A DNA stretch of 46,926 nt from Bacteroidales bacterium (GTDB lineage: Bacteria; Bacteroidota; Bacteroidia; Bacteroidales; UBA932), in NCBI GenBank assembly GCA_017550025.1, contig JAFYLU010000044.1, positions 1 to 46,926 on the forward strand. The letters are read 5' to 3'. This document shows, piece after piece, positions 1 to 46,926 of the stretch (position 1 is its first letter; each line of letters starts with the position of its first letter). The translations under genes and the position numbers were made by a program. Below the pieces are notes generated by a model. It worked only from the letters and a program-made list of their open reading frames with translations, was not told where the DNA came from and ran no database searches.

Positions 1-309
1 CTTGAGGTCTGGGTTGTAACGGAACTCAGGAGCCATGATGACACCCTCGCTCTTGTAGCCGATGTTAACGACAACCTCTCTCTTACCGATTGAAGTCACC
101 TCACCTTCTACAACCTCACCCTCAACTACCTTTGAGAGAGTCTGGTTGTACTGCTCGGCGATAGCCTCAACTGAACCGCCGTAAACGTCGTCGTTCTCAA
201 ACGCATCCCAGTCGAAATTCTCTGGAGCGACAGAAGCGTTAAGAACTGTCTTCTTGGTTTCTTCTGCTACTGGAGTTACCTCAGCAGCAACTGTCTTGTT
301 TTCTTCCAT
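1..309 (-). CDS. rpsA: 30S ribosomal protein S1, N-terminal part (runs off the window)
   Basis: The reading frame opens with ATG at 309-307 and stays open for 103 codons to the window edge. The translation begins MEENKTVAAEV and reaches the first S1-type OB segment, where VVEGEV and VTSIGKREVVVNIGYKSEG are typical of ribosomal protein S1. S1 binds mRNA and helps load it on the 30S subunit. This matters in Bacteroidetes, which rarely use strong Shine-Dalgarno sites. The acidic leader before the first S1 repeat is normal for the phylum. A good promoter and a hairpin precede it (407-437 and 384-406). Only the N-terminal region is visible, so the number of S1 repeats is unknown. Confidence 0.9.
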   Translation of the reverse strand, partial: MEENKTVAAEVTPVAEETKKTVLNASVAPENFDWDAFENDDVYGGSVEAIAEQYNQTLSKVVEGEVVEGEVTSIGKREVVVNIGYKSEGVIMAPEFRYNPDLK

Positions 310-383
310 TGTAAAATTAAAAACAAACTAGTGGGTTAAACATTATTTATTGTGCTTGCCTTAAGCGAGTTACATAAGAAAAA

Positions 384-406
384 CGCGCTTTCGGTCAAAA
401 AGCGCG
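384..406 (-). promoter_or_regulatory. Terminator-like hairpin at the 5' end of the rpsA transcript
   Basis: Read on the minus strand, an 8-bp perfect stem (CGCGCTTT with AAAGCGCG) encloses a 7-base loop and is followed by TTTTTC. It sits directly downstream of the -7 box, so it would form at the very start of the rpsA mRNA. It could be an attenuator or a 5' stabilising stem. The structure is seen; the function is inferred. Confidence 0.5.
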
Positions 407-437
407 CAAAAATATGGATAATTTTCGGATTTTCAAA
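407..437 (-). promoter_or_regulatory. Promoter of rpsA
   Basis: On the minus strand, TTTG (437-434), a 19-base spacer and TATTTTTG (414-407) match the Bacteroidetes housekeeping promoter (-33 TTTG, -7 TAnnTTTG). The predicted start near 403 gives a leader of about 95 bases before rpsA. Confidence 0.7.
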
Positions 438-456
438 GAGTTTGATACAATTTCGC

Positions 457-1407
457 CTAAAACATTCTCCGCTTCTTGAATATCCAGAAGATGATCACTG
501 TGGATATTCCCATGAGCGCAAGAGCCAGGATCCATGACCATCCGGAATTGCCGAACCAGCCGAACCTCACATTCATTCCGAAGAAGCTGGCGATGAGGGT
601 AGGAGGCATGAGCATCAGCGAAACGAGGGTGAACACCTTCATGATCTTGTTCTGGTCGAGGTTGATGATACCGAGGACAGTATTCTGAAGATACTCAAGT
701 CTTTCAAAGCTGAAATTGGTATGGTTGATGAGAGAGGAGATATCCTTCAGGAGCACATTCAGCTTCGAATGATATTCGACAGGATACTTCTTGCTCTTGA
801 TGATGCTGGAGATAACCCTCTGCTTGTCCACGATGTTCTCACGGATGAGCATTGTGTTGTCCTGCAGCTGGTTGATGTCGATGAGGAACTCCTCGCTGAT
901 GTCTTCTCCCAGACTTACCTTCTTGTTGTATTGGGTGATTTCCTTCGACACGAGCTCCACCATGTCGGCATCAAGGTCGATACGCTGTTCGAGAATGCTC
1001 AGGAATGCGACATGACCCGAATCATACATCTTCGGAAAGGCAAGCATACGGCGCTGGAGGTCCGTGAAGCTTTTCAGAGGACATTCACGCAGGGTGGTAA
1101 GGATCTCGTCTGTAAGTATGAAGGACACGGTCTCCTCATTATATTCGTCCGGTCCGGGAATGAGGAAGCTCGTATTCGCAAATATAGCCTTCTCCGTCTC
1201 GTAGAACCTTGATGATATCTCGATCTCTTCCGCCTGCGCACGGTTCTGGATCACAGTGCCGAGGAAATGCTCCACCGCCCTTTTCTCCTCACCGGAAGGA
1301 GCAAAAAGGTCAATCCAGACAACATCGGAATATGAAACTGTATTGAGGTCTGTTTCCGACTGGGAAACCATCATATGTCCGTCTTTCTTGTAGAAGATCT
1401 CAATCAT
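457..1407 (-). CDS. corA: CorA-family Mg2+/divalent cation transporter
   Basis: This 316-residue protein matches the CorA family in length and layout. It has a long, charged, mostly helical N-terminal cytosolic funnel followed by two C-terminal transmembrane helices. The family signature GMN is at residues 277-279 at the end of the first membrane helix (MPPTLIASFFGMN), and the second helix ends in the basic tail KKRRMF. CorA proteins form pentameric channels that bring Mg2+ (also Co2+ or Ni2+) into the cytoplasm. The gene lies between recR and rpsA but has its own promoter at 1526-1557 and a leader of about 110 bases. I saw no recognisable Mg2+ riboswitch in that leader. The exact ion cannot be read from sequence. 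Confidence 0.9.
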   Translation of the reverse strand: MIEIFYKKDGHMMVSQSETDLNTVSYSDVVWIDLFAPSGEEKRAVEHFLGTVIQNRAQAEEIEISSRFYETEKAIFANTSFLIPGPDEYNEETVSFILTDEILTTLRECPLKSFTDLQRRMLAFPKMYDSGHVAFLSILEQRIDLDADMVELVSKEITQYNKKVSLGEDISEEFLIDINQLQDNTMLIRENIVDKQRVISSIIKSKKYPVEYHSKLNVLLKDISSLINHTNFSFERLEYLQNTVLGIINLDQNKIMKVFTLVSLMLMPPTLIASFFGMNVRFGWFGNSGWSWILALALMGISTVIIFWIFKKRRMF

Positions 1408-1525
1408 GCTCTACCTCCCATTGTTTTGTTCCGGCCCTTTCCGGACGGCAGTTCCACCCATCCATTATCGTCGGAAAGATTAGACATTAATGCGAATCAG
1501 GCCCGCATACGCAAATGCAAGCTTG

Positions 1526-1557
1526 CAAATTTATCTTTTTTTATCCAAGATTACAAA
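1526..1557 (-). promoter_or_regulatory. Promoter of the corA gene
   Basis: On the minus strand, TTTG (1557-1554), a 20-base spacer and TAAATTTG (1533-1526) fit the Bacteroidetes promoter consensus. The position, in the gap downstream of recR, indicates that corA can be transcribed separately from recR. Confidence 0.65.
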
Positions 1558-1581
1558 TAAATCGTACGGGAAGCATCTCCG

Positions 1582-2247
1582 TCACGGCTTGAAGATCTGT
1601 CGGTTCACTATAGAGCGTCCGAGCGTAAGTTCATCCGCATATTCGAGGTTGTCCCCGAAGCCGAGACCTCGTGCGAGAGAAGACACCTTGACTCCATAAC
1701 CGGCTATCTGTCTGTAAATATAAAACGAGGTGGTCTCCCCTTCCACATCTCCGCTTAAAGCAAGGATCACCTCCGGAGCATTCACTGCATTGCCGGGCGC
1801 ATCCATTTCGAACAAGGCTTCCGGAGAAACCAGCCCGGCAACCCTGGCGACAAGTTCCCTGATTGTAAGATCGGACGGGGCGACCCCGTTGATAGGAGAT
1901 ATTATTCCGCCAAGCACATGATACACACCATGAAACTGCCCCGTGTTCTCTATGCTCATGACATCCCTTACACTTTCCACGACACATATTGTCCTGCGGT
2001 CGCGGGAACGGTCAGAACAGATCGAACAGACCTCATCGTCGGAAATCATCATGCATTCACGGCAATATCTGACTTCATCACGAAAACGGGATATGGCGGA
2101 TGTGAAATGACGGACATTCTCCTGCGGCTGCTTCAGCAGATGAAGGGCCAGTCGCAAGGCACTGCGACGTCCCACCCCCGGAAGGGAGCTTATGGCATCG
2201 ACTGCATCTTCCAGCAGCTTTGAAGGATAATTCTCTTTATATGACAT
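1582..2247 (-). CDS. recR: Recombination mediator protein RecR
   Basis: The 221-residue product has all RecR landmarks in order: a helix-hairpin-helix (LPGVGRRSALRLALHLL, about 22-38), a four-cysteine zinc motif (C62, C65, C74, C77) and a TOPRIM domain (about 84-178) containing VESVRDVMSIE and YHVLGG. With RecO and RecF it loads RecA on gapped single-stranded DNA. It starts 11 bases after the end of the upstream BadF-type kinase gene, so it is probably co-transcribed with it. Length is slightly above the usual ~200 residues. Confidence 0.95.
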   Translation of the reverse strand: MSYKENYPSKLLEDAVDAISSLPGVGRRSALRLALHLLKQPQENVRHFTSAISRFRDEVRYCRECMMISDDEVCSICSDRSRDRRTICVVESVRDVMSIENTGQFHGVYHVLGGIISPINGVAPSDLTIRELVARVAGLVSPEALFEMDAPGNAVNAPEVILALSGDVEGETTSFYIYRQIAGYGVKVSSLARGLGFGDNLEYADELTLGRSIVNRQIFKP

Positions 2248-2258
2248 AACTGATTATT

Positions 2259-3119
2259 CTACTGCAATGTATGGTACTTCACAAGTTCATCTATCGGCGA
2301 CTTGACGAATCTGACGAATTCGAGAGAATGGCGGGCACCGATCTCCTTCAGAATTGATTCGCAGGCACATCCGAACGAACCGGCTACACCTATCCTGCGC
2401 GCCGCATCAGGATCCGAAGCGTTCTGCGCATATCTCGCCAGGGCCCTGCGCACAAAGGACTCGAGACAATCCTCCACAAGTCCGCAAACATATGGATCAG
2501 ATATATGCGAAAGAACAAAAGGAGCAAATGAGGCCATGAAAGCCGAAGCGGCAGGCTCCTTATAAACCTTCCTCACCACCGTCGGATAATCGAGTCCCGT
2601 AAGGTCCACGAACTCCTTTTCTATATGAGCCGGGAGCATTCCCTTAACGAAATCCGCAAGGAATGCACGGCCGAGCCATACCCCGCTGCCCTCATCTCCA
2701 AGCACATATCCTCCCGGACGTATATTCCGGACTATCTTGCCGTTCTCATACAGGCAGCTGTTCGACCCTGTCCCCATTATGGCGACCACTCCGCTTCCGT
2801 CACCGAACAGAGCTCGCGCGGCAGCAAGTATATCCGAATGAAACTCCATTTCAGCAAACGGGCACCACATCTCGAGGCATGAACGCAAAGGAGCGGCAGA
2901 GGCCTCCGAAACCAGTCCTGCACCATAGAAATATATGTATTCAATCCTCTTCCCTTCAGGATTGAGCTCCGGGATGGCATTCCTCATTATGTCTTGAAGA
3001 TACTCCTGATCCAGACAGGTAGGGCTCAAGCCCTCTGTCACAAGGTCACGGACAGAGCCATCCTCAAGGACAGTCCTCCACGCTGTCTTTGTCGCACCGC
3101 TTTCTACAATAAGTTTCAT
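2259..3119 (-). CDS. BadF/BadG/BcrA/BcrD-type ATPase, N-acetylglucosamine kinase-like
   Basis: A 286-residue member of the ASKHA sugar-kinase fold. An N-terminal phosphate loop (ESGATKTAW, 6-14), a likely catalytic Asp in SDILAAARAL (D96), GTGSNS (116-121) and GDEGSGVWLG (141-150) match the eukaryotic-type GlcNAc kinase branch of the BadF family that is common in Bacteroidetes. The likely reaction is ATP-dependent phosphorylation of an amino sugar released from peptidoglycan or glycans. The substrate is inferred, not shown. The gene sits between a PnuC-type transporter and recR. A possible -7 box on the minus strand (TATTTTTG, 3146-3139) lies just upstream, but no -33 box at the right distance was found. 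Confidence 0.8.
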   Translation of the reverse strand: MKLIVESGATKTAWRTVLEDGSVRDLVTEGLSPTCLDQEYLQDIMRNAIPELNPEGKRIEYIYFYGAGLVSEASAAPLRSCLEMWCPFAEMEFHSDILAAARALFGDGSGVVAIMGTGSNSCLYENGKIVRNIRPGGYVLGDEGSGVWLGRAFLADFVKGMLPAHIEKEFVDLTGLDYPTVVRKVYKEPAASAFMASFAPFVLSHISDPYVCGLVEDCLESFVRRALARYAQNASDPDAARRIGVAGSFGCACESILKEIGARHSLEFVRFVKSPIDELVKYHTLQ

Positions 3120-3178
3120 CGTTTCTGATTAAGAAATGCAAAAATAAGAAAATTTGCATACAAAAAAAGGAACGGACA

Positions 3179-3754
3179 CTAACCGATGTAGTGTCCGTGT
3201 CTCTTCCAATGCACATAACCTATTGCCGCCGAGAGAGCATACGCGGCATACAATGCCGTCATCCACCAAAGGCCCTGGGTAGCGCAAAGAACTGTGCTCA
3301 CTGTATCCGCCGCAATCCACAACCACCACTGCTCGATATGGCAGCGCACCAGCCACCATGTCGCGATGGCACTTATTACCGCCACTGCGGAATCAAGCCA
3401 TGACATGGGATTCTCAAGAAGCTCCATCACCCAGGCCAAGGCAAATGTACCGGCAACTGCGACAGCAGCGCTCAACAATATAACCTTCAGGTTCAGACGC
3501 TTCAACATTACCGTATCATCACCTTCCGCATCCTGCCCGAGCCCGGCCCTGTTCTTTCTCCACTGCCACAGGCCTATCACGGATGTAATGAGATAATAAG
3601 TATTGAGTCCGAAGGAAGCATAGAGTCCCTGACGGAAAAACACCCACATGGCGGCCAGACTAGTAAAGATGCCGACAACCCACATGAAGTTTTTCTGACG
3701 GATCTCAAGTATTATATATATGATTCCCGTTATGAGTGTAAATACTTCCATCAT
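3179..3754 (-). CDS. pnuC: PnuC-family vitamin/nucleoside transporter
   Basis: About 191 residues made almost entirely of hydrophobic helices, with the PnuC signatures WVVGIFTSLAAMWVFF, the NTYYLITSVIGLWQW segment and a late WWLVRCHIEQWW element. PnuC proteins are facilitators for nicotinamide riboside. In Bacteroidetes close relatives (PnuT, PnuX) carry thiamine or riboflavin, so the substrate is open. The codon at 3760 is TTG, so I place the start at the ATG at 3754 (3751 is equally possible). The gene follows the FKBP gene on the same strand, separated by the palindrome at 3765-3785, and precedes the BadF-type kinase. Confidence 0.82.
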   Translation of the reverse strand: MMEVFTLITGIIYIILEIRQKNFMWVVGIFTSLAAMWVFFRQGLYASFGLNTYYLITSVIGLWQWRKNRAGLGQDAEGDDTVMLKRLNLKVILLSAAVAVAGTFALAWVMELLENPMSWLDSAVAVISAIATWWLVRCHIEQWWLWIAADTVSTVLCATQGLWWMTALYAAYALSAAIGYVHWKRHGHYIG

Positions 3755-3764
3755 AAACAAGACA

Positions 3765-3785
3765 ATCCCCGGACAAGCCGGGGAT
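3765..3785. repeat. 21-base palindrome, copy 1
   Basis: A perfect 8-bp stem (ATCCCCGG with CCGGGGAT) encloses the loop ACAAG. It lies in the gap between the FKBP gene and the pnuC gene. Similar palindromes occur at 5369, 22312, 22766 and 33822. Confidence 0.7.
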
Positions 3786-3790
3786 GAAGA

Positions 3791-4396
3791 TTAGAGAACC
3801 TCGATAAGTTCGACGATGAACTTCAATGTCGCATACGGAGGGATGGCTCCTGGAGCACCGTGCGCACCGTAAGCAAGATCATATGGGATGTAGAACTCGT
3901 ACTTCGATCCCTCTGACATGAGCTGCACGCCCTCTGTCCAACCTGCGATCACCTGATTAAGGCCGAAAACCGCCGGTTCATTACGGTCATAAGAGCTGTC
4001 GAACTTCATACCGTTAAGGAGGGTTCCCTCATAATGACACTTTACCTGTGAAGTTGCCGAAGGCTTCTTGCCTGAACCCTCTGTGATGACCTTGTACTGG
4101 AGACCGCTTGGAAGCACTGTCACTCCCTCCTGCTCTGCATTTACCTTGAGGAAAGCCTCGCCCTCCTCACGCATAGCAGCGCTCATAGCCTCAACCTGTG
4201 CCTTCTGTTCTGCCTCAAGCTCGGCAAAATACTTGTCGAGAAGCTGTCCGGCCTCCTCGAAGGAAACTGCAGGCTCCGCACCAGTAAGCACAGCCTTGAC
4301 ACCAGCTGCGAAATCATCGAATTCAATAGATCTGATGCCAGACGACATCATATTGTGGGCAATGCTCATACCCAAAGCGTAACTGTTCTTATCCAT
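3791..4396 (-). CDS. FKBP-type peptidyl-prolyl cis-trans isomerase (Mip/FkpA-like layout)
   Basis: 201 residues: a helical N-terminal part (about 1-90, probable dimerisation arm) and a C-terminal FKBP domain (about 95-201). The domain has VKCHYEGTLLNGMKFDSS, VIAGWTEGVQLMSEGSKYEFYIP, AYGAHGAPGAIPP and LKFIVELIEV, all classic for FKBPs. It catalyses proline isomerisation and usually acts as a folding helper. Unlike FkpA and Mip it has no visible signal peptide or lipobox at this start, so it is probably cytosolic. A -7 box for it is at 4458-4465. Confidence 0.9.
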   Translation of the reverse strand: MDKNSYALGMSIAHNMMSSGIRSIEFDDFAAGVKAVLTGAEPAVSFEEAGQLLDKYFAELEAEQKAQVEAMSAAMREEGEAFLKVNAEQEGVTVLPSGLQYKVITEGSGKKPSATSQVKCHYEGTLLNGMKFDSSYDRNEPAVFGLNQVIAGWTEGVQLMSEGSKYEFYIPYDLAYGAHGAPGAIPPYATLKFIVELIEVL

Positions 4397-4457
4397 TTCA
4401 ATAATTTTATGCCCTGTCCGGGCTGTTTCAACATTCCTTTTATTATATATAAGGGTG

Positions 4458-4465
4458 CAAATGTA
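4458..4465 (-). promoter_or_regulatory. -7 box of the FKBP gene
   Basis: The minus strand reads TACATTTG, a full match to TAnnTTTG, about 60 bases upstream of the start codon. No clear -33 TTTG was found at the right distance. The short leader contains a small GCCC/GGGC hairpin at 4411-4423. Confidence 0.45.
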
Positions 4466-4477
4466 GCACTTTTTCTC

Positions 4478-5359
4478 TTATTTATCACCCTTCGGCTGAC
4501 GAGGATGACGGGAGATCACCTCCCGATGCCATGTAGTACTGTCCACATGGGTATAGATTTCAGTAGTCGTTATGCTCTCATGCCCGAGCATATCCTGGAC
4601 CATACGCAGATCCGCACCTCCTTCCACCAGATGAGTGGCGAAAGAATGACGCAGTGTATGCGGAGATATATCCTTCATTATCCCGGATTTCAGAGCATAG
4701 GCCTTTATCATCTTGAAGATCGACTGGCGGCTCAGGGCCCTTCCGTAACGATTCAGGAAAAGCAGGTCTTCCGAAACTGCATCATATGGCTCCGTGCGTC
4801 TGGGCAGGTAGGCCTTTATGGCATCTGCCGCCATCTCCCCTAACGGAACCAGGCGTTCCTTGTCGCCCTTGCCAATGACCCTTACGAATCCTTCATTCAG
4901 GAAAATACATGATATCTTCAGGTCCACCGCCTCGGACACACGCAGTCCGCAGCCATAAAGGACTTCAAGTATGGCCCTGTCTCTATAGTCCTGCCATGAA
5001 GACAGATCAACGGATTCTATCAGGCCAGCCACCTCATCAACAGACAGGACATCAGGAAGATAAACCCCGAGTTTAGGCTGATCCACCCTGTCACACGGGT
5101 TGTCAGAAATCATTCCCTCGATAACCATCCATCCGTAAAAGGAGCGCAGAGAGCTCAGAAGACGGGCCTGCGTTCTCTTGGAGACATCGTCCCTTATCTG
5201 CAGATGGTCCTCGACATCTTCCGGACTCACCTCAAGAGGACTGCACTGGAGACTCACAAGGAATTTCTCCACATCAGAACAATACGATGCCACGGTATTC
5301 CGCGACATCGCACGCTCTATCTTCAGATAGTTTCTGTAGTCTTTAATCAGTTTCTTCAT
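4478..5359 (-). CDS. xerD: Site-specific tyrosine recombinase XerD
   Basis: 293 residues from the ATG at 5359, the usual length for XerC/XerD. An N-terminal SAM-like core-binding domain (about 1-90) is followed by the catalytic domain with R140 (GCGLRVSE), K164 (GKGDKER), H234 and R237 (HTLRHSFATHL), H260 (MLGHESI) and nucleophile Y269 (EIYTHV). With XerC it resolves chromosome dimers at dif. An in-frame ATG at 5380 exists but falls inside the palindrome at 5369-5389, so the MKKLIKDY start is preferred. Nothing nearby suggests a mobile element, so this is the housekeeping enzyme. Confidence 0.9.
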   Translation of the reverse strand: MKKLIKDYRNYLKIERAMSRNTVASYCSDVEKFLVSLQCSPLEVSPEDVEDHLQIRDDVSKRTQARLLSSLRSFYGWMVIEGMISDNPCDRVDQPKLGVYLPDVLSVDEVAGLIESVDLSSWQDYRDRAILEVLYGCGLRVSEAVDLKISCIFLNEGFVRVIGKGDKERLVPLGEMAADAIKAYLPRRTEPYDAVSEDLLFLNRYGRALSRQSIFKMIKAYALKSGIMKDISPHTLRHSFATHLVEGGADLRMVQDMLGHESITTTEIYTHVDSTTWHREVISRHPRQPKGDK

Positions 5360-5368
5360 TCTGGATGA

Positions 5369-5389
5369 ATCCCCGGACATGCCGGGAAT
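5369..5389. repeat. 21-base palindrome, copy 2
   Basis: The arms ATCCCCGG and CCGGGAAT surround the loop ACATG. The single plus-strand mismatch becomes a G-U wobble in minus-strand RNA, the direction in which both flanking genes are read. It lies between xerD and the M49 peptidase gene. Confidence 0.6.
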
Positions 5390-5403
5390 GGCGGCAGAAA
5401 GTC

Positions 5404-7398
5404 CTACAATGTAGAGTATTTCTTACCGTATTCAAGCATCTGATCGATGTAGCTGTCGTTATAAACTATTTCATAATCAACAACTTCATCACCCTTTACC
5501 ACAGGAACGATATCAGGATTGAGGAATCCGCCGTAAGGCTTGAGGCCGAGAGCGGCATAACGCTCGAGCACTTCCTTATGAAGCTCCTGGTCAATGTCCA
5601 CCGCATATTTCTGCACGAGAGCCTTTCCTGCCTCATAATCACCCTCCGACTTGATTCTCTGCACTTCCGCAAGGAGCTCACCGAAGAGACCGCGGAGAGC
5701 CTCATAGTCATTTACAATGAAATATGTCTTGCCGTCACGCACCTTCTTCTCGATGACATTATCCGAAAGGCCTTTCTCATAGCACCAGTCGGCGATAAGC
5801 TTTCTGTTCTGCATGTGCGCCTCCATATTCTTCTTGCCAAGAGCCACTCTCGTGAACTGTGTGAAGATACCGTTGCGGATGTAGCTTGAATACTGTGCCT
5901 TGTATGCTTCCATGTCAGGAAGAATGCCGAGTTCCACAAGCTTCGGATCTGCAAGATAATAAAGTCCGAAAAGGTCAGCACGGGTCTCTTCAAGTGTAGA
6001 GCTGAACTCTCCGAGAGCGTTTGGTGATGTCTGAGGAAGAAGTCTTCCGGAACCATGTCCGAGACACTCATGAAGGTCAGTATGGAGATCGTTGGTAAGA
6101 GCACCATATTTCTTCTCGAGGGCGATCTCGTCCTCCGACCACGCGAACTCGGTCAACATGCCCTTCGGAGACTCCTGGGCAGCCATATTGTAGGCAGAAG
6201 TAAGGTTCGCGATAGTAACTGACTTCGATCCATGCTCACGACGGATCCAGTCGGCATTCGGAAGATTGATTCCGATAGGGGCTGCAGGATAGCAGTCTCC
6301 GGCGAGGACAGCTACATTGATGACCTTTGCTGTGACACCCTTCACCTCATCTTTCTTGAAACGTGGGTCTACAGGTGAGTTATCCTCGAACCACTGCGCG
6401 TTATCGCTGATGAGCTCGGCGCGACGCGAAGCCTCTGCATCCTTGAAATTCACGAGGCCTTCCCATGTAGCCTTGCGACCGAGAGGGTCGTTGTAGTCCT
6501 CTACGAATCCGTTTACGAAATCGACTGTTCCAAGAGTATCATTAACCCACTGGATGTTGTATTTGTCCCAAAGCACAAGGTCACCGGTCCTGTAATAGCT
6601 TACCAGGTCAGCAATATAATCTTTCTGGGTCTGGTTTTCAGCAACGGCTGCAGCCTTTTCGAGTTCGGCGCAGATCTTCTCCAGAGCAGCACCATAGAGG
6701 CCTCCGACTTTATAAACCTCCTCACGGACAACTCCGTCTTCTCCCTTCACTACACGGCTGTTGAGTCCGTATGAAACAGGAGTCTTGTCATTCGGATCCG
6801 CCATAGACGCATAGAGAGCCTCAACCTCCTCACGAGTGACATTCTCATAGAAATTGACTGCAGATGCCGCTACGATGTCTTCTGCATGCATATCCTTTCG
6901 TGCAGGCAGGACGGCAGGATCATAAATGATATCGAGAAGTCCGGGATTCTCAACCCCTACTGCTGCCATAAGTCCGCGGAAATACTCCACAGGACACTCT
7001 GGGAAGAACTTGTCCTCCGCATAATGGTGGTGGATACCGTTGCTGAAGAACACTCTCTTTGCATAAGTCTCGAACTTTGTCCAATCCTCCGTCTTGCGGT
7101 CTCCTTCATAATTCTCAAGAATGTTCTCGAGTACCTTACGGATTTCAAGGTTATACCTGCAGTTCTGCATCCATATGATGTCACGGCCATATTTAGCCGC
7201 TTCTGCAAGATGATAGACATATTCCTTCTGCTGAAGAGTCAGAGCATCCCAACCCGGAACCTGATACCTCATGATCTTGAGATCTGCGAACTCATCCACA
7301 AGATATCTGAATCCGCCTTCCTTTCCTGCATTGTCTGCACAAGACACCATGGCCGCGGCCATGCCTGCAGCTGTAATCATTTTTCCTAAAAGTTTCAT
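5404..7398 (-). CDS. Dipeptidyl-peptidase III-like M49 metallopeptidase, lipoprotein
   Basis: 664 residues, the normal size for bacterial DPP III. A lipoprotein signal (AAMVSC, C20) suggests anchoring in the envelope. The zinc motif HECLGH is at 443-448, and the downstream EETRAD (470-475) supplies the third ligand. AGDCYPAAPIGINLPN (366-381) is a conserved M49 segment. DPP III removes dipeptides from peptide N-termini, so this enzyme probably trims oligopeptides in the periplasm or at the surface. A -7 box (7449-7456) precedes the gene, divergent from the clostripain gene. A shorter relative with a different zinc motif is encoded at 15438-17033. Confidence 0.9.
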   Translation of the reverse strand: MKLLGKMITAAGMAAAMVSCADNAGKEGGFRYLVDEFADLKIMRYQVPGWDALTLQQKEYVYHLAEAAKYGRDIIWMQNCRYNLEIRKVLENILENYEGDRKTEDWTKFETYAKRVFFSNGIHHHYAEDKFFPECPVEYFRGLMAAVGVENPGLLDIIYDPAVLPARKDMHAEDIVAASAVNFYENVTREEVEALYASMADPNDKTPVSYGLNSRVVKGEDGVVREEVYKVGGLYGAALEKICAELEKAAAVAENQTQKDYIADLVSYYRTGDLVLWDKYNIQWVNDTLGTVDFVNGFVEDYNDPLGRKATWEGLVNFKDAEASRRAELISDNAQWFEDNSPVDPRFKKDEVKGVTAKVINVAVLAGDCYPAAPIGINLPNADWIRREHGSKSVTIANLTSAYNMAAQESPKGMLTEFAWSEDEIALEKKYGALTNDLHTDLHECLGHGSGRLLPQTSPNALGEFSSTLEETRADLFGLYYLADPKLVELGILPDMEAYKAQYSSYIRNGIFTQFTRVALGKKNMEAHMQNRKLIADWCYEKGLSDNVIEKKVRDGKTYFIVNDYEALRGLFGELLAEVQRIKSEGDYEAGKALVQKYAVDIDQELHKEVLERYAALGLKPYGGFLNPDIVPVVKGDEVVDYEIVYNDSYIDQMLEYGKKYSTL

Positions 7399-7448
7399 AT
7401 CTGCTTATTTATATATATTTACAAGCCAATCACCGACAAGTGATTTTG

Positions 7449-7456
7449 CAAAGATA
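7449..7456 (-). promoter_or_regulatory. -7 box of the M49 peptidase gene
   Basis: The minus strand reads TATCTTTG, a perfect TAnnTTTG, about 50 bases before the start codon. It is back to back with the plus-strand box at 7478-7485. No clear -33 box was found. Confidence 0.55.
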
Positions 7457-7477
7457 GGCAATTATGTCAAAAATGAT

Positions 7478-7485
7478 TATCTTTG
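7478..7485 (+). promoter_or_regulatory. -7 box of the clostripain-family gene
   Basis: TATCTTTG lies 25 bases before the start codon at 7511. It forms a divergent pair with the box at 7449-7456, with only 21 bases between the two. Confidence 0.55.
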
Positions 7486-7510
7486 CCGCCCATAAACGAA
7501 AAATAGTCAA

Positions 7511-8848
7511 ATGAATAGAAGACACATAAGGGTAATAGACAACATCATCATGGCGGTCTGCCTGATATCCGCTGCTGTCATATCTGCAGGTTGCGATCCT
7601 TTCTGCGGAGATATCAGCAATGATCCGCCGACACCGGAAGAAATAAGCAGACGCAACGTACTCCTGCTATATTCGGCAGGATACAACGACCTGTCACAGT
7701 TCCTCGACAGCGATGTCAGCGAACTCAAGTCAGGATGGCTCCCGAGCAATAAGGGAGCAGACAACATTTTGCTTGTATACAAGCACAACACGGTTTCACA
7801 CAAGAATTTCAGTACTCCCAATGCCCCCGACCTTATCAGGATCTACAAGGACAATAAAGGCAATGTGATTTCAGATACTCTCAAGACTTTTTCATCTGAA
7901 AGCATATCATCATCAGCCCGGATGCTCAACGAAGTACTCACTTTCGTAAAGGAGGAATTCCCTGCCAAAGGGTATGGAATGATATTCTCTTCGCATGCCA
8001 CCGGCTATCTGCCTGCAGGATATTACAGCAACCCGACAAACTATCAGTATCAGGAAGGTCCTGAACTTTTTGGCACAGGCATTTTCTCCGATCCGGTACC
8101 GGTACCGTATGTAGAGGTGGAACATGACCCGTCACTTCCTATGGTAAAAAGTATCGGACAAGACCACCGGAAGTCCGGTGGAGGATTGATATCATATGAG
8201 ATGGAACTTCAGGATTTTGCGGATGCCATTCCCATGAAGCTGGATTACATACTCTTTGACACATGTTTTATGGGAGGCATCGAAGTCGCATACGAATTAA
8301 AGGACAAGTGCCGCCGTATAGGATTCTCACAGGCAGAGGTATTGGCTGAAGGCTTTAACTACAACACCCTTACCACCCATCTGCTGCAGAATCCCGAACC
8401 AGACCCGCAAGGAGTGTGCGCGGACTATTTCCAGCAGTATGACATCGAATCCGGCGTGCACAGGTCTGCAACCATTTCCTACATAGACTGTGAGATGCTC
8501 GAGCCTCTGGCAGAAGTCTGCAGAGACCTTTTCTCTATACACAGCAACGGAATCAGCTGGATCAGACCGAACAATGTACAGAGGTTCTACAGATCGGACA
8601 AGCACTGGTTCTATGACCTTGAAAGCATCATATTCGAATCCGGCGCGACAAAGGAAGAGATCAGCAGGCTGCATGATGCCCTCAAGGGATGCGTGCTGTA
8701 TGCTGCCCACACGCCTACATTCATGCTTGAGTTCGAGATCAACACCTTTTCGGGATTCAGCATGTACCTGCCAAGCAATGGCAGTGTGGAACTCAACAAA
8801 TACTATAAGACCCTGAAATGGAACAAAGCGACCGGTCTGGTCAAATAA
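7511..8848 (+). CDS. Clostripain-family (C11) cysteine peptidase, lipoprotein
   Basis: 445 residues with a lipoprotein signal (VISAGC, C28). The first strand NVLLLYSAGYNDLSQFL and the His/Cys dyad match family C11: H162 in IFSSHATGYLPAG and C252 in ILFDTCFMGGIEVAYEL. C11 enzymes of gut Bacteroidales (clostripain, fragipain, PmC11) usually cleave after Arg or Lys and often self-activate. Here the specificity is not visible. The protein is probably surface or periplasmic. It has its own promoter box and is followed by the rplY promoter, so it is likely monocistronic. Confidence 0.85.
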   Translation: MNRRHIRVIDNIIMAVCLISAAVISAGCDPFCGDISNDPPTPEEISRRNVLLLYSAGYNDLSQFLDSDVSELKSGWLPSNKGADNILLVYKHNTVSHKNFSTPNAPDLIRIYKDNKGNVISDTLKTFSSESISSSARMLNEVLTFVKEEFPAKGYGMIFSSHATGYLPAGYYSNPTNYQYQEGPELFGTGIFSDPVPVPYVEVEHDPSLPMVKSIGQDHRKSGGGLISYEMELQDFADAIPMKLDYILFDTCFMGGIEVAYELKDKCRRIGFSQAEVLAEGFNYNTLTTHLLQNPEPDPQGVCADYFQQYDIESGVHRSATISYIDCEMLEPLAEVCRDLFSIHSNGISWIRPNNVQRFYRSDKHWFYDLESIIFESGATKEEISRLHDALKGCVLYAAHTPTFMLEFEINTFSGFSMYLPSNGSVELNKYYKTLKWNKATGLVK

Positions 8849-8863
8849 AAATAGCCGTAATCT

Positions 8864-8893
8864 TTTGAGATTTAAATAATTTATCTATCTTTG
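8864..8893 (+). promoter_or_regulatory. Promoter of the rplY-pth operon
   Basis: TTTG (8864-8867), an 18-base spacer and TATCTTTG (8886-8893) fit the Bacteroidetes consensus. The predicted transcript starts near 8898, about 100 bases before rplY. Confidence 0.7.
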
Positions 8894-8902
8894 CGGCCCC
8901 AT

Positions 8903-8966
8903 AAAAAGCAGCGTTGCTTTTTGGTGCAATGGGTTTTTTCGAAGAAAACCGGTTTTTCTCGAAAAA
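8903..8966 (+). promoter_or_regulatory. Structured leader of rplY: three stacked hairpins
   Basis: Hairpin 1 (8903-8922) is AAAAAGCA/TGCTTTTT around GCGT, a short terminator shape. Hairpin 2 (8932-8950) pairs GGTTTT with AAAACC. Hairpin 3 (8953-8966) pairs TTTTT with AAAAA. The AAAACC arm of hairpin 2 can instead pair with the following GGTTTT (8951-8956), so two mutually exclusive folds exist. This suggests a cis-acting leader of a ribosomal-protein operon. No match to a named leader was recognised. Confidence 0.45.
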
Positions 8967-8996
8967 ATGAGTAACACATTTTAATTTTTTAAGACA

Positions 8997-9596
8997 ATGA
9001 AACACATTGAACTCAAGGGCCAGGTTCGCGAAGCTGGCAACAAGGCGTCAGTTAAGGCTGTACGCAGAGCAGGACAGATTCCATGCAACATCTATGGTCT
9101 CGGTATCGAGAACGTGCTTTTCACAATCGACGCACAGGATCTCAAGACTATCACTCACACTCCTAACTCATACATCGTTGACCTCGAGCTCAACAACGGC
9201 CAGACTCTTAACGCAGTGCTTCACGAGGTACAGTATCATCCTGTAACTGACGAGGCCCTCCACGTAGATTTCCTCGCAGTATGCGACAGCAAGCCTGTAA
9301 CTATCGAGGTTCCTGTTAAGGTTGTAGGACACTCAGAGGGTGTTAAGATGGGTGGTAAGCTCCTCGTTTCAAGCCGCAAGCTCCGCGTAAGCGCTATGAT
9401 GGACAAGCTTCCTGATATCCTCGAGGTTGATTCAACTCCACTCAAGATCGGTAAGCAGATCGTTGCAGGTGACCTCAACTACGATGGCGTTACAATCGTA
9501 TCTCCAAAGGCTACTATCATCTGCTCTGTTCGTCCTACCCGTGCTACACAGCAGGCTAAGATGGAGGCTCAGCAGACAGGTAAGAAGAAGAAGTAA
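8997..9596 (+). CDS. rplY: 50S ribosomal protein L25/general stress protein Ctc
   Basis: 199 residues, the long (CTC/TL5) form. The N-terminal L25 domain (about 5-92) has VREAGNKASVKAVRRAGQIPCNIYG and the C-terminal beta domain (about 97-180) has VPVKVVGHSEGVKMGG. The tail is lysine-rich (GKKKK). It binds 5S rRNA in the large subunit. Codons look like those of highly expressed genes (CTC, AAG, CGC), as in tpiA and nusA. It is 19 bases upstream of pth, which points to co-transcription, and a structured leader precedes it. Confidence 0.95.
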   Translation: MKHIELKGQVREAGNKASVKAVRRAGQIPCNIYGLGIENVLFTIDAQDLKTITHTPNSYIVDLELNNGQTLNAVLHEVQYHPVTDEALHVDFLAVCDSKPVTIEVPVKVVGHSEGVKMGGKLLVSSRKLRVSAMMDKLPDILEVDSTPLKIGKQIVAGDLNYDGVTIVSPKATIICSVRPTRATQQAKMEAQQTGKKKK

Positions 9597-9615
9597 TCTG
9601 ACTACTTGATTCGGC

Positions 9616-10209
9616 ATGAATTATTTGATCGTCGGTTTAGGTAACATCGGCGTCGAATATGCCAACACCAGACATAACATGGGATTTATGGTATTGGATG
9701 CCTGGGCACAGGCATCCAATATTGTTTTTGAGTCTGGAAGATATGGCTGCACGGCGACGATTTCGTTCAAGGGCAGGAAATTCACACTTCTCAAGCCTTC
9801 GACTTACATGAATCTCAGCGGAAAGGCTGTAAGATACTGGATGAATGAGCTGAAGATACAGCCGGAGAACCTTCTGGTCATATCTGACGACCTCAACATC
9901 CCTTTCGGCACCCTGCGTCTTCGCAAGAACGGCAGTGCAGGAGGACATAACGGACTTACGAACATCAATGAACTGATCGGTACCCAGGAGTATGCAAGAA
10001 TAAGGGTCGGCATCGGCAATGATTTCGGAAGAGGTCAGCAGGTCGGATATGTTCTCGGCGAATTGAGCGACGAAGAGACACAGGAGATGCCGGAGATCTG
10101 CAAAAGAGTCATCGAGGGTGTGAAAGCATGGGCGACAATCGGTCCTGACAGGGCGATGAATGTCGTAAACACCAAGCCAAAGCCACAGCAAAAAGCACCC
10201 GAGCAATAA
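9616..10209 (+). CDS. pth: Peptidyl-tRNA hydrolase
   Basis: 197 residues, normal for bacterial Pth. The start MNYLIVGLGNIGVEYANTRHNMGF contains the catalytic His (H20) and its Asn neighbour. KPSTYMNLSGKAV and ISDDLNIPFG follow, the latter with the conserved Asp that activates the His. The enzyme recycles tRNA from prematurely released peptidyl-tRNA. It follows rplY in one operon, a common pairing in bacteria. The C-terminus (KPKPQQKAPEQ) is a short, probably disordered tail. Confidence 0.95.
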   Translation: MNYLIVGLGNIGVEYANTRHNMGFMVLDAWAQASNIVFESGRYGCTATISFKGRKFTLLKPSTYMNLSGKAVRYWMNELKIQPENLLVISDDLNIPFGTLRLRKNGSAGGHNGLTNINELIGTQEYARIRVGIGNDFGRGQQVGYVLGELSDEETQEMPEICKRVIEGVKAWATIGPDRAMNVVNTKPKPQQKAPEQ

Positions 10210-10324
10210 GGCAACACCTTGAAAACAACAATTTTAGCAACAAAAATTTGTTTTTTCGCAGTAATCTTCATAACTTGGCGGAAGTTTTAAAATTCTTTAA
10301 CGAACTATTTAAAATTTCAACACA

Positions 10325-10498
10325 ATGAAAGAGATTGTAGATCAGATCAAGGCAGAGTACGAAGTTTTCGCAAAGAACGCTGAGGCTCAGGTAGAAAAAG
10401 GCAACAAGGCTGCTGGAGCACGCGCTCGCAAGGCTGCTTTGAATCTCATGAAGTTGATGAAGGATTTCAGAAAGGAGTCTGTTGAGGCTACAAAGTAA
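10325..10498 (+). CDS. Histone H1-like small basic protein (Bacteroidetes type)
   Basis: A 57-residue protein, MKEIVDQIKAEYEVFAKNA..., ending with KDFRKESVEATK. It is helical and lysine-rich with the central GNKAAGARARKAALNLMKLMKDFRK pattern of the Bacteroidetes histone H1/Hc1-like family. Relatives are thought to bind DNA, but their role is poorly defined. It lies 115 bases after pth. An imperfect promoter (TTTG 10247-10250, 20 bases, TAACTTGG at 10271) may serve it, and the strong terminator at 10518-10545 follows its stop. Strong codon bias suggests high expression. Confidence 0.8.
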   Translation: MKEIVDQIKAEYEVFAKNAEAQVEKGNKAAGARARKAALNLMKLMKDFRKESVEATK

Positions 10499-10517
10499 TC
10501 CACATCCGGAAATTAAG

Positions 10518-10545
10518 AAGCTGTCCTTCGGGGCAGCTTTTTTTT
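10518..10545 (+). terminator. Intrinsic terminator after the H1-like gene
   Basis: A 9-bp stem (AAGCTGTCC with GGGCAGCTT, one G-U pair) closed by a UUCG tetraloop is followed by an uninterrupted run of T. It starts 19 bases after the stop codon. Confidence 0.9.
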
Positions 10546-10558
10546 GTCACAACATGTC

Positions 10559-10594
10559 AAGGGGGCTGAAGAAAACATATCTTCAAGCCCCCTT
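10559..10594. other. Long imperfect hairpin between convergent genes
   Basis: The arms AAGGGGGCTGAAGA and TCTTCAAGCCCCCTT pair over about 14 bp with one bulged A around a 7-base loop. Neither strand shows a T-run after it, so it is not a standard intrinsic terminator. It could mark the 3' end of the minus-strand PCMD-like gene (stop at 10682) by another route. Confidence 0.4.
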
Positions 10595-10681
10595 AAACGT
10601 GTACTAAAACCTAAACCTGATATATAGATGCAAGTCCCATGCATAACGCTGCATCACACCTGCATTTTTTTCTAAAAAAAA

Positions 10682-11659
10682 TTACATCACCACTTCAATG
10701 TTATCCACCCACACGGTATTGCCTACTCCCCCGTAGAACGCTTTGCCGCAGCTCGAGATGACATGAATCATAAGATGAGTAGGCTTCGTTCCCGGCTGAG
10801 CCCATCCGTCCTCGTATATCATCACATTCTTTCCACGGCTGTTCAAGGCATGATAAGCCGACTCCGGGTCTGTCTTGAGTCCCATATATTCTTCATATTC
10901 AGGCTGACCTGTCATATCCCCGTAAAAGATAGGAATCTCATAACCGTTTATCCATTCCGGTATATCTTCGGATATCCTCACGATTCCGGTTCCGACACGA
11001 AGAGCATGTACGTCTCCATTCTCATCTTCCCACCTTTTCTGAAGCATGACAGTTATCTCCGCCGAATCATTGTAGCCCATCGGCTTGAGCTTTGAGAAGC
11101 CGGTACCTCTGATCACTTCATGCCCCACATCCGCCTTTATATCCATCTTCACCGATTTAGGACAGCTTGTGAAAGGCACCCCGTACAGCACCTTCGCCAT
11201 CGGATCTTTTGTCGTAGTGATTGGTTCAGGAAGAGCTCCGACAAGAAGAGCTCCCTGGCATGTAACATCCATGTCTATGACACCCAAGGCCTTCACTTCC
11301 TCGATATGAGTCTCGATTCTCGCGCAATAGCCGTCCCCTCTCTTTTCCGGGAATACGGTATTATTGGTCTTGACCACGCCGGCAACGATCGCGAGCACAT
11401 TGTTTGTCCTCCATATATATCCTTCCGGAGCCTTGAACGGAGTCTTGTTGGTTACAAGAGTGTCCTGATTTCCGTAGAACTCATACAGGTACTCCGTATT
11501 GCCACCGATGATTCCAGACTCCTTTACCTCGCGGAGACACCAGTTGTCAAAACGCCCCCCCGATTTAATCAGACGGACTGTTTTTTCATCCTGGGCATCA
11601 GCATGATGCAATGAAAGAAGTGCACACACTGAAAGCGCAAATATTCTTGTTCTTCTCAT
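10682..11659 (-). CDS. Secreted protein with PCMD-like domain
   Basis: 325 residues with a clear signal peptide (MRRTRIFALSVCALLSLHHADAQ). The rest looks like beta-rich secreted protein. The C-terminal third (TKPTHLMIHVISSCGKAFYGGVGNTVWVDNIEVV) resembles the 'putative carbohydrate metabolism domain' of Bacteroidetes, a carbohydrate-binding-like sandwich ending in a VDNIEVV strand. Ligand and role are unknown. It is divergent from the M6 protease gene and has a TATCTTTG -7 box at 11690-11697. The family call rests on motif memory, not a search. Confidence 0.6.
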   Translation of the reverse strand: MRRTRIFALSVCALLSLHHADAQDEKTVRLIKSGGRFDNWCLREVKESGIIGGNTEYLYEFYGNQDTLVTNKTPFKAPEGYIWRTNNVLAIVAGVVKTNNTVFPEKRGDGYCARIETHIEEVKALGVIDMDVTCQGALLVGALPEPITTTKDPMAKVLYGVPFTSCPKSVKMDIKADVGHEVIRGTGFSKLKPMGYNDSAEITVMLQKRWEDENGDVHALRVGTGIVRISEDIPEWINGYEIPIFYGDMTGQPEYEEYMGLKTDPESAYHALNSRGKNVMIYEDGWAQPGTKPTHLMIHVISSCGKAFYGGVGNTVWVDNIEVVM

Positions 11660-11689
11660 AAAAAATGTCTAAATATGCAATTCCATCTG

Positions 11690-11697
11690 CAAAGATA
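11690..11697 (-). promoter_or_regulatory. -7 box of the PCMD-like gene
   Basis: The minus strand reads TATCTTTG, about 30 bases before the start codon at 11659. No -33 TTTG was found at the usual distance. Confidence 0.5.
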
Positions 11698-11733
11698 CTG
11701 GTTTTTATAATAAAAAACATACCGGAACGGACG

Positions 11734-13950
11734 ATGAAACTCAAAACGATAATTTTCATTCTGATATATCTCATTTTCCTGCCGGCCATGGCAGGCCCGG
11801 CAAGACGAGGCCTGATTCCACTGACCCAGCCTGACGGGACAGTATTCAATGCCGTCTTCCGTGGAGACGAGTTCCTGCGCATAAAGACAACGGCAGAAGG
11901 CCATGCCATAATACAGGATGAGGAGGGATGGTGGTGCTATGCCGGATTTGACGGAACGGGCTGCAGATATAGCAGCGGATTCAGGGTCGGAACAGATGTG
12001 CCGGACGAAGTCCTGGTCAAAAGCAAGGATATTCCTTATTCAGTATTATCACAAAATGCGGCACAGCACAGAAATACGGGCGACAATCCTGCACAGACGA
12101 TGCGTCGTGTCATGGAAAAGGTGCAGACCAGATCCGGTGAAAAAACCGTAAAGCATGCGATCGTAATCCTCGCCCAATACAGCGACGTATCATTCAGCAA
12201 CAACCGACAGAGCTTCGTCGACCTGCTGACTCAAAAAGGATATTCTGCAAATGGTGCAGAGGGCTGTGCAAAGGACTATTTCGACGCACAGTTCAACGGG
12301 AAGGTGGAATTTTCATTCGAGGTCAGTACGGTGGTCACCCTTCCGGGCACCAGAGCATATTATGGTGCAAACAACGCAGGAGGGAACGACACCCGCGCAG
12401 CCGAAATGATCATAAATGCATGTCAGATTGCTGACAATGACATCGACTTTTCCATTTACGACGACGATGGCGACGGATTCGTTGACAATGTATTCGTCAT
12501 CTTTGCCGGAGGAGACGAAGCGAACGGTGACGGAGAAGACTGCATATGGTCCCACTCATGGAACATATATTACGGAGCCGGCTACAACATCAGCTTGGAC
12601 GGAAAGAAGCTCGGCAGATATGCATGTACAGCGGAATTTGACAAGACACTTGCGTCAAGCGGGTACAAGGACATACTCACGGGCATAGGAACATTCTGCC
12701 ATGAATTCAGCCATACGCTCGGCCTGATGGACATGTACGATACGGATTATGAAGGAAGCGGAGGACTATCTTCAGGGCTATGGCTTTCAACCTCGCTGAT
12801 GGACAATGGCAATCGGAACAACAATGGCAACACACCTCCGTATTTCAATGCCATAGAACGCGAGATGCTCGGCATAAGCACCCCCGTCATAATCGATTCC
12901 GACGGCTCGTACAGGCTTGAGCCAGTCAGCGACAACGGCATGGCTTACCGCATAAACACAGACAATGAAAACGAGTATTATCTGATAGAATGCAGGTCCG
13001 GAAAGGACTGGGACAGCCATGCAGGTGGCAGCGGAATGCTCATTTATCATATCGACCGTTCCGACAGGGGCTCCGGATACTCGACAGAATTCGGAAAAGA
13101 GCTCAATGCAGCGGAACGGTGGGGGCATAATGAGGTGAACTGCAACCCCGCACATCAGTGCGCAGATCTTCTCGAGGCTGACGGCAGGCAGGATTCGTTC
13201 TCCGGACAGAACGATCTGTACAATCAGTCCGACAACATAAACGGAGTGTTTTTCCCGTATTCAGGAATAACGTCCATCACCCCTGAAGGTCAGCCGGGCT
13301 TCAGATTCTGGAGCGGATCATCCGGAAAGGCATCAATAACCAACATAAGAAAGGACGGAGACGACATAATGTTCAGCGTCATCGGATTCTCCGAAGACTC
13401 AACACCTCCTGTTCCGAAGAACATAAGGCACGAGGTCTTCGCCGACGCAGCCATCATATCTTTCGAGAGCAGCAGAATCTTCGACGGGGAAGCTGTAATT
13501 GAATACGGAAGGACAGGACAGGGCACTGTAAGCAAGACCATAAAGGCATATGAGCCGGGCAAGTTCGCTGCAGTCATAGAAAATCTGGAAAGCGGAAACA
13601 GGACATATACCGCGACCATTGCATTTTCAATCAACGGCATCATCGGTGAAAGTGAAAGCGTCTCCTTCATGACCAAGAAGGCGCCGACGGTCGGCTGGCC
13701 TTTCATTTACATGGGCAGCACCGCAAAAGACAAAGAAGGTCATATCCCGGCAGGAACGGAAATCCCTTTGAGGACATACAACACAGGAAATGCAGCTGAA
13801 GTCTCATGGACTTTCAACGGCACCCCTGTAGATGCAGAAAGAACAGGATATTTCACAGTAAGTGAAAGCGGGACCCTGAAGGCACATATCATATGGAATG
13901 ACGGAAGCGAAGAAATCATTCTGAAGGAAATCATAACAGGAAGACCATGA
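11734..13950 (+). CDS. M6-family secreted metalloprotease (immune inhibitor A-like)
   Basis: 738 residues from the ATG at 11734. This start gives a clean signal peptide (MKLKTIIFILIYLIFLPAMA); the upstream ATG at 11665 would bury it. A propeptide-like region with TQPDGTVFNAVFRGDEF and a GWWCYA segment precedes the catalytic domain. The zinc motif HEFSHTLGLMD (323-333) is the M6 signature, and DDDGDGFVD (243-251) is a likely Ca2+ site. The C-terminal ~190 residues look like fibronectin-type beta domains. It is probably exported and degrades host or dietary protein. Its stop codon overlaps the start of the next gene (ATGA). Confidence 0.88.
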   Translation: MKLKTIIFILIYLIFLPAMAGPARRGLIPLTQPDGTVFNAVFRGDEFLRIKTTAEGHAIIQDEEGWWCYAGFDGTGCRYSSGFRVGTDVPDEVLVKSKDIPYSVLSQNAAQHRNTGDNPAQTMRRVMEKVQTRSGEKTVKHAIVILAQYSDVSFSNNRQSFVDLLTQKGYSANGAEGCAKDYFDAQFNGKVEFSFEVSTVVTLPGTRAYYGANNAGGNDTRAAEMIINACQIADNDIDFSIYDDDGDGFVDNVFVIFAGGDEANGDGEDCIWSHSWNIYYGAGYNISLDGKKLGRYACTAEFDKTLASSGYKDILTGIGTFCHEFSHTLGLMDMYDTDYEGSGGLSSGLWLSTSLMDNGNRNNNGNTPPYFNAIEREMLGISTPVIIDSDGSYRLEPVSDNGMAYRINTDNENEYYLIECRSGKDWDSHAGGSGMLIYHIDRSDRGSGYSTEFGKELNAAERWGHNEVNCNPAHQCADLLEADGRQDSFSGQNDLYNQSDNINGVFFPYSGITSITPEGQPGFRFWSGSSGKASITNIRKDGDDIMFSVIGFSEDSTPPVPKNIRHEVFADAAIISFESSRIFDGEAVIEYGRTGQGTVSKTIKAYEPGKFAAVIENLESGNRTYTATIAFSINGIIGESESVSFMTKKAPTVGWPFIYMGSTAKDKEGHIPAGTEIPLRTYNTGNAAEVSWTFNGTPVDAERTGYFTVSESGTLKAHIIWNDGSEEIILKEIITGRP

Positions 13951-14351
13951 TCAGAAAGGCTATCATATTGATTATCATTGCTGTTGCAGCATCAAGCGGC
14001 TGCAGATACGACATCGACGAAGTGCTGCTGATGCGCAATGACATATCCATGACATGGAAAGGAAAGGAGCAGATGGCATATGATCCGCTTGACTGCCAGC
14101 TCTCACATAATCATGAGACAAATACATTCAGGGTTTATGATGATGCCCTGGCAAACTGGTTCATGATATCATGTCAGACCAGGCCATCCCATGAAGGTCA
14201 GGAACTTACCGCCGATGTTTCCTGGACTACACATAACGACACGAAGCACGAAAAAGGCCTGACATTCAGAGTGGAGAAGATTGACCAGACAGGGCAGGTC
14301 TGGATGTGGAACAAGTCCAAAAACATAGGAATAGTCATAAAAAACTTATAA
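13947..14351 (+). CDS. Small lipoprotein of unknown function, coupled to the M6 protease
   Basis: 134 residues. The N-terminus MIRKAIILIIIAVAASSGC gives a lipoprotein signal with C19. The mature part is short and beta-rich, with many Trp, His and Asn and no motif I recognise (ISMTWKGKEQM, VSWTTHND, VWMWNKSKNIGIVI). The start codon overlaps the protease stop by four bases (ATGA), which implies translational coupling. A partner, inhibitor or anchoring role for the protease is an inference from this arrangement. Start and reading frame look sound. Confidence 0.7.
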   Translation: MIRKAIILIIIAVAASSGCRYDIDEVLLMRNDISMTWKGKEQMAYDPLDCQLSHNHETNTFRVYDDALANWFMISCQTRPSHEGQELTADVSWTTHNDTKHEKGLTFRVEKIDQTGQVWMWNKSKNIGIVIKNL

Positions 14352-14362
14352 ATTTGCACCCG

Positions 14363-14394
14363 CATTTTCTCATTTTCCGCCGAAGATGGGAAAA
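14363..14394. repeat. 32-base repeat unit, first (partial) copy
   Basis: This starts CATTTTCTCATTTTCCGCC and ends GATGGGAAAA. The same 32-base unit is part of both longer repeats that follow (about 14435-14466 and 14588-14619), with one base change. TTTTCC and GGAAAA within it can pair as a short hairpin. Confidence 0.75.
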
Positions 14395-14397
14395 CAT

Positions 14398-14498
14398 CCC
14401 CACGGGGGTGATGACGCAGTCATCGGGGGTTGGACATTTTCTCATTTTCCGCCGAGGATGGGAAAAGGCTGAAAGAGGAAAACAACACACAACATATT
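14398..14498. repeat. 101-base direct repeat, copy 1
   Basis: It begins CCCCACGGGGGTGATGACGC and ends ACACAACATATT. Within it, GATGAC-GCA-GTCATC (14410-14424) is a perfect small hairpin flanked by CCCC and GGGGG, which can pair as an outer stem. It is repeated with few changes at 14551-14650, a spacing of 153 bases. Confidence 0.85.
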
Positions 14499-14515
14499 TG
14501 TGTTGATGTTAACAA

Positions 14516-14545
14516 GGCGGTCGCCGCCCGGCCCGGGAAGGGCCG
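14516..14545. other. Two GC-rich hairpins between the repeat copies
   Basis: GGCGG-TCG-CCGCC (14516-14528) and CGGCCC-GGGAA-GGGCCG (14529-14545) are perfect stems placed back to back. Together with the repeats they make the region upstream of tpiA highly structured if transcribed. No U-run follows. Confidence 0.6.
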
Positions 14546-14550
14546 AAATA

Positions 14551-14650
14551 CCCCACGGGGGTGATGACGCAGTCATCGGGGGTTGGACATTTTCTCATTT
14601 TCCGCCGAAGATGGGAAAAAGCCGAAAAAGGAAACAATACACAACATATT
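14551..14650. repeat. 100-base direct repeat, copy 2, in the tpiA upstream region
   Basis: Nearly identical to 14398-14498, including the GATGAC-GCA-GTCATC hairpin (14563-14577). Differences cluster in the A-rich end. The copy ends 27 bases before the tpiA start. The whole gap 14352-14677 holds only these repeats and hairpins. The short open frames across it are repeat-encoded and I do not regard them as genes. Confidence 0.85.
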
Positions 14651-14677
14651 ACAAATATTAATTAAAGAACAAAGAAA

Positions 14678-15430
14678 ATGAGAAAACACATCGTAGCAGG
14701 CAACTGGAAGATGAACACAACAGTTGCAGAGGGCGTAGAGCTCGCAAAGGCAGTAGTAGCAGCCTCGGCAGAGGTTCCGGCTGATGTAAAGCTTATCATC
14801 GCTCCCCCATTCACACACCTCTACCCTGTAGCTGAGGTTGTAAAGGGTTCGGCTGTAGGTCTTTCATCACAGAACTGCGCAAACAAGGAGAAGGGAGCCT
14901 ACACTGGTGAGGTTGCTGTCAACATGCTTGAGAGCGTAGGATGTCAGTATGTTATCCTCGGACATTCAGAGAGAAGAGAGTACTACGGTGAGACTGACGC
15001 TACACTCGTAGAGAAAGTAAAGCTCGCTCTTGCACAGGGTCTTTCTCCAATCTTCTGCATCGGTGAGAAGAAGGAGGAGCGCGAGGCTGGCCGCCACTTC
15101 GAGGTTGTTACAGAGCAGGTAAAGAATGTTCTTTTCGAGCTTACTCCAGAGCAGATGGCTAATGTAGTTGTCGCTTACGAGCCAGTTTGGGCTATCGGAA
15201 CAGGTCTTACTGCAACTGCAGAGCAGGCACAGGAGATCCACGCAGAGATCCGCAAGGTGCTTGCAGAGAAGTTCGGAGAGCTTGCTCAGGAGATCTCAAT
15301 CCTTTACGGCGGTTCATGCAACCCTACAAACGCAAAGGAGCTTTTCGCTTGCCCAGACATCGACGGTGGACTTATCGGTGGCGCTGCCCTCAAGGCTGAC
15401 AGCTTCCAGGCAATTGCACTTAGCTTCTAA
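14678..15430 (+). CDS. tpiA: Triosephosphate isomerase
   Basis: 250 residues, the standard size. Active-site residues are all present: N9 and K11 (AGNWKMN), H96 (ILGHSERR), E168 ([11 protein letters not shown]), and the phosphate-binding GGSCNP and GGLIGGAAL near the end. It interconverts dihydroxyacetone phosphate and glyceraldehyde-3-phosphate in glycolysis. Codon use is strongly biased, as expected for high expression. It lies 7 bases before the second M49-like gene, so the two are probably co-transcribed, and it follows the structured repeat region. Confidence 0.97.
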
Positions 15431-15437
15431 TCCTGTA

Positions 15438-17033
15438 ATGAAAAAGTCGATTATCGTTGCAGCCACTGCCTTCGCAGTGGCTGCTTGCGGTCAGAATAAT
15501 TCTGACCTGCAGGAGAAAGTGGAGAGCTATGCAGTAGTGGAGGTTTCTTCACCGCTTTACGACGCCCTCTCTGACAATGACAAGAAGATCGTGGGACTCT
15601 TCCGCGAGGCTGCTGAAATCATGGACGGACTGTTCTGGAAGCAGACATTCGGAGACAAGGCCGAGATGGAGGCACTTACAGACGAAAACGAAAAGGCCTA
15701 CGCGATGATCAATTACGGTCCATGGGACCACCTCGACAACAACGAGCCTTTCGTAAGCGGATATGGCGCAAAGCCTCTCGGATGCTGCTATTACCCACAG
15801 GACATGACAATGGAAGAGTGGGAGGCATTTGACGATCCGGACAAGCTCAGCCTCTATACAGTCGTACGCCGCGACGAGAACGGTGCCCTCAAGACTGTAT
15901 GGTACCGCGACGAATATAAGGAAGAACTTGACAAGGTATGCGCACTGCTTGAGGAAGCTGCAGCCCTCACAACCAACGAGGGCATGCGCACATATCTCAC
16001 AGAGCGCGTAAAGGCTTTCCGCACAGACGATTACCTTGCCAGCGACATGGCATGGATGGACATGAAGGACTGCAACATGGACCTTGTGATCGGCCCTATC
16101 GAGAACTACGACGACCATCTTTTCGAGGCAAAGGCAGCATACGAGGCCTTCATCCTCCTCAAGGATGAGACACGCAGCGCGAACCTCGCGAAATATGTAG
16201 CTCTCCTCCCTACCCTCCAGACAATGCTCCCATGCGCTCCAGAATACAAGACATTCGTGCCGGGAACATCATCAGACCTTAATGTCTATGACGCTATCTA
16301 CTATGCGGGAGACTGCAACGCCGGCAGCAAGACAATCGCGATCAACCTTCCTAACGACGAGAGAGTTCATGCAGCCAAGGGAGCACGCCGTCTCCAGCTC
16401 TACAACAGCATGATGGCGAAGTTCGACAAGATCATGGCACCTATCGGAGAAGTACTCATGACTCCCGAGCAGCTCAAATACCTGAGTGCCGACGCATTCT
16501 TCTGGAACGTAACATTCCACGAGGTAGCTCACGGACTTGGAGTAAAGCAGACAGTCAACGGCAAAGGTACCGTAGACCAGGCCATGGGAGACCAGAAGAC
16601 TTCATGGGAAGAAGCCAAGGCTGACATTCTCGGACTGTTCATGGTAAGCAAGCTTATCGACATGGGTGAGATCACAGACATCACAAAGGAAGAGTCTGTC
16701 GCTACCTTCATCGCCGGCATAGTACGTTCAGTGCGATTCGGTTTCGCATCATCACACGGAAAGGCTAACATGATGTGCTACAACTACATGGAAGACCACG
16801 GGGCATTCACCCGCAATGCAGAAGGCAAGTGGGTGATCGATTTCGAAAAGGCCGCAGCCGCCATAGATTCATGGGCAAGCCTCATTCTCGAGACACAGGC
16901 TACAGGAAACTTCGAATTCGCACAGCAGTATGCTGCAGACAATGCAAGCATCCGCGAAGCCCTCGCAGCTGACATCGAGAAAGTGAACGGAGCCGGCATT
17001 CCACGCGACATCACATTCGACTTCAAGTGGTAA
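15438..17033 (+). CDS. M49-like metallopeptidase lipoprotein with a HEVAH zinc motif
   Basis: 531 residues from the ATG at 15438, which gives a lipoprotein signal (FAVAAC, C17). An upstream in-frame extension overlaps tpiA and is rejected. The segment AGDCNAGSKTIAINLPN (290-306) matches the M49 segment of the 664-residue protein encoded at 5404-7398. The zinc motif is HEVAH (361-365), without the extra residue of the HExxGH form, and EEAKAD (391-396) supplies the third ligand. It belongs to the shorter, less studied M49 branch, so dipeptidyl-peptidase activity should not be assumed. Codon bias is strong. A terminator follows at 17055-17087. Confidence 0.85.
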   Translation: MKKSIIVAATAFAVAACGQNNSDLQEKVESYAVVEVSSPLYDALSDNDKKIVGLFREAAEIMDGLFWKQTFGDKAEMEALTDENEKAYAMINYGPWDHLDNNEPFVSGYGAKPLGCCYYPQDMTMEEWEAFDDPDKLSLYTVVRRDENGALKTVWYRDEYKEELDKVCALLEEAAALTTNEGMRTYLTERVKAFRTDDYLASDMAWMDMKDCNMDLVIGPIENYDDHLFEAKAAYEAFILLKDETRSANLAKYVALLPTLQTMLPCAPEYKTFVPGTSSDLNVYDAIYYAGDCNAGSKTIAINLPNDERVHAAKGARRLQLYNSMMAKFDKIMAPIGEVLMTPEQLKYLSADAFFWNVTFHEVAHGLGVKQTVNGKGTVDQAMGDQKTSWEEAKADILGLFMVSKLIDMGEITDITKEESVATFIAGIVRSVRFGFASSHGKANMMCYNYMEDHGAFTRNAEGKWVIDFEKAAAAIDSWASLILETQATGNFEFAQQYAADNASIREALAADIEKVNGAGIPRDITFDFKW

Positions 17034-17054
17034 GACACCTCTTCACCAATAATT

Positions 17055-17087
17055 ATCCTCCTGTCCTATGGTCAGGAGGATTTTTTT
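17055..17087 (+). terminator. Intrinsic terminator after the tpiA-M49 operon
   Basis: A perfect 9-bp stem (ATCCTCCTG with CAGGAGGAT) and a 9-base loop are followed by seven T, 21 bases after the stop codon. Confidence 0.92.
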
Positions 17088-17090
17088 ATG

Positions 17091-17098
17091 TATCTTTG
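17091..17098 (+). promoter_or_regulatory. -7 box of the tyrS operon
   Basis: TATCTTTG lies immediately after the preceding terminator and about 37 bases before the tyrS start. The -33 region falls inside the terminator stem and shows no TTTG. Confidence 0.5.
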
Positions 17099-17134
17099 TG
17101 GGTTACAAATAGAAATAGATAAAAAAAGATATAT

Positions 17135-18424
17135 ATGAAGAATTTTGTACAGGAACTCAAGTGGAGAGGTATGATCCAGGACATCATGCCTGGTACTGAA
17201 GAGAAACTCATGGAAGGATCGACTGCGGCATATGTCGGCATCGACCCTACAGCTGACTCGCTCCACATCGGACATATGGTAAGTATCATGATCCTCAAGC
17301 ATTTCCAGAACTGCGGTCACAAGCCGATCGCTCTCGTAGGAGGTGCTACAGGCATGATCGGTGACCCTTCGATGAAGTCACAGGAGCGTAATCTTCTCGA
17401 CGAGGAGACCCTCAACCACAACGTGGCATGCATCAAGGCACAGCTCTCTAAATTCCTCGACTTCGAGTCAGAGGCAGAAAACAAGGCAGAGCTTGTGAAC
17501 AACTACGACTGGATGAAGAACTTCACCTTCCTCGATTTCGCACGCGAGATCGGAAAGCACATCACAGTGAACTACATGATGGCAAAAGACTCTGTAAAGA
17601 AGAGACTTTCAGGAGAGGCTCGTGACGGAATGTCATTCACAGAGTTCACCTACCAGCTTCTTCAGGGATACGACTTCCTCTATCTTTATGAGCACAAGGG
17701 ATGTACACTCCAGATGGGTGGCGCAGACCAGTGGGGAAACATCACTACCGGTTCGGAGCTCATCCGCCGCATCCTCGGCAAGGAAGCGTTCGCCCTCACA
17801 TGTCCTCTCATCACAAAGGCTGACGGAGGAAAGTTCGGAAAGACTGAAAAGGGCAACATCTGGCTCGATCCGGAACGCACATCTCCATACCAGTTCTACC
17901 AGTTCTGGCTTAATGTATCAGACTCCGACGCAGAGAAGTACATCAAGATATTCACAATGCTCACAAAGGAGGAGATAGATGCAGCTATCGCACAGCACGC
18001 AGAGGCACCGGAGCGCCGCGAACTTCAGAAGCTCCTGGCAAAGGAAGTAACCACTATGGTTCACGGAGCAAAGGAGTACGAAAACGCTGTTGCAGCCTCA
18101 CAGATGCTCTTCGGCAATGCCACAAAGGACGCACTGATGAACCTCGACGAAAAGACATTCCTCGCTGTATTTGACGGCGTACCTACATTCGAGGTGGCAG
18201 CAGACAAGTTCCCTATCGGAATCATCGACCTTCTTGCAGGCGAGTCGCAGGTATTCCCTTCAAAGGGAGAGTGCCGCAAGATGATTCAGGCAAACGGAGT
18301 GAGCATCAACAAGGAGAAGGTTGCAGACATCAACGCCCAGATCGGCAGCGAGTCATTCATCAACGGCAAATACATCCTCGCCCAGAAGGGTAAGAAGAAC
18401 TACTTTATCATAAAGATCGCCTAA
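17135..18424 (+). CDS. tyrS: Tyrosyl-tRNA synthetase
   Basis: 429 residues, a class I synthetase of the bacterial TyrRS type. HIGH is at 44-47 (SLHIGHMVS), the tRNA/tyrosine pocket is around [12 protein letters not shown], and the KMSKS-equivalent loop is KFGKT (233-237). The C-terminus has an S4-like RNA-binding domain ([21 protein letters not shown]). It charges tRNA-Tyr. Its TAA stop overlaps the rbfA start by one base (TAATG), so tyrS, rbfA and the FtsX-type permease form an operon. Codon use is strongly biased. Confidence 0.97.
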
Positions 18425-18774
18425 TGGAAAAGAATACTGAAAGCACAAGGCAGCTGAAAGTTGCCAAGGAAATCCAGAAGCATATGGCGGAAATCATCCG
18501 CAGCAAGGGCATGGCAGCCTTTGGAGGGGCTTTGGTTTCTGTAAGCGGCGTCAAGATAAGCCCGGACCTGTCTGTGGCAAAGGTATATGTCAGCATCTTC
18601 CCGTCTGACAAGGCCGAAGCCGTGATGGGCACACTGGACGAAAACAGCAGGGCTCTCCGCGGAGAGCTTGGCAGCAAGGTTGCAAAGCAGCTTCGCATAG
18701 TTCCGGAGATAATATTCTACCTCGACAGTTCACTGGACTATGTGGAACACATCGAGGAATTGCTGAAAAAATAG
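18424..18774 (+). CDS. rbfA: Ribosome-binding factor A
   Basis: 116 residues with the RbfA KH-like fold: VAKEIQKHMAEIIRS, VSGVKISPDLSVAKVYVSIFP, LRGELGSKVAKQLRIVPEIIFYLDSSLDYVEHIEELL. It assists 16S rRNA 5'-end maturation of the 30S subunit, especially in the cold. It overlaps tyrS by one base and the permease gene by one base (TAGTG). Here it is separated from the rimP-nusA-infB operon, with which it is often linked in other bacteria. Confidence 0.93.
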   Translation: MEKNTESTRQLKVAKEIQKHMAEIIRSKGMAAFGGALVSVSGVKISPDLSVAKVYVSIFPSDKAEAVMGTLDENSRALRGELGSKVAKQLRIVPEIIFYLDSSLDYVEHIEELLKK

Positions 18775-19991
18775 TGAGACTGTCCGTTTTTATAGCCAAA
18801 AGATACCTTTTCGCCAAGAAATCACACAATGTGATCAACATAATTTCGGCGATAAGTGCCATAGGCATGGCTATAGGAACAGCAGCCCTCATCATCATAA
18901 TGTCTGTATATAACGGGTTCGACTCGCTCATCAGGTCAATGATGGGCAATGTCGAACCCGATCTTATGATCAGCCCTGCATCCGGAAAGGTCTTCGTCCC
19001 GGAAGGAGAAACTTATGACTGGATATATGAGCAGCAGAGTGTAAAGAACATGTGCTGCGTGCTTCAGGAACAGGTCTTCATCAGTTATGAGGGCCAGCAG
19101 GGAGTCGCCATGGTCAAGGGAGTGGACTGGATATATGAAGAGGAATCCCCGATCCGGGATCATATCATAGACGGCACATTCAGATTGCACCGCGGTGACA
19201 TACCTCTTGCAGCAACAGGAGCCGGACTTGCCCACAGCATGGGAATCAACCCAAGATTCATATCACACATAGACATCTATTTTCCATCAAGGACAAGAAA
19301 ACTATCCACAGCCAATCCCATATCTTCAATTGAGTCCATAAAAGTCTGGCCTTCAAGCATATTCTCCATAAACACAGAGATCGATGAAAACCTGATGATC
19401 ATCCCCATCGAAAAAATGAGGGAACTTCTTGAATATGACGAGGAGGTTTCCGCGGTGGAGATCCGCCTGACAGAAGATGCAGGTCAGGACGAACTGGTGA
19501 GGATTCAGAAGGAGATTTCGCAGAGGCTCGGACCGGAATTCAAGGTCAAGGACAGATTCCAGCAGAACGAATCCCTCTACAAGATGATGAAATACGAAAA
19601 GGCAGCCATCTACATGATACTGATATTCATCATCATAATCATATCATTCAACATATTCGGAAGCCTTTCCATGCTTATTATCGAGAAGAGGGCGGACATC
19701 GGGACTCTCCGCAGTCTCGGGGCGAAAGACAGGCTGATCAGAAATATATTTGTGCTGGAAGGATGGATGATATCGTTGGCCGGACTTGCAGCAGGCCTGG
19801 TCATCGGAACAGGATTCTCACTGCTTCAGCAACATTTCGGATTCATAAAGATGCCGGGACACTTCATCGTACAGGCTTATCCGGTAATACTGTCATGGAC
19901 AGATATACTGCTCACAATTGCCGGAGTGGCAGTAATCGGATATGTCATAGCCCTGCTTCCGGTCGCTTCATTCTACAAAAGGTCCAGATAA
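18774..19991 (+). CDS. FtsX-like ABC transporter permease (LolC/LolE type)
   Basis: 405 residues from a GTG start at 18774 that overlaps the rbfA stop. The N-terminus (FIAKRYLFAKKSHNVINIISAISAIGMAIGTAAL) is characteristic of LolC/E, with TM1 at about 20-45. A large periplasmic domain and three C-terminal helices (FtsX domain, with IEKRADIGTLRSLGA) follow. Such proteins move lipoproteins from the inner membrane to the Lol carrier. No ATPase (LolD) gene is adjacent, so it must pair with one encoded elsewhere. A role in lipoprotein release fits the many lipoproteins in this window but is inferred. Confidence 0.85.
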   Translation: MRLSVFIAKRYLFAKKSHNVINIISAISAIGMAIGTAALIIIMSVYNGFDSLIRSMMGNVEPDLMISPASGKVFVPEGETYDWIYEQQSVKNMCCVLQEQVFISYEGQQGVAMVKGVDWIYEEESPIRDHIIDGTFRLHRGDIPLAATGAGLAHSMGINPRFISHIDIYFPSRTRKLSTANPISSIESIKVWPSSIFSINTEIDENLMIIPIEKMRELLEYDEEVSAVEIRLTEDAGQDELVRIQKEISQRLGPEFKVKDRFQQNESLYKMMKYEKAAIYMILIFIIIIISFNIFGSLSMLIIEKRADIGTLRSLGAKDRLIRNIFVLEGWMISLAGLAAGLVIGTGFSLLQQHFGFIKMPGHFIVQAYPVILSWTDILLTIAGVAVIGYVIALLPVASFYKRSR

Positions 19992-20023
19992 AAAAAACGG
20001 CAATCATCGATAGATGACTGCCG
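19989..20023 (-). terminator. Intrinsic terminator of the nfnAB operon
   Basis: Minus-strand RNA forms an 11-bp stem (CGGCAGTCATC with GATGATTGCCG, one G-U pair) around TATC and is followed by a T-run corresponding to the A-run at 19990-19997. On the plus strand the stem has a mismatch and no T-run, so it acts for the minus strand. Confidence 0.85.
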
Positions 20024-20043
20024 CATGACATATTTCACTCCGG

Positions 20044-21429
20044 TTAAAGTCCCTGGACATATTCATGGATTGCCGCCGCTGCCTTACGTCCTGCACCCAT
20101 TGCAAGAATCACGGTTGCAGCTCCTGTCACAGCATCTCCACCAGCGAAGACTCCCTTGCGCGTTGTCGCACCGTTTTCGTCAGCAACAAGACAACCGCGA
20201 CGGTTGGTTTCAAGACCTGAAGTCGTCTTGGCGATAAGAGGATTAGGAGATGTTCCCAGAGACATGATCACTGTCTCCGCCTCGATTTCAAACTCCGAAC
20301 CCGGAACAGCCACAGGACTGCGTCTTCCGCTTTCGTCAGGCTCGCCAAGTTCCATACGGATACACTTTATAGCCTTAACCCAGCCCTTCTCGTCACCAAG
20401 GATCTCCACAGGATTGGTAAGCATGGCAAACTCGATTCCCTCCTCCTTTGCATGATGTACTTCCTCACGACGGGCAGGAAGCTCGTTCTCTGTACGACGG
20501 TAAACGATCGTGGTTTCGGCTCCGAGTCGGAGAGCTGTGCGGGCAGCATCCATAGCCACATTACCGCCACCTACGACAACAACCTTCTTACCTGCATGGA
20601 TAGGGGTCATATAATCGTCCCTGTATGCCTTCATGAGATTGTTTCGTGTAAGGAACTCGTTTGCGGAGAATACTCCGTTGAGATTCTCTCCCGGGATTCC
20701 CATGAATTTCGGAAGACCTGCACCAGAGCCTACGAATACGGCAGCAAAGCCTTCTTCATCGAGAAGCGAATCTATGGTAACTGTTCTTCCGGCGATTACA
20801 TTGGTCTCGATCTTCACACCGAGTGCCTTTACAGACTCGATTTCAGCAGCGACAACCTTGTCTTTCGGAAGACGGAACTCCGGAATACCATACTCAAGCA
20901 CGCCACCCGGACGGTGAAGCGCCTCAAAAATTGTCACGCCGTATCCAAGCTTTGCAAGGTCGGACGCACATGCGAGACCTGCAGGACCACTTCCGATCAC
21001 AGCCACCTTATGTCCATTCGACGGCGCGGTCTCCGGCTTTATTCCTCCGTTCTCGCGGCTCCAGTCCGCCACAAAACGCTCAAGCTTTCCGATTGCGACA
21101 GGCTCGCCTTTCACGCCAAGGATACAGCTTCCCTCACACTGTGTCTCCTGCGGACATACACGGCCGCAGATTGCAGGAAGGGAAGAATCTTCCGCTATGA
21201 CAGAAGCTGCTGCAGCGAAGTTGCCAGCAGCAACCTGGGCAATGAAATTCGGGATCTTGACGCTTACAGGACATGCAGCGACACAACGCGGATTCTTGCA
21301 GTGAAGACATCTTGTAGCCTCAAGCTGTGCCTCTTCCACATTATATCCGTAGCATACCTCCTCGAAATTGGTAGCTCTTACTTTTGGTTCCTGTTCTCTT
21401 ACAGGAACTCTTGGAATCTTATTAGCCAT
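20044..21429 (-). CDS. nfnB: NfnB/GltD-like NADPH:ferredoxin oxidoreductase large subunit
   Basis: 461 residues from the ATG at 21429, which overlaps the upstream stop as TAATG. It has two N-terminal four-cysteine iron-sulfur motifs (C41, C44, C49, C53 and C88, C92, C98, C102), a FAD-binding GSGPAG (146-151) and a second dinucleotide fold (VVVGGGNVAMDAART). These features are shared with the glutamate synthase small subunit. The adjacent nfnA-like gene and the absence of a glutamate synthase large subunit favour the Nfn complex, which bifurcates electrons between NADH, NADPH and ferredoxin. Annotation pipelines often call it gltA or gltD. Confidence 0.82.
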   Translation of the reverse strand: MANKIPRVPVREQEPKVRATNFEEVCYGYNVEEAQLEATRCLHCKNPRCVAACPVSVKIPNFIAQVAAGNFAAAASVIAEDSSLPAICGRVCPQETQCEGSCILGVKGEPVAIGKLERFVADWSRENGGIKPETAPSNGHKVAVIGSGPAGLACASDLAKLGYGVTIFEALHRPGGVLEYGIPEFRLPKDKVVAAEIESVKALGVKIETNVIAGRTVTIDSLLDEEGFAAVFVGSGAGLPKFMGIPGENLNGVFSANEFLTRNNLMKAYRDDYMTPIHAGKKVVVVGGGNVAMDAARTALRLGAETTIVYRRTENELPARREEVHHAKEEGIEFAMLTNPVEILGDEKGWVKAIKCIRMELGEPDESGRRSPVAVPGSEFEIEAETVIMSLGTSPNPLIAKTTSGLETNRRGCLVADENGATTRKGVFAGGDAVTGAATVILAMGAGRKAAAAIHEYVQGL

Positions 21430-22292
21430 TACTTTCCCCTCCCTATTCTGCATTTATGATGTTCATTCGCCTCTACCTCCTCTGCCTTGTACATGCCCTG
21501 ACGGCGCATGGCCTCGTCAAAGTCCACATCATATCCGTTGAACTCCGGTCCTTCCACACATGCAAATCTTGTCTTTCCCGCAACTGTCACACGACATGCT
21601 CCACACATTCCGGTACCGTCAACCATCAATGTGTTAAGGCTGACAATGACAGGAAGCTGAAGTTTCTTGGCTGTAAGGGTCGCAAACTTCATCATGATCA
21701 TAGGTCCGATAGCCACAGCCTGCGTATATGCCTTGCCATCTTCAGTGACAAGCTTCTCGAGCATGGCGGTAACAAGTCCCTTGAAACCGGCTGATCCGTC
21801 ATCAGTACAGATATACAGATTGTCGCAGACCGCTTCCATCTCCTCCTTGTATATCACAAGGTCCTTGGTCTTGGCTCCTACGATGACATCTACAGCCACA
21901 CCTCTATCATGCAGCCACTTCACCTGCGGATACACAGGAGCTGTTCCGACACCTCCGGCGATGAAGATATACTTCTGCTTCCTGAGCTCTTCCAGAGGCA
22001 TTTCAGTAAAATCTGACGGTATTCCGAGAGGTCCTACGACATCACGGAAAGACTCGCCTTCCTCGAATGATATGATTTCCGACGATGAAGCTCCGATCTG
22101 CTGGGTCACGATAGTGACAGTACCGGCTTCTTTGTCATAATCACTGATTGTGAGAGGAATACGCTCTCCGTTTTCAGTAGCACGCACGATGAGGAACTGT
22201 CCTGGAAGGGCCGATGCCGCAAGACGCGGAGCATGCACCTTCATGCGACAGATAGTCGGCGTGAGCATTTCTTTGGTTATGATTTCGTACAT
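21429..22292 (-). CDS. nfnA: NfnA-like FAD/NAD-binding subunit (ferredoxin-NADP+ reductase subunit alpha)
   Basis: 287 residues of the dihydroorotate-dehydrogenase electron-transfer-subunit family. A FAD-binding barrel has IPLTISDYD (45-53), the NAD fold has AGGVGTAPVYPQ (112-123), and a [2Fe-2S] motif lies near the C-terminus (DGTGMCGACR with C230 and C233, and C245 in FACVEGPEF). It couples by one-base overlap to the GltD-like subunit, the standard NfnAB order. In anaerobes this complex balances reduced ferredoxin and pyridine nucleotides. A sulfide dehydrogenase or glutamate-synthase-associated role is the alternative. Confidence 0.82.
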   Translation of the reverse strand: MYEIITKEMLTPTICRMKVHAPRLAASALPGQFLIVRATENGERIPLTISDYDKEAGTVTIVTQQIGASSSEIISFEEGESFRDVVGPLGIPSDFTEMPLEELRKQKYIFIAGGVGTAPVYPQVKWLHDRGVAVDVIVGAKTKDLVIYKEEMEAVCDNLYICTDDGSAGFKGLVTAMLEKLVTEDGKAYTQAVAIGPMIMMKFATLTAKKLQLPVIVSLNTLMVDGTGMCGACRVTVAGKTRFACVEGPEFNGYDVDFDEAMRRQGMYKAEEVEANEHHKCRIGRGK

Positions 22293-22311
22293 GATGAATT
22301 ATTATATAAAA

Positions 22312-22328
22312 CCCGGGACAAGCCCGGG
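22312..22328. repeat. Palindrome, copy 3 (variant)
   Basis: CCCGGG-ACAAG-CCCGGG, 6-bp stem, with the same loop as copy 1. It is in the 44-base gap between the HMA protein gene and nfnA. Confidence 0.6.
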
Positions 22329-22336
22329 AATGGATT

Positions 22337-22729
22337 TTAATGCTGGTGTCCGTGGTGATGATGATGTCCGCCTGCCTGGCCTGGCTCAAGTGTTCCCTTT
22401 ACAGGATATCCGAGCTTTTCGATAGCAGCCTTGAGGACATCTTCCGAAGTCTTGGCCGCATCATATTTCACTGATACTATCTGGTCCTCGAGACATACAT
22501 GAAGACCCTTCACACCCTTCTCGAATGCAATGTTTTCCTGCACCTTCTTTGCACAGTTCGCGCAATGAAGATGAACGAGGAAAGTCACTTCCTTGATCTC
22601 GCCCTTCTTCTTTGCAGGCTTCTTGTCTGTCAATGATGCTGTTTCGGCAACTTCTGCCGACGCTGCCACAGCCGAAGCGACTGACACTGTCATGAGGGCA
22701 GCGATTGTAAGGATTATTGTCTTTTTCAT
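22337..22729 (-). CDS. Secreted heavy-metal-associated (HMA) domain protein with His-rich tail
   Basis: 130 residues from the ATG at 22729 (a TTG at 22741 is less likely). A signal peptide (MKKTIILTIAALMTVSVASA) is followed by a Lys-rich linker and an HMA/MerP-type domain with metal-binding LHCANC (C56 and C59). The C-terminus is GGHHHHHGHQH. Such proteins bind Cu+, Hg2+ or Zn2+ in the periplasm. The gene is downstream of a TonB receptor and a Cys-rich membrane protein on the same strand, so it probably belongs to a metal uptake or handling operon. The metal is not determined by the sequence. Confidence 0.85.
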   Translation of the reverse strand: MKKTIILTIAALMTVSVASAVAASAEVAETASLTDKKPAKKKGEIKEVTFLVHLHCANCAKKVQENIAFEKGVKGLHVCLEDQIVSVKYDAAKTSEDVLKAAIEKLGYPVKGTLEPGQAGGHHHHHGHQH

Positions 22730-22765
22730 AATATTGTACAAATATAATAATTAATTCTTATTCAG

Positions 22766-22785
22766 ATTCCCGACAACGCGGGGAT
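22766..22785. repeat. Palindrome, copy 4 (degenerate)
   Basis: ATTCCCG-ACAACG-CGGGGAT pairs over 7 bp with one G-T pair. It lies between the TonB receptor and HMA protein genes. Confidence 0.45.
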
Positions 22786-22795
22786 AATATCCCGA

Positions 22796-24874
22796 TCAGC
22801 CTTTTTTCCAAAGGGTAAAACGGAAGCCTGCATGAGCCTTGAAACCCATCAGCGGTCCCCAGACACAGCTTGCATCAAACGATGGCTGGAAGGCATTCAC
22901 ATATCCGTCCGCATCTCTCACAGCTCCGAGGATGACATCCTTCTGCCTGAAATTGGTAAGGTTCTCCGCTCCGATATACACATCCCATCCCTTGAAGCGA
23001 CGTGTAACCTGCGCATACAGAAGAGGATACATCGGAGTACGGCCGTCCTTATACATGTCCTCCATAAAGTTATACACACGGCATGAACCGTTGAGAGAGG
23101 CCGTAAAGTCAAAGATCCACTTGTTGAGGTTGGTTGCATACTGGAGATTCAGCACACCCTTGAACCTGCTGGTCATAGGCTTCTCAACAAGTCCCTGTCC
23201 CCTGAGATCGATCTTTGCGTCGGTATATCTGAAAGTTGCCGTGATATTGAATCTCTCTACCGGATCTACAGAAAAGTCAACCTGGAAATTATCCGTATAT
23301 GAACGTCCTCCGTCAAGGGCATAGAAATGTATCTGATTAAGTCCGTATTCGTAATCCACCACCATCTGCTGGGCAAACTGGGTACGGAAATAATCGAAGC
23401 TGACATATGTATTTGATGATGCTCCGAAAGGAAGATAGTATGTAATGTTTCCTCCGAATGTCCATGCATCTTCAAGAATATGGTCATTATACGAGCCCAC
23501 GAATTCCTTTCCGGTCGAGAACACGCCTATATTGTCGACCAGCGGAGTCGAATAGCGGAGGCCTCGTCCACCGTTCGCCCTGATCACTATCTCGTCAACA
23601 GGCATATATTTGAGCGTAACACGAGGAGACACCTTGAAGCCATGATTGTAGAACCAGTCGCCACGAAGTCCGGCAATGAGGGAGAACGTGTCTCCGGCAT
23701 GATAGGTATATTCTCCGAAGACTCCTGCATTTGCAAGATCGGTAATACCGCTGTCATCCTTGGTCACCATGCCTGCTCCCATCCACAATGAGCGCTTCAG
23801 GACCTCGTCATATCTGTCGAATGTTCCGTTCAATCCGAGAGTGAACCTGTGGGAATCGTTCAGGACATTCTGATAGAGAAGGTTGGCAAAGGCAGAGTGC
23901 TGACCTGCATCATATATTGTCGCACCAAAGCCTGAATCCATCTTCTGATAGCTGTAGTCGGCAACGAGTGCGATATTCTGGGAATTGTCCTCATTCAGAG
24001 GAACTCCGACCTTGAGATATCCGTTCAATGACCTGTTCAGGATATCGGAAGCCCAACGTTCTGCGATGGACTCGACCTGACCTCCCTTACGGTCATCCTG
24101 GATGGCACGCACTCCGAAACGCACCTGCACACCATTATCGGCCTGGTAGAGCCAGCGGTTGGAAAGATTGAACTGGAGCATCTTCGGTTCGTCAAGGAAG
24201 CCGTCGTTATTCATGTCATGCGCCTCGATATTTCCAGACACATGTCCCAGGATCACCGTGCTCCACTTATAACCCATCTGAAGCGATGAAGCGACATTGA
24301 AATCCATCTTTGTATCACTCATCACTGCAGCATTGAGAAAAAGCGGCTTCTCATCCGTCGGCTTTCGGTGCTCCATATTGATCTGTCCGGTCATGCACTC
24401 CACGCCGTTGATCACCGACGACGATCCTTTGGCGATCTGGATGCTCTCAAGCCATTGTCCGGGAACATATGAGAGGCCGAACGGAGCTGACAATCCGCGC
24501 ATTACAGGACGAGTCTCGTCAAGCATCTGTGTGTACACACCCGAAAGTCCGAGGAGACGGATCTGACGTGCCCCGGTCACGGCATCCGAGAAGCCCACAG
24601 TGACGCTTGCCGAATTCTCAAAGCTTTCAGCAAGATTACAGCAGGCCATCTTGCAGAGGCCGGCAGCGGAAATGACTTCGGTTCGGATTTCCTTGCCTTT
24701 TGACAGATAGTTTCCCATCTGGCGGGAAACAAAGACAGCTGCGTCGAGGCTGTCTGCCCTTTCACCATAAATGCCGGCAGTATCCAATGCCTGTGCACTC
24801 TGCGCGGGAGACTGCGCCAATGATGTGATTGCAGCCATAAGGACTGCCAATACTGATATTATTGTTCTTTTCAT
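22796..24874 (-). CDS. TonB-dependent outer membrane receptor, probably metal-related
   Basis: 692 residues with a signal peptide (MKRTIISVLAVLMAAITSLAQ). A plug domain (about 45-165) has RQIRLLGLSGVYTQMLDETRP and SIQIAKGSSSVINGVECMTGQIN, both typical TonB-receptor segments. A long beta-barrel follows, ending in a Phe-rich strand (HAGFRFTLWKKG). There is no N-terminal carboxypeptidase-D-like domain and no SusD partner, so it is not a SusC-type glycan importer. The plug contains a CKMACC cluster. With the adjacent HMA and Cys-rich proteins this suggests copper or another soft metal as substrate, which is an inference. Confidence 0.85.
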   Translation of the reverse strand: MKRTIISVLAVLMAAITSLAQSPAQSAQALDTAGIYGERADSLDAAVFVSRQMGNYLSKGKEIRTEVISAAGLCKMACCNLAESFENSASVTVGFSDAVTGARQIRLLGLSGVYTQMLDETRPVMRGLSAPFGLSYVPGQWLESIQIAKGSSSVINGVECMTGQINMEHRKPTDEKPLFLNAAVMSDTKMDFNVASSLQMGYKWSTVILGHVSGNIEAHDMNNDGFLDEPKMLQFNLSNRWLYQADNGVQVRFGVRAIQDDRKGGQVESIAERWASDILNRSLNGYLKVGVPLNEDNSQNIALVADYSYQKMDSGFGATIYDAGQHSAFANLLYQNVLNDSHRFTLGLNGTFDRYDEVLKRSLWMGAGMVTKDDSGITDLANAGVFGEYTYHAGDTFSLIAGLRGDWFYNHGFKVSPRVTLKYMPVDEIVIRANGGRGLRYSTPLVDNIGVFSTGKEFVGSYNDHILEDAWTFGGNITYYLPFGASSNTYVSFDYFRTQFAQQMVVDYEYGLNQIHFYALDGGRSYTDNFQVDFSVDPVERFNITATFRYTDAKIDLRGQGLVEKPMTSRFKGVLNLQYATNLNKWIFDFTASLNGSCRVYNFMEDMYKDGRTPMYPLLYAQVTRRFKGWDVYIGAENLTNFRQKDVILGAVRDADGYVNAFQPSFDASCVWGPLMGFKAHAGFRFTLWKKG

Positions 24875-24970
24875 GATCTTAATTAGTTTGGTTGATTGAC
24901 TGAAGATTTACCTTCTTCGCCCGCCAGGAACTATCCGGAACAGAATTGCGGACGAAGCCATCATCTGCGG

Positions 24971-25465
24971 TCAGATACGCCAAACCGACAAGAGGGCCTG
25001 ACAGTCGCAGGCCCGGAGCACCCCGGAACCGGGTTCATGAATATGCCTTATGATTGATCTGTATGAAACAGAAGATTCTGAAGAACAAAGATCAGGTATC
25101 ACGACCGGACCACATATCTTCACACTCTGCAAATCTTCACGGGTGTCGTCAGCAGCGACCATACCGGTAAGTTCCAGCATCTGATAGTCATTTGTACAGC
25201 AAGGATTGGCCGACAGGGATGGCTGTCCCTGATGATGTTCCGCGACACGCCCGCAGCAAGTGTCTGTGCAATGATCATGAGAACAACATGAAGACTGGCC
25301 GCACATATCTTCGGAATGGATGTCCGCACAGGACGTACCTTCCACGAAGGAAACCACAAAACTGCGGCCGCTGCCAGAACATGTATGCACACCGAAACCT
25401 ATGACACCCACGAGGTACCATATGACCAGCAATGCTGCAAACACCTTTGTAATCAGTCTCTTCAT
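24971..25465 (-). CDS. Cys-rich single-pass membrane protein of a metal operon (HYC_CC_PP-like)
   Basis: 164 residues from the ATG at 25465. One N-terminal hydrophobic helix or signal (FAALLVIWYLVGVIGFGV) is followed by a soluble part with 14 cysteines, including three CC pairs (60-61, 70-71, 89-90) and an early HTC (27-29). The layout (H-x-C after the helix, then CC pairs) recalls a small Bacteroidetes family found beside TonB receptors and HMA proteins. The match is from memory. It probably binds metal in the periplasm. A perfect -7 box sits only nine bases before this ATG. The next ATG upstream (25570) would overlap the divergent gene. Confidence 0.6.
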   Translation of the reverse strand: MKRLITKVFAALLVIWYLVGVIGFGVHTCSGSGRSFVVSFVEGTSCADIHSEDMCGQSSCCSHDHCTDTCCGRVAEHHQGQPSLSANPCCTNDYQMLELTGMVAADDTREDLQSVKICGPVVIPDLCSSESSVSYRSIIRHIHEPGSGVLRACDCQALLSVWRI

Positions 25466-25474
25466 CTCAATCTG

Positions 25475-25482
25475 CAAAGATA
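25475..25482 (-). promoter_or_regulatory. -7 box next to the Cys-rich protein start
   Basis: The minus strand reads TATCTTTG followed by nine bases and the ATG at 25465. If used, the mRNA would have a leader of only about five bases. Confidence 0.4.
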
Positions 25483-25525
25483 TAAATTTATGCCGCAAAT
25501 ATGGGAAGGAATGCAAAATTTTATG

Positions 25526-25533
25526 TAAGTTTG
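25526..25533 (+). promoter_or_regulatory. -7 box of the HEPN-type three-gene set
   Basis: TAAGTTTG matches TAnnTTTG and lies 29 bases before the start at 25563. No -33 TTTG was found at the usual spacing. Confidence 0.4.
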
Positions 25534-25562
25534 TATTGCTTAATCCAACAGAAAGACTCGAA

Positions 25563-26906
25563 ATGCGCAATTTTACCCGATTACTTACTATTCTGCTCGT
25601 ATCTTTTTCTGCAGCATCATGTTATCCATGGGAAAGCGAACTGGAAGAAATCTATGAAGCAGCACAGGACGGCGACCGTCTGTGTCAATTCGCAATAATA
25701 AATGAGCACCATAGCTTCGATGACATAGTACCTGAAGAAACCATGCAGGAGTATCTGCAGGTATTCATAAATGAGGGTAACTCAAGGGCGATAAGCCTGG
25801 CGACAATCATGGAATTAAAAAAATATGATTCCAGCAGAATGGGAGACTATAACAAATATTCCCAAAGGGTACATTTAAAGTGGTACGACGTGGGTATAAG
25901 GCACAACGACCACGAAAGTTACATGGAGCTCGGCGACCATTACATGCACAGGTACAACCAGACGGGTCATCTGCAAGACTCATTGAAGGCAGACGAACTG
26001 TATCAGAAGGCCATAGAGGCAGGCAACATGTACCTTCGAATGCAACGTGACATCAAGAAAGGACTTAAGGCCGTCATTACGGGCGGAATCGATTATGGAA
26101 GATACAGCTACGAAAATATATTCGACGACAAAGGTCCCATATCAAGACTGGTATCTTCATGTGCATACACATTTGCCTATATTTCAAACAGTGCCACAAA
26201 ACTGATTTTCACAAAGGAATGGTGGAAAGTCCTGCTGACCTTATTCGGCATGTTGCTCCTGCTGATAATACCGATAGCAGCAATCAAAGGCCTGTTAAGC
26301 ATAGGACTTCACCCTGGAAAGGAAGGAGAAGGTGTCCCTATCTGGGGCATGATATTCGGATTCTGGAATTCCATGTGTTTCTTTACAGCCGTATCAAAAC
26401 AAAATATCGTATGGATGAACAATACGACATCATTGATTTTCCATCCGTCAGCATATGGTCTGCAGCAATACCTGTCAATCGTAATGAACTGGATTGCCCT
26501 GATATACATCATTGCAGTCATTCTTATATCAATAAGGAACAATCTGGGAAATGAAAGTCTGGGCATGACTGTGAGAAGAATGATCACGTATTGCATAATA
26601 TTCATCATAAGTTACCTGACAGCAAAAATCGGCGGTTATCTGATAATGGTGGTTATATTAGGTATGGCAGGTGTGATTTTCGCGGCAGGAACTGTAGTTT
26701 CCGCTCCTGGAGCGCTACTTTCCGACAGCAGTTCTGATACCGGATCGGACGGCAAAGAATCAGGCAGACGCCCCTATAGAGGCAACTTCTGCTCGTCATG
26801 CTATCATTGGAACAAATCCACACATAGCTGCAGAAAGGACCCGGTACACGAAGTCATTACAAATGAATACGAATTCTGCGACCGTTGGATGCCTGACGAG
26901 TCTTAA
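25563..26906 (+). CDS. Unknown lipoprotein/multi-TM protein with helical repeats and terminal Cys4 module
   Basis: 447 residues from the ATG at 25563; upstream in-frame codons would overlap the divergent gene. The N-terminus has a lipobox-like FSAASC (C20). A helical region (21-215) includes one Sel1/TPR-like stretch (SYMELGDHYMHRYNQTG... LKADELYQKAIEAGN, about 119-154). Four or five hydrophobic helices follow (about 221-245, 260-280, 303-324, 338-380). The tail carries C410, C413, C423 and C439 in a CxxCxxW...CRxxP...FCDRW pattern, probably binding zinc or iron-sulfur. I do not recognise the family. Two membrane proteins with HEPN-type motifs follow on the same strand. Confidence 0.7.
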   Translation: MRNFTRLLTILLVSFSAASCYPWESELEEIYEAAQDGDRLCQFAIINEHHSFDDIVPEETMQEYLQVFINEGNSRAISLATIMELKKYDSSRMGDYNKYSQRVHLKWYDVGIRHNDHESYMELGDHYMHRYNQTGHLQDSLKADELYQKAIEAGNMYLRMQRDIKKGLKAVITGGIDYGRYSYENIFDDKGPISRLVSSCAYTFAYISNSATKLIFTKEWWKVLLTLFGMLLLLIIPIAAIKGLLSIGLHPGKEGEGVPIWGMIFGFWNSMCFFTAVSKQNIVWMNNTTSLIFHPSAYGLQQYLSIVMNWIALIYIIAVILISIRNNLGNESLGMTVRRMITYCIIFIISYLTAKIGGYLIMVVILGMAGVIFAAGTVVSAPGALLSDSSSDTGSDGKESGRRPYRGNFCSSCYHWNKSTHSCRKDPVHEVITNEYEFCDRWMPDES

Positions 26907-26969
26907 CCGTTTTTCAAGACTAAGGATCACAATTCATTGAAATTCAAACTGATTAAAATCTGACTTCAG

Positions 26970-28121
26970 ATGAAAAAAATAAACAGCTACGGTCTCTGCG
27001 CAGCCTTGGACATAGAACCGAAGATATTCGAAGAATACATTGAGGGTCTGATAGAAAGGCTGCAGACCCAGCCACAGTTCAGGAATCTTCCTGCAGCGAA
27101 AAACTGCCTGGAATTGATGAAAGTCCTCGACAACGGATATGGACTCAGGCAGAACGACACATATCTTGCAGCATCACGATTGCTGTTCAATATGGAACCG
27201 CTTCTGATCAGACTGATGGGACTCCCGAATTATTTTCCAGAAGATCCTGTCACCATAGACCCTGTCCGCCTTAAAAACATTCTAGACTGGGCGGCAGGAC
27301 ACAATTATTATGAAAGACCTGCTCAGGACACCATAGGCAAGAACAACACAGAGATTGCCATAGATTCCGACTATTTCAGTCATCTCATCGAGATGTATTA
27401 CGATGACAAGATCATTGAAATGATCGGGACTCTGACCCAGAGCTTGAGAACGGGAGCATTCCCCCCAATGGCATCAAGTAAAGAGATATCAAGGATAACA
27501 AAAGTCCTGCAGACAGACCATATAGTACACATCGACAGGCCGGCGAAATATCAGAAGGAGGGATCGGCATTCAAGAAGCTGATCCTATCTATCTGTCATA
27601 AATATGCCGGTTACGAAGAGGCCAATGAACGGGATGAGCACGGAATGTTTGTCATAGACACTGACAAAGCCGCACTTCAAAGCCATCTCAAGCATCTTGC
27701 ACGTCTGGTATGCGAAGCCAGAAACAGAATTGCCCATGAAGGCCAGATAATTATGGACAACTTTAAGATCAAGGATGCGCTGAAACCTGCATTCATCTTC
27801 CTTTCCCTCGCATCCGGACAGCAGAAGAAGCCGCTGGACCGCATACGGAACAGGATATCATACTGTGCATTGAATCCGATTCACGCTTTAGGCCTGGCTA
27901 TTCCGTTTATAAGAATAGCTGTCATAGTCATAGCCGCATTATGCGTCCTCTGGTGTGCCACCCCTGTACCGCAGGTCCAGAGAATGACATATGACCATAT
28001 CCAGTCAGGAGGAGCGATGGAGAGACTTTTTGAGGCATTTGCAAAGCAGGACACCACCGCCGCACTCAAGATACATAAGGACGCAAACATAATCCGTGAA
28101 ACAACAGAAGCGATCAGATAG
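26970..28121 (+). CDS. Unknown membrane-anchored protein with HEPN-type RNxxxH motif (gene 2 of the set)
   Basis: 383 residues, mostly helical. R251-N-R-I-A-H256 in CEARNRIAHEG is a canonical HEPN R-x4-H motif with Asn after Arg, the form found in HEPN ribonucleases. One membrane helix follows (about 308-330, IPFIRIAVIVIAALCVLWCA) and then about 50 residues. The large N-terminal part would be cytosolic, the tail periplasmic. It lies 63 bases after the upstream gene and 2 bases before a paralogous gene. No nucleotidyltransferase (MNT) or other antitoxin is visible. The fold assignment rests on the motif and its helical context. Confidence 0.65.
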   Translation: MKKINSYGLCAALDIEPKIFEEYIEGLIERLQTQPQFRNLPAAKNCLELMKVLDNGYGLRQNDTYLAASRLLFNMEPLLIRLMGLPNYFPEDPVTIDPVRLKNILDWAAGHNYYERPAQDTIGKNNTEIAIDSDYFSHLIEMYYDDKIIEMIGTLTQSLRTGAFPPMASSKEISRITKVLQTDHIVHIDRPAKYQKEGSAFKKLILSICHKYAGYEEANERDEHGMFVIDTDKAALQSHLKHLARLVCEARNRIAHEGQIIMDNFKIKDALKPAFIFLSLASGQQKKPLDRIRNRISYCALNPIHALGLAIPFIRIAVIVIAALCVLWCATPVPQVQRMTYDHIQSGGAMERLFEAFAKQDTTAALKIHKDANIIRETTEAIR

Positions 28122-28123
28122 TC

Positions 28124-29455
28124 ATGAATCTCAAGATATATAACACTCTATACTCATTCACGCAGCAGACGGGACTTCCGGAATTATCCAAGACCACTGT
28201 GTACAAATGCTTTGACGAAATAATGCTGGAGAAGTCAAATGCACCCTATATGCACCTGTTCCTGAAAGCCATCAATGATCGCACCGCATCATATTCCGCA
28301 TTGGAAATGATCCTCGCCGGCCTTCAGGAAATTCTCCCGGGAAAGAACACTGAAAAGAAGCTGAGCCAGCAGATCAGCAGTCTTCGAAGCAGGTTCGACA
28401 ACGACATCATGTCCCGCATCTTGGCATATATTGAAGAATGCAGGAACAAGCTTACCCATTTCGGAATCATACCAAAGTACGATAATATTCAGAACCTTTA
28501 CGGTACTGATGAGAACGAAAACTACTTCCGACTGGCCTGTCTGATCATCTATACATCATTCAGATGCCGGGCACTTGACCATAAGCCGCAAAGAATGTCA
28601 TGGCTCAGGAACCTCATTTACAGATGGCGTGCGACAAGTACCGTCAGCTATGGCAGCATGGAGCGTATTTCGTGGCTTGACGGATTCTTCGGCCTCATAC
28701 CCAAAACCATTTTCGTGACTTTGGCGATTGCGGTAATAACCGGTATATTAGCTCTGGCATTTGTAATCTTTGCAGCTATATGCGGATTGATAAGAGAATT
28801 AAAGGTCGGCGGGGACGATATGGTTAATTTCAACGACATGAATGCCGCACAGGTCAAGGAGTTCGTCATGGACCTGTCGAAGGCAGAAAGATCCTACTTT
28901 ATAAGCGAACGCCTCCATTCCGTCGAAAGAAATGGAAATTATTATAAGGTAGGAGACACGATAAGGCTCAACATTGACACCGCTACATATGAGCTTTATA
29001 AGATGGCCCGCAAAAACTGGCTGCCGAATGCACACAATGCCTGGGGAACACTCACAATGACAACCATAGGACTGTCACACGTACCCGTACTGAAGATTGT
29101 GTCGCAGATTCCAAGCCTTCACCTTTATATGAAAGACGGTCCGTTGAGAAAAGACAGGGAAACCAGACAGACTGAAAACTATGACACAATAGAACTCTAT
29201 TACTCTTGCGACTTGCATATAAGCAAAAACAGTTCAAGTAACGAAATCAGGCAAATCCGGGATTTTGCAAGACATCTGTCGAAAAAGCACAAGGCCGAAT
29301 ATCTGATCATAGGAAAACCGGCAGACGGAAAGGCTGCTGTAGAAAAAGCAAGAAGCGCCTTAAACTCCGCAGGTGTAAGAAACAGTCAGATAAAGATCAT
29401 ATACGACGAACAGATGGCATATTATCCCGCAGAAGTGAAAGTTCGTATCATATAA
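28124..29455 (+). CDS. Unknown membrane protein: HEPN-type motif, TM helix, possible OmpA-like C-terminal domain (gene 3)
   Basis: 443 residues. R107-N-K-L-T-H112 in IEECRNKLTHFG parallels the motif of the upstream protein, suggesting paralogous helical domains. A long hydrophobic segment (about 191-222) places the N-terminal domain in the cytosol and the last ~220 residues in the periplasm. The last ~85 residues (from YDTIELYYSCDLHISKN to AEVKVRII) follow the secondary-structure pattern of OmpA/MotB domains, including AEYLIIGKPAD, VEKARSALNSAGV and a closing EVKVRI strand. The usual NxxLSxxRA motif is not conserved, so peptidoglycan binding is uncertain. The start is 2 bases after the upstream stop. 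Confidence 0.62.
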   Translation: MNLKIYNTLYSFTQQTGLPELSKTTVYKCFDEIMLEKSNAPYMHLFLKAINDRTASYSALEMILAGLQEILPGKNTEKKLSQQISSLRSRFDNDIMSRILAYIEECRNKLTHFGIIPKYDNIQNLYGTDENENYFRLACLIIYTSFRCRALDHKPQRMSWLRNLIYRWRATSTVSYGSMERISWLDGFFGLIPKTIFVTLAIAVITGILALAFVIFAAICGLIRELKVGGDDMVNFNDMNAAQVKEFVMDLSKAERSYFISERLHSVERNGNYYKVGDTIRLNIDTATYELYKMARKNWLPNAHNAWGTLTMTTIGLSHVPVLKIVSQIPSLHLYMKDGPLRKDRETRQTENYDTIELYYSCDLHISKNSSSNEIRQIRDFARHLSKKHKAEYLIIGKPADGKAAVEKARSALNSAGVRNSQIKIIYDEQMAYYPAEVKVRII

Positions 29456-29495
29456 GGATCCGAAGCGCATAAGAATACTATTTCGGAAATTTCAC

Positions 29496-29503
29496 TATAT
29501 TTG
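29496..29503 (+). promoter_or_regulatory. -7 box of sppA
   Basis: TATATTTG lies 47 bases before the sppA start, after the end of the HEPN-type set, so sppA probably has its own transcript. No -33 box was found at standard spacing. Confidence 0.45.
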
Positions 29504-29550
29504 AACTACATGCAGAATATTCACTGTATAAACTCAAAATAATACATATT

Positions 29551-31326
29551 ATGAAAGATTTTGTAAAAATGACACTCGCCACCATTGCAGGTCTTTTCCT
29601 TTTCGGATTTGTCGCAATGTTCATGATGATAGCAATGGTAGGTACTTTTGCTGCGATGGGAGAATCACAGCCGGTAATGCCTCGCGAAGGGGTACTTCAG
29701 ATTAACATGTCCGGAATGATGCTGGCCGAGCAGACCCAGGAGACTGATCCTATATCCACTCTTTCCGGTGAGCAGAGCATAGCTTCTGTGGGCATCTACA
29801 GTGCCATCAAGGCAGTCAATGCTGCAGCAGAAGACCCTGCAGTAAAATTCATCTACATGAAGCCTGACGGGGCATCCGGAGGAATTGCCCAGCTTGAAGA
29901 GTTCAGGTCTGCACTGGAGAATTTCCGCAACAGCGGCAAAGCCATCGTGTCATACATAGAGAGTCCGAGCAACGCCAGCTACTATCTTGCATCAGTTTCC
30001 GACAAGATCTATATGACCTCATACGATGGAGGAATGAATATGTTCAACGGACTTTCGTCAAGGATGATCTTCCTCAAGGACATTCTCGACAGACTCGGCG
30101 TGAATGTACAGCTGATCAGGCACGGCAAATACAAATCTGCAGGAGAGATGTACATACGAAACTCGTCAAGCCCTGAAAACATGGAGCAGAACACAGAGAT
30201 GATTGAATCCATATGGAACAGCTGGGCGGAAAAGATCGCTGCATCAAGAGAGATATCGGTAGAGGATCTCAACGGAATGCTTGACAACCTCGAGCTCAAC
30301 TTCCCTGAAGATTTCCTTGCAAAGGGCCTCGTTGACGAACTTCTTACCAGAGAGGAGCTCCAGCAGAAACTCTGCGACCTGTATGTGGCAGAACGCTTCG
30401 AGGACATAAAGGCGATCCAGTTCCCAGACTACGCCAAACTCAAGGCTACGGTAAACCTCAAGGCCAAGAATAAGGTTGCAGTGATTTATGCAGAAGGAAA
30501 CATTGTAGACGGAAACCAGAAGAAGCAGGTAGCCGGAGACAGATTTGCAAAAATCATTGCAGATGTAAGGAAAGACACTACAGTCAAGGCTGTCGTTCTC
30601 CGCGTCAACTCACCGGGAGGAAGCGTACTCGCTTCAGAGAAGATCAAGGCAGAACTTGACCTGATCAAGGCAAACGGTATCCCTGTAATAGCGTCATACG
30701 GAGATTATGCAGCTTCCGGAGGATACTGGATTTCAGCAAACTGTGACAAGATCTATTCAAACGCAACAACACTTACAGGATCGATCGGAGTATTCAGCAT
30801 GATACCTGACATAAGCGGTACTCTCAAGAACAAACTCCATGTGAACATCACTCCGGTGAACTCGAACAAGCACGCGGACATGTACAATATGACAAGACCT
30901 CTTGACCAAAAGGAACTCGACTATATGCAGGCTTCGGTCGAGAGAATCTACGACGAGTTCACATCATTGGTTTCAGAAGGCAGAGGAATGACTATAGCAG
31001 AAGTTGATGCTATCGCACAGGGCCGCGTATGGGCGGGCGCCGAGGCACTTAACATCAATCTCGTTGACGAAATCGGAACCATCGAGGATGCCATCATATC
31101 TGCAGCACTGTCCATCGAAGGTGTAACACGTCTGGATGATGTGCAGATCGCAGAATATCCGAAGCCGCTCACCACATTGGAAGTCCTCCTTGAGTCATTT
31201 GGCGGAGAAGAAAGCATCTTCGCAGGGACAGCACTCGAAAGCGTTGAAGAAGCGTTCAGGAATTTCAGCACAGAGGAAAGCGGAAAGGTGTTTGCACGCC
31301 TTCCTTACGAATTCAGCATCAGATAA
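29551..31326 (+). CDS. sppA: Signal peptide peptidase SppA (67-kDa type)
   Basis: 591 residues, matching the long two-domain SppA. An N-terminal membrane anchor (about 8-36) is followed by two tandem S49 folds. The general-base Lys is K195 in GKYKSAGEMY, and the nucleophilic Ser is S389 in YGDYAASGGYWIS. It digests signal peptides left in the inner membrane. Its stop overlaps the stop of convergent tilS by 8 bases (31319-31326), and no terminator is visible between them. Confidence 0.95.
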   Translation: MKDFVKMTLATIAGLFLFGFVAMFMMIAMVGTFAAMGESQPVMPREGVLQINMSGMMLAEQTQETDPISTLSGEQSIASVGIYSAIKAVNAAAEDPAVKFIYMKPDGASGGIAQLEEFRSALENFRNSGKAIVSYIESPSNASYYLASVSDKIYMTSYDGGMNMFNGLSSRMIFLKDILDRLGVNVQLIRHGKYKSAGEMYIRNSSSPENMEQNTEMIESIWNSWAEKIAASREISVEDLNGMLDNLELNFPEDFLAKGLVDELLTREELQQKLCDLYVAERFEDIKAIQFPDYAKLKATVNLKAKNKVAVIYAEGNIVDGNQKKQVAGDRFAKIIADVRKDTTVKAVVLRVNSPGGSVLASEKIKAELDLIKANGIPVIASYGDYAASGGYWISANCDKIYSNATTLTGSIGVFSMIPDISGTLKNKLHVNITPVNSNKHADMYNMTRPLDQKELDYMQASVERIYDEFTSLVSEGRGMTIAEVDAIAQGRVWAGAEALNINLVDEIGTIEDAIISAALSIEGVTRLDDVQIAEYPKPLTTLEVLLESFGGEESIFAGTALESVEEAFRNFSTEESGKVFARLPYEFSIR

Positions 31327-32731
31327 TCGAGACGGACACGACTGATGTAGAGGACGGAGTCACACGATATCTTTCATCTATCCTGACTCCCGCAACAGCA
31401 GCCACATGCCTCTCCTCTACAGACTCCGCAATCATTATCGCAGCCTCTTTCCGAAGGGCATCATATTTAAGGTCAGTGAATAAGTCGCTGACCTTTTTCT
31501 TTCCACGCATGCCAAGCGGGACAAGCCAGTCCCCGGCCTGCCACCTGCGCAACACGAAAGGAAAACCGAGTCTGGAGGCATTCATTATCAAGACACCATC
31601 ATTCTGCTTCAACGGCATATCGGATGACCACTGAAGGGTCTTCACCTCAACAGTATGTCCGTTGAATATATAGATACCGTCAGACGGCACCTCAATGACT
31701 TCCGCATCATCCGTACGGGCTCCTGCGGATGATGTGACAACAAGTTCATTCCTACCCGTAATCATAGTATATTCAGCTGCTTCGAACCTTTTTCCCGAGA
31801 CGGTTCTGGAAGATGTCAGCAGATCCTCAACTGACGCAAGTACGGACGCATTGAAACCATATGGTTCCAATATATAATATAAAAGGTATCTCCAGTGCCT
31901 TACATTCAGAAGGGCTGGCAGACTGATACGCACAGCCGACGGACTATGTGTCACCACTGACGGCAGAAGCGCACGGCACCAGTCTTCAACTATATCTCCG
32001 GCCGCCGAGAAATATCCCATTTCCCGATTCAATGTACGGACAAAGGACGGATTCATAGCCTCGAATACAGGAAAGACCTCGTTTCTGATACGGTTCCTCT
32101 TATAGTCAGACATGGCATTTGTACTGTCCTCACGGTACGGGACCTTATGATAGAACACATAGCCCTCTATCTGGTTGCGTGTGTATCCCAGAAGAGGACG
32201 CACAAGGCGTATGTCTTCAGCATCCGGGCAAGGCACAGATGAGACCAGGGACATTCCGGAAAGCCCGCTGATTCCCGAACCACGCAAAAGATTGAGCATC
32301 AATGTCTCCGCATTATCATTGGCATTATGGGCCACACAGACTGCCTTGTATCCGTATTGGCGGCATAATCCGGCAAACCAGGAATAACGAAGCTCGCGGG
32401 CAGCCATCTCGATGCTCACATTATTTTCACGAGCATATGACTCCGTATCGAAATCTCTGACATGAATGACAATGCCATGCTCCCGTGCCCAGTTCCTCAC
32501 CATAATTTCATCACCATCGCTTTCCTCACCGCGAAGATGAAAATTGCAATGGGCCATGGCAAACGTCAGACCTCCGCCACAAGACGCGAACATGTCCGCC
32601 ATACACATCGAATCTATTCCTCCACTGACCGCAAGGAGTACATCAGCTGCCGGAGTCCCCTCAAAACCTGAAGGGACTGACCATTCATTGATCAGTCCCC
32701 TCAACTCATACATCTTATCTGCGGATATCAT
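31319..32731 (-). CDS. tilS: tRNA(Ile)-lysidine synthetase
   Basis: 470 residues. The PP-loop ATPase signature SGGIDS (36-41) is followed by HCNFHLRGEESDGDE, VAHNANDNAETLMLNLLRGSGISGL and TRNQIEGYV, all typical of TilS. The C-terminal TilS domain has LRRWQAGDWLVPLGMRGKKKVSDLFTDLK. It modifies C34 of tRNA-Ile(CAU) to lysidine so that it reads AUA, a codon common in the less biased genes of this window. Its start overlaps the stop of the upstream DUF3078 gene (TAATG), so the two are co-transcribed. Confidence 0.95.
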   Translation of the reverse strand: MISADKMYELRGLINEWSVPSGFEGTPAADVLLAVSGGIDSMCMADMFASCGGGLTFAMAHCNFHLRGEESDGDEIMVRNWAREHGIVIHVRDFDTESYARENNVSIEMAARELRYSWFAGLCRQYGYKAVCVAHNANDNAETLMLNLLRGSGISGLSGMSLVSSVPCPDAEDIRLVRPLLGYTRNQIEGYVFYHKVPYREDSTNAMSDYKRNRIRNEVFPVFEAMNPSFVRTLNREMGYFSAAGDIVEDWCRALLPSVVTHSPSAVRISLPALLNVRHWRYLLYYILEPYGFNASVLASVEDLLTSSRTVSGKRFEAAEYTMITGRNELVVTSSAGARTDDAEVIEVPSDGIYIFNGHTVEVKTLQWSSDMPLKQNDGVLIMNASRLGFPFVLRRWQAGDWLVPLGMRGKKKVSDLFTDLKYDALRKEAAIMIAESVEERHVAAVAGVRIDERYRVTPSSTSVVSVSII

Positions 32732-33807
32732 TATTTCTTGCTTGCAATGGTATATGTGAATCCGAATGCGAGAGATTCCTTGAACTGCACTCTCTGTCTT
32801 CCGTCCGGATATTTTTCTATATCCTTCTCGTTCTTTATCAAGACCTTGTCATCATATATGAGGTTGGTGGTAATTGTAAACGAGAAATATTTAGCGAGCT
32901 TCCAGTCTATACGGTTATCCCAGTTGACACGAAGGTTCTGCGGATTGTCAAGATAGTTAGAGAAGAGCACGACCTGCGTACTGTAGGCGAAATTGTCATT
33001 TATGTTGACCTTCGCATCCACCTTCAGCTGGGCACCGAACTCGAAGCGTGCGCTCCTGAGCTGCGAACCGTCTGTAGGGACTCCTTCCGTCTTGCCTTCC
33101 CATTCCTTCTTAAGTCCCATGCTGTAGCTCTGCCTGAAGCGGGCATCCTCGACGATCACGAAACCTCCGGTGAGAGGAGCGAAGTTGATGGAGAGCCACT
33201 TGGTCGGGATATAGTCGATACCGAGCGCGAGATTGGTATATGCAGGAGAAAGCAGACCGGAAAGCTGGTTACGTGCATCAAGCCAGGCCTTGACCTGATC
33301 TCTGCGCGGGAGATCCTCGAGACCTTCCACTGAAGGAGTCTTGTACTCATATCCGGGAGCGAACTGCGACTTGAAGTCATAGTTGGCAGAGAACGAGAAG
33401 TTCTTCATCGCAGCCGTCTTGAAGCCCCACTTGCTTTCAAGATATAAACGGTCAGAGCTTTTCTGTATGATAGGCTTCGACGATGCATACAGGAATCCGT
33501 AATCAAGCTGAAGACGGTTGTTCCAGAACATGTCGTTCTTCTTATAGTTGGCATTCGCATCGATAAAAGCAGCTAACGAGACTGTGTTGTCTCCACCGGC
33601 AGCCCAATTTGTGAGACCTGTCTGACCGAAGTTGAGATTCGTCTTAAGCGAACTTGTCCAATATTTAGGTTTCTCAACCTTCACTTCCACCTCCGGAGCC
33701 TCCGAAAGCACCTTTGCGGCTTCTGCTGCCGCCTTCTGTGCATCAGTCTGCGCATAAGCACATACAGACAGGACAGCTGCAGATAATGTTATAAATATCT
33801 TCTTCAT
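32731..33807 (-). CDS. DUF3078 outer membrane-associated protein
   Basis: 358 residues with a signal peptide (MKKIFITLSAAVLSVCAYAQ). The rest alternates aromatic beta strands as in a small barrel. NLNFGQTGLTNWAAGGDNTVSLAAF and FWNNRLQLDYGF are hallmarks of DUF3078 proteins, which are widespread in Bacteroidetes and of unknown function. The C-terminal strand ends FGFTYTIASKK. It is translationally coupled to tilS by a one-base overlap. A palindrome (33822-33842) separates it from proS upstream. Confidence 0.82.
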   Translation of the reverse strand: MKKIFITLSAAVLSVCAYAQTDAQKAAAEAAKVLSEAPEVEVKVEKPKYWTSSLKTNLNFGQTGLTNWAAGGDNTVSLAAFIDANANYKKNDMFWNNRLQLDYGFLYASSKPIIQKSSDRLYLESKWGFKTAAMKNFSFSANYDFKSQFAPGYEYKTPSVEGLEDLPRRDQVKAWLDARNQLSGLLSPAYTNLALGIDYIPTKWLSINFAPLTGGFVIVEDARFRQSYSMGLKKEWEGKTEGVPTDGSQLRSARFEFGAQLKVDAKVNINDNFAYSTQVVLFSNYLDNPQNLRVNWDNRIDWKLAKYFSFTITTNLIYDDKVLIKNEKDIEKYPDGRQRVQFKESLAFGFTYTIASKK

Positions 33808-33821
33808 AATAATATATTACA

Positions 33822-33842
33822 ATCCCCGGTCAGGCCGGGGAT
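33822..33842. repeat. 21-base palindrome, copy 5
   Basis: A perfect 8-bp stem (ATCCCCGG with CCGGGGAT) around the loop TCAGG, in the gap between proS and the DUF3078 gene. The stem is identical to copy 1. Confidence 0.7.
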
Positions 33843-33876
33843 ATACATTAAACCATAGCGATGCCGACAATCCGCC

Positions 33877-35358
33877 TTAATAAGAAATAGCAAAAAGAAC
33901 CCTCTGGCTCGAAGGCTTGCCAGTGTAGATACACTTTCCTTCCTCTACGCAGACAGCACTGTCCACCGGAATACATCTGATGGTAGCCTTTGTCTCCTCC
34001 TTGATCTTCTCTTCAGTCTCAGGAGTGCCGTCCCAGTGGCAGAGAAGGAATCCGCCCTTTGTAATCTCTTCCTTGAACTCCTCCCAAGTGTCGACCTTGC
34101 GGATGCTTTCGTCACGGAACTTGAGAGCCTTGGCATAGATGTTCGCCTGGATGTCATCAAGAAGAGCTGCGATCACATCGGCAACACCTTCCTGGGAATG
34201 CGATGACTTCTCGCATGTGTCGCGACGAGCAAGCTCAACTGTTCCGTTCTCAAGATCGCGGCCACCCATTGCAAGGCGTACAGGAACACCCTTGAGCTCC
34301 CACTCCGCAAACTTGAATCCGGGACGGAGAGTGTCACGGCTGTCGATCTTCACGCTGATACCCTTTGCCTCAAGCTCTTTCTTGAATGCCTCCATCTTGT
34401 CAAGGATAGCATTGTTCACTGCCTCATCCTTGCCTGTGATAGGAACCATCACAACCTGAATAGGTGCGAGCTTCGGAGGAAGAACAAGTCCGTTATCATC
34501 TCCGTGAGCCATGATGAGAGCACCCATCAGACGGGTAGACACACCCCATGAAGTAGCCCATACATACTCCTGCTTGCCTTCCTTGTTTGTGAACTGCACA
34601 TCGAATGCCTTTGCAAAGTTCTGTCCGAGGAAGTGGGATGTTCCGGCCTGAAGAGCCTTTCCATCCTGCATGAGAGCCTCGATAGTCATGGTATCAAGTG
34701 CACCGGCAAAACGCTCGTTAGGGCTCTTGTGACCCACCACTACAGGCACACCCATATAGTTGCGTGCGAAGTCAGCATATACATTCACCATCTTCATTGT
34801 CTCCTCTTCAGCCTCCAGACGGGTAGCGTGAGCAGTATGTCCCTCCTGCCAGAGGAACTCCGCCGTACGGAGGAAAAGACGGGTACGCATCTCCCAGCGT
34901 ACGACATTAGCCCACTGGTTGCAGAGGATCGGAAGATCTCTCCACGAAGTCACCCAGTTCTTGTATGTGTTCCAGATGATTGTCTCTGAAGTAGGACGGA
35001 CGATCAGCTCCTCCTCAAGTCGTGCAGAAGGATCCACGACAACGCCGTTTCCGTCAGGGTCGGCCATAAGCCTGTGATGAGTGACCACGGCACATTCCTT
35101 TGCGAATCCTTCGACATGCTCCGCCTCACGGCTGAGGAATGACTTCGGGATGAAAAGAGGGAAATATGCATTCTGATGACCTGTCTCCTTGAACATCTTG
35201 TCAAGCACATCCTGCATCTTCTCCCAGATAGCATATCCGTACGGTTTGATGACCATACATCCTCTCACTGCTGAACGTTCAGCAAGGTCCGCCTTTACCA
35301 CAAGGTTGTCATACCACTGCGAATAATTGTCCGACCTTTTAGTTACTTCTTTTGCCAT
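33877..35358 (-). CDS. proS: Prolyl-tRNA synthetase, archaeal/eukaryotic-type
   Basis: 493 residues. This is the short ProRS class (no bacterial insertion domain) with a C-terminal extension ending in a Tyr (LFAISY). Class II motifs include [37 protein letters not shown] (motif 2 region), [16 protein letters not shown] and the motif 3 region around [18 protein letters not shown]. Two CxxxxxC-like pairs in the C-terminal domain resemble the zinc site of this class. It charges tRNA-Pro. A leader of about 150 bases precedes it and contains hairpins (35407-35424). No T-box core was seen. Confidence 0.95.
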
Positions 35359-35406
35359 TGTATTTTGCTTTTTATTGTTTTTATCTCTATAATTGTAAAT
35401 TCAAGT

Positions 35407-35424
35407 AAACCTTTCCGAAGGTTT
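35407..35424 (-). promoter_or_regulatory. Hairpin in the proS upstream region
   Basis: AAACCTT-TCCG-AAGGTTT is a perfect 7-bp stem in the 184-base gap before proS. A second long-range pairing (TAAAGG near 35432 with CCTTTAA near 35470) is possible. Function is unknown and there is no U-run. Confidence 0.3.
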
Positions 35425-35548
35425 CCGCATCTAAAGGGAGGGTGCAGGAGCAGCCGCCTTCAGACATGACCTTTAACGGTATGTTTATTGCATATCAAAA
35501 CAGGTTGCGAAGATACGAAATTATTACAAATAAATAAGGAGAATGACT

Positions 35549-36826
35549 ATGAAAAAGAGTCCGGTACTACTTATTGCAGCAGTCCTCATGTTCGCATCAT
35601 GCGGTGCTGTCGCGCAGTACGCATCATCCGACAGCGGACAGCAGTTCCAGGACGGCATCTACAGCAATACCCCATCATTGAGAACAAAGGCCGAGAAGGA
35701 AGAGGCCGACAATGAAACGCAGGCAATGGTGGAGAAGACACAAGCCTCGCAGATATATCTTTTCGGAGACAGGAAAGATACGGTAATGATACCGCAGGAC
35801 ATGTCAGCCATCATAAGATATGACCAGAAGCTGGGAGGCACTACAGTCACCGTTGGAGAAAATCCTTACGATTGGAGATACGACCTTGAAAACAATTACG
35901 GTTACCATTACGCTCCGTTCGGGCTTACGAATTCCTGGTATTGGAGCGTATACCGCTCCCCATGGTACTGGGATTCATGGACCTACAGCCCATGGAGATA
36001 TCACTATAGCGGATGGTACAACCCATGGTACTACGGTGGATGGTATGACCCATGGTACTACGGTGGATACTGGGGATGGTATGATCCTTGGTACAGCCCG
36101 TATCACTGCGGATGGTACGACCCATACTGGGGCCACCACCATCATCACCACCACTACCCCGGATACGGTCCGGGCACAGGAGGAAGCCACAAGGACACAT
36201 GGCACGGCTTGAGAGGCGAGACTGGCTCTGAAAGAGTATTTGCAAGCGGATCATCGCTGCGAGGAGGCCTGGGATCAAAGAGTACGATAAGCAGAAATGC
36301 GACCGGCAAGGGAAGCTCTACGGTTTCTCGCACCCAGTCATCCGGAAGGACGACAGCAGGAAGGACAGCCGTAAGCAGAGGCACTGCAACCGGCACATCA
36401 GGTCCTGAAAAAGTGGCTGCAGGCAGAACATCCGTAACAAGGACAGTTCCGGCATCACGAGGCACTGCGACTTCGACATCGTCAGGATCATCATCAAGAG
36501 TTGCAACAGCAAGAAAGGCTCCTGCATCCGGCACGGTTTCAAATCACAGAAAGCCGGCCATTACGAACATCCCGGGAAGAACCACTACAAACGCAACCCA
36601 GGGAACTGACAGGTATAATGTCAATACAGGAGCGTCATCAAGAAGCACATCAAGCTACGAAAGGAGCTCATCTTCAAGCAGTTCACCAAGCTACAACAGA
36701 AGCAGCAGCTCGACATCAGGAAGGTCCGGATTCAGCGGTGGAAGCAGTTCGGGATATAGCAGAGGCAGCTCCGGCAGCAGTTCAGGCGGATACAGCAGGA
36801 GCGGTTCATCAGGAGCAAGAAGGTAA
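35549..36826 (+). CDS. Low-complexity lipoprotein: Trp/Tyr-rich block, His run, Ser/Thr/Gly/Arg tail
   Basis: 425 residues from the ATG at 35549, chosen because AAGGAG (35536-35541) is seven bases before it; the ATG at 35543 would be too close. A lipobox (LMFASC, C18) precedes a short normal domain (to about 105). Next comes a block of about 100 residues packed with Trp and Tyr, including repeats such as GWYDPWYYGG, then seven His, then about 210 residues rich in Ser, Thr, Gly and Arg. Surface exposure or a matrix role is plausible. I know related low-complexity lipoproteins in Bacteroidales but no function. It is 24 bases upstream of a FadL-type porin gene. Confidence 0.75.
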   Translation: MKKSPVLLIAAVLMFASCGAVAQYASSDSGQQFQDGIYSNTPSLRTKAEKEEADNETQAMVEKTQASQIYLFGDRKDTVMIPQDMSAIIRYDQKLGGTTVTVGENPYDWRYDLENNYGYHYAPFGLTNSWYWSVYRSPWYWDSWTYSPWRYHYSGWYNPWYYGGWYDPWYYGGYWGWYDPWYSPYHCGWYDPYWGHHHHHHHYPGYGPGTGGSHKDTWHGLRGETGSERVFASGSSLRGGLGSKSTISRNATGKGSSTVSRTQSSGRTTAGRTAVSRGTATGTSGPEKVAAGRTSVTRTVPASRGTATSTSSGSSSRVATARKAPASGTVSNHRKPAITNIPGRTTTNATQGTDRYNVNTGASSRSTSSYERSSSSSSSPSYNRSSSSTSGRSGFSGGSSSGYSRGSSGSSSGGYSRSGSSGARR

Positions 36827-36850
36827 TTTTCACACCTAAACAGCACGGAA

Positions 36851-38458
36851 ATGAAAAAGACAGTCATAATATTCATATCAATGTTTACGGCAATCTGGGC
36901 AAACGCCCAGACCGTCCAGGATGCACTTCTGTTCAGTTCACATGATCACGAAGGCAGTGCAAGGACAATGGCAATGGGAAATGCCTTCACAGCATTAGGA
37001 GGAGACCTTGGAGGCGTATCCATCAACCCTGCCGGCAGCGCCGTCGCCAAATACTCGCAGTTTACTCTCACTCCGGCATTGTCAATATCGACCAATACGA
37101 CTTTGGGAGTATCACCTTATGCAGATGGTTCACTCCCCTACTTTGAGAGGCAGATGAAAAGCAGCAAGACCGGCTTCGGTCTGCCGAATTCCGGCCTTTC
37201 ATTCAACTGGGACACACACAGGAGATCGGGACTGAAGAACATGTCGTTCGGTTTCATCATCAACAGGACAGCAAGCTGGGGAAACGACATATACGCCCAG
37301 GGCACCAATTCCACCACATCATTCATGGGCGAGATGGCATATGACGCTACAGTCAACGGGTATCTGGGCGCACAGCTCGGAGGCGACAACGCATATAACA
37401 ACATGCCATGGAAGCCAGTCACAGGCTATCAGAGCGGAATGATCTCCACATATGGCGGCCATGACGACCAGTTCGTGGGAGCCAGCGAAGTGATCTTCGA
37501 CAACGGAGAGATCGCAGTCGGAGGTCCCCTTGAGCAGACCTTCGGAAGCCTTGAGACAGGCAGCAAGTACGAATACATCTTCAATGTAGCGGCCAACATA
37601 TCCGACATGATATACATCGGAGCGAACTTCGGAATCACGTCGATGGAATATAATTACGACCAGTATTTCATTGAACAGGCCGTGGATCCTGCCGATTTCG
37701 AGATAGCGCTAGACAACGGAGACAAGATGTATTTCAATGATATGCTGTATCAGTATTCCTACAGTGCAAACGGAACAGGATACTACGCCAAGCTGGGAGC
37801 AATATTGACTCCTGTATCATGGCTGCGCATCGGAGCCGCAATACAGACACCGACCATCACCGATATTTCAGAAGCATGGAGCGAATATGGTGAGACCCGT
37901 TATGATGACCCGGACTATGATGCATATGTTGAAAGCCCCGAAGGTCGCAACAGCTACTCCATGACTTCACCGTTCAGGGCCAACCTTGGTATTGCATTGA
38001 CACTCGGGTCACTGGGAGCATTAAGTGCAGATTATGAATACTGCGACTACGGACAGATGAAATATGTCGCTACAGGAACTGACAGAAGTTATTTCGAATC
38101 AGTAAATGCAGACATCAGGGACACGATGGGAGCCGTTCACGCATTCAGGTTAGGCGCAGAAGTGAAGCCTCTTTCAGGGCTTGCGGTCAGAGCAGGATAC
38201 GGAGCATCAAATTCTGCTGCCACATATGACGACAGCCTCATTCATAACCTCTCCTTTGGTCTGGGATACAGCAGCAAAGGCTCGTTCTTCACTGATTTCG
38301 CAATCAGAAGGACATTTCTCGGAAAGGAATATTTCATGCCGTACGCCGATTACATTTTCAACAATGACGGCAGCGTTAACGAAAATGCATATGCTCCAGA
38401 GATAGAAAACAGCAGGAAGCTCTGGAAGGTGCTCCTTACATTCGGATGGAGATTCTGA
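36851..38458 (+). CDS. OmpP1/FadL-family outer membrane protein
   Basis: 535 residues with a signal peptide (MKKTVIIFISMFTAIWANAQ). The N-terminal hatch region SARTMAMGNAFTALGGDLGGVSINPAGSA is the OmpP1/FadL/TodX signature, and the rest is a beta-barrel ending in LLTFGWRF, a proper C-terminal Phe. Family members pass hydrophobic compounds such as fatty acids. The substrate here is unknown. It follows the Trp/Tyr-rich lipoprotein gene by 24 bases and is probably co-transcribed. It ends four bases from convergent WbqC-like gene, with no visible terminator. Confidence 0.85.
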   Translation: MKKTVIIFISMFTAIWANAQTVQDALLFSSHDHEGSARTMAMGNAFTALGGDLGGVSINPAGSAVAKYSQFTLTPALSISTNTTLGVSPYADGSLPYFERQMKSSKTGFGLPNSGLSFNWDTHRRSGLKNMSFGFIINRTASWGNDIYAQGTNSTTSFMGEMAYDATVNGYLGAQLGGDNAYNNMPWKPVTGYQSGMISTYGGHDDQFVGASEVIFDNGEIAVGGPLEQTFGSLETGSKYEYIFNVAANISDMIYIGANFGITSMEYNYDQYFIEQAVDPADFEIALDNGDKMYFNDMLYQYSYSANGTGYYAKLGAILTPVSWLRIGAAIQTPTITDISEAWSEYGETRYDDPDYDAYVESPEGRNSYSMTSPFRANLGIALTLGSLGALSADYEYCDYGQMKYVATGTDRSYFESVNADIRDTMGAVHAFRLGAEVKPLSGLAVRAGYGASNSAATYDDSLIHNLSFGLGYSSKGSFFTDFAIRRTFLGKEYFMPYADYIFNNDGSVNENAYAPEIENSRKLWKVLLTFGWRF

Positions 38459-38462
38459 TGAC

Positions 38463-39152
38463 CTACCTGAGGTTCTTGAGATAAAGTATACTGTCAGGAC
38501 CTTCATTGAAAAGAAGATCCATTATGGACAGATCCGACTTGAAACCGTATTTCCCGGCAAAGACCTGGAAGTACGGTTTTTCCAGTCCCAGGTCACGGAG
38601 AATGGTATGCGTCCTTTTCGGATGTATCGTCTCACGAAGGTCAGCGTACAGCACCGGATCCACTTCACGACTATAATCCTCCGTTACACGGATATCCACT
38701 TTAAGCCCCGTTTTTTCAACGAAGAACCTGATCAGATCCATATTGAGGTCGAAAAGCTTTTCCGGTTTCCGGTTCATGATCTCGAAGAGTTCATCCTGAT
38801 AATATTCGAAATAAGCCGACGTCCGGTAGGCGGAGACGATGGCTCTCTGATGCTGCTGGAGCCATGGAGTCGAATAATCGACCTTGATATCAGATATCGG
38901 CAGTTTATGAGTTCCACCTTCGTGGATTATGGGAAAAGTAAGATCCTCGACTCCCCCGGCTGCATAGAAACGGCAACGGTTGCGGTACGACTGCTTCTGA
39001 TAATTCTCACAGCCTTCAATATAAACGACAGACGGTGACAGTTCCATAGGACTGCCGCCGTCTCGTCTGTCTTTCAGACCTTCCATATCCTCTGCCATTG
39101 CAGCAAAATAGGATACGGGAGGAAAATATGCTGTTGTTAAAAGCTTGGCCAC
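38463..39152 (-). CDS. WbqC-like family protein
   Basis: 229 residues from a GTG start (39152), four bases after the lpxA stop. Conserved pieces such as AYFPPVSYFAAM, CENYQKQSYRNRC, the DYSTPWLQQHQRAIVSAYRTSAYFEYY block and GKYGFKSDLSIMDLLFNEG fit the WbqC family, often found in O-antigen or envelope gene clusters. The biochemical activity is not established. Its position after lpxD-lpxC-lpxA suggests an envelope-related role. The residue pattern and close spacing support co-transcription with lpxA. Confidence 0.78.
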   Translation of the reverse strand: MAKLLTTAYFPPVSYFAAMAEDMEGLKDRRDGGSPMELSPSVVYIEGCENYQKQSYRNRCRFYAAGGVEDLTFPIIHEGGTHKLPISDIKVDYSTPWLQQHQRAIVSAYRTSAYFEYYQDELFEIMNRKPEKLFDLNMDLIRFFVEKTGLKVDIRVTEDYSREVDPVLYADLRETIHPKRTHTILRDLGLEKPYFQVFAGKYGFKSDLSIMDLLFNEGPDSILYLKNLR

Positions 39153-39156
39153 CTTT

Positions 39157-39969
39157 TTAGTCTATGTTGCCCTTCACATCAGAGTTGAGACCTCTGATGA
39201 TACCTCTCTTGGAGTTGCGGATGAAGTTGACGATGGTATCTCTTTCCTCTGTTTCAGGGAAACCTGACTCGATCTTCGCGATTGCATCGGAGAAGTTGGC
39301 TCCAGCATTGTAGATGATGTCATACATATCCTTGATGTTGCGGATCTGGTCAGATGTGAATCCTCTTCTGCGCAGTCCGACGATGTTCACGCCGGCATAT
39401 GTCAGAGGATCGCGGCCGCAGAGCACATAAGGCGGCACGTCCTTGTTGATCTTGCATCCGCCTCCGACAAAGGCATGCTTTCCGATTCTCGAGAACTGAT
39501 GAGCAACCGAACTTCCTCCGATAGTAGCCCAGTCATCGACATCTGTCTCGCCTGCAATACCCACATAGCTTACAAGGATACAGTTGTTGCCTACCGTACA
39601 GTCATGAGCGACATGAGTATATGACATGAGGAGCACATTATTGCCGATCTTTGTCACGCCTCTTCCGCTGGCCTTTGTACCACGGTTGATGGTAGCACAC
39701 TCGCGGATATTGACATTATCACCGATCTCGACATATGTAACCTCGCCGTCGAATTTAAGATCCTGCGGCACTGCGCCGATCACAGCCCCTGGAAAGACAG
39801 TACAGTTCCTGCCCATCTTCACATAGTTGAAGATGGTGGCATGAGGAAGAATCCTGCAACCGTCGCCTATTTCTACAAATTCCTCAATATATGCGTAAGG
39901 TCCCACCTCTACATTCTCACCGAGCTTTGCATTAGGATGCACAGTCGCGAGCGGATGAATATTTGCCAT
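39157..39969 (-). CDS. lpxA: UDP-N-acetylglucosamine acyltransferase LpxA
   Basis: 270 residues from the ATG at 39969 (MANIHPLATVHPNAKLGENV). A left-handed beta-helix of hexapeptide repeats fills the first ~190 residues. The catalytic His lies in YTHVAHDCTVGNN, and GLRRRGFTSDQIRNI in the helical C-terminal domain is typical. It transfers a 3-hydroxyacyl chain to UDP-GlcNAc, the first step of lipid A synthesis. An upstream in-frame extension to 40086 overlaps lpxC and is rejected. It is third in the lpxD-lpxC-lpxA series. Confidence 0.95.
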   Translation of the reverse strand: MANIHPLATVHPNAKLGENVEVGPYAYIEEFVEIGDGCRILPHATIFNYVKMGRNCTVFPGAVIGAVPQDLKFDGEVTYVEIGDNVNIRECATINRGTKASGRGVTKIGNNVLLMSYTHVAHDCTVGNNCILVSYVGIAGETDVDDWATIGGSSVAHQFSRIGKHAFVGGGCKINKDVPPYVLCGRDPLTYAGVNIVGLRRRGFTSDQIRNIKDMYDIIYNAGANFSDAIAKIESGFPETEERDTIVNFIRNSKRGIIRGLNSDVKGNID

Positions 39970-39992
39970 ATCTGTATTTATTATTTGTTCAT

Positions 39993-40898
39993 TTATAATA
40001 TGCCACGAACCTTTTTGGCAGCCGTGGTGTTTATGCCATGTCCGGCCCTTTCCGCAGTCACCTTCGCCTTCAGGAATCCGCCGCACAGACGAAGGTCACC
40101 GATCAGGTCAAGAAGCTTGTGACGGGCGCATTCGTTCGGGAAACGGAGAACAAGATTGCTAAGGTAGCCGTCTTCACGGACCTCGAGTGCCGGCACATTG
40201 AAGAGGGAACTCAATCTCTCAACCTGCTCTCGTGTAACGGTATGCTCCACGATAACGATGGCATTGTCAACATCGCCGCCTTTGACAAGGTTGTTGTTGA
40301 AAAGGTATTCAATCTCATGGAAGAAGACAAAAGTCCTGCATTTGCCGATCTCTTCCGCATACACGACCGAAGGATCCCAGGTTGCATACTGGACTCCAAG
40401 CACTCTTGAGTTGAAGTCGATCTTGATGTCATAAGAAAACTCGTCGGCCGGCTCGATACGCACCAGCGATCCCTTCTCCTCATTCACGATCTCTATAGTC
40501 TCCTTTATCTCCACATATCTCCTCGGAGCATCCTGGAGCTCGAAGCCGTCATTCCAGATAGCGTCCACATAAGGCTTGGCACTTCCGTCAAGAATCGGCA
40601 CCTCAACATTATCTATATCAATCAGCGCATTATCGACCCCCATGCCGGTAAGGGCAGAAAGCACATGTTCTATTGTAGAGACAGAAGCATCACCCGATGA
40701 AATTGTCGTACTCCTGGCTGTGCTTGATACATTTTCCGCCAACGCCTCAACAAAAGCGTCCTCTCCTATATCTGTTCTTCTGAATATTATTCCCGTGTCT
40801 ACGGCTGCAGGCTTTATCACCATCTTCGCCACCCTTCCGGTATGAAGTCCTTTTCCTTCAAATGAGTAGCATTTCTTTAATGTCTGTTGCAATTGCAT
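39993..40898 (-). CDS. lpxC: UDP-3-O-acyl-N-acetylglucosamine deacetylase LpxC (no FabZ fusion)
   Basis: 301 residues from the ATG at 40898 (MQLQQTLKKCYSFEGKGLHTG), which aligns with Bacteroidetes LpxC starts. Zinc and active-site segments are present: STIEHVLSAL, PILDGSA, FVFFHEIEYL, NECARHKLLDLIGD and AGHGIN. It commits lipid A synthesis by deacetylating the LpxA product. In many Bacteroidetes LpxC is fused to a C-terminal FabZ dehydratase (about 460 residues); here the protein ends right after the LpxC domain. A -7 box (40966-40973) and a strong leader hairpin (40926-40950) precede it. Confidence 0.93.
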   Translation of the reverse strand: MQLQQTLKKCYSFEGKGLHTGRVAKMVIKPAAVDTGIIFRRTDIGEDAFVEALAENVSSTARSTTISSGDASVSTIEHVLSALTGMGVDNALIDIDNVEVPILDGSAKPYVDAIWNDGFELQDAPRRYVEIKETIEIVNEEKGSLVRIEPADEFSYDIKIDFNSRVLGVQYATWDPSVVYAEEIGKCRTFVFFHEIEYLFNNNLVKGGDVDNAIVIVEHTVTREQVERLSSLFNVPALEVREDGYLSNLVLRFPNECARHKLLDLIGDLRLCGGFLKAKVTAERAGHGINTTAAKKVRGIL

Positions 40899-40925
40899 CT
40901 CTTTTCCCATTCCTTTTTTCTCACA

Positions 40926-40950
40926 CGGACGCTCCATCTCGGAGAGTCCG
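40926..40950 (-). promoter_or_regulatory. Hairpin in the lpxC leader
   Basis: CGGAC and GTCCG, then CTCC and GGAG, pair with a single internal mismatch around a 5-base loop. The hairpin lies about 10 bases after the predicted start and is not followed by a U-run, so it may affect mRNA stability or translation rather than termination. Confidence 0.4.
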
Positions 40951-40965
40951 ATTCACTTTAGCCCG

Positions 40966-40973
40966 CAAAGATA
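40966..40973 (-). promoter_or_regulatory. -7 box of lpxC
   Basis: The minus strand reads TATCTTTG, 67 bases before the lpxC start, in the gap after lpxD. It suggests an internal promoter in addition to read-through from lpxD. Confidence 0.5.
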
Positions 40974-40993
40974 GTGATATTTTTTGTATATTC

Positions 40994-41980
40994 CTATTTA
41001 CCAGCTTTTTTAAAGACAGCATAACTGCGCAGGAACTGCTTGAGAGGGAATGCAGGAGAACCCATGAGCACCTGTCCTTCCTCCTTGATCTTGCCCATGA
41101 CACCTGACTGGGCTCCGATTGTCGTATTGTCAGCGATTGTTATATGTCCGGCGATACCGACCTGACCGCCTATTATGCAGTGACGGCCTATCTTTGCCGA
41201 TCCGGCAACGCCCGTAAGCGAAGCCATTACGGTATCGGGACCGACCTCGGCATTATGAGCTATCATGCAAAGGTCATCGATCTTCGTACCCTTTCCCACA
41301 ACGGTAGATCCCATCTGCGACTTATCCACACATGTATTCGCTCCGATTTCCACATCATCCTCAATAATGACATTGCCGGTGTGCTCTATCTTCTTCCATG
41401 TTCCGTCCTCGAGAGGTGCGAATCCGAATCCGTCAGCACCGATCACGGCATTTGAATGAATGATGACATTGTTTCCTATCACCATGCCGGGATAAATGCG
41501 CACTCCGGGATATATGATGCAGTTTGAACCGATCTTCACATCATCTCCCACATACACATGTTCGTATATCTTGGTGTAGTCCCCTACCCGGGCGTTGCGT
41601 CCGACATATGCAAAGTCTCCCACATATACCTTCCTTCCTATCTTCGCGCTCCAGCGCACTCTGCTGCGAAGACCTCTGTAACGCCTGAAAGAGCGCTTCT
41701 TCGCAGTGTAATGGTCGAGAAGGGCAGCAACAGCCGCATATGCGTCATCCACCCGGATCAGAGTGGCCGAGACAGCATTCTTCGGCTCAAAAGACTTGTT
41801 GACTATGATTATATCCGCCGTGCAGGTATAGACATACTGTTCATATTTAGGGTTTGCGAAAAAGCATATGGCACCGGGCTTTCCGCTCTCGATACGGGCA
41901 AATGTCGAGACCACGGCTTCAGGATTGCCGTCAACCGTTCCGCCGAGAAGCTCGGCAATCTCTTTTGCTTTGAATTCCAT
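40994..41980 (-). CDS. lpxD: UDP-3-O-(3-hydroxyacyl)glucosamine N-acyltransferase LpxD
   Basis: 328 residues. The N-terminal uridine-binding domain ([21 protein letters not shown] to about 100) precedes a long hexapeptide-repeat beta-helix (about 110-290) with [39 protein letters not shown] and catalytic-His region MIAHNAEVG. It adds the second acyl chain in lipid A synthesis. The order lpxD-lpxC-lpxA is that of other Bacteroidetes, except for the missing FabZ. It is divergent from the rimP operon. Confidence 0.95.
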
Positions 41981-41998
41981 GATATTGCAGGGTCAAAT

Positions 41999-42029
41999 TT
42001 TGTATATTCTGTTTTTTTTCGTACATTTG
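41999..42029 (+). promoter_or_regulatory. Promoter of rimP-nusA-infB
   Basis: TTTG (41999-42002), a 19-base spacer and TACATTTG (42022-42029) are a full match to the Bacteroidetes promoter consensus. The predicted start is near 42034. Confidence 0.75.
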
Positions 42030-42047
42030 CATCGTGAGAATGATTCA

Positions 42048-42072
42048 GGGGGCAGGATTGCCCCCTTATTTT
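42048..42072 (+). terminator. Leader terminator/attenuator of rimP-nusA-infB
   Basis: GGGGGCA-GGAT-TGCCCCC is a perfect 7-bp stem followed by TTATTTT. It lies about 14 bases after the predicted transcription start and 21 bases before rimP, so it is inside the operon's own leader. The interrupted U-tract is what one would expect of a terminator that needs NusA help. The regulation is an inference. Confidence 0.6.
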
Positions 42073-42092
42073 ATGCATTTACAGGAAGCGAA

Positions 42093-42560
42093 ATGAACAT
42101 AGCAGACATCATTGATGCCATCGGCGGCGAAATAGTTGCACGCGGATGTTTCATTGTTGACATCTCAGTCAGCAAAGATAACGATATTGTCTTAACAATC
42201 GAATCGGAAAATGGAAAAATTGAGCTTGACGACTGTGTTTCGCTCAGCAGATACTTCGAAACGAAGTTTGACAGAGAGAAGGAGGACTACTCGCTTACGG
42301 TAAGTTCTGCCGGACTCGACCAGCCTTTCAAGGTGTACAGGCAGTATCTCAAGGCAATCGGAACGAAGGTAGAAGTATCTCTCAAGGGGGGAAAGAAGAT
42401 GGTTGCTGTACTGGAAGCAGCCGACGAGGAGAGCATAACCTTGAAGTACTCCGTAAAGGAAGCTGTCGAGGGCAAGAAGAAAAAGGAGCTTGTGGAGCAT
42501 AATGACCGCTTCACCATGGATCAGGTCAATGCAGTGAGACCGTTCATCGAATTCTCCTGA
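42093..42560 (+). CDS. rimP: Ribosome maturation factor RimP
   Basis: 155 residues from the ATG at 42093 (MNIADIIDAIGGEIVARGCFIVDI). The N-terminal alpha/beta domain with LDDCVSLSRYFETKFDREKEDYSLTVSSAGLDQPFK is the RimP signature, followed by a small SH3-like C-terminal domain. It assists 30S assembly. A longer in-frame reading from 41868 would cover the promoter and lpxD and is rejected. It is the first gene of the rimP-nusA-infB operon. Confidence 0.93.
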   Translation: MNIADIIDAIGGEIVARGCFIVDISVSKDNDIVLTIESENGKIELDDCVSLSRYFETKFDREKEDYSLTVSSAGLDQPFKVYRQYLKAIGTKVEVSLKGGKKMVAVLEAADEESITLKYSVKEAVEGKKKKELVEHNDRFTMDQVNAVRPFIEFS

Positions 42561-42598
42561 TTGCATTAACGAAGAATAATCAACAAAACATAAATATA

Positions 42599-43846
42599 AT
42601 GGAAAAGATTGAACTTAAAGACGCATTTGCAGAGTTCAAGAACCAGAAGAACATCGACAGGCCCACTATGATGGGTGTGCTCGAGGATGTGTTCAGGACT
42701 CAGATCACAAAGACCTACGGATCGGCAGACAACTTTGACATCATCATCAACATCGACAAGGGAGACTGCGAGATCTACTGGAACAGGGAAGTTGTGGAGG
42801 AGGTTGAAGACCCTAACACACAGATCGCGATCGAGGATCTCGAGGATGACGACTACGAACTCGGCGAGACTTTCGCAAAGAAGATCGAGCTCAAGGACTT
42901 CGGTCGCCGCGGTATCCTCAACATCCGCCAGAACCTCCAGGGACGCATCATGGACATCGAGAAGGCCAACCTCTACAACAAGTATGTGAAGAAGATCGGC
43001 GAGATCTTCACAGGAGAGGTTTACCAGACATGGGCAAAGGAAGTCCTCATTCTTGACGAGGACGGCAATGAGCTCCGTCTTCCTAAATCAGAGCAGATCC
43101 CTGGCGAACACTTCAAGAAGAACGACACCGTACGCGCAATCATCAAGAGCGTGGAGATGAAGAACAACACAACTCCATACATCGTTCTTTCACGTACTAC
43201 ACCTGACTTCCTCGAGAAGCTCTTCGAGCACGAGGTACCTGAAATTCTCGACGGCCTCATCACTGTCAAGAAGGTTGTCCGCATCCCGGGTGAGCGTGCA
43301 AAGGTTGCCGTAGAGTCTTATGACGAAAGAATCGACCCTATCGGAGCATGTATCGGTGTAAAGGGTGCCCGTATCATCGGTATCGTACGCGAGCTCCGCA
43401 ACGAGAACATCGACGTTCTCCAGTGGACAAACAACACACAGCTCCTCATCCAGAGAGCCCTCAATCCTGCAAAGATCTCATCCATCATCCTCGGAGGAGA
43501 AGAAGACAAGATCAAGGTATACATGCTTCCTGACGAAGTCAAGAAGGGTATCGGTAAGGGCGGCTGCAACATCAAGCTTGCAGGTATGCTCGTAGGAAAG
43601 GAAATCGAGGTATGGAGGGAGCTTCCGAAGGAAGATCTTGAGGATGAGGAAGATGTACTTCTCGGAGAGTTCGATGACGTTATCGACGCATGGATCATCG
43701 AAAGACTTCAGAGCATCGGCTGTGACACTGCAAAGAGTGTTCTTGCGCTTTCTGCAGCAGATATCGCCAAGAGGGCTGACCTTGAGGACGAGACCGTAGA
43801 GGAGATCATCAGCATTCTCCGTGCGGAATTTGAAGATGAAGAGTAA
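42599..43846 (+). CDS. nusA: Transcription termination/antitermination factor NusA
   Basis: 415 residues. The N-terminal RNA-polymerase-binding domain (about 1-130) is followed by an S1 domain (GEIFTGEVYQTWAKEVLIL) and KH1 and KH2 (VKGARIIGIVRELRNENIDVLQW; GKGGCNIKLAGMLVGKEIEVWRE). The C-terminal ~55 residues look like a helix-hairpin-helix repeat (IIERLQSIGCDTAKSVLALSAADIAKRADLEDETVEEI). NusA slows polymerase and promotes pausing and hairpin termination, which makes the terminator-like hairpin in its own leader notable. Confidence 0.96.
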   Translation: MEKIELKDAFAEFKNQKNIDRPTMMGVLEDVFRTQITKTYGSADNFDIIINIDKGDCEIYWNREVVEEVEDPNTQIAIEDLEDDDYELGETFAKKIELKDFGRRGILNIRQNLQGRIMDIEKANLYNKYVKKIGEIFTGEVYQTWAKEVLILDEDGNELRLPKSEQIPGEHFKKNDTVRAIIKSVEMKNNTTPYIVLSRTTPDFLEKLFEHEVPEILDGLITVKKVVRIPGERAKVAVESYDERIDPIGACIGVKGARIIGIVRELRNENIDVLQWTNNTQLLIQRALNPAKISSIILGGEEDKIKVYMLPDEVKKGIGKGGCNIKLAGMLVGKEIEVWRELPKEDLEDEEDVLLGEFDDVIDAWIIERLQSIGCDTAKSVLALSAADIAKRADLEDETVEEIISILRAEFEDEE

Positions 43847-43868
43847 AAATAAATAAAGGGGTAATATA

Positions 43869-46727
43869 ATGGCAGAAATCAGATTAAGTAAACTTACAAA
43901 GCAATTCAGCATCGGACTTGCCAGACTCGTTGATTTCCTCAACGAGAAGGGAGCCAATGTGGAGATGAATCCGAACGCAAAGGTTTCGGATGAGTTCCTC
44001 CCGGCCATCGAGGCGAAGTTCGGTGAAGACCTTAAACTTAAGAAGGACTCGGAAAAGGTTACGATCAAGCTCAAGGAGATAATTGAGATGGGATCGAAGA
44101 AGAAGCCGAGCCAGGAAGAGGAAGAGGCACCGGAAAGAGAAGTTGTCATAAAGAGCAACGTGCTCAACACAGAGCTTCCGAAGCCTCAGCAGCCGGTGGA
44201 AGAGAAGCCGGCCGTACAGGAGCCAGAGCCAGTAAAGGCAGAACCGGCAAAGGAAGAGCCGGCTCCGGTTCAGAACGAGGGAGGACTGAAGATCATAGAC
44301 AAGATCGACCTCTCACAGTTTGACAAGAAGACTTCGGCAAAGGAGGAGAAACCGGCAGAAGCACCAGCAGTTGCAGAGCCACAGACCGCCCAGACCCCAG
44401 CGGAAGAGCCTGCAAAGCCTGTAGAGCCGGAGACTCCTGCAGTTCAGGTGAAGGAAGAACCGAAGGCAGAAGAAAAGCAGCAGCCTCGTGAAGTGAAGAT
44501 CGAGGTGGAGCGTCTCGCAGGCCCGAAGGTAGTTGACAAGATCGACCTCTCGCAGTTCGACAAGAAGAAAAAGAAGAAGAGAGAGAGAATCGGCAAGGAA
44601 GGCGGAAGCCAGAAGGTCGATGTAACAAAGGTCGAGGCTGACAACAAGGTGAAGAAGGACAAGAACAATAACAAGGGAGGCCAGAACCAGCAGAACAACG
44701 GACAGAAGCAGCAGCGTCCTAACAACGACCAGCAGCAGGGCAAGAACGCAAAGAAGAACCGTCGCGACCGTGGCGGTGACAAGTTCAAGCCTATGACAGA
44801 GGCCGAGCAGGAAGAGATGCAGAAGGAGATCCAGAAGCAGATCAAGGAGACATATGCCCGAATGAATGAGAACAAGAAGGGCAACTTCGGAGCAAAGCAC
44901 AGAAAGGAGAAGAGAGAGCTCGCATCGCAGAGAATGCAGGAAGAGATGGAGATGCAGGAGCTCGAACAGAAGGTTCTCAAGGTGACCGAGTTCGTGACTG
45001 TCAACGACCTCGCGACCCTGATGAACAACACTCCTGTAACGAAGGTGATCGGAGCCTGCATGAGCCTCGGTATGATGGTATCTATCAACCAGAGACTTGA
45101 CGCAGAGACTCTCGTCCTCGTTGCTGAAGAGTTCGGATATGAGGTAGAGTTCGTCACTGCCAACCTTACAGATGCCATCGCACAGGGTGAGGGTGAGGAT
45201 ACAGAGGAAGATCTCCTCCCTCGTCCACCGGTCATCACTGTCATGGGACACGTTGACCACGGTAAGACTTCCCTCCTCGACTACATCCGTAAGGCTAACG
45301 TGATTGCCGGTGAGGCCGGAGGTATCACACAGCACATCGGTGCATACAACGTGGAACTTCCTGACGGTCAGAAGATCACATTCCTCGATACACCTGGACA
45401 TGAGGCCTTTACAGCCATGCGTGCCCGTGGTGCAAAGATGACAGACGTTGCCATCATCATCATTGCGGCTGACGACTGCATCATGCCACAGACAGTGGAA
45501 GCAATCAACCACGCACAGGCTGCCGGCGTTCCTATGATCTTTGCTATCAACAAGATAGACAAACCGGGAGCAAATCCGGAAAAGATCCGTGAGCAGCTCT
45601 CGAACATGAACATCCTCGTTGAGGACTGGGGCGGAAAGTACCAGTGCCAGGAGATTTCGGCAAAGCAGGGTATCAACGTAGATCTTCTCCTCGAGAAGGT
45701 TCTCCTTGAGGCTGAAATGCTCGAGCTGAAGGCTAACCCGAACCGCAGGGCAACAGGAGCAGTCATCGAGTCATCACTCGACAAGGGCCGCGGTTATCTC
45801 GCGACAATCCTCGTCCAGAACGGAACAATGAGAGTGGGTGACGTGATGCTTTCAGGATGCTACACAGGACGCGTTAAGGCCATGTTCAACGAGCGTGGAC
45901 AGAAGGTGGAGGCAGCAGGTCCTTCAACACCGGTATCTGTTCTCGGTCTTAACGGAGCCCCTACAGCCGGTGAGACATTCAACATCATGGCAGACGAGAA
46001 GGAGGCAAAGGACATCGCCAACAAGCGCGAGCAGCTCATCCGTATCCAGGGCATCAAGACACAGAAGCATATGACTCTCGAAGAGATCGGCCGCCGTATC
46101 GCGATCGGAAACTTCAAGGAACTCAACGTCATTGTCAAAGGAGATGTGGACGGTTCTATCGAGGCACTTTCAGACTCTATCATCAAGCTCTCTACAGAAG
46201 AGGTACGCGTAAATGTGATCCACAAGGCTGTGGGTGCGATTTCAGAGTCAGATATCCTTCTTGCAGCAGCATCAGATGCCATCATCATCGGTTTCCAGGT
46301 GCGTCCTATGCCATCTGCCCGCAAGCTTGCTGAAAAGGAAGAGATCGAGATCCGACTCTACTCTGTCATCTACGACTGTATCAACGAGCTCAAGAGCGGT
46401 ATCGAGGGTATGCTCGAGCCTGAACAGAAGGAAGTTGTCACAGCTACAGCAGAGGTTCAGGAGACATTCAAGATCTCAAAGGTCGGCACGATTGCAGGAT
46501 GTATCGTACGCGAAGGCAAGCTCCACAGATCTGCAAAGGTGCGCGTGATCCGCGACGGTATCGTGATCTACACCGGAGAGCTCGGCTCACTCAAGAGATT
46601 CAAGGACGATGTCAAGGAAGTGGCTATGGGTCAGGACTGCGGTCTCAACATCCAGGGTTACAACGACATCAAGGTCGGCGACGTGGTCGAGGCATACACA
46701 ATCGAAGAGATCAAGAGGACTCTGTAA
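43869..46727 (+). CDS. infB: Translation initiation factor IF-2
   Basis: 952 residues, the long form typical of Bacteroidetes. An IF2-N-like start ([29 protein letters not shown]) is followed by a long charged linker (about 75-370) with two copies of [11 protein letters not shown] (144-154 and 223-233). The GTPase domain has GHVDHGKT (460-467), DTPGHEAF and NKIDKPGA, then the beta-barrel and fMet-tRNA-binding C2 domains. IF-2 places initiator tRNA on the 30S. It is the last gene of the operon, and a strong terminator follows. Confidence 0.97.
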
Positions 46728-46744
46728 CAATCACTGACATACAG

Positions 46745-46784
46745 CAAAAAAGGTCTGCAGCTTCAATAGCTGCAGACCTTTTTT
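46745..46784. terminator. Bidirectional intrinsic terminator after infB
   Basis: AGGTCTGCAGCT (46751-46762) pairs perfectly with AGCTGCAGACCT around TCAAT, with an A-run before and a T-run after. It can therefore stop transcription of infB (plus) and of the partial gene on the minus strand. Confidence 0.93.
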
Positions 46785-46808
46785 GTTAGAAAACAAATAT
46801 CCAGAACC

Positions 46809-46926
46809 TTAGTCTCTTGAGTTGCTGCCGGAGAAGTATTCATCCGGAACGTCAATCACATATGGTTCATAATAATTGCCAGAGGCATCCTTGTAAACCA
46901 CATATACCTTGTCAACATCATCTGTA
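46809..46926 (-). CDS. C-terminal end of an unknown protein (runs off the window)
   Basis: An open minus-strand frame ends with TAA at 46811-46809 and gives 38 residues: DKVYVVYKDASGNYYEPYVIDV... ending FSGSNSRD. Neither family nor function can be told from this piece. The shared bidirectional terminator just downstream of the stop supports a real gene end. The upstream part lies outside the window. Confidence 0.55.
   Translation of the reverse strand, partial: TDDVDKVYVVYKDASGNYYEPYVIDVPDEYFSGSNSRD

Follow-up and report, generated by a model that had tools for sequence, protein, structure and literature searches.

The window analysed here is a stretch of 46,926 nucleotides from a Bacteroidales bacterium (UBA932; contig JAFYLU010000044.1), and it contains three co-oriented genes at positions 25563–29455, separated by gaps of 63 and 2 bases (Table 1). 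A sequence-only reading had proposed that genes 2 and 3 encode proteins with HEPN-type RNxxxH motifs at R251–H256 and R107–H112, and the coordinates, spacing and motif positions that it gave were exact on re-reading. Judged by codon use, frame 0 scored above the other five frames in all three genes, with scores at the low end among window genes. The same reading placed a membrane helix after each motif. Each of the two proteins does contain one strong hydrophobic helix, but this lies 53 residues (gene 2) or 90 residues (gene 3) downstream of the motif rather than directly behind it. The two promoter elements listed were named from what we take to be a TAnnTTTG-type consensus.

Table 1. Features of the three-gene cassette and its edges (window coordinates)
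Feature	Position	Strand	Remark
Inserted cassette, approximate extent (flank alignment)	25555..29527	.	About 3.97 kb; separates sppA from its ancestral promoter
TAAGTTTG, promoter -7-like element at the position of the ancestral sppA promoter	25526..25533	+	Aligned with TAnnTTTG before sppA in L146
Gene 1, 447 aa: lipoprotein (Cys20), Sel1-like helical domain, about 4–5 membrane helices, C-terminal four-cysteine tail	25563..26906	+	
Gene 1 cysteine tail (C410, C413, C423, C439)	26790..26879	+	In 0/7 full-length relatives
Gene 2, 383 aa: helical region (R251-N-R-I-A-H256), one membrane helix (309–327), short C-terminal tail	26970..28121	+	
Gene 2 RNRIAH (R251–H256), HEPN-type motif	27720..27737	+	
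Gene 2 predicted membrane helix, residues 309–327	27894..27950	+	Hydropathy
Gene 3, 443 aa: N-terminal HEPN-like region (R107-N-K-L-T-H112), one membrane helix (202–220), C-terminal part of about 220 residues	28124..29455	+	
Gene 3 RNKLTH (R107–H112), HEPN-type motif	28442..28459	+	
Gene 3 predicted membrane helix, residues 202–220	28727..28783	+	Hydropathy
TATATTTG, promoter -7-like element, now preceding sppA	29496..29503	+	

Comparison with related genomes showed the trio to be an insert. Out of 57 other genomes with a match we chose 16 sppA loci, six of which retained the flanking TonB-receptor gene and sppA; the remaining ten had other neighbours or the locus ended. The trio was missing at all six loci with these flanks, and tblastn of the three genes found none of them at any of the 16. 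The junction lies after the ancestral promoter of sppA and before sppA itself. Against locus L146 of genome G032, the flank alignment ends at window position 25554 and restarts at 29528, with two bases between the corresponding positions 10506 and 10509 of the relative; with L142 (G024), it ends at 25501 and restarts at 29511. The left edge is approximate because identity in the alignment there is about 65%. Across the insert edges, no repeat longer than 7 bases was seen. The GC contents of genes 1, 2 and 3 (0.437, 0.466 and 0.445) are the lowest among the 33 listed genes, the other 30 being at 0.472 or more. The cassette is probably a rare, horizontally acquired three-gene insert, and the contrast between insert and empty site delimits the module.

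No relative of genes 2 and 3 was detected in any of 399 other species of the genus at an E-value of 0.001, nor one of gene 2 in any of 392 of the order at the same threshold. The sequence-only reading had named conserved co-occurrence of the three genes as a test; in the genomes searched, the trio was found together only at this locus, which gives no support to a conserved system of three genes. The genus search gave matches weaker than the threshold in five other genomes (E = 0.002–0.045), for which the open reading frames of L022, L055 and L058 were examined and L056 and L057 were left out. Two further searches gave matches in 36 other genomes (best E = 0.003) and 18 other genomes (best E = 0.011), with two loci examined in each. 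The tblastn matches of gene 2 in L002 and L003 lay within or beside pseudouridine-synthase-like genes, and those of gene 3 or the joined query in L022, L025, L055 and L058 lay among unrelated, apparently housekeeping-type genes; we regard all of these as chance. Searches of viral, phage and plasmid sequences with the cassette genes gave no credible match: a gene 2 match in a Listeria phage record fell inside a glycosidase-like open reading frame. Another phage match and a plasmid match of gene 3 had E-values of 2.

Gene 1 differs from its partners in having family members, namely seven full-length relatives in the same genus at 18–21% identity. The lipoprotein cysteine Cys20 is kept in all seven, and the membrane part is common to the family. 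None of the seven has an adjacent RNxxxH gene (on its upstream side, L051 ends at the contig end). The cassette differs from this solitary gene family in its adjacent motif genes and its four-cysteine tail. The description of gene 1 as a lipoprotein with several membrane helices held up, but the 'Sel1-like repeats' attributed to it came down to a single Pfam Sel1 match at an E-value of 0.17, below the cut-off. A profile built from gene 1 and two relatives gave short matches in many other proteins, mostly at about model positions 90–151.

We examined how unusual the RNxxxH motifs are. Among the 38 called window genes with at least 100 aa, two carry RNxxxH (2 of 33 with at least 150 aa), and these two are the neighbouring genes 2 and 3. 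Across 27 cleaned loci from related genomes, the motif was present in 6 of the 209 genes with at least 150 aa, three of the six being a tilS-like gene in three genomes, and none of 182 adjacent pairs carried it in both members. Composition shuffles of genes 2 and 3 contained RNxxxH in 3.0% and 3.7% of cases, respectively, and the stricter RN[RK][ILV][AST]H, which was defined post hoc after inspection of the data, in 0.01% and 0.025%. The surroundings of the motif are alike in the two proteins (ExxRN[RK][IL][AT]HxG). An acidic Ex3[KR] element upstream of the motif was not clearly present: the only such string is EANER in gene 2, as EARNR and ECRNK overlap the motif itself and others fall later in the proteins. 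Section 6 of PMC3710099 gives the HEPN signature as Rx4-6H with a polar residue after the arginine, which both RNRIAH and RNKLTH fit, as the sequence-only reading had recognized. The pair of motifs in neighbouring genes is notable but not decisive.

Similarity beyond the motif differed between the two proteins. No Pfam, NCBIfam or PADLOC model passed its cut-off for gene 2 or gene 3, and these collections recognized no antitoxin or known defence domain in the three cassette proteins. Gene 2 residues 223–274 gave a weak match (E = 0.02) to PHROG 2158, which we take to be Abi_2; three members that we examined carry RNICAHH or RNMCCHH. We built profile hidden Markov models from seven Abi_2-type (PHROG 2158) and five AbiU2 sequences, choosing members whose open reading frame had an RxxxxH-type motif. 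Residues 35–113 of gene 3 aligned in register with the seven Abi_2-type proteins, the alignment ending at the motif. This match is weak, but its score was equalled by only 4 of 3,000 shuffles, 9 of 3,000 motif-keeping shuffles and none of 206 background proteins. The corresponding score of gene 2 was equalled by 117 and 141 of 3,000 shuffles, respectively, and by 3 of the 206 background proteins. Comparison by hhalign of genes 2 and 3 with very small profiles of PHROG 2158 (three sequences) and AbiU2 (one sequence) showed no link, and the best match in a sequence search of the PDB had an E-value of 0.38. We did not accept two further matches as homology: Pfam Phage_connect_2 on gene 3 (E = 0.005–0.008, below the cut-off) and the PADLOC '2TM' effector on residues 193–271 (E = 0.013). 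The C-terminal part of gene 3 matched no Pfam model, and we do not claim a degenerate OmpA-like domain there, an impression gained from the letters alone. The putative HEPN identity of genes 2 and 3 draws on the motif, supplemented in gene 3 by the weak Abi_2-type match.

The sequence-only reading had held that the trio matches no known system. Membrane HEPN proteins and an AbiU2–Sel1 operon were, however, already published in 2013 (PMC3710099). In section 15 of that work, Anantharaman et al. describe three groups of bacterial membrane-associated HEPN proteins, all single proteins: DUF4145 with a WP helix, Abi2/SWT1 behind a helix, and HEPN followed by two helices and a Zn ribbon; a role in coupling surface stimuli to RNA degradation was proposed for them (PMC3710099). 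Genes 2 and 3 resemble these in combining a HEPN-type motif and a membrane helix in the same protein. The cassette differs in having two HEPN-like proteins next to a Sel1-like lipoprotein encoded by a gene of its own. Gene 3, with one hydropathy peak and a C-terminal part that no Pfam model covers, is unlike the third group. With Abi_2 proteins of the AbiD–AbiF type, the cassette shares RN-x3-H and the register of gene 3, a weak but above-control similarity; the seven comparison proteins are 298–343 aa long and their similarity to genes 2 and 3 falls short of every accepted threshold. Like HEPN–MNT (HepT–MntA), the cassette places a putative HEPN-type toxin within a short operon, but Pfam scans found no nucleotidyltransferase domain in genes 1–3 or in ten neighbours. 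HEPN domains are known from Abi and membrane systems, and such toxins evolve fast (PMC3710099, abstract and sections 6, 12 and 15). What is new here is the recognition of the trio as an insert; surface-controlled HEPN RNases in the membrane and a HEPN–Sel1 operon were known from the same source.

We interpret the cassette as a rare, acquired version of the membrane-associated HEPN effectors. Genes 2 and 3 most likely encode inner-membrane proteins whose HEPN-type domains would face the cytosol. The two proteins may act jointly as an RNase, probably as a heterodimer to which each contributes one RNxxxH motif, and the gene 1 protein may hold or trigger them. The trigger would be something that happens at the envelope, for example damage to it or an attack by phage, after which cytosolic RNA would be cleaved and growth halted. 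We hold this model, in which gene 1 holds or triggers a membrane-bound HEPN-type RNase, tentatively, as the possibility that we favour while judging it short of probable. A more elaborate form of it, which we consider quite doubtful, is a three-part envelope alarm. Here the periplasm-facing Sel1-type gene 1 protein would gate a membrane RNase of two HEPN subunits through the cassette-specific four-cysteine tail, and the cassette would have taken over the sppA promoter, giving a bacterial counterpart of Ire1-like membrane RNA cutting assembled from separate proteins.

The motifs may instead be coincidental, or sit on non-catalytic helical domains, in which case the cassette would be a membrane-protein module, for example an envelope scaffold, with no RNase. 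The background frequency of RNxxxH and its presence in 3–4% of shuffles are consistent with this explanation, as are the failure of every family model to pass and the lack of a profile–profile link. The occurrence of the motif in both neighbours and in no other called window gene, the similar context around it and, in gene 3, the Abi_2-like sequence outside the motif itself argue against this explanation, and we consider it unlikely, if a serious contender.

We regard as rather improbable an Abi-like system of AbiU2 and a Sel1-type protein relocated to the membrane, with gene 1 as partner or antitoxin and genes 2 and 3 as HEPN toxins freed by phage infection. The AbiU2 entry in Table 1 of PMC3710099 reads 'In operon with a gene encoding protein with Sel1 repeats', an arrangement that the cassette recalls in its HEPN-type gene adjoining a Sel1-type gene, given the weak Sel1 match of gene 1. 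The insert status of the cassette also fits, and the whole-sequence score of gene 3 against the five-sequence AbiU2 profile was equalled by 1 of 3,000 shuffles, 3 of 3,000 motif-keeping shuffles and none of 206 background proteins. However, two weak pieces add up to this score, of which one, spanning residues 368–429, lies beyond the membrane helix; the best single piece was equalled by 15 and 30 of 3,000 shuffles. Gene 2 was not separated from background (equalled by 52 of 206 proteins), and PF18734 (HEPN_AbiU2) was not listed in Pfam scans of the cassette proteins up to E-values of 5 and 10. Unlike AbiU2, the cassette has membrane helices and two HEPN-like genes, and Pfam assigned ten neighbours to housekeeping or transport-type families, or to none. 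We think it very improbable that the cassette is part of some larger mobile element or of a prophage remnant that carries the genes as mutually unrelated cargo. The lower GC content of the insert would suit such an origin, as would the failure of searches in related genomes to find relatives of genes 2 and 3, but the insert consists of only three co-oriented, closely spaced genes with no integrase-type match, and neither its edges nor the viral, phage and plasmid searches point to such an element.

Together, these data suggest that the rare cassette probably serves in stress or phage defence, as a module of a type already known in outline, with a putative enzyme fold. If genes 2 and 3 are not RNases, what remains is a very rare membrane cassette with little wider importance. 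If they are HEPN RNases, the cassette would allow a test of the idea, put forward in 2013, that surface signals control RNA cutting through membrane HEPN proteins, one in which sensor and two nuclease subunits are divided among separate genes.

Gene calls, motif reading and hydropathy confirmed the arrangement described in the sequence-only reading, namely three consecutive genes with gaps of 63 bases (genes 1 and 2) and 2 bases (genes 2 and 3), the latter two each encoding an RNxxxH motif of HEPN type and a single membrane helix. In the product of gene 1, a lipoprotein signal (Cys20) is accompanied by a helical domain, which gives a single weak Sel1 match in Pfam (E 0.17, under the cut-off), by approximately four to five membrane helices (hydropathy gives four peaks) and by a tail containing C410, C413, C423 and C439. 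In gene 2, the motif (R251-N-R-I-A-H256) precedes a helix at residues 309-327 that has three positive residues before it and one after it within 20-residue flanks, which suits a cytosolic location of the motif side. In gene 3, the motif (R107-N-K-L-T-H112) precedes a helix at residues 202-220, the near flanks of which (one positive residue before, two after) leave the motif side undecided. The helix is followed by about 220 C-terminal residues (28811-29455), which by eye resemble a degenerate OmpA-type domain, without support from a Pfam model. For all three genes the annotated frame had the best codon use of six, with scores near the low end of the window genes.

Coordinates of the three-gene cassette
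Feature	Position	Strand	Source
Gene 1	25563-26906	+	gene call
Gene 2	26970-28121	+	gene call
Gene 3	28124-29455	+	gene call

Comparison with related genomes revealed that the trio is an insertion. On one side, on the minus strand, lie a TonB-type receptor (Pfam) and a small cysteine-rich gene that matched no Pfam family and is metal-resistance-like by look; on the other, on the plus strand, lies a gene that we take, from its sequence, to be sppA. The receptor adjoins sppA in six related genomes (sppA identity 61-83%; the small cysteine-rich gene is recognisable in four), and the trio is absent from all six and from all 16 sppA loci fetched. Alignment with one of these genomes, G032, extends up to 25554 and again from 29528, with two bases between in G032; for another, G024, it stops at 25501 and resumes at 29511, and 123 bases of G024 lie in between. 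Because TAAGTTTG, at 25526 before gene 1, aligns with the G032 element preceding sppA, and a second such element, TATATTTG at 29496, now precedes sppA, the insertion appears to have separated sppA from its old promoter. Genes 1, 2 and 3 are lower in GC than any other of the 33 listed genes, and no repeats of more than 7 bases were found across the insert edges.

The receptor/sppA junction (24971-29551) is kept in the six related loci, L142-L147; elsewhere in the genus, several genomes have a hisS-looking gene as the neighbour of sppA instead. In another genome of the genus (locus L155, 6146-11111), sppA has beside it three genes that, judged by eye from their starts, resemble a type I restriction-modification set. 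The pattern TTG-N20-TAnnTTTG, which we assign to the Bacteroidota promoter type, occurs 23 times in the window (1-46926; at most one mismatch) versus 10.2 expected, an excess fitting promoter use of that type.

A serious alternative is that the domains of genes 2 and 3 are not catalytic HEPN domains at all. RNxxxH occurs in about 1 in 30 shuffled proteins and in 6 of 209 background genes (150 aa or longer, drawn from 27 related-genome loci), three of the six being one tilS-like gene in three genomes. Of the 38 genes called in the window with a length of 100 aa or more, only the adjacent genes 2 and 3 carry it, and none of 182 adjacent background pairs had it in both members. These counts make the paired motif unusual and the motif alone no proof. 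No Pfam, NCBIfam or PADLOC model passed its cut-off for either gene, nor did any Pfam model when the domains were scanned separately, and when gene 2 was compared with gene 3 by BLASTP, the best piece was the motif alone (EARNRIAHEGQI / ECRNKLTHFGII, E 0.90).

Profile comparisons bear on the same question. Residues 223-274 of gene 2, motif included, matched PHROG 2158 ('abortive infection resistance protein') with E 0.02; three members from same-order genomes, presumably Abi_2/AbiD-type HEPN proteins, have RNICAHH or RNMCCHH. On an Abi_2-type profile built from seven such proteins, residues 35-113 of gene 3 aligned in register, with E61 on a consensus E and the motif at the end, and the score was matched or exceeded by 4 of 3000 shuffles, 9 of 3000 motif-keeping shuffles and 0 of 206 background proteins. 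The gene 2 score was matched or exceeded by 117 of 3000, 141 of 3000 and 3 of 206, respectively, so this profile does not clearly set gene 2 apart. With a five-sequence AbiU2 profile, gene 3 obtained a whole-sequence score that was matched or exceeded by 1 of 3000 shuffles, 3 of 3000 motif-keeping shuffles and none of the 206 background proteins, but the score adds up two weak pieces, one of which lies beyond the membrane helix, and gene 2 scored at background level; hhalign with very small profiles found no link. In our judgement, the balance leans towards genes 2 and 3 both being HEPN-fold proteins.

The sequence-only reading had suggested testing whether the three genes keep together across genomes; in the genomes searched, they occurred together only here. 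With a threshold of E 0.001, neither the 60 relatives nor the 392 other order members searched yielded a match to gene 2 (best E 0.003 among the 392). Gene 3 drew no match from 150 other genus members, where its best hit had E 0.011, and a query joining the two genes found none at E 0.001 in 399 other genus members (best E 0.002). Three of the five weak joined-query matches were read, and these three were unrelated loci. Pattern scans, which detect close relatives only, found no match for genes 2 and 3 in public genomes or for any of the three genes in viral contigs; the best tblastn E was no lower than 2 against plasmids (genes 1, 2 and 3) and phages (genes 2 and 3). For gene 1, a three-sequence profile searched against 399 other genus members found seven full-length relatives in six of them, a partial match in one (G539) and only short matches in 14 more; 15 of 197 other genomes of the order gave short matches, nearly all on the Sel1-like stretch. 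The seven relatives (18-21% identity to gene 1) share with it the lipoprotein Cys as well as the membrane region. None is adjoined by an RNxxxH gene (the upstream side of one, L051, ends at a contig edge), and the four-cysteine tail is found only in the window copy among the eight aligned. Non-adjacent RNxxxH ORFs occur in three fetched stretches (one each in L051 and L052, two in L109). At the genus level, these proteins (the window copy and those of L051, L052 and L104-L108) form a lipoprotein family with a Sel1-like domain, several membrane helices and differing tails.

HEPN RNases are commonly dimeric, with one R/H set per subunit, so two unlike subunits may share one site. We propose that the gene 2 and gene 3 products would be anchored in the inner membrane with their HEPN-type domains facing the cytosol, where they could form one active site as unlike subunits. 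The lipoprotein domain of gene 1 may sense the envelope, and its signal could be relayed via the membrane helices and perhaps the cysteine tail.

Anantharaman et al. (2013; PMC3710099) described bacterial membrane HEPN proteins, in three groups, and proposed that such proteins place RNA degradation under the control of external stimuli; they also list AbiU2 as an operon partner of a Sel1-repeat gene. In the literature searched on HEPN proteins with membrane or Sel1 topics, including PMC11090510, we found no description of a three-gene system of this form. Given these precedents, the working idea is already known and the arrangement seems new. The earlier interpretation, of paired membrane-tethered HEPN proteins with an envelope sensor, is supported in part. 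The anatomy, the insertion and the rarity of the trio are established; the fold, activity, gating and purpose are put forward here as proposals. We regard the trio as a rare acquired variant of a known theme, membrane-associated HEPN effectors; its rarity, its status as an insert and the lack of relatives are consistent with a conflict or stress module that evolves fast.
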